Origin: Hericium rajendrae
Lineage: Eukaryota > Basidiomycota > Agaricomycetes > Russulales > Hericiaceae
Direction: 5' to 3'
NCBI GenBank assembly: GCA_033439255.1
Contig: CM065891.1
Coordinates: 1,736,001 to 1,800,000 of the forward strand
DNA: 64,000 nt
The position numbers and the translations under genes are program-made. The notes beneath the pieces are model-generated. The model saw only the letters and a program-made list of their open reading frames with translations. It was not told the origin of the DNA and made no database searches. This document shows, one piece after another, positions 1-64,000 of the stretch (its first letter is position 1; each line of letters opens with the position of its first letter).

Positions 1-1914
1 AGAATGCACATAATATACCTGTTTCAGGCGAACCATGGTGCGGTTTTGTGCCATGAGTGATGCGAAGGGCGTCCCTAATGAATGGTTATGACAGCATCGT
101 CTGCGCGAACCACACGAACTCCTTGACAGATGCCCTGTACGTCCAATTAAAAATTCACAGGCCTCGTACTTAAAAAGGAATGCACAGTCTTCTGGTCTCG
201 TCTATCCCGTCCAGAGTGAGCACTTCCTGTCTATCAAACGGGAGCTGCCCGCTAAACTGCGTAGAAACGGAATATGCTACGCCTCACAGCCAAATCAACA
301 CAGTTTGGCAGGAAGACATTTACAAGCTGGCTCATCGAGTCTGCAGGCACCATTTCAATCAAGCGACGGAAGGACTATGCTGACGGAACAGCTGACAATA
401 CGGAGGTAATGGCCCAACTCATCCAGGTAAGGCGCATCCACTTTGAGCGAAAGTCCAGCACCAAACGGATCTGTAGGCTGTGGAGAAGGGCGACGCTGTG
501 TGTTTGTTTCCGGAAGGTGCAAGCAGATACCACCCCACCATAGCTCCGCTTAAGACAGGAGGTCAGCTTATGATACACGTTCGACGGTGGCTTTGCTGAG
601 CTGTCTCATGTCCAGTCGCTCGCATCGTGTCTGATGTCCTCTCACGCAATCGAGACAATCCCGACTTTGAGATGTCCGTCCTGACTTGTTCCATTACCTA
701 CATGTGGGTGGTTTCTCTCTCCTGCCATTTGTAATCTCAAAACGAGTATTCTGGGAAAGGCATCGCCAACACTTCCGATCCGATGTCCTCGTAACCTTCA
801 ACCCACCCATGAAGTTCAGTCCAAAGGTGTGTCTCCTTACTCAATGATGCGTGTGCTCTCACAAGCCATTTTCAGAGCCATCCAGAGCTCCTTCACCCCG
901 TCGACTACGACCGTATACGTGACCTGACCACGAGAATCCATGAACAGATCGCATCGGGCACCTTCGACGCACCTTCTTGGGACCTCATCCGCATCGCGAG
1001 TGTTGCGGCGCCCATTTATGCCCCACTCGGGACGCGGATGGGCCTTGGCGACCATGTACGCGTCATTCGGGCATTCTTGGAAGCGTTCAAGGCTTCTGCA
1101 GATGGGTCGAGCTCAGAGACCGACAGCAGCGTCGGGGACAGTGCATTCGAAGACCTCGAACGACTGATGCGCGATCTCAAGGTTAGCGTGTTCCTTCCTT
1201 TTCTTGGCATTCCTCATTGATCCGCGCGTAGGCCTACCACACCGACCTCGTCCGCCTCAAGATTAAAGACGACCGCATCCGCCGCCCGCTCTCGCGCCCC
1301 GTCATCCTCTATCGTCTCGCGCTGCGGCTCACATGGGCGCTCATGCTTTTCGCGCTCTCCTTTCCAGGCCTGCTCCTCTGGGTGCCCATCGCGATCACGA
1401 TTTTCGTCGCGGTGCATGAGTTCAAGAAGACGGGGCCCGTGTGGGACACGTGGGACGAGATCGCGCAGTACAAGCTTGTATACGGGTTCGTGTCCGGTGT
1501 ATGCGTGTGGGCGCTGCTGTGCATCCTCGCGGGCCCCTTCGCGCCGTTTGCGGCGGTCATCGTGCCCGCGGCGATGTGGATGACGCTGCGCTGGTTTGAG
1601 GACGGTGTGTCGGCGTTCCGCGCATTCGTCGCGCTGGCGCGGCTCTTGTGCGTGCCAGCGGGCAAGATGGTCGAGCTCAGGAAGAGGAGGGAGGATTGCA
1701 CGGACGGGTGATGGAGCTGGCGGTGCATGGGCTCGGACTGCCGGAGGATCCGGAGGCGTATTTCGTGGCGGAGAAGCGGCAGAAGGAGAAGGGGCGCGTG
1801 CGGAGTCGGTGGGAGAGCGGGGCGAAGTATTTCTCGGTGAGAAGGCGGAGGAAGCGGGATTGGAACGAGACGCTGAGGCTGCATGAGCACTTCGATTATC
1901 CGGCAGACGAGTAG
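1..1914 (+). CDS. GPT2: Glycerol-3-phosphate / DHAP acyltransferase, 5'-truncated by window edge
   Basis: The product acylates glycerol-3-phosphate or dihydroxyacetone phosphate in the ER membrane, the first step of phospholipid and triacylglycerol synthesis. Splicing many short introns gives, in order, the acyltransferase motif CANHTNSLTD (about 107-134), the block MLRLTAKSTQFGRKTF (274 on), the glycerophosphate-binding type motif FPEGASRYHP (about 505-535), ITYM...RSDVLVTFNPP, and the C-terminal block AYHTDLVRLKIKDDRIRRPLSRP followed by two hydrophobic membrane segments (1343-1600). This layout matches fungal Sct1/Gpt2. The first exon in view starts near 95 after a plausible acceptor, so the N-terminus lies left of the window. 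One odd point: the frame carrying RKRRED (about 1682-1696) must shift by one base to enter the frame LHGRVMELAVHGLGLP that runs to the stop at 1912-1914, and no intron explains it. This is either a sequencing error or a real lesion. Family assignment is strong; activity is uncertain. Confidence 0.85.
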
Positions 1915-2543
1915 GTGATTTATTGGACTTATCTGAGTGCTTGGTATCTAGAGTATCTGAAACTGTCGATGACTGATAATTTGTGTCGATGGGCGCATAG
2001 GCGTCTCGAGACAGACAGTATCCATTGATACTTACTGGCTCTGCTTTTCAAGATCCCATGGTCCCATTCCTAGCGATTCAGCAAGCAGGTTCCATCAGAG
2101 GTACCGCCGCACGCTGTAGACCTGGTTGCTGTCGCAGTCTATTGCTCACAGCGCCCTACGGTGCCAACAAGCGCGATTACACGGCCACTACAGCGGCGCG
2201 TATCGTACAGCATGCGTTCGTTCCTGCTGCGACAGCGCTCATACGTCGCTTGAAGGCATTTGATCCCCACCCACTGTCATCTGGAGCCCTCCTTCATCAG
2301 ACCTTACGATGTACATGCTCGCGTTAGACGGTACAGTACAGTGTTTTGATGTGCCAATGCAGTAATACTAATGTTACTAACAGAACACGCCCTACACAGA
2401 TTTATGGCGCGTGTTCGTAGCAGTTTGGATTAACAGTTCCCTAGAATCACAAGATTACCAGGTGATAGACGCCCCATATACCTAGAAACATATAAGACTG
2501 ACATCGAGGAACGTTGAGGCTCCATGCACACAGCCGCATTGCC
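1915..2543. other. Intergenic gap between two same-strand genes
   Basis: This holds the 3' end of the acyltransferase gene and the promoter of the next gene. Open frames here are short and resemble no family I know. I see no RNA gene or repeat. Confidence 0.5.
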
Positions 2544-5139
2544 ATGACTGACTTAGCACCACCAGCGTTCACCTCGAGTGTGCCCCCCGAGGCATGTCCC
2601 AGTGCGGTTCCCCTCCCTGCAACCTTGCGCGTTGGAGGCCGAACGGTCAAGAACACCTTGGTCCATATCGAGGATGTCAAAGTCCACCTCGACTTGCTTC
2701 GCGCGTTCTGGAACTTGCGGCAAACCATCGAAACAGGACTGGATACGCGATTTCCTTCGTATGCTCGGACCATGCATCCGGACCAGAGATGGGCGTGGTT
2801 TGTCACACTTGCTGTCGAGAGGTAATGATAAGCTTGCTCGATCATTATCCAGCTCAACTTCGAAATATAGATTTGAACGCTGGTCGCAAGTGGTCATTGC
2901 GAGAATTGACGTCAAGGACTGGATAGCGGATGAGATCCCGCCTCTGGATGTCTTTATGATCTGGCATGCTTATCTTTTGAATCCCCAGTAAGAACTTGCT
3001 GTTCACATCTTGAGCATTCTCATAATTTTCGTGATTATTATTCAGGCGATATGCAGAAGACTGCGACCGAGTTCTGCCCAAAGTCGAAGCTCTATCTCCC
3101 GGAATGATGCTTGCCGCACTCGTATGTACAGATGTCGTAGGCTCATCCACAGACTCTGACTGGTATGCTATTCATTCAGGGACGAATTCCAGATATCTCC
3201 ACATTTGTTCCGAGTGAGGCGCGCAGGCAGCTATGGCTCGCCAAAACGCAAACGCCTTTTGATCCGTTCGAGTCTCTCCAGATAATGGTTACCCAGGAAC
3301 TAAGGTGTCCGCAATGCACTGCAACGCTTTGCGTCCGTGAGTCTGCTTAAACCTTGATGCATTGCCCTCTGACCATTGACTTAGCTTACTTCACCGAGGA
3401 CGGGAAGGGTATGCACAGCAGGATTTCAGCACTGTATGTACGGCCTGCCGGTTCGAGATTACCAAGAAGCTTTGGCTGTTGCGAACTTTACCGCTACTCT
3501 GGTCAAGGAGTTACACAATCTCGCGCAGTGCCGCCTTTCTCCCGTGAGCTTGGTCTTTATTCTGTTGCCTGCTCCCGATAGCTAATTACAGTCTATTCGA
3601 AGTGGTACCGTCCGTACTTCCGAAGTTGCACAGGATGACCGGCGAGCATATCGCGTCAAAAGCATGATTCTCATGGCGGGCCCGTTCACGCTGAAGAAGG
3701 GCGTACGGCCGACACCAGTTGAAATGGGGAATAATGTCAAGTGGAGCATGAACAACATCAGGAAGACGCCTGGTTTGCTTGTCAAACCGCGAATGTCAGC
3801 AGTCGTGATGCCCTTTGTCGGGCCAAGATACTGAATATGTGTTTTTGCAGGATGAATCGGATTCTGAGCTCGTATAGCGATCAGCGGCCGTTTTCTGTTG
3901 AGCTGGTTGGAGCGCTATGAGATGTGCTCGTATCTTTGTGTGTATGATGTGAACATCACGTATGCATAGGTGCTGCGCCAGGCGACTTTCGTCAAGAAGA
4001 TGCACGAGCTAGATTGGACTCGACCAGGATATTTTGACGATCGAGAAAACAGTGTGGCCATCGTGCATGCGGTCGTCCGATATCATGCGTACGTACAGCC
4101 GTGACCTACTTCGACCTTGCACCCCATCTAAATGCGTCCACAGATTCTCGATCTGATGTCGTCCTCTACGACGTCGTTCTTCGTGCCTACCTTAGATATC
4201 GATTTAGTCTGGCACACGCACCAGCTCCTCGGCGCCCATTATCAGCGAGATTGCAAGCAGTATGTCGGCCGCTACATCGACCAGTGAGTCGCACCCAGCT
4301 TTCGGTCGCCATCATCTGACCTGCCCTATCAGCGATGACAAAGTTGAGGAAACGCACCTAGCGAACGCGTTCGATCTGACCTGTCGCGCCTGGAACGTGA
4401 GCGACCTATCTCTACACACCGTCCATACTGACCGTCCGCAGGTACGGTTCAACGTCCCGTACATGCACTGTGGGTGCCCCCTCCCCGGCGACACCGTCGG
4501 CCAGAAGCTCTCGCGCCTCGTCGCGCGCCTCGGCCTCAAGTACGACGCCCCGCTCGCCCCGCCCGAGCACCCCGATATCCTCGCCGCCTCGCACCCGTCC
4601 GATCACAGCAGCGTGAAGGTGCCCGACCTCCCGCACCTTGCTGCGCGCACGCGCACGCGCGATGCGAAGATGCGCCGACGCCGGGAGCGCGACGCGGAGC
4701 GCGTGCGGCAGGGGCGCATGAGCTGCGAGACGTACGAACGCGGGCTGGCCCATGAGCCCGCGTTTTTGGTCCCCGTGCCGATTATTGGGACGGCGCGATG
4801 GGCGCGTGCGCGGCGGGGACGGGGAGCATTGTTAGTGCGGGAGGGTGCGGCGGGTTTTCAGGATGCGCAGCGGTGCGTGCTGGAATGATGGAGCGTGGAT
4901 GAGTGCTGATTGCACGATGCTTAATACAGGGTTCGGGGGCTGCGTGCGGTGGAGGTGGAGGTGCCAGTGGGGGGTGTGGTGGAGGTGCTGGTGGAGGGTG
5001 CGGTGGAGGCGCTGGCGGAGGGTGCGGTGGAGGTGTCGGCGGAGGGTGCGGAGATGGGGCCAGTGGCGGCGGTGGTGGTGGCGGCGGTGGCGGTGGCGGC
5101 GGTGGGGGAGGTGGTGGTGGTGGTTGCGGAGGAGGCTGA
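2544..5139 (+). CDS. Glycine-rich domain-containing (GRDP-like) protein
   Basis: The ATG at 2544 has a good context (gccATGa) and opens MTDLAPPAFTS. Seven or more short introns join the exons. The signature of the GRDP family (Pfam PF07173) appears twice: DVFMIWHAYLLNP (about 2946-2988) and, further on, LVWHTHQLLGAHYQRD (about 4205-4255), each with the conserved Trp-His pair. Between them is a likely metal site, CPQC ... CTAC (about 3310-3460). After DDKVEETHLANAFDLTCRAWN and MHCGCPLPGDT comes a charged linker. The tail (about 4940-5139) is almost pure Gly with regular Cys (GGCGGGAGGGCGGG type), encoded by a ggt/ggc-rich repeat. The molecular role in fungi is not established; plant GRDPs affect growth and stress responses. 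I am sure of the family, less so of each splice site. Confidence 0.85.
4930..5139 (+). repeat. G-rich trinucleotide repeat encoding a Gly/Cys tail
   Basis: Runs of ggt, ggc, gga and gcg triplets on the plus strand encode the C-terminal polyglycine with Cys about every four to eight residues. It is coding microsatellite sequence and likely length-variable between strains. The opposite strand is C-rich and opens long artefactual proline frames. Confidence 0.75.
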
Positions 5140-5462
5140 CCATGTTCATACAAAGGCCGGTTCAACACTGAATTCCAAGACTGACTCACTACGCTGAACT
5201 ATTATTGAACAGATATCGCAACTCTCTGGCCTTTGATTATCTATCCTCTGTAAGGCCTTTGTAATGTTTCTAATGTGTACGAATTTATACCGACCATGTA
5301 ACTGATAGTTCAATATGCCCCATGTTTCATTTGCATCAGGCTGTACGCTTCCAACGTGCTTCGAGTACTTGAGTCTTCACTCTTTGCACTCTTTCTTGCA
5401 TTTCCCAAACATTTGACATTCGATATTTTGATCCAACGACATCTCCTGAAACAGAAACAGCG
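5140..5462. other. 3' flank of GRDP gene
   Basis: AT-richer sequence after the stop with no recognisable gene. It probably includes the 3' untranslated region. Confidence 0.4.
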
Positions 5463-5843
5463 ATTACAGCCGTTTGCGAATATGTTGGCACTCCCGCGAC
5501 AGGGAAGTTCTGGGGGCGTCTCCAAGATTTTACCGAATCGGGCACCCGGTGTATTCCGGAGCAGGTCGGCCGCGCGCGGGAGCATGGATTATTTGCACCA
5601 CTACATGTTGTGTTTCTAAGATACTTGCACCTGTTGTTGCCCAAAGCTGATGCTAAAGTACATGATGTATTCTGGTAAATTTATGTATTTTTTTCGGAGC
5701 AGGGAAGGGCGACATTCGTGCTCGAGGAAGTATTTCGGTGCCCAGGCGTAACACACACTGCAGCTGCCCGATTTGGTAAAACTCTTGATTGCGCCCCCAG
5801 GAATTCGTTCGCGGGAGTGCCATCATATTCGCAAACGGCTGTA
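5463..5843. repeat. Imperfect inverted repeat, arms of about 80 bp, 217-bp loop
   Basis: The left arm (5463-5545) begins attacagccgtttgcgaata. The reverse complement of the right arm (5763-5843) begins tacagccgtttgcgaata. Identity continues with a few mismatches and small gaps through tggcactcccgcga, ctgggggcg and gattttacc/gagttttacc. Each arm can be read as a peptide starting QPFANM, but no gene is evident. A transcript across it would form a hairpin. It may be a small MITE-like element or a hairpin RNA locus; the sequence alone cannot decide. Confidence 0.65.
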
Positions 5844-6117
5844 AGTATGACCCATCGAGTCGCAGTTGAACTTTAGTACATGCCATGAATCAGTCGAAAT
5901 CAAAATGCGAGTTGCATCTCACCAGCGTAACAAATGGCAATTCTTATGTGTCAGGAGAGAGAACTATGTAAGGAAAGGTATCTATAGTACAGTACAAGGG
6001 GTAATCAACAATGCATAACGAATCTCAAAAGGCGTGTCCGGTCCGTACTTGAGGAGCCCGGTATGGTGAATGGCAAACATAAGCGCCACGTGAGACTGAG
6101 GCTCGAACAATTCGTAT
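5844..6117. other. Short gap before a minus-strand gene
   Basis: 3' flank of the membrane-protein gene that ends at 6118. Nothing else seen. Confidence 0.35.
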
Positions 6118-7009
6118 CTAGGGACGGTCCCCGATGGGACGATAGGCGCGATTTCCAGCGGCCCATCTGTGGCCTTTGTCGGCTGCGACGCCGGTCAGAA
6201 CGACACCGGCAACGATAGCATAGCTCGCGATCCAAGTAAAGGCACTGAGGTAGTACGACGTGCCTTGAGAGCGAAGAGGCATTAGTCTTCCCACATTGGC
6301 TAGAACGGATAAGAAGAGTACGTACTCGGCTTCGCATGGCGAAACTCCCAGAAGGACGAGGTTCTCCAAAGGTCGGTAATAATAGCCCATGCGATCATAT
6401 GGAAAGTCGCTGTCCACAAGCAGCTGATAAGTACATGTCGCATGGGACGCGAGCAACACACGCACCGTCCAGCGCAAGGAGCACTGCAGTTGCCTTCCAG
6501 ATCCGCCGCCTCCGCGAATGCGTGCTCACCCCAAACAGGAGCGAAAACAGCGCCGCAGCGCCGAACATGACGCTCAGCTCGACCACATATCGCGCGCTGG
6601 ACCACGCGGTGCAGAAGCCCCTGTTCTCCTTCTCGCAGCGGTCGGTGACGCTGGCGGGGAACGGACGGCACTTGAAGTCGGTGTACGCGATCTTGCCGCC
6701 GTCGGAGGGGCCTGGAACCTCGATGACACTACGCTCGCACCGCTCGGTGAGGCCGTAGCGCACGGTTACACGCGTGTGGACGATGTCGGAGCTCTTGACG
6801 ATGAGCCTGCGAGAGCGCGCCCGTCAAAACGATATGTATAAGCGCAAGAAGGGCGCGGACCAGTCAGTGCGCTCCGCCGCGAAGATTTTCTGCGATTTGG
6901 AGGAACGTGAGTGCTAGGCGTTGGGGTGCCGGATTCGAACTGATGGGCTTACCAGGATTAAGAGCACGGTGACCAGGAAAATGGCGATCGCATACGATGT
7001 TTTCCTCAT
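6118..7009 (-). CDS. Four-helix membrane protein, basidiomycete family
   Basis: Read from the ATG at 7007-7009: MRKTSYAIAIFLVTVLLIL is a first membrane segment, then an intron, then KIFAAERTDW. A second intron of 54 bp (phase 2, TG/G) removes an apparent in-frame stop and leads to LIVKSSDIVHTRVTVRYGL. The loop is cysteine-bearing (TERCERSV, CRPFP, DRCEKENRGFC). Three further hydrophobic segments follow (LSVMFGAAALFSLLFGV; around TAVLLALDA; SAFTWIASYAIVAGVVLTGVAA), and the end is AAGNRAYRPIGDRP. The shape (short N-terminus, Cys-rich first loop, four segments) recalls claudin/PMP22-like proteins, but this is only topology. Proteins of this kind are, to my recollection, widespread as hypotheticals in Agaricomycetes. 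Function unknown. Confidence 0.75.
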
Positions 7010-7218
7010 TGTTGCGAGCACGCAGCTGACGAGTAAAGGGGCTAAAAGAACTCAGGGATGAATGGTGGGATTGAATGAAGGAGTTTATAGGTAAACGTTG
7101 ACGTTGAGCTCGTTCTGCCAGTGGGCCTGGTCGCTTCCCGATACGCCCGGACCCAAATGGTGACGTCGTTCGCTCCCACCATACATGTCATGAGGTTACA
7201 ATTCGACTCCTCTCTCAA

Positions 7219-7302
7219 GTCCTTGTAGATTAGTGGTTAGATCACCACGTTGTGGCTGCTTACGTAACCGTGGTGACCCAGGCTCGACTCCTGGCAAGGA
7301 CA
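7219..7302 (+). tRNA. tRNA-His (GTG) with intron
   Basis: The acceptor stem gtccttg pairs perfectly with caaggac (7295-7301), followed by discriminator A. The D arm contains tagattagtggttaga, the typical A box. The anticodon stem ccacg pairs with cgtgg around a loop ttGTGgc, giving anticodon GTG. A 12-base intron lies at the usual 37/38 position. The T arm is cccaggctcgactcctgg. Seven T residues follow directly. The whole fold is convincing. Confidence 0.93.
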
Positions 7303-7303
7303 A

Positions 7304-7310
7304 TTTTTTT
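7304..7310 (+). terminator. RNA polymerase III terminator of tRNA-His
   Basis: A run of seven T residues starts two bases after the tRNA acceptor stem, the standard Pol III stop signal. Confidence 0.8.
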
Positions 7311-7350
7311 GCATTCCATTTATGTTGCACTTGAGAGCACTTGAAAGAAA

Positions 7351-7492
7351 GTGTGTATTGTGGATTACATTAGCATTTATGTCATTTAAAAATAAAAATA
7401 AAATTTACACACTGATCACAATGTCATATGCAAAGGTTATATCTAACAAGAGTTGAAAACAAACTATAGAAAATTGCATGCTACAAAAGTGT
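7351..7492. repeat. 142-bp repeat copy L1 (left flank of Ngaro element)
   Basis: This AT-rich block, starting gtgtgtattgtggattacat and ending ctacaaaagtgt, is identical base for base to 15188-15329. It contains no CpG. It is one arm of the foldback described at 15188-15870 and ends exactly at the left edge of the Ngaro-like element. Confidence 0.9.
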
Positions 7493-7821
7493 TCGCGATT
7501 AAACAAGTTGTTTAATCAAGGCTAATGGTCCGTGCGCCCGGACTGCCTGAGCTCCGCTCTCCGTGAGCCGCTCACTGCGAGCACGTCTCCGCGGGCGCCC
7601 GCGCCATGTCGAGCCTGGTCTCCGGTGCGTCTACTTTGTCTCCGTCTTTTCCTCTTGCGGCGTATCCACTTCGCTAAGCCTGAAGGGCACACCGACGGTC
7701 GAAGAGGGGCCCTCGCCGCTTGCTCACGACCGTCGTGTGCCTTCAGGTATGTCGCTGACTCCTTCATCTCTCAGGCCACTCGCTCACAACCGTTGTGCGC
7801 GTTCAGCTTTCAGTTCGAGCG
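7493..7821 (+). repeat. Ngaro split direct repeat A1
   Basis: 329 bp, matching A2 (14622-14950) at about 95%. Similarity starts at tcgcgatt and stops abruptly after cagttcgagcg, which defines the left terminal repeat of the element. Confidence 0.88.
7497..7517. promoter_or_regulatory. Perfect 21-bp palindrome at element end (candidate recombinase site)
   Basis: The arms GATTAAACAA and TTGTTTAATC flank a single G, four bases inside the left end. The same palindrome is intact in A2 at 14626-14646, beside the B1/A2 junction. Tyrosine recombinases bind inverted sites at the crossover point, so this is a plausible recombination site. The role is inferred. Confidence 0.45.
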
Positions 7822-7875
7822 TATTACGAAATCTTTGATTTCCGTCGAGCATCAATACTCTCCACATGTCAGGTA

Positions 7876-9154
7876 ATGGAGAACACACAGGGGCAGATCA
7901 TTCTCGAGGAGGAGGAGAGGCCGCACAACGGCCGCTCATCCAGCCCGCGCGCTCAACACACGAGGAACGCCTCGCACGCCGCCTGCGCCCGATCCGCCTC
8001 CTTCATTCAACGCCGAAGTTGTCGAGGGTTGCTCGGACATCGTCTCCCAGTTCCGAACTGGAACTATCTCTCACATCGAAGCCATCTCCGAGATCCTCGG
8101 GAAACTCGGAAGTGTCCCCGATGTCCCAAAGGAGACATATCTCCAAGCCGGGCAAGTTTTCATCAGCATGCTCGACAATTTCACTCGAGCGCAGCGAGGT
8201 GCAGAGGAACGAGGACAATCAGGGGCTACAAGCATTGCCGCAGCAGGAGGGCCTTCTGCCGCCCAAGCAGAAGCGACTCAGCCATCGCCGCAGGACCGCG
8301 ATAGTCGCTTGCCTGTCAGGACAAAGCGCCGCGCGCACCGTCCATCGATAGCGATGACGACGAGGAAAGATCTGTCTACGACAGGAAGCGGCCGCTCGAT
8401 CTCTCCGAGACCCCTGGTTCGAGGTCGATGACGCCGCTCCATTGCCGGAGCCGCTCGAGAAGACCAGACGACTCATCGTGCTCTTCGCTGAAGATCCCAA
8501 GCGCTGGAAGACACTTATCACCAATCGGGGGACTGCCCACAGTTCCCCGATTCTGAGTGGTCCAACATCTTGGCGGGACGAGTGATTAACCTCGATGCAG
8601 TCCACACGTCGACGTTCAGCATCGCCGTTGAGAACAAACACAAGGAGCGACTCGGGAAACTTTCCATCTCATTCAATGATGTCGTCGCCGCAAAACTGTC
8701 ACGACACACGGGGAATGGCTCGCCGCATGGGAACGAGCTTCACGCGCCACTGCCTTTGTCTTCCCACACCGACGCAGCGAACTCGATGCCTACCGCGAGC
8801 ATGTCTCCCAGCTGTTCGTCGTTATCGGCTCCACACATCAAGAGAAGGTTCTCAGGTATGACAGGGGAGTCCGTGCCCGAGTCTCGTCCCGACGCAATGT
8901 CCTCCTCACCGACATCCTCGAATTCCTCGACCTTCAGACCCAATGGATTTTCTCCGTTGGGGCCGGGGTGGTGAAGGATCGACAGCGCCAAGCGGAAGTC
9001 GCTCTTCTGGCTGCCCACGCAAGCGCGACCCCTGCCGTCGATGGAACGATGGAAGATGTCCATCCGCTACCAAAGACTGTTTCTGGGCTCACATCTGTTT
9101 GAAGTGCCGTTCGGTCCGCACACACCGCCGGTGCGTGCAGTGCCGGACGTGCCT
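7876..9154 (+). pseudogene. Ngaro ORF1 (gag-like) remnant
   Basis: Coding-like text jumps between frames: SFNAEVVEGCSDIVSQF and SHIEAISEILGKLG (about 8005-8100), RAQRGAEERGQSGATS, PLEKTRRLIVLFAEDPKRW (about 8450-8510), WSNILAGRVINLDAVHTS (about 8560-8620), WERASRATAFVFPHRRSELDA, and a final cysteine-rich stretch CRRWNDGRCPSATKDC-FWAH-ICLKC (about 9030-9100) that looks like a CCCH zinc finger. This order (coiled N-terminus, conserved mid-block, terminal zinc finger) is what I recall of the first frame of agaricomycete Ngaro elements. At least two frameshifts are needed, so it is broken. Confidence 0.6.
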
Positions 9155-9186
9155 GATCTCGAAATGGAAGCTCTGCGGCATTGCCG

Positions 9187-11377
9187 GATCATGATTTGGT
9201 CCCTCGAGGAGCCACCCACTTACACACCAGCCGTGGATTGGTCCCTTACGGCTCCTCCTCTTCCTTCAGTCCCAGAAAATGAGCTTCAGGACGATGTTGC
9301 TCGCAAAACAATATCAGAACACAATGATCTTTTTGCTATCCCTTGTCATATTCACCGAGAAAAATATGAAGATTATCTCACAATCCATCCTAATGTTGCG
9401 TTTGTTGACTCGGTTTGTGGTGGTCTGCGCGAGGGCTATTGGCCTTCGGCTATCACGGGCAGACCCGGTTACCCGACCACATGGGACAATTCTCATCGCA
9501 ATCTTGCCTCTGATGCTCATCGCCAATTTGTGAACAAACAATGCCAAAAGGAAATCGATGTTGGGCGCTTCTCCGCCGCATGGGAAGCCGAGGAACTGTA
9601 CCCTGGCATGTACAGCATGCCCATAGGCGTCGTGCCGAAGCCCAATTCGGACAAGCTTCGGCTGATCACTGATCATAGTGCGGGGAAATTTTCTCTGAAC
9701 TCTATGATTCCGAAACCTTCTTTCGATGAGAAGGTCCAGCTTGATAATGTGCAGGACCTGGGCCAGGTCCTGCTTCGCATCCGACGGGATCATCCCGGGT
9801 GTGAGCTGGTTCTCTTCAAGTCAGATGTCTCGGAGGCGTATCGACAGATGCCGATGAGCCCTTATTGGCAACGGTATCAGATCGTCTCCATCGGTATATG
9901 GCGCATGGTCAACCGGTGCAACGTCTTTGGAGGATGTCGCTCCGGGAATATCTGGTGTGCCTTTATGAGCCTTGTCCTCTGGATTGGGGTTTATATTTGG
10001 CACCTCAGTGATCTGCTCGCATACTCTGATGACACTTTTTCGTGGGAGTTCGCGGAAAATATGTCCTGGTACGCGCCTTATTCACGCTGGCTGCCTACCA
10101 AGCAAGCTCGGCTCCTCGAGCTCTGGGATGAACTAGGCATCCCGCATCAATCAGCCAAGCAGATCTGGGGATCACCCCTCGAGATCATTGGCTTCCTTGT
10201 CGATGCGAATTGGATGTGCATTACTCTCTCGGCGGAGAGACGTGCCGCATTAGTGGCCGCCATACGTGACTTCATTTCGGGCTCGTGCCATCGCCGCTCA
10301 CTGCGACAGTTCCAGGCACTCGCCAGCTGGATCCAGTGGTCTCTTAATGTTTGGCCGCTACTCCGTCCCGGCCTGTCCCAGCTGTATGCAAAGACACGCG
10401 GTGATGTGTGGACCCTGGGAATGGAGGCGGCAGCCAAAACCAAAACCAACAGAGTACCGGGGGGTGCGAGGGGACCAAGTATCTCAAGTGAGGAGTGAGG
10501 TGAGGGCAGCTGAGGGTCACTGCAGCAGGGATAATGGAGCGACCGGTTCGCTAAGGGCGAGTCTGAGGCGATCTGGTGATAAGCGGCTGGGAAGGATGAG
10601 GAACGGCTGTAGAATGACAAGGAGAACGACGAGACACATGGGTCTCTGATACGACGGACTAATCCTAGAGAAAAGGACTGAAAAGCGGCTGATATGACTG
10701 AATCTGATGAACGACGCTGCGGGCGGACTGGCCTAAAGAGGGCGAACTTGTCTAAAGTCCGGAGAATGATGAGAACAACAGTGAGAGAGACTTCTGAGGT
10801 CTGAGCTCTGAGGGGGAAAGGTGCACTGAGGGGTTCTATTCGAAGCTGGGACTCTCTCTACCATACAAGTAAGAAACTCGCCCTTGGCGGTCTCGGGCGA
10901 TCTCGGACTCGGCTGCTCTATGGTACATCTATGGTCCGAAACCATCAAAAGGCGGCATCCAGGCATCCTGTACAACACAGACCCAGTACCATAATGCCAG
11001 CAACCTGATTGGCTCACCAAAACTGCTGAGGATGACCTGGAGCGAACTTGAGGAAACCTCGGTGAGGCCTGCAGTAGCTGACAACTCCTGAGATGAGGGA
11101 CATCACCGCTCTGAGCGAGGTTGGTGGGTGAGGAGCTGGAAGCTGGATGGAAGTGAAGGGGAACTGTATGGAAGATGGTGAGATGAGGTCTGACGTTGCT
11201 GAACACAGCTTGAGGCGTATCAGCGGCAAGACGCGCCCGCATGCCCTCATTGAAGTTACGGCGCCGCTTCGCAAGGAACTCACTTGGCTCGCGGATCACA
11301 TCGAGCATGCCAATGGTGTGTTCATGCTTGATTCACTCACGTGGCGCGCTTCTGACGCCGATCTCGTCCTCTACAGT
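9187..11377 (+). pseudogene. Ngaro reverse transcriptase/RNase H, interrupted
   Basis: A continuous frame to 10393 shows the reverse transcriptase core: MYSMPIGVVPKPNSDKLR, the acidic motif FKSDVSEAYRQMPM (about 9815-9860), NRCNVFGGCRSGNIWCAFMSL, the catalytic YSDD box in LLAYSDDTFSW (about 10015-10045), then KQARLLELWDELGIPHQSAKQ and PLEIIGFLVDANWM, and LLRPGLSQLYAK. The next expected words, ISGKTRPHALIEVTAPLRKELTWLADHIEHANG, appear 825 bp later at 11219, leading into RNase H-like DADLVLYS. The frame is cut again at 11378 by a second insertion. The catalytic residues are intact but the protein cannot be made whole. Confidence 0.82.
10394..11218. mobile_element. 825-bp non-coding insertion in the Ngaro RT gene
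   Basis: It splits the conserved string LYAK / ISGKTRPHA. The insert is purine-rich on the plus strand with many tgagg/tgagg-like words and has no convincing frame. I found no terminal inverted repeat or target duplication at its edges, so its class is unknown. Edges are set by protein continuity and should be good to a few bases. Confidence 0.55.
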
Positions 11378-11699
11378 CATCTGAAAAATTGTTATTCCAC
11401 ATAGCACAGTGTTGATTTATGTGTCCTATTATAGTGCTATGAGGTCTATGACTATCTATGTAGCTACCCTTCTCAACTATGTAGGGCTACAAGGCCTATC
11501 ATAGCTTCCATAGCAGCAGTGAGACATTATACAGTGCTATATGTTTCTGAGGGGCAGCTATAGTTGCTATGTAAAGTCATTGCTTGCTATGGTCTCTATG
11601 GTCTCTATGACCCCTATTATTAGTACCATCTCAAGTTATCCAGGTACGAAAGATATAAAGTCAAAATTGATTATATTTAAGATAGCTACTAATACAATG

Positions 11700-12760
11700 A
11701 ACTACACTACAAGTTGAAAGGTGAGGCACGGAAGGGCACGGACGCGCACAAGATGCTGGGTCCGTGCGCGAGGCGCGGCAGGTGCAGTGGCTGTGCAGGA
11801 GGTGCGGTGAGTGCGGCGGGCATGCAGTGGCCGTGCGCACCGGCGTCGGGCTGCGGCGATTTCGTGCGCGAGGTACCGGGCCCGTGCTTGAGGTGCGGCA
11901 GGGTGCGACGTGCGGGCGCGACGTGCGGCGGACGCACGCGGGGCGCTTGGCTGCCGCTGGCTCGTGCGCGAGATACGTAGGGCGCGGTGGCCGGGCGCGA
12001 GGTGCAGCGGGACGTGCGCGAGGCACTGGGCCCGTGCGCGAGGTGCGGCGGGCGCGGGATATGACGGGCAGGTGCGAGGCGTGGCGGAGGCGCGGCGAGG
12101 GTGCGCGAGATACGGCGCACGTCGCTGGGCGTGGGGCTGCCGCGGGCTCATCCGCGAGGTGCCGCGAGGCATCGCGGGGCGTGGGGCATCGCGAGGCGTG
12201 GCGGAGGCGCGGCGGGGGTACGCGAGGTGCGGCGGGGGTACGCGAGGTGCGGCGGGCGTGCGCGAGGCACAGAGCCCGTGCACGGCGCAGCAGGCCCGCG
12301 CAACGAAGCGCGAGGCGTGAGGTACGGGCCCGCGTGCGAGGCGTCGGCAGGCCTGCGCACGGCCACGCACGACGTGCGCGCCTGCGTGTGCCGGCTGGCA
12401 TACCCGCGCGCGGCTGTGGCCATCCGCCGGCCGTGCGTGCGCTGGCGTGTGCAGCACGACGGGGTTGCGCGCAGCGTCTGGGCCCGTGCGCGAGATGGGG
12501 AGGCGGCGAGCGGCGGGCTGCCGTGTGCGTCGTGCAGCGGTGTGGCGGCGGAATCCTGCTGTGGCCGCGCGTGTCGTTGCTACGGCGTTGCGGTGTCGTT
12601 GCCGTGGGTTCACGCGTGGTCTGGCCCGTGCATGAGGTGTCGACGGCGCCAGCATATCGCAGGGGCGCGGGAGGAGGGAGACGGCGTTGCTGGGGGGTGT
12701 CGAGAGCACGGCCGCCGTTGAGGCGGCATGCAAGGGTTCGGGGTCGTGGATGGGGCGTTC
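11700..12760. repeat. GC-rich low-complexity block
   Basis: Degenerate repeats of words like gcgcgaggtgcggcggg cover about 1 kb. All frames stay open by composition; the minus strand reads as long Arg/Pro/Ala/Thr-rich text. I do not regard any of these frames as a gene. The very different composition from the flanking AT-rich DNA suggests amplification inside the nested element. Confidence 0.6.
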
Positions 12761-13368
12761 CTGCGGCGCGCGGAGCTCTAGTGACGTGGCGATGAAGGGA
12801 GAGGGACGGCGAGAGCGTGGTGATGCTGATGAGGGTGCGGATAAGGCGGCGAGGACGAACGAAAGAGGGAAAACGAGAGTACCGCCCGTGAAAATGGGCG
12901 GTACTCTCTGCCTTAGTAGAATACAAAAAAAGAGAGACGTTATCACTTACCTCGTGCCCTGTGCCCACCCATTCGAGTCCCGCATGCATTCGAGCGGTCC
13001 GTCGTCCAGAAGTACGAGAACAAAACGGGAGGGGCAGGGGAAGGGAGGAGGGGTGGGAGATGGAGTTGATAGTGAGTGGGTAAATCGAACAGAGTCGCGC
13101 GTTCGGTGCTTCAGCCACCGGACGCTGCGAGTTCGAATGTTTTCGAACGTTGCAAATCAGATAAATTCACATAAAATCTAAAGAAAAGACAGTATCTAGC
13201 GTTTATTAGTCGAACTCGATTGAATGAGCTACATGTCTACCTAACGTACTCTAAGCTACTGAGCAGCGAAGGTAGGCTAGTGAAATCTGGCCCCTTAGCC
13301 TCTGACGTGGTGCCCGGCAACGACCGGCCCGCTCTCGGCAAGCTATATTTAACGCTCCGCTCGCCACG

Positions 13369-13450
13369 TCTATATAAGGCGTGCGCGACGCGCTGTCTCT
13401 CTCTCTTCCCTACCACTACCATCTCTCGTCTTTCGTCATCTCTTCTCTTC
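13369..13450 (+). promoter_or_regulatory. TATA box plus pyrimidine-rich start region inside nested element
   Basis: tctatataaggc at about 13369-13380 is followed about 20 bases on by a ctctctctcttcc tract, typical of a strong fungal promoter. No gene follows: downstream is AT-rich non-coding sequence. It may be a captured promoter or an LTR-like fragment. Confidence 0.35.
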
Positions 13451-14472
13451 TGCTTTAACTTTCTTATGTTTGGTAAGTTGTCATATTGTTTTATTGTCTC
13501 TAACCTTATGTTATTTGTGGCCTTTGCATTTTCGCTTTTTTATTTCTTGATATGTTGTTATATTGTTTGATTGCTTCTAATCCTATTGTTCTTTGCAGAC
13601 TTTTGCATTTTTGCATTTATCTTCTTAGCTAAGCTTTATGTTTTATTTTCTTGTCTTGTAATACTAATTTGTTGACTTCTTTTGTAGATCATTTTTGCTT
13701 TTTCTTATCTCTATAGTAAGTCTTATCTTTTATCTTATCTTTGTCTTATTGTATAGTCTAATCATATTTTATAGTCTATTATGGATATTTTAGATAGATA
13801 TGTTAGTAATATTTGCAGTAGTGTACAAGATGTATTATTTGAAATATAATGCTTTGAAAATTTCGATGTTTTGAATATTTGAGATATGCTATTATTTTAT
13901 TTTTTGTTGGTAGAGGTAATATAGAGTAGATAGTAGTCTGACTAGCTAGATATAATATGATACTAAGGATATACCACATAGATAATATAGCTACAATAAT
14001 CATCATATGCTATGATAGCTATAATAGCTATTGTCCTATAGCAGATGACTATAATGGTTATGATAGTTATTATCTCATCTTATAACAACTATGATAGCTA
14101 TGATAGCCCTATATAGATTGCCTTGCTGCTATGAGAAGCTATGTAGAAAAGAAGACTGCTATGAGAAGCTATATAGAAAAGGAGACTGCTATGGCCCTAT
14201 CAGAGCTATATAAGCTATATAGTGTTATATACCACTGTTATATTTTTCAGATGCAGACACGTTTCAGATTTATATTCGAAAAAATCCTGTCATTCTTACT
14301 GCTTTACTATTCCAGACTGCACACCCTAACATATAAAATCAATCTTGCTATTGTATGTCTCTTCTCTTGTACTTGTATTGTCTCTTTTCTTCACTCGTGA
14401 CCATCCATCCCGTATCCTTTCTATTTACTCCCCCCTACTTATTGCACCACTACTCTTCCTCCAATAGCCATA

Positions 14473-14621
14473 GGGATCATCTTTCGCAGCGGTACGATAA
14501 TACAGCCGTTTCTCTCGGGCCGCCCGTTCCGTGCGTGTGCGGGGGTGGCTGCGACTCCCTATGTCGCCCGTCTGCTTCTCCTTTTGAGCTCCGTCCGTGC
14601 CTGCATGCAAAGGACAATTAG
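14473..14621 (+). repeat. Ngaro split direct repeat B1
   Basis: 149 bp from gggatcatctttcgcagcgg to ggacaattag. It matches B2 with five differences, all transitions, and is joined directly to A2 as expected for Ngaro. Confidence 0.88.
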
Positions 14622-14950
14622 TCGTGATTAAACAAGTTGTTTAATCAAGGCTAATGGTCCGTGCACCCGGACTGCCTGAGCTCCGCTCTCCGTGAGCCGC
14701 TCACTGCGAGCACGTCTCCGCGGGCGCCCGCGCCGTGTCGAGCCTGATCTCCGGTGTGTCTACTTTGTCTCCGTCTTTTCCTCTTGTGGCGTATCCACTT
14801 TGCTAAGCCTGAAGGGCACATCGACGGTCGAAGAGGGGCCCTCGCCGCTTGCTCACAACCGTCGTGCGCCTTCAGGTATGTCGCTGACTCCTTCATCTCT
14901 CAGGCCTCGCGCTCACGTCCGTCGTGCGCGTTCAGCTTTCAGTTCGAGCG
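14622..14950 (+). repeat. Ngaro split direct repeat A2
   Basis: Second copy of A, starting tcgtgatt directly after B1 and ending cagttcgagcg. It contains the same 21-bp palindrome (14626-14646) as A1. Confidence 0.88.
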
Positions 14951-15020
14951 CCCACCCACCCTCCCTCGTTTTTTCTTGTTTCCATACTTGTACCTACATG
15001 CTTTCCCTGTATTCTCGTCG

Positions 15021-15169
15021 GGGATCGTCTTTCGCAGCGGTACAATAATACAGCCGTTTCTCTCGGGCCGCCCGTTCCGCGCGTGTGCGGGGGTGGCTGC
15101 GACTCCCTATGTCGCCCGTCTGCTTCTCCTTTTGAGCTCCGTCCATGCCTGCGTGCAAAGGACAATTAG
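15021..15169 (+). repeat. Ngaro split direct repeat B2 (right end)
   Basis: Second copy of B. It ends ggacaattag, where the host sequence acaaagttattc resumes. This fixes the right end of the element. Confidence 0.88.
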
Positions 15170-15187
15170 ACAAAGTTATTCAAATTA

Positions 15188-15329
15188 GTGTGTATTGTGG
15201 ATTACATTAGCATTTATGTCATTTAAAAATAAAAATAAAATTTACACACTGATCACAATGTCATATGCAAAGGTTATATCTAACAAGAGTTGAAAACAAA
15301 CTATAGAAAATTGCATGCTACAAAAGTGT
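15188..15329. repeat. 142-bp repeat copy L2
   Basis: Identical to 7351-7492. Both L copies would have been followed by acaaagttattcaaatt before the insertion (15170-15186 and 15330-15346), so the target was a tandem duplication of about 160 bp. Confidence 0.9.
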
Positions 15330-15870
15330 ACAAAGTTATTCAAATTTGACTGAGAAATTGTAATTTTTATTTTTTTTAAGCTCAACAATAAGACAATGAC
15401 ATGCTCTAGAAATATATGAGAACACTCTTGAAGATGAAGGACATACTGGTTTTTTGAAATTGATTATTCAGCTCTCATATTTGTAATACCTTCTGAGAAA
15501 TGGTCAATCTCTTTTGCCAAACAACATTGTTCTGCACACAAAACAGCAAAATGACCACTTTGTAGAAGGAATTGCAGACATTTGAGATCAGTGGATCTGA
15601 TTTGATCAACTTCAAAAATTAGCATGTGCATTGAGCATCTTCAAGAGTGTCCTCAAAAATTTTTACTGTCTTCTTGTTGAATAGACCAACTTACAGTCTC
15701 TCAGCCAAATTTGATCAACTTTGTAAACTTTTGTAGTGAGCAATCTGCAATTTTATTCTTATTCTATGATATGTTTTGAAGCTCATTTAGATTCAGAGTC
15801 CACTAATTTGCATAACATGATTGGATGAGGAGGTCATCTAAGATGTTAGTGAGGCATTGAAAATAGCCTC
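15188..15870. repeat. Long imperfect palindrome (foldback element), arms about 340 bp
   Basis: Reading inward, the left arm words gaaaacaaactatag, gctacaaaagtgtacaaagt, caaatttgactgaga, acactcttgaagatg, ttttttgaaattgatt and accttctgagaaatggtc each have a diverged inverse partner in the right arm, in mirror order around a centre near 15525. Pairing weakens in the outer 80 bp. The sequence is AT-rich and non-coding. It behaves like an old foldback or MITE; the left arm is duplicated and carries the Ngaro insertion. Confidence 0.7.
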
Positions 15871-16354
15871 TGGGATATCATACCATAGATTTTATGCCAC
15901 AGAAAGTCATCCATCATGTATGATTGCAGAAGAGGATTGCAGAATCATTTACATCATGATTTATAAGCGGGGTGTTGAAAAATATGAGAAACACTACAAT
16001 CAAAGGGGCAGGCATCCTTTCGCATGCCTCTGTATGTGCATACTTTCCCTGCGGCACAAGTTTTTCGTTATGCGCTGACACACCCGTGATGTCGGCCTGA
16101 TAGCATGACAGGGAATGTGTTTCAGTTGCTCTGATATTACGGTGTCTCTGAGGTCTTCTGCATTGATGTTTACCATCTTGCGAAACGATTGATCGGATCT
16201 TCATGGCATATAACCCAGTGAATGATGCTGCAGGAGTCCGGTCATATATATATTGGACCTGGACACTAAACCACATATATGCAGTCCGCGACCGGCCGAA
16301 AGCCCGTGTGTAATCAGAAAAAAAAAATCCTACCAGTATCCCTGCCCAATGCCC
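15871..16354. other. 3' flank of PNS1
   Basis: No supported gene. Short frames on both strands have no recognisable motif. It probably contains the PNS1 3' untranslated region. Confidence 0.4.
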
Positions 16355-18963
16355 TCAAACCCGAGGGACTCCCTGTACCACACGTGGATACCGAGCCGCA
16401 ATCATCTGTGAATGGACATTCCATTTCGAGTAAGCATCAGGTATCATTAACGGTCAACGCCGCGGGACAAACATACCGCAAACAGCTCCGGCGATCGCAC
16501 GGCCAAGACATCTGGATCCTCACCAAGACCCACGAAACTACACAAAAGTGGGTTAGCATGCACATGACAGACAGAGAGCCGCGGAAACCGGCACCGCGGA
16601 AAACGTTAACTTACATCGTCGAGACGCCTGCTTCGATAGCGGAGGACAGGGTCAGGTCTGATAGGAAGACGCCGCCGCAACATACTCCTCAGCATCGATT
16701 CGAAACGGTTCGCGGTCAGTGGGACTTACGGAACTGCACCCCGATAATGAACGAGAAGAGGACAACTGGCGCCGTGTATTGACCCTCCGCGTTATAGGAC
16801 GGGTGTGTATCTGCAACATGAGGCAGGAGGGTAATTGAATATAGCCCCAAACAAGGTGGAGAAGCCTCGGAGTACTCACAGCGTAGATACAGATACCCGA
16901 AGAGGGAACACATTAGGCCGACGGCATAGGCGCCCCAAGTAAGAGCTGTGTGATTGTATGTGAATTGTCAAAACCCTCACGCTGGCAGGTAATGCACGCA
17001 CTCATGCTAACGAGCGAATCGTTCACCAGCGCATCAATGCCTGTTACAGAATAAGCAATGAACTGCTGTCTGCTTCCGATGGCTGCCCACCTCGATCTTT
17101 GAACAAACGCCAGGTATCTTTGGCCGCGCGGAGGTACGGTTTACCGTACAAAGCTAAGCGGATCGATATGCCTTAATAAAGAAACAGCGGACGGTAAGCT
17201 TTGGTACTCACCGATCTCGATATATGCGTACCTGAGGACAGAATGGAAGAGGGTCAGTGGCGGAAGAAGATGCAAAGGCCAGTGAGGCGGCATTCACCTG
17301 TTAAAGTACTGCACCAACCATTCGACGAAGCCGACAAAGCACTCGGCACAACATGCTAAACATGCTTCCACAGCTGGCGGATTCACAAAGTCAGTAAGCC
17401 ATGTGAGAGCATACCGGAGGGGCATCGGACTTACGGGATCCACTCGCATTCGCATTGTTTCTGACCATGTTGAGGGCCAACCGTAAGAGGTCAAGGAAGG
17501 TCACGATGAGCGAGCCAAAGGCAATCGACCCGAGTGACAATGTCGATGCGCGCACGAAGGCCGAGAGGGTCGGATGGCGTGGCATGACACCTTGCTCGCG
17601 AGGACCAAAGTAATACCAGCCTAAACAATAGATACATCAATTACACACTGAAAGCATGCTTTTGGGGGATAAAAGTCTTACTTCCAAATGGACCGCCCGC
17701 CATGGTGGCCAGTGCGACATTGGCGATAGTGAACGATGTCCATATGTACGAAAAGGTCAAGAAAAACACGAGGCCTGCGACAGTGGATGACGAGCAGGAA
17801 GTGCCCTGGCTGCATGCTATGAACAGGATCAGAAACTGTTACGCGAAGCGTCGCGGGGTTGCGCAACCAATCTGAAACTCAGATCTCACCTGGATTCCCC
17901 GGTGTCCACTTCTCGTACCTGTCTGATTGTTAGCATCGCTGTTTGTGTGGTTCGCCGAACGGGTATAGAACATACGTAGCGATCAGGCTAAACGAGTACC
18001 ACCTGCAACCAATGGAAGTGTGAGCCTGAAGCCAGATTTCGGAGCTAGAAAGTAAATGGATTCTTTCACTTACACGCTCCAAGCAGCCTGCAGCAGCAAC
18101 GCGAGGAAGGCTACGACGTAGACAGACTTATGATGTTTGGATACGTCCATCACGACCTGCAGAAGCAAGGAGGCCAGAGGTATACGCGAACGAAAGCCAA
18201 AATACGAAAAGATAGATATCAATGCTATGATTGTAAAGATGACAGCTCCCGCTGCAAGACAGTGTGAGTCGGAATGGGCGAAGACAACGAAGGAAACCGA
18301 ACGCACACCAATACTTGGTGATCCAGTAATAGACGCAGATACCACTAAATAGCATTGCGACTGTTAGCACCAACCTCGGGTCATGGATATGCCTAAAGCA
18401 GACTTACATGTTGAGCAAGATCGTAAGAATGAGCGTGAAGTGCATGATGAGTCTCGTGAATATGCGGGTAAGGATAAAGTATATAGTTGAAAGTAAAATG
18501 CCGGCTGCTGCAACAAACAGCAGAAGATACACCGTATGCCTGCATATAGCATCAATATCGATTTTGAGACATTATAAGATGGTCAGGACGAACTTATTCA
18601 AGGTGATAGACGTTCCGGTATCCGCCCCAGTCCCAACACCTCCTCCCAAACCGCCATTGGAAACATAGGTTTGGATTGCAATTGCAGATACGACAACATA
18701 TCCTGCAAACTGGTCCCAGCAAGAAATCGACGTGAACAACGTAACAGCTAAACTTGCAGAGGACACACCTGCAGTACGAACAAAATCGCAACCAAAGGAT
18801 CATTGAATGTCTTTCTGGGCTTGAAACGGTCTCCCTCATAAGGACCCTTGAGTTCTTCGTTGTATCCTGCGTTTGGAGGCGGAGGCTGAACGTAGGGCCG
18901 TGTTGGGCCTGGTTGATATACGCCACCAGGTTGGGGCTGCGCACCCCACTGGTACTGCGACAT
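16355..18963 (-). CDS. PNS1: Choline transporter-like (SLC44/CTL) plasma-membrane protein Pns1
   Basis: The ATG at 18961-18963 opens a Pro/Gln/Tyr-rich cytoplasmic tail (MSQYQWGAQPQPGGVYQPG) ending in KPRKTFNDP before the first membrane segment, as in yeast Pns1. Numerous short exons then encode membrane segments with family landmarks: FGFRSRIPLASLLLQVVMDVSKHHKSVYVVA (split here by position, 18120-18215), FGSLIVTFLDLLR (about 17480-17525), WLVQYFNR-YAYIEIALYGKPYLRAAKDTW (about 17120-17310), a penultimate hydrophobic stretch APVVLFSFIIG (about 16735-16770), then GLGEDPDVLAVRSPELFA and the end MIAARYPRVVQGVPRV with stop at 16355-16357. Length and topology fit the 10-12 segment family. The transported substrate in fungi is uncertain; yeast Pns1 was named for supposed choline transport but is not essential for it. 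Confidence 0.88.
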
Positions 18964-19408
18964 GACTGGTCAGGCGGTCAAAGGAACAGGTTGAAAGAAG
19001 CAAGAAAGAGAAGGCGAGCAAAGGTAGATAGTCAACACCTCGAGGCTGCCTGCATGGTTGCCTTGTGCTTCCCTGCAAGAAGAAAACTAGGTCAGTCTGA
19101 GACTTGGCATGATCAGAGACGCAGCACGAGGCGCCAATGACGTCAATTTCCGTATGCGGCGAATAAGTAGCCTTGGTATTGTCCGTATTTCGCTACAGAT
19201 GTGGTGCAACTAACAAAACGGTGAGACAACAGAAATGTGGAGGTATACGTATTACATCGACATATTATAGCGTAGTGATTCGTGACTGGTGACAAAAAAT
19301 CGGGGGAGAAGCCATTCGCGCGAGCCGTAGAAAGTAGACCCAGCCCGGAATGAATCCATAGGCACGAAGCCTGACCCAGAGAAGCCATCGAGGTTGCGTT
19401 GTGTCGAA
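18964..19408. other. PNS1 promoter / PTC1 3' flank
   Basis: The two genes run in tandem on the minus strand. No other feature is visible. Confidence 0.45.
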
Positions 19409-20826
19409 TTAGGCAGCGGGTTTGAATCGTATGACCATAACAGTAATGTTATCGTTCGTATACAGCCTCAATGCCTCTTTTATAAGCAGGTGCGAGGCTT
19501 CTTGAGGATCTTGTATGGTCCTGATGAGGTCGCATGCCTGCTGATCGTCGACCACGTCCCAGATCTATTCGAGAAAAAGTCAGAAAGGTAACAGAAAGGT
19601 AAAGACCAAGCGACCCTACCCCATCACATGCAAGAATCAGGAACTCGTCGTCGTCGGTGAGCTCTGTCTCGGTTGTGTATGGCGCTCCCACCACGAACTC
19701 CTTCATCGACGAATCACCCAAACTTCGCGTCACAGCCAGCACTCCGTTGACCCGGCCACTCATCACGAAGCCGCCCGAGTCCATGATTCGTTTCGCTTCC
19801 TGCTTATCCGTGCCCTTGTGGTCGTAAGTCAGCCTTATAGCGCGCCCACCGCGGCACAGGACACCACGCGCGTCCCCAGCGTTAGCAACGTAGAGGACCC
19901 TGCGCAATGTCTGATCTGCAGGCGGATGTTGTGCGGGTGCAGAGATACCGCCATTGAGGCCCTTTCCGCCTTTGAGTGTGCCCGTTGGTGAGTGCGATCG
20001 AGATGAGTGATGCGGGGACGAGTGAGTCATTCGCCTGAACGCTTTCTTCAGCGTGCCACCGGGGCTACTGCCTATCCTTGAATCAGGCGATTCAGTCGAG
20101 TCCACAGCTTCGCTGGCGGCCTCTGTAGCGGCCTCTGCTTCTGTAGGTGACAATGTCACAGGATTGAATGATGGTGCAATCGCAGAAGGTGAAGGCAGAA
20201 ACTTTGCGAAAGCCTGCTTGCCCTCCGAATCTTCGATGCGAAGGAAAGCAGTGACAGCCGTGCATCCGGAGTGCATCTTGCCTTCCGAGTCCTCGGTGAT
20301 CTTAGAGAGAGTGCGATCGACTTCGTGAAAAGTCTGATTGTAGACGTCAGGTACAGTGGCCGCGGGGTTCTCAAGCAGATAATGCGAGAGATACTGTGAA
20401 GCCGGATGAGACCAGGACCATATGACCATAAAATGCTAGCCATACCTCGTGGAAGTTCTTGCCGCACCAGTCGGCAGCTTCCTTCCCCGCGTGTCCGTCA
20501 AAAATGGCGAAGAAGCCTTGTCCATGTATGCCCGCACAATCAACATTATACGAATGCGCATCCTCCATGGTACGTCTCGGGCCCTTCTCTTCGGCAACGC
20601 CGAACGAGTAAGTAGGCTGAGTCTCAGACCACGGATTCGGGACCTATAATCGACTGTCATAAGAAGGCTGTCTGAGGATTAGATGGATCAAACACACCGT
20701 GGCAGTGTATGGCAAACAACTTTCGCTTGGATTTACGACCGGAGTCACGACCGGAAGGGGCGATGTGACATCACCTGATGGCACTTCTAGGGCTGGAGGA
20801 GCATTCGTTGTTGTTATTTCAGGCAT
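19409..20826 (-). CDS. PTC1: PP2C-type protein phosphatase, Ptc1 orthologue
   Basis: A Mg/Mn-dependent Ser/Thr phosphatase. Read from the ATG at 20824-20826 (MPEITTTNAPPALEVPSG), the PP2C motifs come in order: RRTMEDAH (about 20560-20585), FAIFDGHAGKEAADWCGKNFHE (split by an intron after position 20446), SGCTAVTAFLR, VLYVANAGDARGVL, RLTYDHKGTDKQEAKRI, GRVNGVLAVTRSLGD, FLILACDG-IWDVVDDQQACDLI and the end NDNITVMVIRFKPAA, stop at 19409-19411. All metal-binding Asp positions are present. These blocks match yeast Ptc1, which switches off the HOG and cell-wall MAP kinase pathways. An inserted Ser/Thr/Glu-rich stretch of about 100 residues (SPSAIAPS ... APAQHPPAD, about 19915-20215) splits the catalytic domain. 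The MAP kinase kinase of this window lies 11 kb away and is not in an operon-like arrangement. Confidence 0.9.
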
Positions 20827-23770
20827 GTAAGACCGAGTAGTTGAGAGTATGTGTGTTGGATCTGCAGATGCCGTGTGTTGGAGTACTGAGTACTGAGCAA
20901 CCAGAGACGCGTCGCAAGCTGCTGGGACGTACCAATGTTGTTTGCAATGGGGAAACAAGCATGCAAGTGACTGAAATGCCACGTTCGACGGAATATAAAG
21001 CAGTTGAGGAGGAGGAGGTCAGAGCCCTGAGTGGCAAGGAAGCTCCAAACGTCGTGTTCGGTCGTCGGCGCCCCACTGCACTGAGGCGGGGCCCAGGGCA
21101 ACGCGTCACACCACGTGCTCACTCCTGCTCTTATTGTCTCTCACTTTTTCTACGCAATATTCTTGTTCTATTATCCTTCCTCTTCACAATTACCTTTCGA
21201 AACGGGCCATTATTGACAGCAGACTTTCAGTATACCCAACCATTCAAGTAACCCAAGAGGGCCGCTTTCGTCGTCAACCATGCGTTGCCAACGTCATTGT
21301 TCCCGTCGCCGGGTATCTGACGTCCTTCGAGTCGCCTATCGCCGCCTCTGTTCCAAGCTTACGGCCTTGCACGCGATATACGCGAGGGCGAGGCGTGTCG
21401 AAGCCATCGCCATCCTTCGTAACCGTAGGCTTGTCAAACTCAAACCCGCACATCTCCCCGACCGAAGAACGAACCGAACCGTGCTCGTGTGCGGAACCCC
21501 CGCAACCCTTGCGACCCTGATCCGCTTTGCGCCGGGGTTATCAACTTTCTCCATTGGTTGAAGTTGGTTCTCAGGACTTAGAAACTCAGCGATCTGCGAC
21601 TTCTCTTCTCTTCCCGTCCCTGCAGCAGGACTTGTGTACGTACATATAACATCAATATTTTGTCCATATAGAGGAGACTTTCACCATTGCGCCAGGGGGT
21701 TGATGCCCTGATTTGCTAGTGTGGAGCCTTTATTCTCGTCCGTTTATGTGAGTTTTTCAACACTCACGAAATTTGTGGAGCACCGTTCACCGAGCTATCT
21801 GCAGTTATCATCGGCGGTCACTGTCGAAAATGATTGACTCGACCTTGCACGAAGTTCTCTGCCGTCATAGACTTGCCCTAGCCAACTAGATTCTCAGAAG
21901 AATCGGGGGTTCTTGCTGGTTCTTGCCGATCGCACCGTGGGGTGTGCAAAGTCCTGTTGAGGCGAGAGAAGACAGACTCAAATGCATGTTTCTTACTCTT
22001 TGAAAGCCAGCGGCCTATCAGTATAGGAAGGCTTGACACTGCTTGACATCAGATGAAACCTTGCAATTATCGATCGTCCTTGCCATTCCCCATGCACGAC
22101 GAATCTAACGTCATGACAGTGTCTTCGTCATGCCAGCAGTCGGCGTATCTGATGAAACGTGCCAACCCACCAGGCCCGTGCAATGCTCTACAGAAGACAG
22201 AGAAGACAGGATGTGCATCGTCCATGTCGTACCGGCGGCAGTCGGTAAAGACGGAAACGGACGGCTGGCGTACCTCTTCGCAACCGATTCCTGCTGACGA
22301 TCTGACGTCGATAAGCGTCGCATAACAGACCGTGGCTAAGGTAGCGGTGGAGATTTTGCACCTGTAGCCGTTCGTGTGTGATCCTCGTGCAGCATGCACC
22401 TGTGTCGTCATTGCAGGTTCAAGTTGTGTACATACAGATGATGGAGATTACGGGGCTATCGGTGAGAAAATCTCAATTAAATTACGAGAAATTGATACTC
22501 ACGCTTGACGCATGTTTCATTACGACACTCAGAAGAACACATTCTCGGTGCTGGTCCTGGCCGATTGTACTGCGCATGTCTTCATGAAGACGGGAAGCAA
22601 AGTGCGTGTCTTCATGAAGATGGGAAGCCGTATTCTCCAGCAACGATACACCGTTGCTTGCATTCCCGCACGATGCCGAGGCCGATTCACTGACGCTGCC
22701 TCGTATCAGGAACGCAAGGGCCGTATCGCAACATAATGTCAGTGCCCGCCTGTCACCTGCACCTTCGCTCGCTGGGCGCGTGCCACAGAAGTCAGCGGGA
22801 GCAACACGTTGCATCCCTTGTAGCAAGATAATGACCTGGCTGAATGAAGAAGACCTTGTTCGTGGCCAATGCATGGATTTTTTACACGTAAACTAGAGGC
22901 ACCCTGCCAGTCAGACTGCCATCATGGCAGTTCGTGTGATGTGACGGCGTCTGCACATAGTTAATTTCAGACATCCTCCGCTGGCGTGCGACAGTACGAT
23001 AACGCAGCTTGGTTCAGGAGTTTGAAGCTTGTTGTTGACGTGGAAGGTTTGATGCGCCAACCACGATGTCTGTCAAAGCGGCCAAGTTCGGCTTATCACT
23101 CGGTATTCGAATTCGGTGTCGGGCTCTCAAGGCACGTCGTCAAATCGGGTATAGACTGAGCGGACGTTGCAAATCACGATGCATGGTGACTGCTGACGGG
23201 CCGCCCAAGGGGCAAAGCCGTAGAATGTGATCTAGAACCTCACATGCAATAATGAGGCCGATAGAACCCTCGATTATTCTCCGGGCAAATTTGTTCAAGG
23301 GCATTCCGTGGCTCGCGGCTATCGAGTGCAGCCCGATTTTAGCTTAGGCCAGAGGAAATAGACAATGAGACTCCATCAACTGGGAAACCGATCGAGGAAC
23401 GCATGTCCGTTGTCGTTGAGGCCGGATCCGCGAAGGGGAGGGGGGACTCGTACCGCTCTCGCTAAAGAATTGCCTCCGCAGATATCCGTCGGCGGGGCTG
23501 GGCACCTCTTTTTTGACCGACGGCGGGCCATGAGGCTAGCAATAAACATGACCCATAGAGGCGCTCTTACTCGCGGCCGTGCCGCCCCGACATGAATAAT
23601 AACCAATGGCTGCATATGCAGGGTATAAGTATTACAATATGTACGAATTAAAAGAAAAGTTCGGCAGGCGAACGGGGAATATATACTACTTTCATGGAGA
23701 TCGTGGCAAAATGTCAAAGCACAGCATTAATAGGCTATCCCGCCTTAGCAAGGGGATGTGATATCGCTCA
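20827..23770. other. 2.9-kb gap, no firm gene
   Basis: Frames are short and overlap on both strands. A basic 93-residue frame (21280-21561) is listed separately at low confidence. A short direct repeat (22572-22598 and 22604-22628, sharing cttcatgaaga) lies in the middle. No tRNA seen. Confidence 0.4.
21280..21561 (+). CDS. Possible small basic protein, unsupported
   Basis: Starts at ATG 21280 (MRCQRHCSRRRVSDVLRV) and runs 93 codons without an intron. It is rich in Arg and Leu, has no motif I know, and competes with an equally open overlapping frame. It lies divergent to PTC1 behind a pyrimidine-rich stretch, which is the only reason to list it. It may well be chance. Confidence 0.18.
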   Translation: MRCQRHCSRRRVSDVLRVAYRRLCSKLTALHAIYARARRVEAIAILRNRRLVKLKPAHLPDRRTNRTVLVCGTPATLATLIRFAPGLSTFSIG

Positions 23771-24955
23771 TCAAGGGTATCTGGTGACGTGGTTGTCAAT
23801 GGCAGGCTGCACGAGGCTGCGCTCTTGGATGGGAGGGTACTAATCGAGTATTAGCGGAGACATGCGGGACAGCGCCTGCCTAACTCACATAGGAATCGAT
23901 GGGGTCCGCGTGGGAAGCCACAGACGAGTGCTGCCAGTGTGCCAGAGAGTGTGGGGTATCTACGCTCCTGTAGCCGCCCGTGTGCGAGCGCGAGAGCGTC
24001 GGAGGGACGTAGTGAGAGGTGGAGTAGCGGTTGTCTACGGAATGTCCGTAGCTCGATGGCATTTCAGGTATAGAGGACAAGTTGAGGCTGGTCGACGGCA
24101 GGCCACTTGGGGTATAGTGTGAACCACCGTTGGCGATCACAGGGCTATCGTCCCAAGCGCGTCAGAACAGAGGTAATGAGAAAGAGCAGAAACCGCACAT
24201 GGAGTTTCGATGGCCTGTGTCGTTCGTCGGCGGGAGAGTGTGCATGTAGGGTTCACTGATAGTGGGAATAAGTCTCTACAAAGTGACCGACGGTAAATGG
24301 TCGCACCTGTGACGCCTCGGAACGAGAGACGGCAAGCCCAGCTCTTGGCGTTCCCTTTTGATGGGCGGGGTGTTGTCACGCGTCGGCGGCGTGGAGCTCT
24401 CCGACAGCCCAGAAGAGCCCGCAGTGGAGGGGCGACCATCGACACTGTGTCCGTCCGCAGACTTCTTTGACGTCTTCCTCTTCGTAGGGACGCCCTCCGG
24501 CCACGTGCACTAGAGTGTCGTTAGCCAGCGCACACGACGACGAACGACTCGCGGCGTACCTCTCGCTGTCCATGAACACATCGCACGCAGTTCGGCTTGG
24601 TTTCGTCGCACTGTGGACCGCTAGTCAGTAACCACGACACGTCGTCAAGACGCGTAGAAATTTGACCTTGATCTTCTTCACGCGGCACGTCAGGCATCCG
24701 GTCTTGCTACGCGTGTATTTCGGCCGCCTACGCTGAGCGGAATCACTGCGCTGTGGCTGGCCCGCTACGTGACCGAGGTTGGGAGCCGCCGGAGCCGCGT
24801 TGGCGCTATAGTAAGGGGAGTAGTGTGGTGACGGGGTACTAAGCTGCGGGTAAGCGATGGCGCCGGGACGCGACAAAGAAAACGCACTATGAGAGGGAGT
24901 CAGCCATGGAATCAGCGGGAGGATAGTCGAGGGGAGGTTCGTAGACAGAAGGCAT
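23771..24955 (-). CDS. Zn2Cys6 fungal-type transcription factor
   Basis: After a Ser/Pro/Tyr-rich leader (AYPQLSTPSPHYSPYYSAN) comes RRRPKYTRSKTGCLTCRVKKIKCDETKPNCVRC-HGQRECTWPEG (about 24520-24730, with one intron after VKKIK), containing the six cysteines of the GAL4-type zinc cluster. The remainder is low-complexity (ESSTPPTRDNTPPIKRERQELGLPS; YRSVDTPHSLAHWQHSS) and ends SYYPPIQERSLVQPAIDNHVTRYP after a last intron, stop at 23771-23773. The zinc cluster predicts a nuclear DNA-binding protein. Targets are unknown. The best start, ATG at 24953-24955 (MPSVYEPPLDYPPADSMADS), is one base out of frame with the zinc-cluster frame at a CT run near 24888-24896, so the N-terminus is uncertain. Confidence 0.78.
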
Positions 24956-26900
24956 CAAGTAAAGTTAATGGAACAGGCGAGAGGTTATAAAGTGCGAGGA
25001 ATGGGGCGAGTCGAGCGACTCGAACCAGCCACGGATCACCGACTATCGGGAAGGGATCGCCGAATCCCAGATCTCAGGGTAGTCTGTCATTTCGTGAACT
25101 TCGGCCACGGGAACTACCAGGGAAAAATAAATTACGAACGGGCCATTTGCCATGCTTGATCCCGCAATCTGGCGGGCGCCATGCTGGGTGGGCTTGGAGA
25201 CCTGGTCCACGTTTCAGGTCGTCCCCCGCCTTTGCAACGTATGTATCGCTTTCAGCTCGCACTCCAAAGTGCACGTATGGGTCAGTGCGCACATCGCTTT
25301 CTTTGAGGGGAAAGAGCGAAAAGGGCCGTGAATCGGCCAAGGGCAGGGACCAAATCCCGCTGAGAGGCTGCTTGGTTCAGTCCGGCTTATGCCGACATGC
25401 CGTCGCCCGTTTCCGTCATGGATCGAACCGATCCGGCCGGATGTGGCAACGCTCACGGGTTTTAAATACGAGCCAAATCCCTTTTTTTCTCTTACTGTAT
25501 CCGGTGGCACGACCTTCTCCTTCTCCTCACAACGTGCAGTTCCTCCGAACATACTGTCTTTCGGAATGCCGCCCCTTCGGTGCGCTTGGACTTTTCAGTA
25601 AATGAGATCGTTTGGTGACGTTGTAAGCTACCAATCCAAAACACATCGTTCAAAATAACTGTGAATGGCGGGGTGTCAGGGGGCTTGTCCAGACCGCAAA
25701 CTGATAACCCAAAGCAGTATACGTATGAAGTTCGTCGGCGCATTAATATCTTCTTCATCAAGAAGATCCTGTGAAGATCCTGCTCTTCTTGATGGTAGCA
25801 AACCTTTTGCGCTGGTAAACAAGGGTAATTACGTCACTAGCCCATGGGCGCTGCGGCGTGCGGTGCACACCTGAGGCAGGGCAGGCACCGTTGTGGGTGT
25901 TAGTGTGATCTCCTCAACGATGTTGCCGAGAAAATCAAACGACAATATGTTGCGGTGAAGCCACCCTAATCTGGCGCCGGCAGCTCATTGAGCTCAGCCA
26001 AACAAAACGAGCTGTTTGGTCATCTCCAAAGCCTTGCAATGCGTGATTTGGCTGGTCAGACCGGTCATTGGTCATCTTTCAACGGGCTAATTTGAACGTC
26101 TTCATCGACAGGTATTCATATCTGAGTGCATACCTCGTCGGTGCGCGTGGTCATGAGAAATGCTTGTCGCAATTGGCAATTGTGTTTGGCCTGGACGGAG
26201 GTCGTACATCTGCGGACGGCGTTCGGTGCGGTGTAGTGCACTTTCAGAGCCCTGCGGCGACGCACCCTTCGTCGCACGGTGAGCACGGAGGCGGCCGGTA
26301 TTCGCGCGGCTTACAGCAGTGTGAATGCGGCGAAAATCATCCTGCTGCGCATGTTGCGCCATGGATGCCATCGAGCAATGTGTAAAGGAGGCGCGTCGGC
26401 ACGGCCAGGTCGCGCACCAGCAACGCCATCGATGTCGAGGAGCGTGGCGCTGGATTAGGCGGTGGATGCACAGGCGGCAGGGGGCATGCTTCGAACGGCG
26501 GGCAATATTAGACGCATGGCTGCTTCCGAGGTTGCTGCGGGCTCGAACACCTCAACGTAGCATTCATTTCTCAATAAATCTATTTTGTGGGCACGCCGTA
26601 CCTAGGATGATCTACAGGGCGTGTATCTGGGCCCCTTGTAGCGCATAAAACTCATCAGACATTTACGCATTAATGTTGAGCGTGGCGGGACATGCAGGGG
26701 TTTGGGGCACCCGGATTCGAAACGGCTGGATCCGACTAGCACGAGACCTGATGCTAACTGCCGTTCATGTTGGAACCATGAGTACGTACAGGTTATTCAC
26801 AAGACATTGGCGTGAGGACATGGGGTTCTGCAAAAGAATGAGAATCGAGAAGTTGAAAGCATATGAACTATTTATTTAAGATCGGGTGCATGTACTATTG
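24956..26900. other. 1.9-kb gap, no supported gene
   Basis: Contains only short competing frames. A pyrimidine-rich stretch near 25490-25530 looks promoter-like, but no gene follows it. No RNA gene or repeat identified. Confidence 0.4.
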
Positions 26901-28614
26901 TCAACGTGAACAGCAACTAGGACTCCTCAAGGCCGAAAGGGCACGCGCAACATCATCATGCAGCATAGGCTCCGTCACAGACTCGCTCGCGGCAGATCCA
27001 GAACGGCATCGAGAGGATCGAGAACCGCGCCTGTGCATGATGCCTTGGATCCGCAGCGGCAGGTCTGACACCTGGACGAAGACCTGGGGCAATTCGAATT
27101 CGAGGCTCCCACAGCGAGCTTCGGTCTCGCTACCCTGGGAAGCAGCCTCGCCACTGTTTGTCGCAATTGCTCCAGCCGTCCGTGAAGTCCGGGGGCTCCA
27201 AGGGGGTGCCTCATCAATGATGCGTCGGTGCTGATCCGCGCCACCAGGTGAGCGCTGTGTAACTTCGGCAGATACGACGCGTTCCTGCTCGTGTTTCCGG
27301 ACGGAGCGCTCTTGGTCGCCAGGAGCTGCATCGAGCAACACAGCCAGCGAACACCGCATAGCTTCGAAGTGCTTCTGCTCCTGCAGCCAAGCAACGTGCT
27401 CTTGGTCGCCAGATATTCCGTCCAACTGCACGTCCAGTAAGGACTCAGCCTGACATGCTTCTGCTTCAGCTACAGACAACCGAGCCGAGCAGTGGCGTGA
27501 GCGTCGATGGCTGGATGACGATCGGATTGATCGAGACCTCTTTAAGATGCTAGGAGCGGGATTGTCAGACTGTCGCCTTGTTTTCTTGGTGCGGCCAGTT
27601 GCAATAGATACGACTCTGGGGTCGGCGTATAGGCCGTACCTCTCCTTTGCTTTTCGAGAGGAGCCAGCCTCTTCTCGTATATCATCGCGTTTGTCCTTGC
27701 CATTGCGAGAAGAACCTTCTGTCTGTTGCTCTTCTTCCCTAACGTGTTCTGCCGTGGTAGATAGATGTCTGGAGCTAGCACGGGGGCCGCCAGCCTGTTG
27801 TTCCAGTTCCTTGGTGTGAATCCTGGCGTGAGCACCAGCAGGACCGTAGCCGCCCCTTGTTTTGCGAGAAGAACCAGCCTCTCGCTGCGTGCCGTCATGT
27901 ATGTAGTCGCCGCTAGGAGCGGGATCATCAGACCGTCGCTCTGTTCGCCTGGTGTGACCTGTCGCAGTAGATAGAGCTCCGGTGTTGGCGCTTGGTGGGC
28001 GGTATCTCTCCTTTGTTCTATGAGTCGAACCAGCCTCTTGTTGCATACCTTCATATGCGTCCTCTGAGGTCAAAGGACAGTGGCGACGGTGACTTCCTCC
28101 AGCGACTGACACCTGGCCTTCGACCTCACGTGGATCACGAAGACGGTCATCTTGCATGGTGCGCGACCTATGTCCCGGCTTGTCCACTGTTGTGTTGGAT
28201 TAATGTTGGCCAGCGTGAATATCATGGAACAGGCTCCAACCTTTGGAGGACTTCCGTTCCGTAACCTGTGCCCGTGATCGGGACTCCGGTATGCGCCTCA
28301 TATCACGGTGACTGCATGCATGTTGTTTCGATGCTGCTGCCAGTTCGCTCATAGACGCCCTTGGTGCGGGGATATGAGAAGCCGAAACACGAGCCCGATG
28401 ACGAATATGTCCAGGAGGATCAAGCGCGGCCCTGCGCAGTCCATCCATGGCCTATGTGCACATTTTAAGTAATTGATAAAGAAATTTTATAAAGTTAGTT
28501 ACTCACAGACACGATGTCAGACGAATTCATTCGTGTTGACACCGGAGGCACACCACGATCCATGGGGGCCCTGTCGTTCGAGGTGAAGGCAGGCTGCGAG
28601 ATACGAGCTGGCAT
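26901..28614 (-). CDS. Hydrophilic internally repetitive protein of unknown function
   Basis: Three exons join cleanly. Exon 1 (28507-28614) opens MPARISQPAFTSNDRAP. A 55-bp intron leads to exon 2 (28241-28451, AMDGLRRAALDPPGHI). A second intron of 54 bp (phase 1) removes an in-frame stop and leads to the long exon 3 ending at 26901. The roughly 530-residue product is rich in Arg, Ser, Glu and Gln, with no membrane segment or signal peptide. Words recur: EAGS-RK-K-RYG and STATGHTRRTERRSDDPAPS appear two or three times with variation, and LLD-x-GDQE appears twice near the C-terminus, so part of it arose by internal duplication. It is probably intrinsically disordered. I recognise no family. 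The open frames and good splice sites argue that it is a real gene. Confidence 0.6.
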
Positions 28615-31600
28615 ATCAAGGATATCTTAGGCCGCCAGGACCTTGCTATGGATCCCGCCGTATACGCTCCCTTCCTGAAGGAGTTGAGCGGTACGAGTGC
28701 CAGCTAGTAGTTTGCTTCTGAACCGCTGACCAGCAGTCCAATATTGCATAGGATCACGCCATGTGCCAGCACGGCCCGTCCAGCACTGGCATAGTCCTCC
28801 TATCTCAACTGCGGAAACGGGGGAGGTGATACAACCTCCCGTGAGTACTTCAGCTGTCAATACGATACGTGAGCGAGCTAGGTTGTGTACAGCGTTGGAC
28901 GGGGACGTGAGGTGCTTCCATCAAGCCAGTTTGGCGTTTGAGTTGTCGTACGTCACGCAACCCGACACCGCGGCCGTGCGGCAATTGCCAGAAAAAAGCA
29001 TCCGCTCGCCGCCGGGCGCCTGTCGCGTGGCGCGAGACGCTCTTCCTTAGCTCCCGCTTCCTTGGTTGCCCGCTTCTTCGTCGAAGCGAGATTGCCAACT
29101 CACAGGAGAAGCGCAAAAGCAATCTTGCCTGCAACAAATACGCCTCTAATCACGGAAATTCGCGATTTCTCTCAGGTTCCAGCCTGGGAAATCAAAGAAG
29201 GCGTCGGCGCGTCTGTGAACTGAGGTGATGTCGTAGCACGAGGCATGTGGCCAGCGAATCGCCCAAATTCGGCTCTCCCGCTATGCAAAATCGGTCTCCA
29301 TCCGTCGTGCCGTAGGCTGATCGGGGATCTCAACGTACGGGGTTCCAAGTATTGGTCAAGTGCATGCTTTGTATTTGATGGTGGCTCCGACATCCTCGGA
29401 CTCCAGCATTCGTTCCAAGTTTCAGCGGCGGGTTGCTATGTTCCTGTTAGTCTTTTGGCTCATAGTTCCTTATATCTCACAAGCGCTTCAGGAATACCAG
29501 AGCGTCTGCAAGGGCAACGCTCATGTCTTCGCGAGTGCGTCCGTGCTGGTCGTCGTATGACAGTGATTGAACACCGTTGCAGGCTTCCCGAAACACGATT
29601 TCAACACATCATACTCCGCGAAGCCAGCGTTCTTTCTCCGCGTCGACGTCGAACATACAGTATGTTGGGTAACCGACCTCAGGGTCCTTCGCCCGCGACT
29701 CGCGCACAGAAGATCTCATAGTCAGGCCCCATCTTGTGTGGTACCGAGTGCGTCTTCTTTGTGGTCCTCTTGCTTGAACGAACCGACATGCTGCCTTCCT
29801 GAATCGAGACCTCGATGGCTTATCTTAGGGAGACCGACAGCCACGTCATTGCCTGTGGGAGAATATGACATATAAAGGCGCTTGAAGCTTGGAAGTTCTT
29901 GCTGATTTCAGTTCAATTCAACTACACTGACCATATGCTCCAGCATCGTGAAGTCGGGCCTATTGGACCTCCGTGATCGTGCAGGACGGTGTACTTATCT
30001 CCTCCATGCCATACAAATACTCGCACGCCCCATCAAGCTAAGTCCCAACCCAAGTATCGCCCGCAAGCCTGCGCCCACTCGTCGGAAGGGCTTCTATGCG
30101 CTGTGAGGACCCGGATCAGCCCACCAGACCTGCAAGCACGACCGCTCGAGATAGAACAGATGTTGTAAGATGCAGTTCCAGGACCAATACCGACGCATGA
30201 GGCAGCACGCATGCGGCTCCGGTCGTCCATCTGCAAGCCCGTATCTCCAGCGGCGGCGGTGCGTCTTCCCATCCGCACCTTCCGGAGAGCCAGCCTCCGA
30301 GTGGAGATGCAGTTCGCCCGTCTCCAAGGTGTTAAGAACATCAGCTCGATCGCCGCGGACTCCCATGTACGTGCCTCGCTGAGACTCCCTTTGCATCGTA
30401 CTTATTTGCATTTCGTGGCACCCGCGGGCGTGTGGTGATCGAGCGCATGCGCCCGCCCGATCGCCCACAGGCTGTGTCCGCCGCCCTACATAGCTTGCTC
30501 GCGAGGCGGTGCCGTATTGTCCCATCATCAGTCCGACACATGGATCTACAGTGCCGTCTGTATCACGGGCTGTTTAGAGACTTTTCACAGCCTTCCGACT
30601 CGAACCGGCTAGTCGAACCCTAGGCTGCATTAGTTGCTCCACCCTGCCGCCCACAGCTGTTTACAGCGACATCCCAGTCGGGCTCGGGAGTCGGTCAATT
30701 GCGAAACCTCTAACAGTTGCGCCAAGGAACAGAAGTTACATATTTGGAGGCCACACTACCCTTTCAGGTCGGGATCGTCGCAGGAAGACGACTGAACAGG
30801 CATACTTGGATGATAAGCTGCCATTTTCAGGCCTAACGACAGCCCGTGACACACGACGAGGACGCCCTCTGTCGCACCCTATCCCCGCCTGGCCATGCAC
30901 CCGCATTTATCACGTCCACAGAAAATGGTGCAGGTTCACTTCTGCAGCGTCTGTGTTACGCCCTTTTGTCTCTAGGCGACTTTGCGTTGTGGTCCGTACC
31001 CAGCGTCTCCACTTGATGCACGGCCGGAGAAATCTGAGCGAGCAAGAATTACACCAGCGCCAACGGCAGGTTGGCATCGTCGTCGCTGCCCAAGTACCTT
31101 CGCGCCCAAGCAATGTCCCTTTCTGACTGCAAACAGTCCGCATGAAATCCTTGTATTGTCTAGACAGACGACACTAACTGAAGCACACGACCAAGACGAA
31201 TGTAGGTTACATCTAAAAGAACAAGGCCCGCACGCTCGCGTTGATGGTATTACATACAGAAATAGGAAAAACTGTACTTTTTACAACAGAATTGAATTCA
31301 GAATGGATGGGTGAACGGGTCCCGCGGGCGGGCTTGGAGAGATGGCGGGTATAGTGGATCAGGAGTAAGGTATGGTTGTTTGAGTGCAGCGGGGTGAAAT
31401 CAACCGGGAAAGATGAGGCGGCGAACGAGCGGGTCCCGTGCTTGTGTGAGTAGGAAAGTAGATGGAACGAAAATTGTAAGACAGCATTGTGGCGAGCGAG
31501 GGATTCATGACGACGGGTCCAGGGGGCCCGCGTCGATCGCGCGGCTGGAGCTGGGGCGCGAGGACCTGCGGGCGCATCAGCGACGAGGCGCAGCACTGAC

Positions 31601-31615
31601 AGCATGAAGGAACGC
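28615..31615. other. 3-kb gap, largely unassigned
   Basis: Holds one weak spliced candidate (29378-29875) and otherwise short frames on both strands around 30.1-30.6 and 30.8-31.1 kb. These have no recognisable motif. No tRNA or repeat found. Confidence 0.4.
29378..29875 (+). CDS. Possible small membrane-anchored protein
   Basis: From ATG 29378: MVAPTSSDSSIRSKFQRRVA, a hydrophobic stretch MFLLVFWLIVPYISQAL, then QEYQSVCKGNAHVFA. A 48-bp intron (about 29533-29580, phase 1) joins SFPKHDFNTSYSAKPAFFLRVDVEH. The text up to there looks coding; the rest of that frame (Ser/Arg/Pro-rich to 29875) looks less so, and another intron may exist. Function unknown. Confidence 0.22.
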
Positions 31616-33286
31616 TTACGAGTCCTTCGACTTCCGGCTGGGCGGCTTGGGCCAGCCCCAGACCTCGCGGATCCAGCGCGCCATGTTGACCTCCTGCTTC
31701 ATCAGGTTGACGATCCACGGGTGCGATAGCATCTCCTTCGGCGGCGGGCGCAGCGCGGGATCGACGCGCAATCTGATAGGTGCGGATCAGCGGGGGCGTG
31801 CGCGATAGACATCGCGAAGCTTACGTCTCTTTAATGAAGTCCTTCATTTCGTCGCTCCAGCGCACGCCGGGCTCGTCCTCGAGCTGCGGCGGCTGTACGT
31901 AACGGAGTCGAAGGTCAGCGATCTGTCACGGCGATAAGGCGGCGGCGTACCTCGCTTTGTGTCACATGGATCATGAGCTCGATGGGGGGCAGGTCGGCCG
32001 TGAAGGGGAAGCGATTCTGAATAAGCTCGAGCAGCGATAGGCCGGTCGACCAGACATCTGCACGGATGGAATATTCGAGGCCAGAAAGTCGCTCGGGCTG
32101 GGCACGCTTATCAGATAGGATCCTTCGAGATGGGATCTAATGACTTACAGCCATGTACAGACTGGTTCCGGTGAACGTGCCCGCACGCGACTCCACGAGC
32201 TCGCCCGACACGCCAAAGTCGCAGAGTTTCACGACGCCTTCGCGCGACAGGAGGATGTTGGATGGCTTGATGTCGCGGTGGATGAGCTTCTTCGAATGCA
32301 GATAGGCGAGGCCTTGTAGTATCTATGCGATGTGTCAGACTGCAGAACAGCAGGGACAGGCGTGCATGAAACAGACGCACTCCCTCTGCCAGCCGTCCTG
32401 CGACCTTCTCGCCCACCCGCGCACCACGCTCCTTGATACGCTTGCCGACCGCCTCGAGACTCTTGCCCTCGCACACCTCCATCACGACCTTGATCTCGCT
32501 GGACGACGGCGACATGTACGCGCCGTAGAAGTGGATGATGTTGACGTGCGAGATGCTGGTGATGATGCCGAGCTCGCGCAGGAGCTGCTTCATCGGGGCC
32601 TCGCGCGTCGTGATCGTCTTGCGCGCCATGACGATGCCGGTGCGCAGGTCCTTCACCTCGTGCACGGCGCCGCCGGCGCCTTCGCCCAGCCGCGAGATCT
32701 CCTCGAAGACCTCATCGGACCACTCGGTGTGTGGATAGGGCATGTGCTTCTCCTCACCTACAAGTGTGCTTGGCGCAGGTGCGGACGAGCTGCGTGTCTC
32801 GATCTCAGTGATTGTTCGGCGGACGTCATCCATGGATGGTGGCTTGGCGGTGGTGGTCTGGAGCGGCGGGCGGATGGTGGCCTCGTCGAGGTCATCGTTG
32901 GCGGGTGCGGGTACAGATAGAGGTGGCCCTCCGTAGTATCCGCCGGCGAATGCTTCTGTAGGCGTGTCGTGGGCCTGTGCTTTGGAGGCACCAGGAGCGA
33001 TGCCATTGAGAGAAAGCTTGAGCGAGGGTTTGGTGGGCGCAGGGGCGGCTGGCGATGGGATGGCAAGGCCAAGCTTGGGCGGGTGTCGGGGTGTCGGGGT
33101 TGTCGAGCGAGAGGTAGGGGGCGGGGAGAGGACTGAGGGAACTTCGAGCCTGGGCGCCTTGCGGATGTTGAGGGGTGCGACGGGCGCGACAGGATAAGGG
33201 TTAGGGGACGCTGAGCGTTGGATGTTGCGGGGCCCGATGGGGCGGCCAGGAGCAGGATGCATGGTGCCAGAGCCAGAGAGCAACAT
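31616..33286 (-). CDS. MKK1: MAP kinase kinase, Mkk1/Pek1 type (cell-wall integrity)
   Basis: A dual-specificity kinase that phosphorylates a MAP kinase of the Slt2/Mpk1 class. The start [16 protein letters not shown] (ATG 33284-33286) opens a Pro/Ser-rich tail of about 190 residues. The kinase domain follows in order: the glycine loop [12 protein letters not shown] (about 32650-32695), VMARKTI with the catalytic Lys, [31 protein letters not shown], the catalytic loop [10 protein letters not shown] (about 32260-32290), [10 protein letters not shown], the activation loop with the [11 protein letters not shown] stretch bearing the usual Ser/Thr targets, and a C-lobe ending [27 protein letters not shown], stop at 31616-31618. 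Splice joins around 32110-32330 are small exons. The sequence groups with Mkk1/2 rather than Pbs2 or Ste7 by memory of the activation loop. An alternative start is the Met at 33262. Confidence 0.88.
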
Positions 33287-33606
33287 AGGTAATGGCGAGG
33301 AGAGGGTGGAGAGGAACGTCCAAGTCGATGAGGTCGAGGGGTGTTGCCGAGAGGTGACGACCGGGCGTTCGCGTTTACTTAGAAGAAAAGAAAGGTGAGA
33401 CAGCGCGCGGTTGTCGCCCTGGTTGCGCGTTCTCTCCACGAGGTTTCTCCTTTCACTCCAAGAACGTCCCCTCCATCGACAACACAACCCTCGCTCCTCT
33501 GTCCCCTACACGTTGCTGCCTTCCTGCATGGCCGAGGCCTCAGTCTCACTTCCTACATAGGTAATAAATGCCCAGTGATAATAATAGCATCAATTCAAAT
33601 CTTCAA
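33287..33606. other. MKK1 promoter region
   Basis: 5' flank of MKK1 up to the tRNA-Leu gene. The minus strand is purine-rich near 33380-33400. Nothing else assigned. Confidence 0.4.
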
Positions 33607-33700
33607 GGTACTGTAGCCAAGTGGTTTAAGGCGTCACGTTTAGGCAATATCAGCCGATCCGTGATGGGTAACCTCGCGAGTTCGAATCTCGTCAGTGCCA
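33607..33700 (+). tRNA. tRNA-Leu (TAG) with intron
   Basis: The acceptor stem ggtactg pairs with cagtgcc (33693-33699), with one G-T pair and discriminator A. The D arm is gccaagtggtttaaggc. The anticodon stem tcacg/cgtga holds the loop ttTAGg, and an intron of about 14 bases lies at position 37/38. A long variable arm (tgggtaacctc) and T arm gcgagttcgaatctcgt follow, as expected for a leucine tRNA. A T run begins five bases downstream. Confidence 0.93.
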
Positions 33701-33937
33701 TCAATTTTTGACTTTTTCTTTTGTTCTTGGCGCCTAAGAACAATGGCGCGCTTACCGGCGGCAGCGCTTGATTGACGTAGAACATTAATGGGCGCTTCGA
33801 CAGATCGTCCGCGTCGTCTGCCGTCGCTTATATTGCGGGGTTTCTGCAGCTCTTCTCTCTTGCTCTGCTCTCCTGCACTGCAGCTCTACACCATCTCTCT
33901 ATCCACATTTGTCCTTGTATCGTTTACTATCGACGAC

Positions 33938-34567
33938 ATGTATTCCCAGCCTAACAACTCCGAGGCCTCCCTCCCCTCCTCAAGCTCATCTCAATCCCAT
34001 CTCTCCACACCTCCTCCCACTCCTCCGCGTCCCGTACGCAAACAACCCCAGCAAATACGCCTCCAGCCCATCGGTGTAGACCCCAACTGTATCGTCGGCA
34101 AGGTCCTCACCTGCGTCCGCCGCTCCCCAATCCACCCCTCCGTCTCCCTCGACTTCGCCGACGACACCACCTACCAGCTGCGCGTCGATGGCTACAGCCC
34201 CACCTTCCCCGGCATCCCGCGCGAGTTCGAGATGAACAGCGCAATGTATCCGCTCCTGCACGCCGAGGGCGGCCGCGCCGATGTGCGCCTCACCGTCTCG
34301 CACTGCCGCTTCGTCTCGCTCACGGACACCGCGCACGACATCCGCGGGCCCGCGTGCCGCTGGAGCGTCGACCACCTCGCGCTCGCGCTCAAGTTTGAAG
34401 AGGAGGACGGCTGGCACTGCGTCTGGGCGTCCATGGCGGAGTACGACGGCCGCTTCGGCCCGTGCATGTTCCGCAGCTTCGACGACGTCTACCTCGACGA
34501 GATCAAGCGGTCGCCCCGGCGCGGCCGCACGACCAAGAGGCACCACCGGCGCCACCACCGCGCCTGA
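33938..34567 (+). CDS. Conserved-type hypothetical protein with basic C-terminus
   Basis: A single intronless frame. I chose ATG 33938 (MYSQPNNSEASLPSSSSSQ) because the in-frame region before it (from 33788) reads like 5' leader. The protein has a Ser/Pro-rich head, then a globular-looking middle (VGKVLTCVRRSPIHPSVSLDF, YSPTFPGIPREFEMN, HCRFVSLTDTAHDI, WSVDHLALALKFEEEDGWHCVW) and a tail of Arg/His (KRSPRRGRTTKRHHRRHHR) that could be a nuclear signal or bind nucleic acid. The GC-rich third positions of codons support real coding. I do not recognise the family. Confidence 0.6.
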   Translation: MYSQPNNSEASLPSSSSSQSHLSTPPPTPPRPVRKQPQQIRLQPIGVDPNCIVGKVLTCVRRSPIHPSVSLDFADDTTYQLRVDGYSPTFPGIPREFEMNSAMYPLLHAEGGRADVRLTVSHCRFVSLTDTAHDIRGPACRWSVDHLALALKFEEEDGWHCVWASMAEYDGRFGPCMFRSFDDVYLDEIKRSPRRGRTTKRHHRRHHRA

Positions 34568-37500
34568 GTCTGGTGAGCATCCCGCTGTTCGCTGTTCGCG
34601 ACGCGATGCTGACCGCTTCACCTAGGCGCTACTTCCCCCCTTCCTCCACTCTTCGTTCTTTTCTGATTGCATCCATTTGTTGTTGCATTGTTGCCTGTTG
34701 TTTCTTGCTTTCCATGCTGTGTTGCTACCATTGCATCATCATTACTGTACCGATCTTGTGCATGTCGTCATATCCTGCATTTGTACTATACCTCAGACTG
34801 TTGCCCAGTCTCACCATACATCGAGTTTTCGATACTATACTTACCCTTGTGACCGCGCATGCTTCAGCCTCACGGGCGGAGTGCGGCACGAGAGGCCGTG
34901 GAGTGGATGTTTTCGAGTAGTGCGACTGTAGCCTAGACATCACACCCACATTGGATTCTGAAGGCAGAAATCAAGGATTTGTTTCTGCCCGCTCATGACG
35001 CGTTCACCGCGTTTGCTGTGATTCTGGAATGGTGACATGATAGGCAAGTACTATGCGCATGTCGATTTTCGATGGGAAGGGTGTGGGGCGGCAGCGAATT
35101 CGTCCAGAGAGATATCTCGACGGAACGATCCCCACGAGTGCACTCCTTTCGAAACCCTTACCTGATGAGATACATAGGCCTTGTGTGCGCTGGTTTGATC
35201 GGTTAGAGGTTACTCGCAGTCTCGATGAGAAGAGGTATGTGGAAGGAAAGGCCGCCTGTTGTAGTCTCCCGGGGGCAGAGTAGATACTAGACTCAACCTT
35301 CGTGCCTCAGGATCGTCGTATCTGACGCCTGTTGGTGATTGCCCGAGGAAGGTATCATCAAACGGAACGCTTGACAAGACATTCCAACAGCGTGTCGGTG
35401 ACTGTGGTACGAGCAGGATGGCTGCGAGCACTCTCCAATGACGAAACCCTCCAAAATTAGGCGGAAATCAAGGATCCGTTTCTGTGCGCTAACGATACGC
35501 TCACTGCTATTGTGACTCAAATGACGACATGAAAAACAAGCATCAGACTCTTCTGTGTGCAATGTCGCCATTTCGGGGAGAAGTGCATGTGGATAACAAT
35601 GACTTCATCCATAGGGATCTCGACGAAACAATCCCAGAGCCATCGATATTTCGATGCTACCCATTTTGCGTCATGAACCACTGCAGTTCGAGATGTTTTC
35701 CAGACGAGAATACTGTAGGCCTCGATCGAACACATAACAAAAAGAGCAGCCTGCTCGAAGATTGGTCCTTTAGCGGTTGCTCCGAGGAAGGTATCATCAA
35801 ACGTAATACTTGACAAGACACTTCGTACCGGCGACTGCGGTGCGAGCTAGACAGCACCGACTACTCTGCAGCGGAGAAGCCCTGCAAGTGATCTTTCATA
35901 AGTACAAGAAGCGGAGGTCGTTGCATACTATACGTACCCCGTTTCCCGACTGGGGACCTATCAGTCTCTGCACAATACTCGACTCGTCCGTTATTGTTCG
36001 AGACACGTCACCGGTCTAACATACCACTGATCAGACTGGCTAGAAGTGCGAGGCGACGGAGAACGGACGATCGGATATTATTCGAGTGAATGATAGACAC
36101 GAAGGGAAGACCGAAGACCCCGCACTGTGTCATGCAGGCAGAAATGACATCGATAGTGATGCTCACCACGTTCAACCCGGTAGATTATCGAACGCCGAGC
36201 AGGATGATAGCGAGGCTGACCATGGCTGTCCTGAATTAGCCTGAGTTTCGCCATTCCGTGCCATTTCCAGGAGTTAGAGTTACATAGCGAGGTCGGCGGC
36301 TTGTGTTGTGGCCGAATCGATGCTGACGGTAGCAGCGCTAGAGTAAAAGGCCGTCAAGCATGAAGCATGAAGTGAAGGGAACCTGTCGAAGATATTTGTC
36401 GTTTGGTGATTACCCTGGTTGAGGCATCGCAGAGCGGAACTCTTGCAAAGCGCTAGCAGTCTAGATCGTGAATTCTGGGGACTGATCTGGGCGCGAGCGA
36501 GATGACGGCGAGCAATCCGAGATGACGCGATAAACAAGTCCTTTTATTAGACAACCTTCAAGTAGGCTTTGTCGGTGATGATGCTTACAACGATCATAAC
36601 GGAAGTCGATAACCCTAGACCAAAATGCCGTGCGTAGCTAGCAGATACCGTTGACCTCGCTTCCATATAGCCAGAACGCCACTAGGGTGGCCTCGACGTG
36701 TGCAACGTGCATGACGCCGATCGCCATGCATCGCGCTCTGACTCCACGGTGCAGGGTGACACAGACCGCCCGCAACATCACCAGAAGAGCCTATCAGAAA
36801 GAAACGTGCCATCGACAGGGCGACTCGAAGCAGCGCGAACGACAGATCTAACAGCGACTCACCTGAATAAAGCATGAATCGGGCGTGGCGCTACCGTGCA
36901 GCTTCTCCCATCTGTCAGAATGGCTTGGCGCAGCCGCCCGCTGATCGACATTCGAGCATTCCGTCGCGTAAGTTGCTATACGATGTCGAGGAATTCGGGG
37001 GAGCCGCTTGTGGCGCAGATACAGACGCTGCAGAGACGGCATGGCGCACAGCATTCATCGATAGTTCGATGATCGCGCGTTGGGGACGGTTGAACGATGA
37101 GGCCACAGGAACGTCGATAATTAAGGATATGATTGCTGCAGCGGACGTAGCGGGCAGGGCGGTCTGTAGCCTACCTATAGCATGGGCTAGACGTATCGCT
37201 GGCATATACAGCGGTCATCGGGCACCAAATACCTCCATATGTGCTAGGCAGGTTGTCGATATGAGCCCTGTATCAAAGAGAGAAATAAGAGCAAACAGGT
37301 ACGAAGTCGAGTTCTACCCGCGACTGAGGAAGACGTAGATGGCAGGTCTTATCGCGTGCCATAGTGTCCGACTCCAATCCCAGTCAGAATAGCTTGATCT
37401 AACTTTGAGTAATCGAGACATGAGGCCCCCTGAACAATTGGCGAGGTAGCATCAGTCTTTTGGTCGCGAAGCGGTCAGGATGATCGTCGATCGATCGATA

Positions 37501-39080
37501 TCCGAGGAGCATACGCATTCGCCGAGAGTGAGCAGAGCAGCGCGTAGCCTATTTCTTTTGGATTAGGTTGTTTGGACAAGGGCCAGGGCTTCCCCGAGCA
37601 GCAGCGACAAATCACGTCGAACTTGTTAGCAAGCAGCAGAATAGTCTGCATGTACGGATCCACTGCAATAGATAGCTGATATAGACCGATTAATATTGAT
37701 TGAAGACATAAATGGAGAACTCTTGATCGTTGCTTGAAATCGAGTTCAGGGACATAAGATGGATTGCATGGACGCCCGCGGATGCTGTTCAGAAGAGTGC
37801 CGAGTGTCGGAAGCCAGCCGCAGAGTGTAGCCCATAAGCAGGCAGCATCCTGCCAGTGCATGACCACAAAGTTTGATATGCGCGTGCGCGATGGAAAAAG
37901 ATGACCTCCAAGTTATAGATTGTAACTTGATTCTTTGACGAGTCCTTGCTATCCTGGCTATGGAACCCTATCCAATTCAGCGTGTGCGGCTATGAAGTAG
38001 GTATTTGCGATCCGCACCACCCCAAGGGTGTGAATAAAAGAAGAGAAGGCCATGGAAACAGTAGTGTCATGTATACTGCGTGCGAAGCATAATTAAGGTA
38101 TGATACGTACGGGGTGGGAAGAAGACTGCCCACTCACCGCGTGTACACGTTTTCCGAGACGAGTTGGGATGCACGGGGAGCGCGCCCTGTTCGACGTCAT
38201 CAAAATGAGGCCTTTTTTGCAGATGATTATCTTCTGCTTTGTTAAAATTCTTTCGATACTTGCAATGACGTGAAGAGTCATCAAGATAAGGCCGGAGGAG
38301 AGGATTCTGCGGAGCGTGGACGAAAGGACCATCACGCCAACGTCAACAACAAGTGACGGATAACTTCACCAATCGCGACAGCTGCGACTAGATAATTGAA
38401 ATGCAGCAGCGCATCAATCCTGTCAAGCACCTTGGGCCTGACAGATGCTCTATCGTCGTGAGAGTCGATCCCCGACGCAGAACGCGCTGCGCGTAAGCGA
38501 ACACCTCGTGCCTGCGTACGCATGTCCACTACCCGCGTTCACGAGATGCACGGACGTCAATGCAAAGGGGCGCATTGCCTCATCGCTGCGACACATCGGC
38601 GAATAAGTCAGATGCACGGATGCCTGACGCCCACGGCCCGTTGCGCAACGGCTGCTCCCGTCAATGATATGGCCAGGCATGATGGCAATGGAAGATACGT
38701 GCGGCAGGTGTGCGGGGTCGCTCTCGGTGTTTTGAACGGCGCGTTGCTTGGGACGAGAGAAGTGCGATCTGAGAAGCAGGCGGATGGCAGCAATGTCCGG
38801 TATTTACCCACTTTCGGTGGCCTGGAGCACGACGCTACGGAATCAGACAGATGCAGATGATAGAAAGATGCTTCTTATCTCCAGGAGTTCGCAGGCAAGC
38901 TGCTGGGTGGAGTTATGCAGAGGTTCGATGATGAAGAGCAATGGATCGCAAGAGTCGTCGGGCTCGAGATGACTGAAGGAGGAAGAGAAGGTTGTGGCGG
39001 CCGCCACCGCGTAGCAACCGGTGCCGCACGCGTTCGCTCGCGGCATTCACACTCTGGCGCTGTTCGTGCGATCTGAATCC
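34568..39080. other. 4.5-kb gene-poor region
   Basis: The longest stretch without a convincing gene outside the transposon block. It contains a degenerate duplication (35030-35890, listed separately), an Ala-rich minus-strand frame at 36915-37205 (MPAIRLAHAIGRLQ) overlapping an equally open plus-strand frame, and a 130-codon minus-strand frame at 37475-37867. None has a motif I can name. It probably holds decayed sequence. Confidence 0.45.
35030..35890. repeat. Degenerate tandem duplication, two units of about 440 bp
   Basis: Unit 1 (about 35030-35500) and unit 2 (about 35520-35890) share gaggaaggtatcatcaaacg (35344 and 35782), cttgacaagacattc/cttgacaagacacttc, ggtgactgtggtacgagc/ggcgactgcggtgcgagc, and gatatctcgacggaacgatccc/ggatctcgacgaaacaatccc. 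A related stretch, aaatcaaggattTgtttctg, also precedes each unit (34970 and 35465). On the minus strand both units can be read with the words RLMIPSS. It is an old duplicated fragment, either a decayed element or gene piece. Confidence 0.6.
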
Positions 39081-39694
39081 ATGTCCCCCTCCGCTGTACC
39101 CTCACGATCCTCGAAGGTCACCTTCGCGTCTTTGACGCCTAACAACCTGGGCACAGTCCGGAAACTGAATTCTGTCCTCTTTCCTATCAAATACAGCGAG
39201 AAGTTCTATCAGGATGTGTTACTGCCGGAGGCGGAGGATTTCTGCAAGCTCGGTACGCTATTGCCTTTCTGCTGTTGGAGATAACACTGATACGCCATTC
39301 TGGGTAGTTTACTACAACGACGTACCGGTAGGTACCATATGCTGCCGCTTGGAGACGAAAGATGGTGTGGCAGATCTGTACCTGATGACAATGGGAGTCC
39401 TGGCTGTCAGTTTTCGTCGACTTTGGAGCTGTGCGCCTACTCATCGCCGGAATGTTCTAGCCATACCGCTCACTCGGCATCGGCTCGCAGAGCTTACAGC
39501 TTATCTTGGACGCCGCTGCCTCTCACACCAAGCCTAAGATCAATCGAATATACCTTCATGTTCAAGTCTCGAACGATGGTGCTAAGCAGTTCTACGAGCG
39601 ACATGGATTCTCGGAAGTTGGTGTGGTTGAACACTACTACAAAAAGATTACCCCGAGCGATGCATGGATATTGGAAAAGAAATTCGAAAATTAG
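39081..39694 (+). CDS. NAA50: N-alpha-acetyltransferase 50 (GNAT family)
   Basis: The ATG at 39081 opens MSPSAVPSRSSKVTFASLTPNNLGTV. Two short introns give a product of about 167 residues, the usual length. The family string VLFPIKYSEKFYQDVL is followed by YYNDVPVGTICCRLE, YLMTMGVLAPYR, the acetyl-CoA pyrophosphate loop RSLGIGS (R-x-x-G-x-G), then KINRIYLHVQVSNDGAKQFYERHGFSE and HYYKKI, close to animal San/Naa50. The enzyme acetylates the N-terminus of Met-starting proteins and associates with the NatA ribosome-bound complex. The introns lie near 39251-39306 and 39406-39461. Confidence 0.92.
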
Positions 39695-40011
39695 ATGGAA
39701 AGAGAGACCCATCGCGCCAGCGTGGCGCAATGTAGACATCCAGATAGTGAGTGATCTGTTGCCCCTCCCAGTGAAGTAAGAGTACTCAAACCATGTCCGT
39801 GTCTGAAAGAATACGCTGTAGTCGTTGTACATACACCTCCACCACAGCCGAATTATACTCAAAACAGTGTAGCAACTATCATATCCGGATAGCAAATAAG
39901 CATGTGCGTTTGTGTTGATCAAAGGGATACTGATCGTGTGTGTGAGTCAGGTGGTCTTATTGAGAACCAAAACCGCACTCACAATGCAATGGGAAGGGGA
40001 AATTAAGGCAC
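39695..40011. other. Convergent gap between NAA50 and a C2H2 gene
   Basis: 3' flanks of two convergent genes. Nothing else seen. Confidence 0.45.
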
Positions 40012-40743
40012 TCAAGCACCATCGTCATAACCGCAATTCTTCACGAGCTGTGAACGCTATCAGCGGGGTAACCATACAGGTAATGTCGCACGTACCTGAT
40101 GCCGCTTCAATGCGTCCTTCCTGGTAAACGTCTTCCCGCACCCCCCATTGCAGAGGAAGGGCTTCTCCCCGGAATGGGTCTCCTTGTGCCGTTTCAGATC
40201 GTGCTGGCGGTTGAACGATAGTGCGCACATGTCGCACGCGAAAGGGCGCTGCGGAGATGCCGGATACTGCATCTGCTGGGCCGTCGATGACGTCGCGGGT
40301 ACCTGCTGTACGCCCTGATTGGCGTAGGGGGCTGTAGATGGCGCTGGGGCGTAGCCCACCGAGCCGCTGTGACCGTGGCCGTGGCCATAGTCTGGTCTGG
40401 GTGTGCTTCCGGGCTGCACCATGCCGCCTTGCGCCGCATATGGGGACGCCTGGGTCATGGGATTCATCGAAGCGTGCGCGGGGTGGGTGGCGTAGGGCGC
40501 TGATCGTGAGGTCTGGGCGTACGCGCCATGGGGGACACCACCGTGCTGCACATTCGGAGCGCTATATGGGTAGGACGCCTGTGGACTTCCGCTGGGCGGC
40601 ATCGGGGCGGACCCATAGGCGGACGCGTGATAGGTGGTGTTAGACGCGGGGTACGCCTGACTGGGGTTCGCCCTCGCCCATTGCTCAGGGGAGTAGCCAG
40701 CATGGAGATCAGAGGGGTGGGCGGGGTGGCGTCGGTCGGACAT
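40012..40743 (-). CDS. C2H2 zinc-finger transcription factor (two fingers)
   Basis: The ATG at 40741-40743 opens MSDRRHPAHPSDLHAGYSPEQ. A long Ser/Pro/Tyr/Ala/Gly-rich region is followed at the C-terminus by FACDMCALSFNRQHDLKRHKETH, the linker SGEKPF, and LCNGGCGKTFTRKDALKRHQ, two classic C2H2 fingers. One intron (donor right after KRHQ, acceptor near 40048) leads to the last words LVKNCGYDDGA, stop at 40012-40014. The layout is that of many agaricomycete regulators with terminal finger pairs. It should be nuclear and bind DNA; targets are unknown. It is the first of two similar genes in the window (see 51838-52890). Confidence 0.85.
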
Positions 40744-41764
40744 GGTAATCGATGGCGAAGAACAGAGTCCGTGAGCTAGGCAATACTTGTCTGTCCTTCA
40801 TAAGGATTTTGAGAGCGCCTACCTGCTACATTCAGGGACATATCCGGAAAGCAGAATACAGTCGGGTCGACATGGGCGTACTCGCATCATGCATCATGGG
40901 CTGAGAGGGCCGGTTGGTCAGTCATAGGACGGACTGCCTAATAGCGGAATACGAATTGAGTAAAACCCCTTGTAGCAGGGGCGGGCGCGCTGACAGCACA
41001 GCATCCCTTGGGTATATGTCATTGATTGACTATGGTGAATGATGTTTTCGACCTTAGCGCCGAGAGAGATACAAATTTGTGGCGCCCTTCTTCCCCCCGA
41101 GAACTCGGCGGGTCTTGAATGGGACGGGGCCATCTACTGTTTAGATCACAGAATCAGCTAAGCTCCCTGGGGCCCGTGTATCCTCGTATGTGCGCCTCAA
41201 ACTGTTCTCAGGGGAACCAGAAGCCGTAATGGATGCACAATTCTAAAGCAAATCCTGGTTCGGCGCGGATGTTGGCGGGTATCAAGTGAGCTCCGAAGGA
41301 AGATCTACTGCTTCCTGGAAAACGTCTCCAACATTTCGGTGGATTCAACGTGTACCCAGGTATTCGCATTCTCCGACGGCGAACGCCAGTTTGCATCGGT
41401 TAATCTATACATCCATTCCACTGCCCAGTGTCCATCGCAGTGATCCAAGGGGGGCAATAACGACCAAGCCCAAGCTTGTCAGCTCGGAACCTTATTGGAT
41501 CCAAGGGCATTCCCGATGTTCAGGCCGTACCTTGGAGTCGTTGAGATTGAATAAGCCCACATCACGCTCTAAAGATTGATAAATTTATCCCATACATTCC
41601 CGCTGTCAGCGTCGGAACCATTGTCTCGAGAAGCATCGCTGATCGTTGAATGGGAGCCTTCGGATTGGCCTATTTTTCAATAATGTGCACCGACTATGAT
41701 GCTCTCGATGAGAGACAAAAATTGCACTAGCAATCATGATGCTACGATGGGGAGCGTCCGGCCA
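40744..41764. other. C2H2 gene promoter and unassigned sequence
   Basis: Upstream region of the minus-strand zinc-finger gene. Short frames only; no feature supported. Confidence 0.4.
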
Positions 41765-42469
41765 TTACAAGATACCGCTCATTGACTCGAATGCGAATGT
41801 ACGAGATGGGAGCATGCCTCGAAAGGCTGGCGGCCCCGATATATGATGGTCCGTATTCTCAGCCCTGAATATTTGAATATTAGATTGCTCCATCCCGGGA
41901 GGTTGGAGCGTGACCGCTGTACTTTCTCCCGGTAGACACGAGACCATGACCGAGGCAAGGTCGATAAAACAATCGACACAACGTGTTTTAGCAGATACAT
42001 ACCTCCGTCGGACACTATACGGATGAAACCAGGCTTCTTTCGGGGTGTCTACGACAGCCCAAACTTTGAGGTCAGGCCCGCGTAGCTCGGTAAACCCGAG
42101 ACGTATTTTCAATATGGCGCTTTGTCAAGAAACGGCGTGCATTCGTTTCGAGCGACGGATGGGTCGCGGACGTAGATATCCCGGAGAGGGGCGAGGGCGT
42201 TCGCGTCTCTGTTGTTTCCATTGGTATCTGTATATGTTATGACAGGGCCTTCTTTGACAGCAGTCGGCTATTGCAAGCTGGGCACGTTGCCTCTTGGGAC
42301 AATCGACAGAGCAATGATGATATGGGGATAATCTCGACAGCGGTGAAGTGACGTCCATCCTGAACCATAGATAAGAATTGCCTGAAGATGTGTGAGGAGT
42401 GTGGGAGCATACGCGCGTAGAAGCGGTGTAAGAGCCGAAGCGTTCGCCTTGATACACGATGTTCGGCAT
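41765..42469 (-). pseudogene. Decayed gene of unknown family
   Basis: Read from ATG 42467-42469, the text alternates frames yet stays protein-like: MPNIVYQGERFGSYTASTR, then after a good 53-bp intron DGRHFTAVEIIPISSLLCRL and CPACNSRLLSK, then in another frame EGPVITYTDTNGN-NRDANALAPLRDIYVRD and ECTPFLDKAPY-stop, then in a third frame LGFTELRGPDLKVWAVVDTP-KEAWFHPYSVRRR and, to 41765, IFRAENTDHHISGPPAFRGMLP. The first switch could be an alternative intron, but the second (at about 42105-42112) has no splice signals. I read it as one gene damaged by frameshifts. Family not recognised. Confidence 0.4.
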
Positions 42470-43444
42470 CTAGAAGTGGATAAAACCGCTAAAATGTGCT
42501 GATATATCGACTAAGTATCCGAGACCATAACACGATTTGATCGGATACCGATTTGGACATTTGACCCCGGGAGCGTCTTCATCCCATCGTAGGGGACGGC
42601 GAGGTATCAATACGCATCCCAGGCGACAAGTCATCGCTAAATGTTGCTGACCGGACTCGTGCAGGCCTCGGCAAGGAAGGAAGTTCCTTACTCGAGGGGA
42701 GACGGAACGGAACGATCAAGACCAGGTACAGAGCCTTCATTGAAAGCCAACTCAAAAAATAAGCGGCAGGGACAAGGGCAGGGAGATGTGTCCATACCCC
42801 TCGACAGTGACACATTTGCATCACGATGTCAAGATGTCCGTGGTTGAATGTTTCGCCGGAATGTTCGAGGCACTGCACCTGGATAGCCTCATGTAGCCTC
42901 GACGCTGCATGTGAAACGGGTCGCGAGCCTCGGCTTGCAGGCGGCGAGTATTCCAAACAGCCAAAAGCCGAAGAACAGGAAGAACGGTCCGGTTGTCGGT
43001 CAGATGCAGTTGATCCTGCGCACAGACTCTTACATCAACCACAGCCATGGCCATAGACGAAAATCAGCACTTTGTGACCGTGATGATGTTCCGAGAGATG
43101 CGTGGTCGCATGTAACCTGAAGGGGAACGGGGTCGATGTGCGGCCAAGCCAGAGGGATATTAAGGCACAAACACTGGTGACACGCCTAGCAAGGACGACT
43201 GGATAGCGGAGAACACGTCCAAGTCGTCTTAAGGCCGGTCTAAGGACGGGTAGAAAGGGAGGAACGTAGTTACCAAAGGAGGCATCTTAGAAGGAATGAA
43301 GAACAGGACAATGCTTCTGCATGGTGAGAAGCAAAGGAGCCTTATAGAGGGAGAGAAAGACGAATACCTTTTCAGCCACAACGTCAGATCTCGATCTCCC
43401 CGCGTAAACACCCTCTTGGCGCCTGGCCCACCGTTCAACCTCCC
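42470..43444. other. Upstream region of CDC9
   Basis: No gene supported. The last part carries the ligase promoter. Short frames on both strands are without motifs. Confidence 0.4.
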
Positions 43445-46400
43445 ATGTCCTCACGAAATCTAAAGCCTGCCCGTCCATCCTCCGCCAGTCCGCGCAAGAA
43501 GCAGAAACTTGCCCACGACCAGGCCCGTATTGAATCTTTCTTTTTGAAGTCATCTGGCCCGTCCAGCACAACCCTGACGGCGGCTACAACGTCACGAGTG
43601 TCGCCACACGATGCCGGCGCCATTGAGCAGCTGCCTGAGATTATCGATCTCCTGTCTGACGACGAAGCCCAGGTATTGACCTCCCCCGGCCCACTTAATC
43701 CACAGGGCACTTCGTCGGGAAGCGCAGGTACGAGAGAGGAAGTCATCGACGTCGATCTACTCGACATCCCGACCATTGCAGCCCCGCCCGTACCAACCAA
43801 CGCTAGCACAAGTAAACGCGTTACATCTCCAGTTGGTCTTAGTGCAGAAGCCAATGATCTTTTCCAATACCCGTCTCTATCCGTTGACCCTGCAGCCTAC
43901 CTACTGGATGCCTTTCAGTGGCCTCCCAATAGCGTCATCCCTTATTCTTTCTTGGCCCACACGCTTTCGACATTGTCGAGTACGCGTTCTCGCATCGTCA
44001 TTATCAATACCCTCACGAATACCTTCCGCACCATTTGCCATGTTCATCCCGCATCTTTACTACCATCTCTCTACCTGTTGTCGAACTCTCTATCTCCACC
44101 CTACTCTCCGGTCGAGCTAGGACTAGGGCCTTCGATCATCTCCAAGGCGATTATGCACGTATCCGGTCTCACCTCTTCCGCCTTGAAACGCCTCTACAAG
44201 AAGACTGGCGATCCCGGTGATGTTGCCTTTGAAGCCAAATCAAATGTTAGGACCCTGATTCCACATCTGCCGCTCTTGGTGCCTTCGGTTTACGACTCGT
44301 TGCTGCGAATAGCTCGTGCGAAAGGACACGGCTCAGTGAATCAGAAGCAGGCCATCGTCGAGAAGCTCCTGGTTGCTGCCAAAGGCGAAGAGATCCGCTT
44401 CCTGGTTCGCACGTTGTCGCAAAATATCCGTGTAGGGGCAGTGAGGACGTCGATGTTGACTGCCCTGGCGCGGGCTCTTGTTTTGACACCTCCATCGAGC
44501 ACGACTATACCTATCCCCGTTGATTCACCCTTTCACGCTTCTTCCGACCTAATCGCGGAAGTGAGCAGCTTCTCAACAAACTCAGCGAAGAGGGTAAACA
44601 CTCCAGCGCAGGAGGAACTACTTGCTAGGTTTGCTCGAGCGGAGTCACTCATCAAGAAGGTCTTCGTGCAACACCCCAATTATGACCATATCGTAACAGC
44701 TATTCTTGAAGCAGGCCTAGATGGCCTGGCTGAGCGCGTCCCTCTCACAGTTGGTGCGCGTGGTTGAGTTCCTAGATCGCGTAGTCACTAACCAAGCTTT
44801 CTCAGGGATACCGTTGCACCCAACCCTCGGATCACCCATGAGATCGCTGGATGAAGTCTATGAACGCCTGGATGAGCAACCTTTTGTGGCAGAATTCAAG
44901 TATGATGGCCAACGAGCGCAAATTCATGCGTGGACCAATGACACAGGGAAGACTGTAGTCAAGATTTTTTCTCGGCATCTCGAGGATATGACGGAAAAAG
45001 TGAGTCGCTATTCAGTACTCAAATATCCGTCGCTGAGGTCTTTCCTTAGTATCCAGACGTCGTTCACCTCGCCCGACACATCATGGATGTGGACACGAAC
45101 ATCACATCGTTCATCCTTGATGCAGAGATAGTTGCAATCGACCCGAACGATGATGGTTTGAAGACCTTTCAGGAGTTATCGAATAGACCAAGGAAAGATG
45201 TTCTCATGCGCGACGTCAAGGTGTCTGTGGCCGTGTTCGCATTCGACTTGATGTATCTCAATGGGCAGGTCAGGATATTACTGCCGATCAAGTCAAGTGT
45301 TGAGACTCAGCTTGAGTTTACAGATCCTCCTGGAAGAGCCGTTCAGGCAGAGACGCTCCATGCTTCACAAGCACTTCCCGCCCGTCCTCCCGCCCGAAGC
45401 AGGCTCGGCGCGCCTGCGCCACGTAGAAAGCTGCGGAAGCGAAGAAGGGAAGGAGAACGTCGAGGAGTTTTGGCTCCGAGCCGTAGACAGTCGCTGCGAA
45501 GGTTTGATGATCAAGGTGTGTTGAATTTCGGCCTTCGTACGGCTGTCTTTCTAATACCGATCACGCCGGTTGCATTCAGCTGCTTGACCATGGGGAAGTT
45601 CTCGAGGGCGCCAGTGCCAGGAAGGAGAAACCGCGAAAGAAACCGCTGCCTGCGACTTATGAGCCTGGTAAGTCCCCGGGATGCATCCACTTATATCCCA
45701 TCTCACGATGCCGAAGATAAGAGAACATCCGCGTGGCTCAAACTGAAGAAGGACTATGTGACGGGTTTAGGCGACAGCCTGGACCTCGTCCCGGTGGGCG
45801 CTTGGCATGGAAATGGGAGGAAGGCGCAGTGGTGGAGTCCTGTTTTACTTGCATTACGGGACCCTGGGACGGGTACGCTGGTTGCTATGTGCAAGTGCAT
45901 GTCAGGTACGCTTTTGGTGGGCGTTTCGCGCGTCTGCCGCTGATGTGTGGCGGTCCACATACAGGTTTTTCAGACGTATTCTACAAGGTAAGTCCAAGCT
46001 GTCGACGCCAGCACCTTGCTCATAAACCATCGCTTGAATGTTGTCTCAGGCCATGAAAGAACGGTATACTGAGGATACCGAGAACTGCTCGAAGCGTCCT
46101 TTATGGGGCGAAGTTGAAACAGGAGGTGCGCCGAACACCAGATCTCTCGTCACTGTCCAATAAATGGAAGCACTTTCCAGGATATGCTCCTAGCGTCTAT
46201 TTCCGACCACATGAAGTCTGGGAGATCCGTGGTGCAGAGTGAGTTCGGCCTTTTTCTGCGGCCGTTCGCGCCAGAAGGTTTGACGGCTGTTATTAGCATC
46301 ACTATCAGCCCTGTCTCCGTCGCGGCCAAGGGGTTGGTATCCGACGACAAGGGCCTGAGCCTGCGCTTCCCGCGCTTCATCAGGACGCGGGAAGACAAGC

Positions 46401-46561
46401 CTATGGACGACGCGAGTACCCCAGAATTTCTTGCCGGCATCTGGCGCAACCAGCAAGGCAAGGGCAAGGACCGGGCAGGGGCTGATGAGGGTCAGCTGGT
46501 GGACGTCGACATCTCTGAGGAAGGCGCCGAGGAAGACTCTTCCGACGAGGAGATTGGGTGA
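43445..46561 (+). CDS. CDC9: ATP-dependent DNA ligase I
   Basis: Joins Okazaki fragments and completes excision repair in the nucleus. The ATG at 43445 opens MSSRNLKPARPSSASPRKKQ, with a PCNA-binding box QARIESFF at residues 26-33. The first exon holds the DNA-binding domain (LIKKVFVQHPNYDHIVTAIL near its end). A 51-bp intron after TVG leads to IPLHPTLGSPMRSLDEVYERL and the nucleotidyltransferase domain: motif I EFKYDGQRAQIH with the lysine that carries AMP, SRHLEDMTEK, FILDAEIVAID (motif III), VFAFDLMYLNGQ, CEGLMIK (motif IV) and SAWLKLKKDY (motif V). The OB-fold has RFPRFIRTREDK near the end, and an acidic tail stops at 46559-46561. Small introns, some only seen as frame changes, lie around 45000, 45270-45320, 45520-45580, 45665-45710 and 45905-46190. 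The gene appears complete. Confidence 0.93.
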
Positions 46562-47775
46562 CCTGGTGCGATTCGATCTTACTGTGGCCCTGCGATTTAA
46601 TTACTCCATACATAGAGCCGCCTGGGCGTTGGTGCGGTATCCTGTCAGGAAGCCTGCCTACAATTTCTACATGTCCCTTCTTCTCGGATATTAGGTGATG
46701 TCAGGGATCGCGGGATGGCCATGTCCGATTCCTGGGTAGGCTTGTGTCTTTTTGGTGTCTGTCCGTGATGCTTTGTTCGATTTTTGGAGGTGAGGAAGAC
46801 TATGTGGCCATGCGATCGCGATCTCTATCCCCTCTCGGCTCGGATTTTTTCCATGCGCCGCGGTGCGTGCAGACACGCACTCTAGTCCGACCGTGATACT
46901 TCTTCGGAGCTGTGAAATTTTCTCTCCGTGGAGAGGACGACCGTTTCTGCGTCGGCGGTTTTTCCTTGCTTGGGTCGCTGGCCATGTGGGGGTCATCAAT
47001 CTTCGTGAAGGCGATGCACTGTACGTATCGAAGCTGATCTCCGCAGTGGTTTCTGTCACCCCGCCGCACAGCCCACCGCACCGAACTCCACGACATCTCT
47101 GTATCCTCTCGTCACGACTGGCCGGGAGTCGACGAGCTCTGGAACCTTCTGCGTACCAGAATGCACCTCCATCACTGCTGAAGGATAATTGGCATTGCGC
47201 CTGTCGAGATCTCGAGTTCTTGCGATACTTATAGCCAGGATCATCGCTGCTCCAAACAGAACTAGGGTTTCAGCCTTCCGACCGCCAACGGGAACTCTTG
47301 CTCCTCGGAAACCTTGCCGGTGGATTCGACGGAGATCCAGATAGAGTTGCTGCTCCCCGGATCCGTAGTGGCGTGCTATCCTCCCGCCCGCTTTGCAGAG
47401 TTCGCAGCTTCTTTCATTCAAAAAGCCTGGCCCGCCATCCCTCTACGCCTGGAACATGCTCGGGTATGTCGATACGAGGTGAACAGCCGCCCACATCCCA
47501 GAAACGGGGTTTTCTACCGTACGAGACGTTACGGAATGAATTTTTACTCTTTTGAAACACGCAACACAGTGACAGTCCATCCTGGTTCACCTCATGCGGC
47601 GGAGGCAATATATCGATGAGTAAATTGTCAAGAAGGTAGGGAATCTTGGCGTGGTTGTACGGCGCTAGTAGGCTTCTGAAAAAATACCCAACGATACACA
47701 GCGTATGTCGATCCGCTCCGCTTCCACAGGCAATAGCCTATAGCCTCGGTGCATGTCGAGGAATCGTATGTATTC
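46562..47775. other. Convergent gap, no firm gene
   Basis: Lies between convergent CDC9 and the next minus-strand gene. A plus-strand frame at 47314-47619 (VDSTEIQIELLLPG ... SFIQKAW) reads moderately well but has no motif and no clear start. Left unassigned. Confidence 0.4.
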
Positions 47776-49413
47776 TCACCATACGGATATCATCATTTGT
47801 AGCGCTGCCTTCATATCCTGGGGGCTCCGACGTTCCCCAACATCGGTACTTCCAAAAGCTTGTTCGACCGCCTGCGTCAGCCGGCCATCGCGAAGCATGT
47901 CACGCCATTCCGCATTCCTGTCTGCGCCTTCGATCTGCTTCTGCAGCATTCCGTATGTGGTCAGCATTTCGAATTTGGCTTCTTGGGCGTGCGGCATGGA
48001 ATCGGCAGGGCGCGCTGTGAGCTGTAGGATCTCGGACGCAGTTGGCATAGCATGGTGGCTGGATATATTCGGGGCTACCTGCCGGGAAGTCCCGCTGGCC
48101 GAGTTGACAATCGCAGCGGCTTCATCCGCAGCGTCTTGCGCCTGTTTGCGAGCACGGAAGGGCATTGGGCGAGGCTGAGCGCGCGGACGTGCTTTGCGCG
48201 CGGTTGAACGGGAGGCTGCAACTGGATCGGACAAGTACCGCTGGCAGAGCGCGAGCTTGAATTTGAACACCGCGGAGCTAGGTGGCAGTAGGGAGAATAT
48301 CTCGTCGAAACGGCAGTTGCGGGACGTGAACTCTGTCAGCACGAGATTGAGGAAGAGGGGCAGGTCGAGTAGACTGGTTGCCGTGAGATTGATCATCTAG
48401 AATAAGTCAGAACCTTGCAATAGGGAAATCAGGATGATGCGGACTCACCAGCGTTAGAAGACGCGCTCCCAGGACCCGCCTGCGCGGATTCTCTTGTTGG
48501 AGGCAATAGAATGCCACATCAAGAGGGGTACCAGCATTCCACTTAGCACCTGATTCGCTCCTAGGCGGAGATATGTGCGATAACAATAAAGAAGAGTATT
48601 TCGCTGGGTTTCGATGATAAGGATATGTCAGCTCGCAAGCTCATAACACTCACGGTTGCCGTCATGACTCGTCCTGCGCTCATCCTCCTCAAAGAGATAC
48701 AATAACCATTCAAGGATCGGCCAAGCATTTTCGCCGACAATGGAACCTGGCAACTCAGCGCTATGAGATTGATAGCTCTGCGCATCCGTCCGACGTCGCT
48801 TGCTTGGACTTCCCGGGATAATTCCCATGCCGTCAGAATGTACTTGCAAGAACCCTCCTTTGATGATCTGCCAGCAATCCCTGCAGCGCTGGAAGCGCGA
48901 AGCTTCCCTGGCCAAATGTGAATCCTCTTCTGCTTCTTCGAGTGTTGGGGTGAGATCATCATACGATGGCAATGCACGCATCAATGACCCAGGAGAGTTT
49001 GTCAGAGCAAAGGACATGAGGCATTGTCTCGCAGCGGAAATGGCCTCTTCTGAGGGCGTAGTGCCTTGCGTGACCTGCTTTGTGGCGCCCTTTGCGGCCC
49101 AGCCAAGCTGACTAGGCGTCCTGTCCTTCCCCTTCTCGGGATATAATGCGAGATACAGTAGCTGCCGAATGTGAGATCTAAAAGATACCACTGAGTCGGA
49201 GTTCAGACGAGGAAGACGCGACAGCACTCACTTTGACGGCATGTATTTGTCGTTTCGCAACTGCTCCAGAACGGCAATTCCAGATTCATAATGCCCTTCC
49301 TCAAAGCAGTTGTCGACAAGACCTTTTTGGAGTCTCGTCATTTCGCGCTCTGACTGATTAAGAGTACCGCGACTTGAAGCATCGCGTGAAGAATTTGAGG
49401 CCATCTGTGTCAT
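47776..49413 (-). CDS. Conserved-looking protein of unknown function
   Basis: The exon chain is continuous: SGSMTQMASNSSRDASS, LQKGLVDNCFEEGHYESGIAVLEQLR (49260-49330), then SHIRQLLYLALYPEKGKD, LPSYDDLTPTLEEAEEDSHLA, RFQRCRDCWQIIKGGFLQ, AWPILEWLLYLFEEDERR, an exon KYSSLLLSHISPPRSESGAKW and VAFYCLQQENPRRRVLGARLLTL, and the last exon MINLTATSLLDLPLFLNLVLTEF ... ALQMMISVW, stop at 47776-47778. The frame continues open to 49458, so the real start may lie further up; 49413 is the first in-frame ATG. Alternating amphipathic stretches suggest an all-helical scaffold-like fold. I cannot name the family. Confidence 0.68.
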
Positions 49414-49844
49414 GGAGCCCGACAAATGTGAGGAACGGTGAACTGATAGGGGGTCCAACTGGTAGCCGATTGACTGTGTTTCTGTGGCGTAATGTCAGAT
49501 GTCAAAGAACCATATCATAGATGGTTCTGACCTAGAATTGGTACACAGCTCAAACTTGAGCTTCAAGCTTCAAGCTTGGGTGTTGAGTCGGACGCGTCGA
49601 GTTGCTTGTTTGTTGCCAAAGAGAGCACGCGTTCGTGACACGGTGTCGTGACTATTAGTCACGCGTAACCCGGGGCTGCGCGGGCCGGAATTGCCAGGCC
49701 AACGTTAACGTTGTCGACGCAAGTTCGCAACGACGTCAACAGCTTTTTTGATTCCACCTGTTCCTATTGAAGGCCATCCCGTTATACACCTTCTGATTTC
49801 CTCGTCGGTAGGCTATCGCCTACGTTCACTTTCTGGATCAGTCT
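49414..49844. other. Divergent promoter region between unknown gene and BOL1
   Basis: About 430 bp separate the two divergent genes. It contains the 17-bp palindrome listed below and a small AAGCTT-rich direct repeat near 49559-49577. Confidence 0.45.
49647..49663. promoter_or_regulatory. 17-bp palindrome with TTAGTCA core in divergent promoter
   Basis: CGTGACT and AGTCACG flank ATT. TTAGTCA resembles sites bound by fungal bZIP factors of the AP-1/Yap and Gcn4 kind. It lies about 180 bp upstream of BOL1. Binding is inferred only. Confidence 0.35.
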
Positions 49845-50398
49845 ATGTTGCGTCGCAACATCGCTCAGTTTACAAGGCCGTTTCTTTGCAACCGTCATTT
49901 CACCATGGCTACCCCAGCTTCAAATGTCTCCCCACCACCCATCGAACATGCTATTCGAACTAAGGTATTCTCACCCGGTTGTCACTGCTCTGCCATCCCG
50001 CTGACCTTCGAGATGGTAGCTCACAGCCCTTCTGCAGCCTTCCGAGCTGTCGATCACGAACGACTCATGGCAACACCGTCATCATGCAGCTATGCGTGAA
50101 CAAGGAGGAGGGACTGGCGAGACTCGTGCGCGTCTTCATCTCGGTATCAAGTGGGTCCTTGCTCAGTCATTCTAGATTTCTCCGTGAAGGTTATCTCGGA
50201 CGCGTTCGCCGGCAAAGTAGGACATTCATTTAACCTGGAAAGCGGGGAACCTTCTGACCCACCTTTTTGATCCAGTCTACTATGCAGCGGCATCGCATAA
50301 TCTATGCTGCATTGCACGAGGAGTTTCAAAACGGCTTACATGCACTGTCCTTGCACACAAAGACAGAACAGGAAATCCAGAATTCTCAAGGGCAGTGA
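49845..50398 (+). CDS. BOL1: BolA-like protein, mitochondrial type
   Basis: Four exons (49845-49964, 50020-50125, 50176-50216, 50276-50398) join in frame to 129 residues. The N-terminus MLRRNIAQFTRPFLCNRHF is basic and amphipathic like a mitochondrial presequence. A second in-frame Met (49905, MATPASNV) would give a form without it. The BolA fold follows: IEHAIRTKLTALLQPSELSITNDSWQ (first half), HRHHAAMREQ, ETHFSVKVISDAF, and the strongly conserved MQRHRIIYAALHEEF and GLHALSLHTKT. BolA proteins work with monothiol glutaredoxins in iron-sulfur cluster delivery; Bol1 acts in mitochondria for lipoate synthase and related targets. The second half of each exon junction has good GT and AG signals. 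Confidence 0.93.
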
Positions 50399-51837
50399 CC
50401 TTGTAGGTTGATATATTCTGATTTGGAGTCTATCGGACACCAATCCACTTCCAAGCTAAAGATTCGTTCCAATTGTCCGTGTATCCTCTGGGACATCGGA
50501 GAAGAGCGAGCTGCTGTCATTTTCAAGAGCCAGGTCTTCATCAGGCTGCATCCATTCTACTTCAGCACATGTTAGATACCACAATTGATCTACAGCGATC
50601 GTCACGGTTGGCCTCATGGTGATCGCCCGCTTGTACATACACGCAAGAATCCCATACGTGAGGTGCACATGTGTTTTCAGGGTCGGTGTTCCACCGTACT
50701 TCGGCCGCAGTCCTGCGCGCCCAATTTCTATGTTCCAGAAATAACATGTTGACGTTCGCATCGGCCTGGCGTGTGTCATTGATGCGCGCGCGCCTCGGGC
50801 AAGCATTCCCTGCCGTTCCAGTCGTGTGAGCTCATAGATTGCGCTGTTTACCTCGCATGCCTCCGATGCCTCCGGTCTCGCCGCGATGAAATTTCATCAA
50901 AGATCTTATGCGCAATATGTTGCACTCAAGGCTTCAATGGGTTATATTCACGAGTGTTCACAATGCAGCAAGACTCCCCAATAAGGAGTGATGCGGGGCT
51001 GTGTCAATTTCGAGACCTGCCTTGGACAGCGCTGAGAGTGATTCCTTCCGGCCTAATGATCGGTGTAAAGTCAGTATGATTACCGAAGTTAACAAGAGTG
51101 AACGCGGTTGGGTTGATCTAGCCGATGGCGACCAACGCATCATATGCATAACGAGCGGCTGTCACTCAGCATACTGCCGCCCCTCCCATGATCTTCTCCA
51201 CCGTGCTGTGCGGCTCCGTGCAGTGCAACGATGCTGGACTTGGTCGTCAATGGTTGCCGCAGTGTCACCGCCGCCTCTACTGCCTCTTGCCTGTCGACTG
51301 GCCGCAGTGATTGTGCCTATCGAGTCAGTCCGACGTTACTAACCTACTGTCCGGTTTTGATTCGGGGAATCAGTCTTTGGTGACACGAGTCCTTGTGGAT
51401 TACGGACTTTGCTCATCCAGTTCTTTTTGACACTTCTGACCTCCCAGATGATATCAGTAATATCGAACGATTTTCACCAGAGGCAAGGTTCAAGCATGGC
51501 CAGAAAATCCTCGTGTTCCTGATTACAGCTGATCTCCCGGCTGTCCATAGACTGCCTTAATTACTACTTTCGCAACGGGATCAACCTCCGTTGCCGCTGG
51601 TGGATGTCCTAGTGACCGTGTCCATGGTTCGTTGAATCATGCAGCTCGACACGGCCTAGCAATACAAGGTCGCCCTTCCGGGTATAGATCTATCGAGGAC
51701 ATTAGGTACGCCCCAAGGATCTGGCAACGTGAGTGCTCTTATAGCCGTACGTTGTACTTTCAGCGATGGTTCTCCAAGACCTTCTCTCTCCCCTCTCCTT
51801 CCTCCTTATCCTGTCAGAGTAGCTCTCGAACTTCATC
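50399..51837. other. 1.4-kb gap, one unassigned frame
   Basis: A 116-codon minus-strand frame from ATG 50806 to 50456 (MLARGARASMTHARP ... SSLFSDVPEDTRTIG) has no motif; its C-terminal third looks coding and could be a gene remnant. The remainder up to the zinc-finger gene has no supported feature. Confidence 0.35.
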
Positions 51838-52890
51838 ATGTCCTCTAATTCGCAACCCGGTGACCACATGCGTCGACGCGAATCGGAGTATCGACCTACT
51901 CTGCCCCCCATCCGCGACATATTTAGGAGTAAGTGATCATGCTTGTCTCTGAGAAGCATTGTTCATTTCGGTTTTCAGGCGAACTATCACAACCACCTCA
52001 CCCTCAGCATGTCTCATCGGGCATGGCTTCTTCCTCCACGCGTCACCCACCCCGCCATGATGATCTCATCCAGCACCATGCAATGTCCAGAGGCTTACCG
52101 CAGCCCGCTTATGACTCACGTCCACACACGTCCTACGCGCCTGGTTATTCACAGTCTTTACCGCCCATCCACCAGGTTTCAGTTCCTCCCTTGTCCGCTC
52201 ATTATTCCCAAAGCCATGCAACGCAGCCTCGGCGCAACACAGACCCCGGCAGGCACGCACAGTCGGCGTCTGACCCTCGCTATGCTCGTCAAGCGCAATG
52301 GCCGCAGCAAGGCGCCTCTTTGCCGTATGGTTCTCATGGATCACCTGCGATGCCCGCCATGCATCCAAGCGCCCATGCCTCACACTCGCATGCAGGCCCA
52401 TCAGCAATGTATCCTGGTACATTCGCAAGTTCCTCTATGATGCCTGGCGGCGTGCAGCACGCCGGCTACCCTGCCGGAATGCCGGAGCGTCCGCCGTCGT
52501 CGTCTGCGAAATATGAATGCAGCTACTGCAGGAAGGGGTTCACCCGCCCCAGCAGCCTGAAGGTGCGGCCTACTTTGCTTGCTAAGAGTCCGACAACTTA
52601 ATGAGCGTTCCGTTGTTTAGATCCATTTGCATAGCCATACAGGAGAGCGCCGTAAGTCTTCGAACACGTCATACATCTACCTCGACTCATGCTTTAATTC
52701 CGCAGCCTACATGTGCACCGTCGAGGGCTGCGGCCGCACGTTCAGCGTCCAGAGCAACATGCGCCGACACGCACGCACGCATAGCCAGTCGGGAAACTCC
52801 GTGGGCGACCATACCAGCGACGAGGCGGGCGACGAGGGCAGTGAAGGCACCCCTTCCCCGCGGGCTCGTCCCTCGGGACTGGCTTCCTAG
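51838..52890 (+). CDS. C2H2 zinc-finger transcription factor (two fingers)
   Basis: The ATG at 51838 opens MSSNSQPGDHMRRRESEYRP. A 48-50 bp intron after LPPIRDIFR leads to a long His/Ser/Pro/Gln-rich region. The fingers are YECSYCRKGFTRPSSLKIHLHSH and, after the linker TGERPY, MCTVEGCGRTFSVQSNMRRHARTH, assembled across two further introns (after SSLK and after GERP). An acidic/Pro tail ends at 52890. Phases are consistent throughout. The arrangement, a disordered head with two terminal C2H2 fingers, parallels the gene at 40012-40743, but the fingers differ enough that they need not be recent duplicates. Nuclear DNA binding is predicted; targets unknown. Confidence 0.87.
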
Positions 52891-54251
52891 CGTGTCATCA
52901 CTGGGTAACGTCATAATCCCATGATGCTCTGAGTCTCCCCCCTCCGATCTCTTGTCCATCCACTCATTCACGTTGCGCCATTAGTATTTATGATTATCAT
53001 TGCTAGCATCATGGACTTACTGCATCATCTCACGACCATATCTATTGCTGTTGATGGTATTTATCTAGTTATTTATTCTGTCGCATACTTATTTGGTAGA
53101 CACATGGACTTCTCACTCTCGTCGCATCTGCATTGCATACATATTTATTCACATCACATAGCTTCGATATTTATCTATCACATACTTACAAGAGACATTG
53201 TAGCACCGATTATCACTATCTTATTAGCGTCGCACTGTATTCTCTATCAATCGTTCCTGTAATCAAACATAGGGATTCACTGGCAATCCACTGGATAGAT
53301 AGCAAAACACTTAGCTCCATGCAATGTGCCATGTTCCGACTGCGAATCCTGAGGCGCAGAAGTGGCTAAAGCCATTTTCGCCGCGATGAGGCCGATCAGA
53401 CAACATATTGGGCGAGGATTAATTCGTAGGGAACTGTGCGAAGTTGAGCAAGACGTACGGCAGTGGTGGTCGGTGAGAACAAGTGTTGAAGGGGGTAGTG
53501 CTCGACTCACCCCTAGCGAGTCGGTGATTCCACCTTTTACAAGGCGATCGTCCGGCAAGACGATCTGCGCGACCTTACGACAAGGGCCGATTGCTGTTGA
53601 TGCGTCTGTCCTTGATGGAATGCGTGATCAGAAAGGTCGGCTTGTCCAGAGGCCTGCAGCACCCAGATCAACGTCGCTAAGGTGCTGATCCATGATAACC
53701 CACCGCAATCCAACTGGCTGCACATGAAGAATGTGTAACTGACAAACTCACGTCCACGTGAGTACATACAGGGTAGATGAGTTAGAACCAACCCTGTGTC
53801 GCCTTGAGGCTCGATGCCTACGTCTTGAAATCACAAAGCCCGCGGGTCCGATAATCCCCATGCAACAAGGATGGGAGGTCCAAGCACGAAGCCGACAAAT
53901 CGTGTTTCTAGAGGATGGCAGGATGAAGATTAGCCGACTGAACTGCCTTCAGGACCACGATCTATGCTTCTGGCGTCGTGCTGCTGATCTTGCAGGTCAA
54001 CTCTGGATAGAGGGAAAGCAGAGTCAACGAATCCTCGGCCAGTGTGGCCGTTTCCGTTTCAAAATAGCGCTAAAGGCCTTGTAGAGCATTAAGTTATGGG
54101 ATTTATACATCCAGCAAGCACATGGTATATATGACAGAGGCAAGGAACGCACACGAAGGATACAAACACGTTAGTGAAGCCTAAGATACAAGAAGCAAAA
54201 TCCGGTCTGCAATGCGCGAGACGCAACAATTACAAATAAATAAGTATATAC
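52891..54251. other. Gap between convergent zinc-finger gene and SET9
   Basis: The first 380 bp are AT-rich 3' flank. Beyond, frames at 53362-53688 and 53758-54084 on the plus strand are short, overlapped by minus-strand frames, and show no motif. No feature supported. Confidence 0.4.
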
Positions 54252-57200
54252 CTAAAGGTCCTCAGACGAATCCCATCCTGCATCGATCAGACGAACGGGG
54301 GCTGCGTGGGGCTGGGCCGAGAAGGTCGACGCATCGGGGGCGTAGTGACGGCTGGTGAGGAGCGCCGCTGCGCTGAGGGCACGTTGAGATGCCGGCGATG
54401 AGGGGCATCCGGGCTGAGCAGATGAATGGCGAGCAGGCAGCGGCGACCCGGCTTCGCTGCTGCTGGCCTCGAGGGAACGGGGCGGAGACAGGGTCAACAG
54501 GCGCTCGATCACCTCTTCGTCGTCATGCGAGGTGTGATGGCTGTCGCGCGAGGTCGGCGTGAAGGACACGCGGGACTGCAGTGCGAACCGGGAGACGTCG
54601 GGGGGATTGGGAAGCACCACATCCTATTGTACACGGGCCGATATGAGACGCGAAACAAGAAACACAAACAGACGAGGCCTTCCACAGGCAGTAACAATTC
54701 AACACACCTCTTCTCCAGACGATGACCCTTGGTCGTACAGGTCCCAATGCGTGTCCGCCGATTTGCGCACCCATAGGTTCGGAACGCCGAGTTCGTCGGC
54801 GTCTACGCTCACGCTCGAACGAGCGTCCGATCTGTCTAGGAATTTCCGCGCCGCTGCCAATTTTGCAGGCCGATCAGGATGATCATGGGAGGCCGGCACA
54901 TCGGGGTCGGCGTGGGAGGTGATGGATGTCCATCGGCGACGGGCGAAGTTGGCAGGAGACGGCTTCCAGAGCGCACCCGCCGTGCGCATTGGAGCGATCA
55001 ACCGCGGAGCGCCCATAGGGGGCTCGTCGGGTTCGTCCTCTTCCTCGTCCTCGAGCTCGATGACCTCATCCGCCTTCGGTGCTTCGCTCGGATCCTCAGC
55101 CCCATCATCGTCAGCCTCGCCATCGACAACCTTCGTGGGTAGCGGCCGATCATCCTCAGGTGTCATCGGCCCACCTGATTCATCGGCGTCCTCGGTGTCG
55201 CTCTCCCTGACCATCCCCCGCGCAGACCGCAGCCGCCCGTACATGGGCCTGAAGGCAGAGGGTCGAAGGCCGCCCAGCCACGCCTGCCGCGGCGCAAGGG
55301 ACTGAACCTTGCGGCGCGCAAAGGCCGTCGGATTCGGCGCGAACGATAACGCGCCGAGGCGCTTCGGCGCGTCGACCTCGACCTCCATCTCGCGCTCCAT
55401 CTCTGCAGCGATCGTCGAGTCGGCGCTGGCGCGCATGCGCGTGCGCTTTTTCGCTCTCGCGTTCTCCTCCTCGTCTGCGTCAGCTGCGTGTGCCTGCGGC
55501 AGGGCGTCGCCGTCCTCCCTGTCATCATGCGACCGCTTCGTGCCAACACCAGGGTCAGAGTCAGGCTCGTCCTTCGCCTTGCCTCGATCCTGCGCACGTT
55601 GCGCTCTCGACTTCTTCCACGAAGGCGAAGGCCCAAACTTCTTGCGCTGGTACATCCCATTCGTAGTCGCTTTCTTCCCGAACCGGCCATTGTTATCCCG
55701 AGGCTGGTCGTCCACCGCCCGCGACTTGGCCGTGCGCAGAACTTCGCTGTTCTCCATCACGGCCGGCGCAGACGCGGACTCGACAGCCGGGACGCGCGCA
55801 CGCTCGGGTGTAGGCTCGGGTGCGGGCGTAGGCGCACGCTGCACGACGGGTGTCTGAGGTGGTTCCGGACGGGGATGCAGCGGTGGTCGTCCGCGCTTGC
55901 GCTTGACTGGAACGACAGGCGCAGATACCGTCGTATCTGGTGGCGCAACAGGCGCCTTGGCGATGGGCTGACCGCCCTCGCGCACCTTGGCCGATGGCAT
56001 GGGCGTGCGCCCGCTCCTGCTTATGCGTACGGCAGGCAACTTTGTGCTTGCACTTGCGCGGAGCATGGCTTTCGCCTGCGTAGACATCGCTACGCGGGGC
56101 GTCGCCTCTTGCTGAGCGGCGGCGGCCGCAGCAGCCGCCGCCGCAGCCTCTTCGAGCTTCCGCTTCTTGGGAGGACGTCCGCGCGGCCGGCCAGTTGGGA
56201 CATGAGCTGAGCGTTTTTTGCCTGCAGCGGGAAGGGTGAACTTGAAGCCGCTCGGTGCAGTTGCCGACTTGGCGGCACCGTTGACCTGCGGTTTGACCTT
56301 CGCGGTGACAGAAAGCTTCTTGTCCACGGCAGACAAGGCCTTGTGCGTAAGGCTTTTGGCTTTCGCGCTTGTAGATGTATCGGCAGGCGTGCTTTCGCGA
56401 GGTGTGGGGAGCAGAGCGGAGGCAAGTGCTTGGGTAGCGGTGCGATACGGCCAGGGATTGTTATAGATAGCCAAGTGGCGAAGACACCTAGGACAACAGT
56501 CATTCAGAAAGACCACTAGAACGAAGGGCAAATAACTCACCGAGGGCACTCGTGTTTCTCCTCTATCTTTTTGCCCTTTCCTTTCCCTTTGCCATCCTTC
56601 TCCTTGGATCCAAAATCGCCCCACACAACTTGCCTATCGATTGAAATAATCGGCAGCACCTTCAGACACGTCGCGCATGTCGGAAGACCCTTCTCAGCGT
56701 CAGCCTTCGCTTTTGCCCTGTCCTGAACCGCCGCCGCGTCCTCCGCCGGCTTCAGGCTCGCCGCCAAAGGCCGCCCCCTGAGCGCACGCGTCTCCACGGG
56801 TGTCTCCCGACGGGAACTCTGTCCTTTCGCGGTGCTCGCGCCAGTGGGCTCGTCCAGCGATGCAGTGTCCTCGGACAGGGGCGGTGTCACGAGCTGCTGA
56901 GGCGCCAAGGCAGACGCGGACGCCGCGCGCGCCTTCTGGGCGCGCGTTGAGATGATTGGCTCAAAGCGGAAGGGTGTGGACGTGCGACCGCGGGGGGTGC
57001 TCGATTTGGACTGCGGTGTGAGCGTCGAGCCGGAGGAGGGTATGGGGAGGACGGGCTTGACCTCGGGATCGGGAGTGAGGAAGGGGCCGGCGTGGGCGCG
57101 CGAGGTAGACGCGACGGGGACAGAGGACCGCGAGGGCGGCAGGGAAGTCAACTCAGAGGCCAGCTCCGCCTCGGTCTCTACGTCTAGAGCCATCGGTGCC

Positions 57201-58827
57201 ACGCTTCCCGCAGCCTCGTCCTCGTCCTCGTCTTCCGATTCATCGCGGTCATCCGACTCCTGCACTACCGCATAGACGCCGCGCCTCGTGCGGCGCTCGT
57301 TCACGTTCACATCGGCGCGCGCTTTCCCTTTCCTCTTGCCCTTATCGTCATCGGCGTTCTGGGGAGTAGATGGGGGTGGGGTAAGCTCGGACTCGGTATC
57401 GGAGGACTGATCATCTTCGTCAGGCGCGTCGGACAGATCGGAATCGCTCGCCTGCGGGCCATAACCCCCGACGCCTCTGCGCTCGCACGTCTCGCAGAGA
57501 CAATGGCGATTGTTGCGACCGACTAAACACGACGCGCATGTGTTTGAGGGAGATAAGTGGCACGTGCGGTTAAAGAGCGGGACGAGGTGGGTGAGCGCGT
57601 CAGGTGATGGGACGATGCGCGGAAGGAAGTCAGATGGACAATTGGAGCCATGGGAGACGTGGCAGGGCGCGTGAAGCGAGAAGGACGAGCGAGCATGCAG
57701 AAATAGGAGCTTAAATGAGTGTGCGAAGACTAAGGGAGGGGGGCACGTACAGTAACCGTCACCATAGTGCGCCGTAACCTCCTCGCCAACGGCGATGGGC
57801 TTGATGACGCGGAAAGTGATGTAACGACCTTCTCGGAACAGTTCACAGTTGTTGTCGCAATCGTGCTGATTGCATAAACGTCATAAGTGACACATCGGCG
57901 ATGAGGAGCAGAAACCAACTGACATTGACGAAGCGCGCGGGCCCGAGGAAGAGATGATTCTTCTTCATCTGGCGCGAATGGATGACGCTGAAGTCGCGCC
58001 GGATGCCACCGTATGTCTGGCGGGAGTTGATGTCGGTGCGCTTGAGCTCCTGGTCCTCCGCATCCGTGAGATCGGCCATGGAGCCCTTCAGTTCTGAGAG
58101 GACTGTGCCCGGCGCGAGGGATCGGGTAGCAAGAATACATAACTCGGATTTCCCAGTACGATGAGAGTAACGCTGGGTGTGGGCAATCTCGATGGAGCCA
58201 ATGGGAAGGTAGAGCTCGAAGTAGCGCGAGGCGTGTCTTAGGGGCGACCGTTGGTGAGAAATTAGGGGAAACCGATAGAGGAGACCTACGTGGCGAACGC
58301 GTTGAGCTGCTTTGGAGTGTAAGTCTGGACGAAATAGCGAACGGGGGGCAGACTGGAGATGTGGCGTAAGGGTAGGTGGCAAGAAGAACGGAGGGCAACG
58401 CACAGAAGAAGCTCGTCGACAGCAGCGCGGATGGCGGTCTGCGCGTTCCCCTTGAGGCAGGTAAGCTAAAGAACGCGTGAAGACGCGCGCAGAGACAAAT
58501 TTAGAGCGTCAAAACACGACGAAGAACAAAATATAAGATACGAACGCGTCTGACGATAGCGATGAGGTCGTCGTGCAGGACTCGCGGCAGCCTGCGATTC
58601 GCATCCATCTTGTGGACGAGCAGCGGGATGTCGGGGGTGCCTAGCTTCTCAACAAGGAGGTGGGAAAGGAAGTCGTCGTCGCGCGAGAGATCGCGCATGT
58701 TCATAACCTTGGTCGTACGCCATTGGGGAGCGCGCTTGGAAGAGGACGAGCCGACGTGTAGGAGGGGCGCAGAGGCGGACGATGCTGCAACCGACACATG
58801 GCGGTGCGCGCTGAGCGCGGACGCCAT
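54252..58827 (-). CDS. SET9: Histone H4 lysine-20 methyltransferase Set9/SUV4-20
   Basis: The ATG at 58825-58827 opens a short head; MRDLSRDDDFLSHLLVEKLG and LVHKMDANRRLPRVLHDDL belong to the N-terminal Set9 region. The SET domain follows: FATHASRYFELYLPIGSIEIAHTQRYSHRTGKSE (cut here for length, 58135-58270), GPARFVNHDCDNNCELF with the cofactor-binding NHDC, TFRVIKPIAVGEEVTAHYGDGYFG, and the post-SET cysteines CLCETCERRG (about 57480-57510). The very long rest (exons to 54252) is charged and low-complexity, with CATCLKVLPII ... CPRCLRHLAIYNNPWPY as a second Cys pair set (56540-56680) and two AT-hook motifs, GRPRGRPPKKRK (about 56155-56190) and KRKRGRPP (about 55890-55915). The end is IDAGWDSSEDL. 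The enzyme marks chromatin for heterochromatin or DNA-damage checkpoint roles. Confidence 0.92.
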
Positions 58828-59229
58828 CGGCGACGAGGGACGGGGAGGGGGACGTTACGAACGCAGTAGGGGGACGAGGAAGAGCTGGCTGGCGAAGCAC
58901 AGAAGAGGAATTTGAGCAGGAGCACAAGCGCGCACTGCTCCACCCATCTTTCGCTGATGTAAGCGGTGCTCTCCCTCAAACTGATTGTTCTTGTCTCAAG
59001 TGTCCGCTCTAGCTCTTCATGCTACGGAGGCTCTGCCGTCTCATGTTACAATAACGATAGACGCATATAGTTTTCTCGACAACATGGGGTACATGGCTCA
59101 TACAACTGGGAAGAAGGCAATAGCAAGGCAGTGTGCAGTGCATCTCCGTCTGCCACCCTCCGGTGTCAAATTTTTGTGGCCCCCACTGCCCCCCACCCGC
59201 ACCAACTATCGCCGGCCGTCGCATCGCAC
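58828..59229. other. SET9 promoter / RPS8 3' flank
   Basis: A tandem minus-strand pair with about 400 bp between stop and start. No additional feature. Confidence 0.45.
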
Positions 59230-60206
59230 TTACGTAGCGTGTGCGTGCTTCTGCTTGCCTGTCCGGAGCTTCCTCACGTAGAACTGAAAGGCCGAAATTA
59301 GCATCGCGAAGATGTCGACCACGGCTAAACTTGGACCTACCTCCAACTCCTTGCCCTCAAGGATGTAGCCGTCCGCACGGCCGCTCTGGCCGGGCCGGCT
59401 CGAGATCGCGGCGTAGAGGCGACCCGCACCAAATTGCGACTCCAGGAGAGGGTCGATCTTCGCATCTGTAACGTCCCGTGTTTCAGCAATCAATCAAACT
59501 AGCTCGCGGAGTAGACGCTTACCCTTCTTCCGCTCTTCAAGCCTGCGCGTTGCGTGGTTCGACAGCTTTTTCTCCTCTGTCTCGGCCTCGGGCGCCGCGG
59601 CGGCGGCCTGGGCCTTGCTACCCTTCTTCGTCACGGGGGTGGCGTAGTGGGCCTCGTACCACTGCCTGAAGGGGTCGCATCAATCTGGATGATGGCGCCC
59701 TTCACCAGGGTGTTCGTCCGGACCAACTCGTTGTTCGACGCATTGTACACCTGCACCCCGCAAATCAGTAACCTTATTGTCGCGCTACAGACGACGAAAG
59801 GCACGCACAACACCGATGAGCCTCGTCTTCTTCGTCACAGACTCAGAGCCCCACGCAAAGTTGCCCGTGTCGAGGCGGAGCGCACGGTACTTGAGGTTGC
59901 CGCCGCGCACGCGGACGGTATGGATGCGCTTGGGACCGAGCTTCGTGTTCGCGGACTGGCGACCGAGCTCGAACTTTCGCTTCTTGCGGTAGTGGGCACG
60001 CTGGGCTCCGGTCTCGGAGCGCTTGTGTCTAGACGAGCGGGAGATACCTACGCATTATCATCGTTAGCGATTTTGAATACTGCGAAACGAGAAATTCGAC
60101 TTGCCTATTGATTATTGGCATGATTGAAAGGGAAGAGCAGACGCGAGCGATTCAGATAGGTCAGTAACGGCGCCGAATCGCACGAAGACGGGCAGCACGC
60201 ACCCAT
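59230..60206 (-). CDS. RPS8: 40S ribosomal protein S8 (eS8)
   Basis: Exon 1 is only ATGG (ATG 60204-60206). A first intron of about 155 bp, typical for ribosomal protein genes, leads to the canonical start [25 protein letters not shown]. Then come [57 protein letters not shown] and [17 protein letters not shown], an Ala/Lys-rich linker, [27 protein letters not shown] (split for length; 59390-59460), and the end [16 protein letters not shown] with stop at 59230-59232. All are hallmark eS8 strings. The product is cytosolic small-subunit structure. Strong codon bias fits high expression. Confidence 0.96.
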
Positions 60207-60912
60207 ACTTGCGGTCTTGACGAGGGCTGTGGTGGACTCGAGCTTGAGTACAAGGTTTCGATGATAGGACTCGATTTTAGGTTTTCAAAATTTGAACTTC
60301 CGCTCGCGGCCCGCCCCCGACTGCGCCACATTGCTGTGGCGTGCGCCGCGTCTGTGCGTACGTACGGCTTGCAGATTTGCAGTTGGCCACTGCAGCATTC
60401 ATCGATTCGACTTGTTTTATTTATTGCTTCGCAGTTCTGACGCTTCACTGAGGGTCGATTTTATGACCTATCAACACAGTACCCGTTGGACGCGAAGTAA
60501 GTGCTTTTAGATTTTTATAGACTGGCTGCACGAGTCGGTCTGCACAGGCTGCTACCGACTACATAGCACTGTCTGCAGCAACGAATCTCCTCCGACCTGC
60601 CAGACATTGGTACCGTCGACTGACACCATGTATTTCCACTTGATGGTCATCGCTCGGCCCCCTCGCCGCGTCGAGTCGTACTATCCGCGTGACGCTTACT
60701 TTCCAACAGGTGACCGGGCTAGCGCGTACACGAAGCCGGCATTGGCGCTCAGTGTTTAGCGTCGACGCTCGCTGCGACCCTTCGCAATCATATGTTCTTG
60801 CGAGAAGCTGCATCGAGAGCCGTGTTACACCAGGTGAAATCTCTGCCAACATCCCCAGTACTTATACCCTGCCCACAGAAGTAAGTACTCACGAATTTCC
60901 CAGACGCGCACC
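60207..60912. other. Divergent promoter region, RPS8 and hydrolase
   Basis: About 700 bp between divergent starts. Short frames only. No named element is certain. Confidence 0.45.
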
Positions 60913-62734
60913 ATGTCCTCCTACTCCAGACCGACCTCCGTCTCAAGCTGGCAGCCCCGCGCTCTCCCGCGCCTCCCACCATCCTACCCACCCCCAGCAG
61001 ACCAACTGCACCCCGCACCCCCACTTCCAACACCCCCGCGCCCCGCGCCCGACCGCATCCTCCCCGGCTTCACGCTCTCGACGCACCTGATCCCCGCCGC
61101 GTTCCCGCGCTCGACGCACCGCACACCTCTCCCCGTGATACCAGACAGCGAAACGAAAGAAGAGCGTAAGGCGCGTGCCGGCCGCCTGGCGAAGGAGTTC
61201 CGAGAGGGCGCGCTGCAGTACCGCGCGGCGCAGGACGACGCGGGCCATGACCAGATGCCGTGTCCGGACGTGCTGTGGAGCTGTTTGAATCGGTTCGTGC
61301 GCACGGAGGGTGCGGTGAAAGAGCGGCGGCGGCTAACGCTGTTCTGCGCGCACGCGAACGGGCTGACCAAGGAGGTGCGTGCTTCGTCTGGTCTGCGCGT
61401 CGCGTCGCGCTGAACCAAGGCGCGCTCAGACGTACGAGCCTGCGTTGCGGGCGCTGGTGGCGCGCGCGGAGGCGGAGGCGCGGTATGCCGTGGACGAGAT
61501 ATGGCTCCTCGAGGCCGTCAATCACGGGGACTCCGCGCTCGTGAATGCGGGGCGGCTGCACACGCTATGTATGTAGGCGTTCTCAGTCGCGTCGCGGTCT
61601 TGCACTGATCGGACGACCAGTGGACTGGAAAGACCATGCGCGGGACCAGCTCAACTTCCTGCTGCGCTACCTCCCGACGGCCGTGTCGCCCGAGCCCCTG
61701 CCCACGCACTTAGCGCGCCTACCGCCCAGCGTGGCGAATGCGCGCCGCGTGCGCGGCATTGAGGGCCGGACGATCGTGGGCGTCGGGCATTCGTTTGGGG
61801 GTTGCACCCAGTGCGTATTTCCCGTCTCTATGACCACGCCCGGACGATTTATCCGGACGTGTGCAGGTCGCTTGTGGCATACACTGTCCCCGCGCTCTTT
61901 TCCGCGCTCGTCCTGCTCGACCCCGTGATCGCCCCGCCTGGGGAGCCTATCGTCGACGACAAGGGAAGCCTCGCGTATGGCGCGCTCTCGCGCCGCGAGG
62001 CGTGGCCATCGCGGTGAGTCCTTTCCGAGCTGACGTTCCGCGAGATGCTGATGTCACTGAACGTGCGGCAGGAAGGAGGCGCTGCGGCTCCTGGGCGGCT
62101 CGCCGTTCTTCGGCGCGTGGGACCCCGAGGTGTTAAAGCTGTATGTGGATTACGGGCTCACAGAGGATGCGAAAGGCGGAGTAAGGCTAAAGACGAGCGG
62201 TGTGCAGGTGAGCGAGCGGGTCGTGCGCATCTCATGAAGCAGAGCTGATCTGCTTTCTAGGAAGCGGCGACCTTCTCAGATACGTGGCTGCGCTATGAGA
62301 TGTGGGGAGCCATGCCCAAAATCGATGAGCGCATTGCGTTACGGTGGCTATCGCCTGAGGATGCAAAGGAGAGGTACGTCGGGGGTCGGTGTTCTCGGTC
62401 GTTGCTCATGGTAGATCCACGGTCACTTGCAGCATAGGGAAGGCCGAGGAGATTGAACAGCAGCGCGTGTGGGTACGGCCTACGAATGCGTCCAACGTGC
62501 GCGTCATGGGCGCGACTCACCTTGTACGTCCGTCTTCCTCTGCATCGTGTGCGTCGATTCGGGCGTGGATCTTTCTAATCCGGGACACAGATGGTGCAAG
62601 AACGCCCCCGAGAAGTCGGTGAGTGGTGCAATGCAGACGTCCATGTCATCGTGTGTCTGACGTTCCTACTTACAGCGGATGCGATCCACAGTTTCCTGGT
62701 GGAAAGGTATGGCACGATGCAGGCGCGTTTGTAG
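60913..62734 (+). CDS. Alpha/beta hydrolase, likely peroxisomal (Lpx1-like)
   Basis: The ATG at 60913 opens MSSYSRPTSVSSWQPRALP with a Pro-rich head. The fold follows: RRRLTLFCAHANGLTKE (oxyanion-type HANG), then after an intron YEPALRALVARAE, VDEIWLLEAVNHGDSALVN, DWKDHARDQLNFLLRYLP, and the nucleophile elbow GVGHSFGG (about 61775-61800) carrying the catalytic Ser. LVLLDPVIAPP and an Arg/Asn-rich C-terminal lid follow. The last exons give THLMVQERPREVADAIHSFL with a candidate catalytic His. The final residues are ARL, which fits the peroxisomal targeting signal type 1 (Ser/Ala/Cys-Lys/Arg/His-Leu). Yeast Lpx1, a peroxisomal lipase, is similar in plan. The substrate is unknown. Confidence 0.83.
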
Positions 62735-63795
62735 ACGCGATCGCCGTGCCAGCGTATCAGAGATATCATGTCCGATTATACCCATACGCGACCTATATCT
62801 GCTGAGAACATCTACTTTGTGTTGTAGAAGAATGAAATCTGGGACGCTGTTGACATCTGCGCATCACCGCGCTGTCCGACGTCCGACCTGGGCCTGGTCA
62901 ACATTAAACGGGCGGACATTCCCACAAACAGCCCCTGTGGTTTGTTCCTAACGCACCACGCACAGCCTTTTGTGAGGATCTTGCCATCGCGGCCGCCCTC
63001 CACCCCGTCGGAAGCTGGGAGCAGGTGCGAAACGCCGGGCTTTCTGCGTATTATGATCTCCGCGTTGCCTCCCTTGGCAGTCCTCGGGCGCGAAGGAGAG
63101 TGATGCCGACGGGGGCCTAGAGCAGGGGCTTAGGGATTATCGCGGGCAATACAGCCCTGGTGGACGCCTCGGTGCCTAAACAGTAATCATTGCATGGTTG
63201 CATGATACGCGAGTTTTCCGGATTGTGGACGAGTGCTGCGAGAGGCGTGTGCGAGATGGTGTGCAGCATGCTGCGCGGGGCCTTCAAATTGAAACAAGGC
63301 TTGTAAGGAGGCTAAGGAGGACAGGGAGATGGCAGTTGAGTGACATGAGCATGTGAGGAGGAAGAGCGGCGAGGCACGAAAGGGCACCAGTGACCGGAGG
63401 ACAGGACCGCTCGAGCGCGTGTCGCGAGATTAGAGAAGCAGCCCCGCGCCTTGCGGCGAGAGCTCCTCCTACTTACATATATCAGAACGACGACGGTGCC
63501 AGTGCGGGTCCATACCGGCGCAACGTCGCCTCTGGATGCATGCACGTTGCTCGTCCTCGCCCCGGCCAACCCCACCCCGCACCCATTGCTAGCCCGGGGC
63601 ACCTGATGCCCGGCGGCATATTCGCGTCGATGACGCGCAGGCGCGAGCCGGCCAGCGAGGGCGGCGGTGGGCGGCTGCGAAGCGGACTGGCGGGGACAGT
63701 GGTGCGAGCGCCGTCGCCGACGTGTTCGAGAATCGAAGAGGAAGGGGACGGTGCATCGATGAACGTGCCCCCCGAGCCCGTATTTGGAGCGGAAG
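62735..63795. other. Gap with a possible gene remnant, then promoter of the last gene
   Basis: From ATG 62769 a frame reads MSDYTHTRPISAENIYFVL, stop, then directly in the same frame KNEIWDAVDICASPRCPTSD and LVNIKRADIPTNSPCGLFL (to about 62950); a shifted frame continues DLAIAAALHPVGSWEQV to about 63115. It looks like a damaged coding remnant. The rest, to the TATA box, has no gene. Confidence 0.35.
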
Positions 63796-63803
63796 TATAT
63801 AAG
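63796..63803 (+). promoter_or_regulatory. TATA box of the right-edge gene
   Basis: tatataag sits about 150 bp before the ATG at 63948, followed by a C/T-rich leader with ctccgctccccacatcctc, as in strongly expressed fungal genes. Confidence 0.7.
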
Positions 63804-63947
63804 AGGCATCATCGTCCCCGTCTCGCCCTTGCCCGCTCACACTCCGCTCCCCACATCCTCTTCCTCTCCACCACAACCACAAAACCCTTCCACATCCTCC
63901 CGTCCCCAGCAACTTCCACCACACCCTCGCCTCTGTCGTCCCCAATC

Positions 63948-64000
63948 ATGTCCGAAGCTTTGGAGCTCCCCCGCACTGACTCGCTCGCGCACCGCGTCCG
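63948..64000 (+). CDS. Start of a gene cut by the window edge
   Basis: ATG 63948 opens MSEALELPRTDSLAHRV with a good upstream context (aatcATGt), a TATA box and a long pyrimidine-rich leader. Only 17 codons are visible, so the product cannot be named. Confidence 0.6.
   Translation, partial: MSEALELPRTDSLAHRV

Follow-up and report, generated by a model that had tools for sequence, protein, structure and literature searches.

The window, a stretch of 64,000 nucleotides from Hericium rajendrae, carries a Ngaro retrotransposon with split direct repeats, set between a tRNA gene and a foldback sequence (Table 1). Repeat searches recovered the A1...B1-A2-B2 layout, the split-direct-repeat feature of Ngaro elements, with A1 and A2 95.4% identical over 329 bases and B1 and B2 96.6% identical over 149. 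The two host junctions read as the earlier note had given them: A1 starts TCGCGATTAAA directly after host gtgt, and B2 ends GGACAATTAG directly before host acaaag. No inverted pairs of at least 40 bases were found between 6800 and 16800 in an ungapped search, so the inverted terminal repeats of DIRS1-like elements are not seen here; a gapped self-search returned as inverted matches only the foldback and a short dyad at the B1-A2 junction, with its A1 counterpart. The identification as Ngaro and the split-repeat layout stand. The layout had also been called complete, which is true of the terminal repeats and not of the interior, which is broken and in which no recombinase match was found.

Table 1. 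Features of the Ngaro locus and its host setting, in window positions.
Feature	Position	Strand	Basis or remark
tRNA gene, read as His(GTG), intron of 12 bases	7219-7302	+	Rfam RF00005, 54.5 bits
Host DNA, first part of interrupted 160-base unit	7350-7492		143/143 identical to 15187-15329
A1 terminal repeat	7493-7821	+	repeat comparison
gag-like remnant	7830-9153	+	three main tblastn pieces in different frames; query, gag ORF of the C2 copy
Reverse transcriptase segment	9263-10402	+	91% identical to pol of the C2 copy; YSDD box in alignment
High-copy insertion, 821 bases	10402-11222		boundaries approximate
pol remnant 3' of insertion	11216-11377	+	alignment with C2 pol segment, residues 379-432
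DNA without match to the C2 copy	11378-14255		occupies the place of the remaining pol and recombinase region
B1 repeat	14473-14621	+	repeat comparison
B1-A2 junction dyad	14612-14660	+	self-inverted match, 86% over 49
A2 repeat	14622-14950	+	repeat comparison
B2 repeat	15021-15169	+	repeat comparison
Host DNA, last 17 bases of interrupted unit	15170-15186		unit rejoining
Intact second host unit (built-in empty site)	15187-15346		160/160 against rejoined first unit
Foldback (palindromic) core	15310-15744		self-inverted match, 65% with gaps, E 1.6e-20; relatives on C17
Dispersed short repeat, right side of foldback	15753-15913		77-86% identical

Coding content and decay

From its sequence we read the window copy as dead: gag is broken, an LTR-like insertion interrupts pol, and no recombinase gene was found. 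The 821-base sequence lying in pol, probably a solo LTR, has at least 40 genomic matches including itself, the others being 96-98% identical and several of them paired about 4.38 kb apart. Its family is recent, abundant and of LTR type. Part of the unmatched DNA further downstream (13140-14255) belongs to a very common dispersed repeat, up to 85% identical among the 40 scored of 391 first-look candidates. A tblastn search of 7001-16000 with the recombinase-like ORF of the C2 copy gave no match at E 1e-3, which we read as loss because relatives keep such an ORF. The reverse transcriptase ORF alone matched no Pfam family when five window ORFs were scanned. As to RNase H, only a pol fragment is kept in the window, and no RNase H profile match was obtained in the pol of the relatives.

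Two relatives were inspected, and both retain gag, pol and recombinase-like ORFs. PF00589 was detected in both of the recombinase-like ORFs (E 0.0011 and 0.081), in each case below the curated cut-off (best score 19.2 bits against 27.1), both ORFs being cut by the end of the locus; an HxxR-like box is visible by eye, and a PDB sequence search with one of these ORFs matched no chain. The pol of a relative from the second lineage matched RVT_1 below the curated Pfam cut-off (E 0.0015), and the pol segment of the C2 copy matched no Pfam family. Among the six ORFs scanned, none gave a methyltransferase match.

Host setting and the empty site

The tRNA gene ends 47 bases before the start of the host repeat. 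A tRNA-His had been named as the neighbour; a tRNA gene is indeed present, and we would read its anticodon as GTG (His) if the 12-base intron lies at the canonical 37/38 position, whereas ARAGORN called the same tRNA Tyr with an intron at 33/34 and reported no tRNA there in its default run. Targeting of tRNA genes as a rule was rejected, as ARAGORN, run on 30 loci, found a tRNA near Ngaro at one; several of the 30 belong to one and the same copy or have short flanks. Elsewhere in the window, at 33607-33700, ARAGORN called a tRNA Pro in one setting and Leu, intron included, in another. At C12:2145350-2146320 (L084, L096), downstream of a solo Ngaro, lies a stretch similar to a tRNA 3' half, in which ARAGORN found no gene.

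On the other side, the palindrome described earlier as 700 bp long is supported over its core. Its right side enters a separate dispersed repeat (at least 35 matches, the extent set from 22 loci compared past the query end), and its left outer part fits the C17 foldback no better than shuffled sequence does. At its right end the window foldback is similar to the ends of the C17 foldbacks (L026 ~1376-2240, L036, L046), which are long palindromes flanked by TA with CAGTG-like termini, as in Tc1/mariner-type elements. The tRNA and foldback setting looks incidental to the Ngaro insertion.

When the element is excised in silico, the two host parts of the interrupted unit rejoin to give exactly the intact second unit, 160 of 160 bases, which bears out the proposal that the empty site was a tandem 160-bp duplication. 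This shows insertion without a duplicated, lost or added base, provided that the host duplication came first; we infer that the duplication is probably the older event. No other copy yielded an empty site. A second one was sought through the flank of C14:828, where a third copy of the flank matches positions 24-156 of 200 only. Two Ngaro A ends (L006, L007) share about 180 bases of host flank, and the third copy of this shared flank (C10:533120-533252) stops 44 bases before the insertion point.

Could the flanking repeats belong to the element itself in every copy, as the earlier note had considered? This was rejected: none of the other candidates scored matched the 143-base repeat over its full length, and of 13 Ngaro copies compared only the window copy has a longer repeat of its adjoining flanks. 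The last ~48 bases of the 143-base repeat resemble the C17 foldbacks.

The perfect identity of the flank repeat also bears on age. The pairs A1/A2 and B1/B2 together show 20 differences in 478 positions, and 15 of these are CpG transitions; the 143-base repeat contains neither a CpG nor a difference. By our arithmetic, the chance of no change in 143 bases is about 0.22 at the non-CpG rate of 5/478. Since the element's divergence lies mostly at CpG and the flank repeat has none, the two may be equally old in spite of the perfect identity of the flank repeat, and a younger flank duplication, argued from that identity, is not needed.

Relatives and their junctions

The genome searched comprised 46.8 Mb in 19 contigs, and all counts of relatives are lower bounds. 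A search with the A repeat gave 18 matches, one of them an inverted self-match of the junction. The protein search gave 16; once the window and fragments are set aside, one group of these shares 75-91% identity with the window and a second group 48-49%. Pattern searches returned 21, 3 and 8 matches, with none in reversed-pattern controls. Pattern matches in viral and prokaryote contigs (75 and 86) yielded no confirmed Ngaro relative.

Host DNA is faced by 22 A starts; two of these, C14:828 and C2:854, share a flank and were counted once, leaving 21 independent left junctions, of which 14 came from BLAST matches to A (11 + 3) and seven were located by the end motif TC[GA]. Right junctions were read in 17 copies. 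Since the ATTAG motif served to locate every one of these, copies whose ends differ may have escaped notice. All 21 left junctions begin TC[GA] and all 17 right junctions end TTAG, giving a fixed joining point, ATTAG^TCR, in the copies read. A flank repeat of more than 2 bases abutting both ends was seen in none of the 17 copies read on both sides, which together with the empty site agrees with the lack of target-site duplication that is a feature of Ngaro. The earlier note had asked whether other copies would show different ends or clear target duplications, and these 17 do not. One copy deviates: in C8:267370-280400 (L080, L081) a truncated B2 is followed by a 12-base repeat of the left flank, a right end that argues against uniform ends and is unlike those of the 17. 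No right end was found for C4:1606, C14:828, C2:854 or C10:629, and two B fragments (C15:864618 and C1:1253247) are without an ATTAG-type end. The C5 copy (L088, L092) has one B with no A2-B2 after it, the pattern expected from recombination between B1 and B2.

The host bases on the left side show a preference. Over the five bases before A, 99 of 105 positions are A or T, with the consensus WTWAW (counts in 21 junctions: -5, A9 T11 G1; -4, T18 A1 C1 G1; -3, T14 A7; -2, A18 T2 G1; -1, T12 A7 C2). The information in this 5-mer is 4.00 bits, a value that none of 20,000 controls reached (highest, 1.41); the right side carried 0.54 bits in 17 junctions, equalled or exceeded by 11,941 of 20,000 controls, and thus shows no preference. 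At -4 to -2 the triplet is TTA in 10 of 21 junctions and TAA in six, and the B end has TTA at the same place. G never occurs at -1 (0/21), whereas it is the base at that place in all 17 B ends read. Of the 21 left 5-mers, the one in the window, AGTGT, fits the consensus least well.

The junction dyad

The point at which the element ends are joined lies inside the dyad, between 14621 and 14622. In order, the dyad consists of the B end ATTAG, the A start TCR, an inner stem-loop and CTAAT (CTAAA in the C15 copy only), and the B-A junction forms a nested dyad of this kind in both lineages. The window dyad folds at -15.5 kcal/mol (z -8.5). Across 16 junctions, 11 of them natural B1-A2 junctions and five built from one copy's B end and A start, every one folded better than its shuffles, with z from -2.6 to -8.5 and between 0 and 4 of 300 shuffles as stable.

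Pairing between the arms past the first five pairs was scored in 14 distinct junctions. Five further pairs gave 47 of 70 paired against a shuffle mean of 34.5 (7 of 100,000 shuffles as high), seven gave 55 of 98 against 41.7 (55 of 100,000), and three gave 28 of 42 against 23.3 (1,589 of 100,000), an excess that is inflated across all junctions by their relatedness. Within the main lineage the figure was 33 of 55 against 28.6 (4,980 of 100,000), or 39 against 35.2 when G.T was allowed (2,387 of 100,000), so covariation there is weak; in the second lineage 14 of 15 positions paired, the best of six orderings. An apparent strand bias among the mismatches, 5 G.T to 1 A.C over pairs 6-9, was withdrawn, the counts being 6 to 6 over pairs 6-10 and 10 to 10 over pairs 6-12.

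Discussion

To our knowledge, the integration of tyrosine recombinase retrotransposons is poorly understood. The locus described here gives a clean and exact empty site, while its relatives give a fixed joining point, a one-sided target consensus and a conserved junction dyad. The window element is best read as an ordinary Ngaro that entered a site AT-rich on one side. Very probably it is a decayed Ngaro whose cDNA, with its B and A ends joined, recombined at one point into the first of two tandem 160-base units. The recombinase would probably have been supplied by the element's own gene before decay, or by a relative. In such an event a joined B-A intermediate would be the substrate of a tyrosine recombinase, and in a single-point exchange host ...WTWAW^ would join A (TCR...) as B (...ATTAG) joined the host base that followed, with nothing duplicated or lost.

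How the dyad takes part in this exchange allows several answers. It may well be a conventional double-stranded recombinase site, with one protein binding both arms, so that the arms change together, and with biased heteroduplex repair fixing the joining point; we regard this as a serious possibility while stopping short of favouring it. Tyrosine recombinase sites usually have inverted arms, the main-lineage arm pairing lies barely above shuffles, and the even mismatch count over ten pairs gives no sign of which strand, if any, folds. Such a site sits less easily with arms 25-32 bases apart at variable spacing and a joining point at one edge instead of the centre. The standard double exchange of tyrosine recombinases leaves a short heteroduplex. 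Two staggered exchanges would then be expected to produce two alternative boundaries across events, and only one boundary is seen, also in the 14 left junctions that were found without the end motif. A single boundary fits a single-point exchange such as occurs at integron attC sites (PMC2727003), and the dyad provides a substrate that could fold.

A route like that of integrons can be proposed, tentatively and as the less probable kind of guess. The B-A junction of a single-stranded cDNA would fold as a hairpin with an unpaired spacer, the recombinase would exchange one strand at ATTAG^TCR with duplex WTWAW^, and replication would resolve the product. DIRS elements reportedly amplify via linear single-stranded cDNA. 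The empty site and the relatives together define short DNA substrates that would separate single-strand from double-strand models.

We think it unlikely that the dyad acts only in RNA, for example as a hairpin aiding reverse transcription across the B1-A2 bridge, with no direct role in recombination. The sense strand does fold better than shuffles in all 16 junctions, and in 12 of them its predicted stability exceeds that of the other strand (lower in three, equal in one), yet these energies were calculated with DNA parameters and in many cases differ little. The excess of G.T over pairs 6-9 is gone once the tenth pair is counted, and the joining point sits at the same place within the dyad in the copies read. 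The near-identical repeats on both sides of the element invite the idea that the insertion itself created the 160-base repeat as a giant target-site duplication. We reject this as highly improbable, given that the repeat is offset 17 bases from B2 and does not abut it, that the same 17 bases are absent before the left copy, and that none of 12 other copies has an adjoining-flank repeat over compared flanks of 79 to 1,500 bases (in one of them, C10:52, a 92-base similarity lies far from the junctions).

Single-point insertion of joined ends, our preferred reading, can be set beside known systems. Ngaro elements have been reported from Agaricomycotina and Pucciniomycotina (Muszewska et al. 2013, PMC3783388), and in the parts of that account covered here the described fungal elements share with ours the A-pol-B-A-B repeats and, in related copies, the reverse transcriptase and recombinase-like ORFs; unlike them, the window copy is broken. 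Neither 'target site' nor 'insertion site' is used as a term in the main text of that paper, and no junction dyad appears in the passages covered; literature searches covering part of the matching papers brought up no account of a target consensus or a junction hairpin for Ngaro. DIRS1-like elements (Piednoel et al. 2011, PMC3266345) are likewise tyrosine recombinase retrotransposons without target duplication and with a short junction motif, an NTT proposed, in the parts of the paper covered, to recombine with an identical genomic triplet. They have inverted terminal repeats where the window element has split direct repeats, and in the junctions read here TTA, the triplet that the B end carries, is the most frequent one at the target, with a preference confined to one side.

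The closest parallel in form is with the attC sites of integrons (Bouvier et al. 2009, PMC2727003), which in the sections covered are described as imperfect dyads with two stems and an unpaired spacer and with recombination on one side only. These are sites of bacterial cassettes, and no homology with the Ngaro junction is claimed; use of a single strand is shown for attC and only proposed for Ngaro. Should the proposed route prove true, attC recombination would have a counterpart in a eukaryotic retrotransposon.
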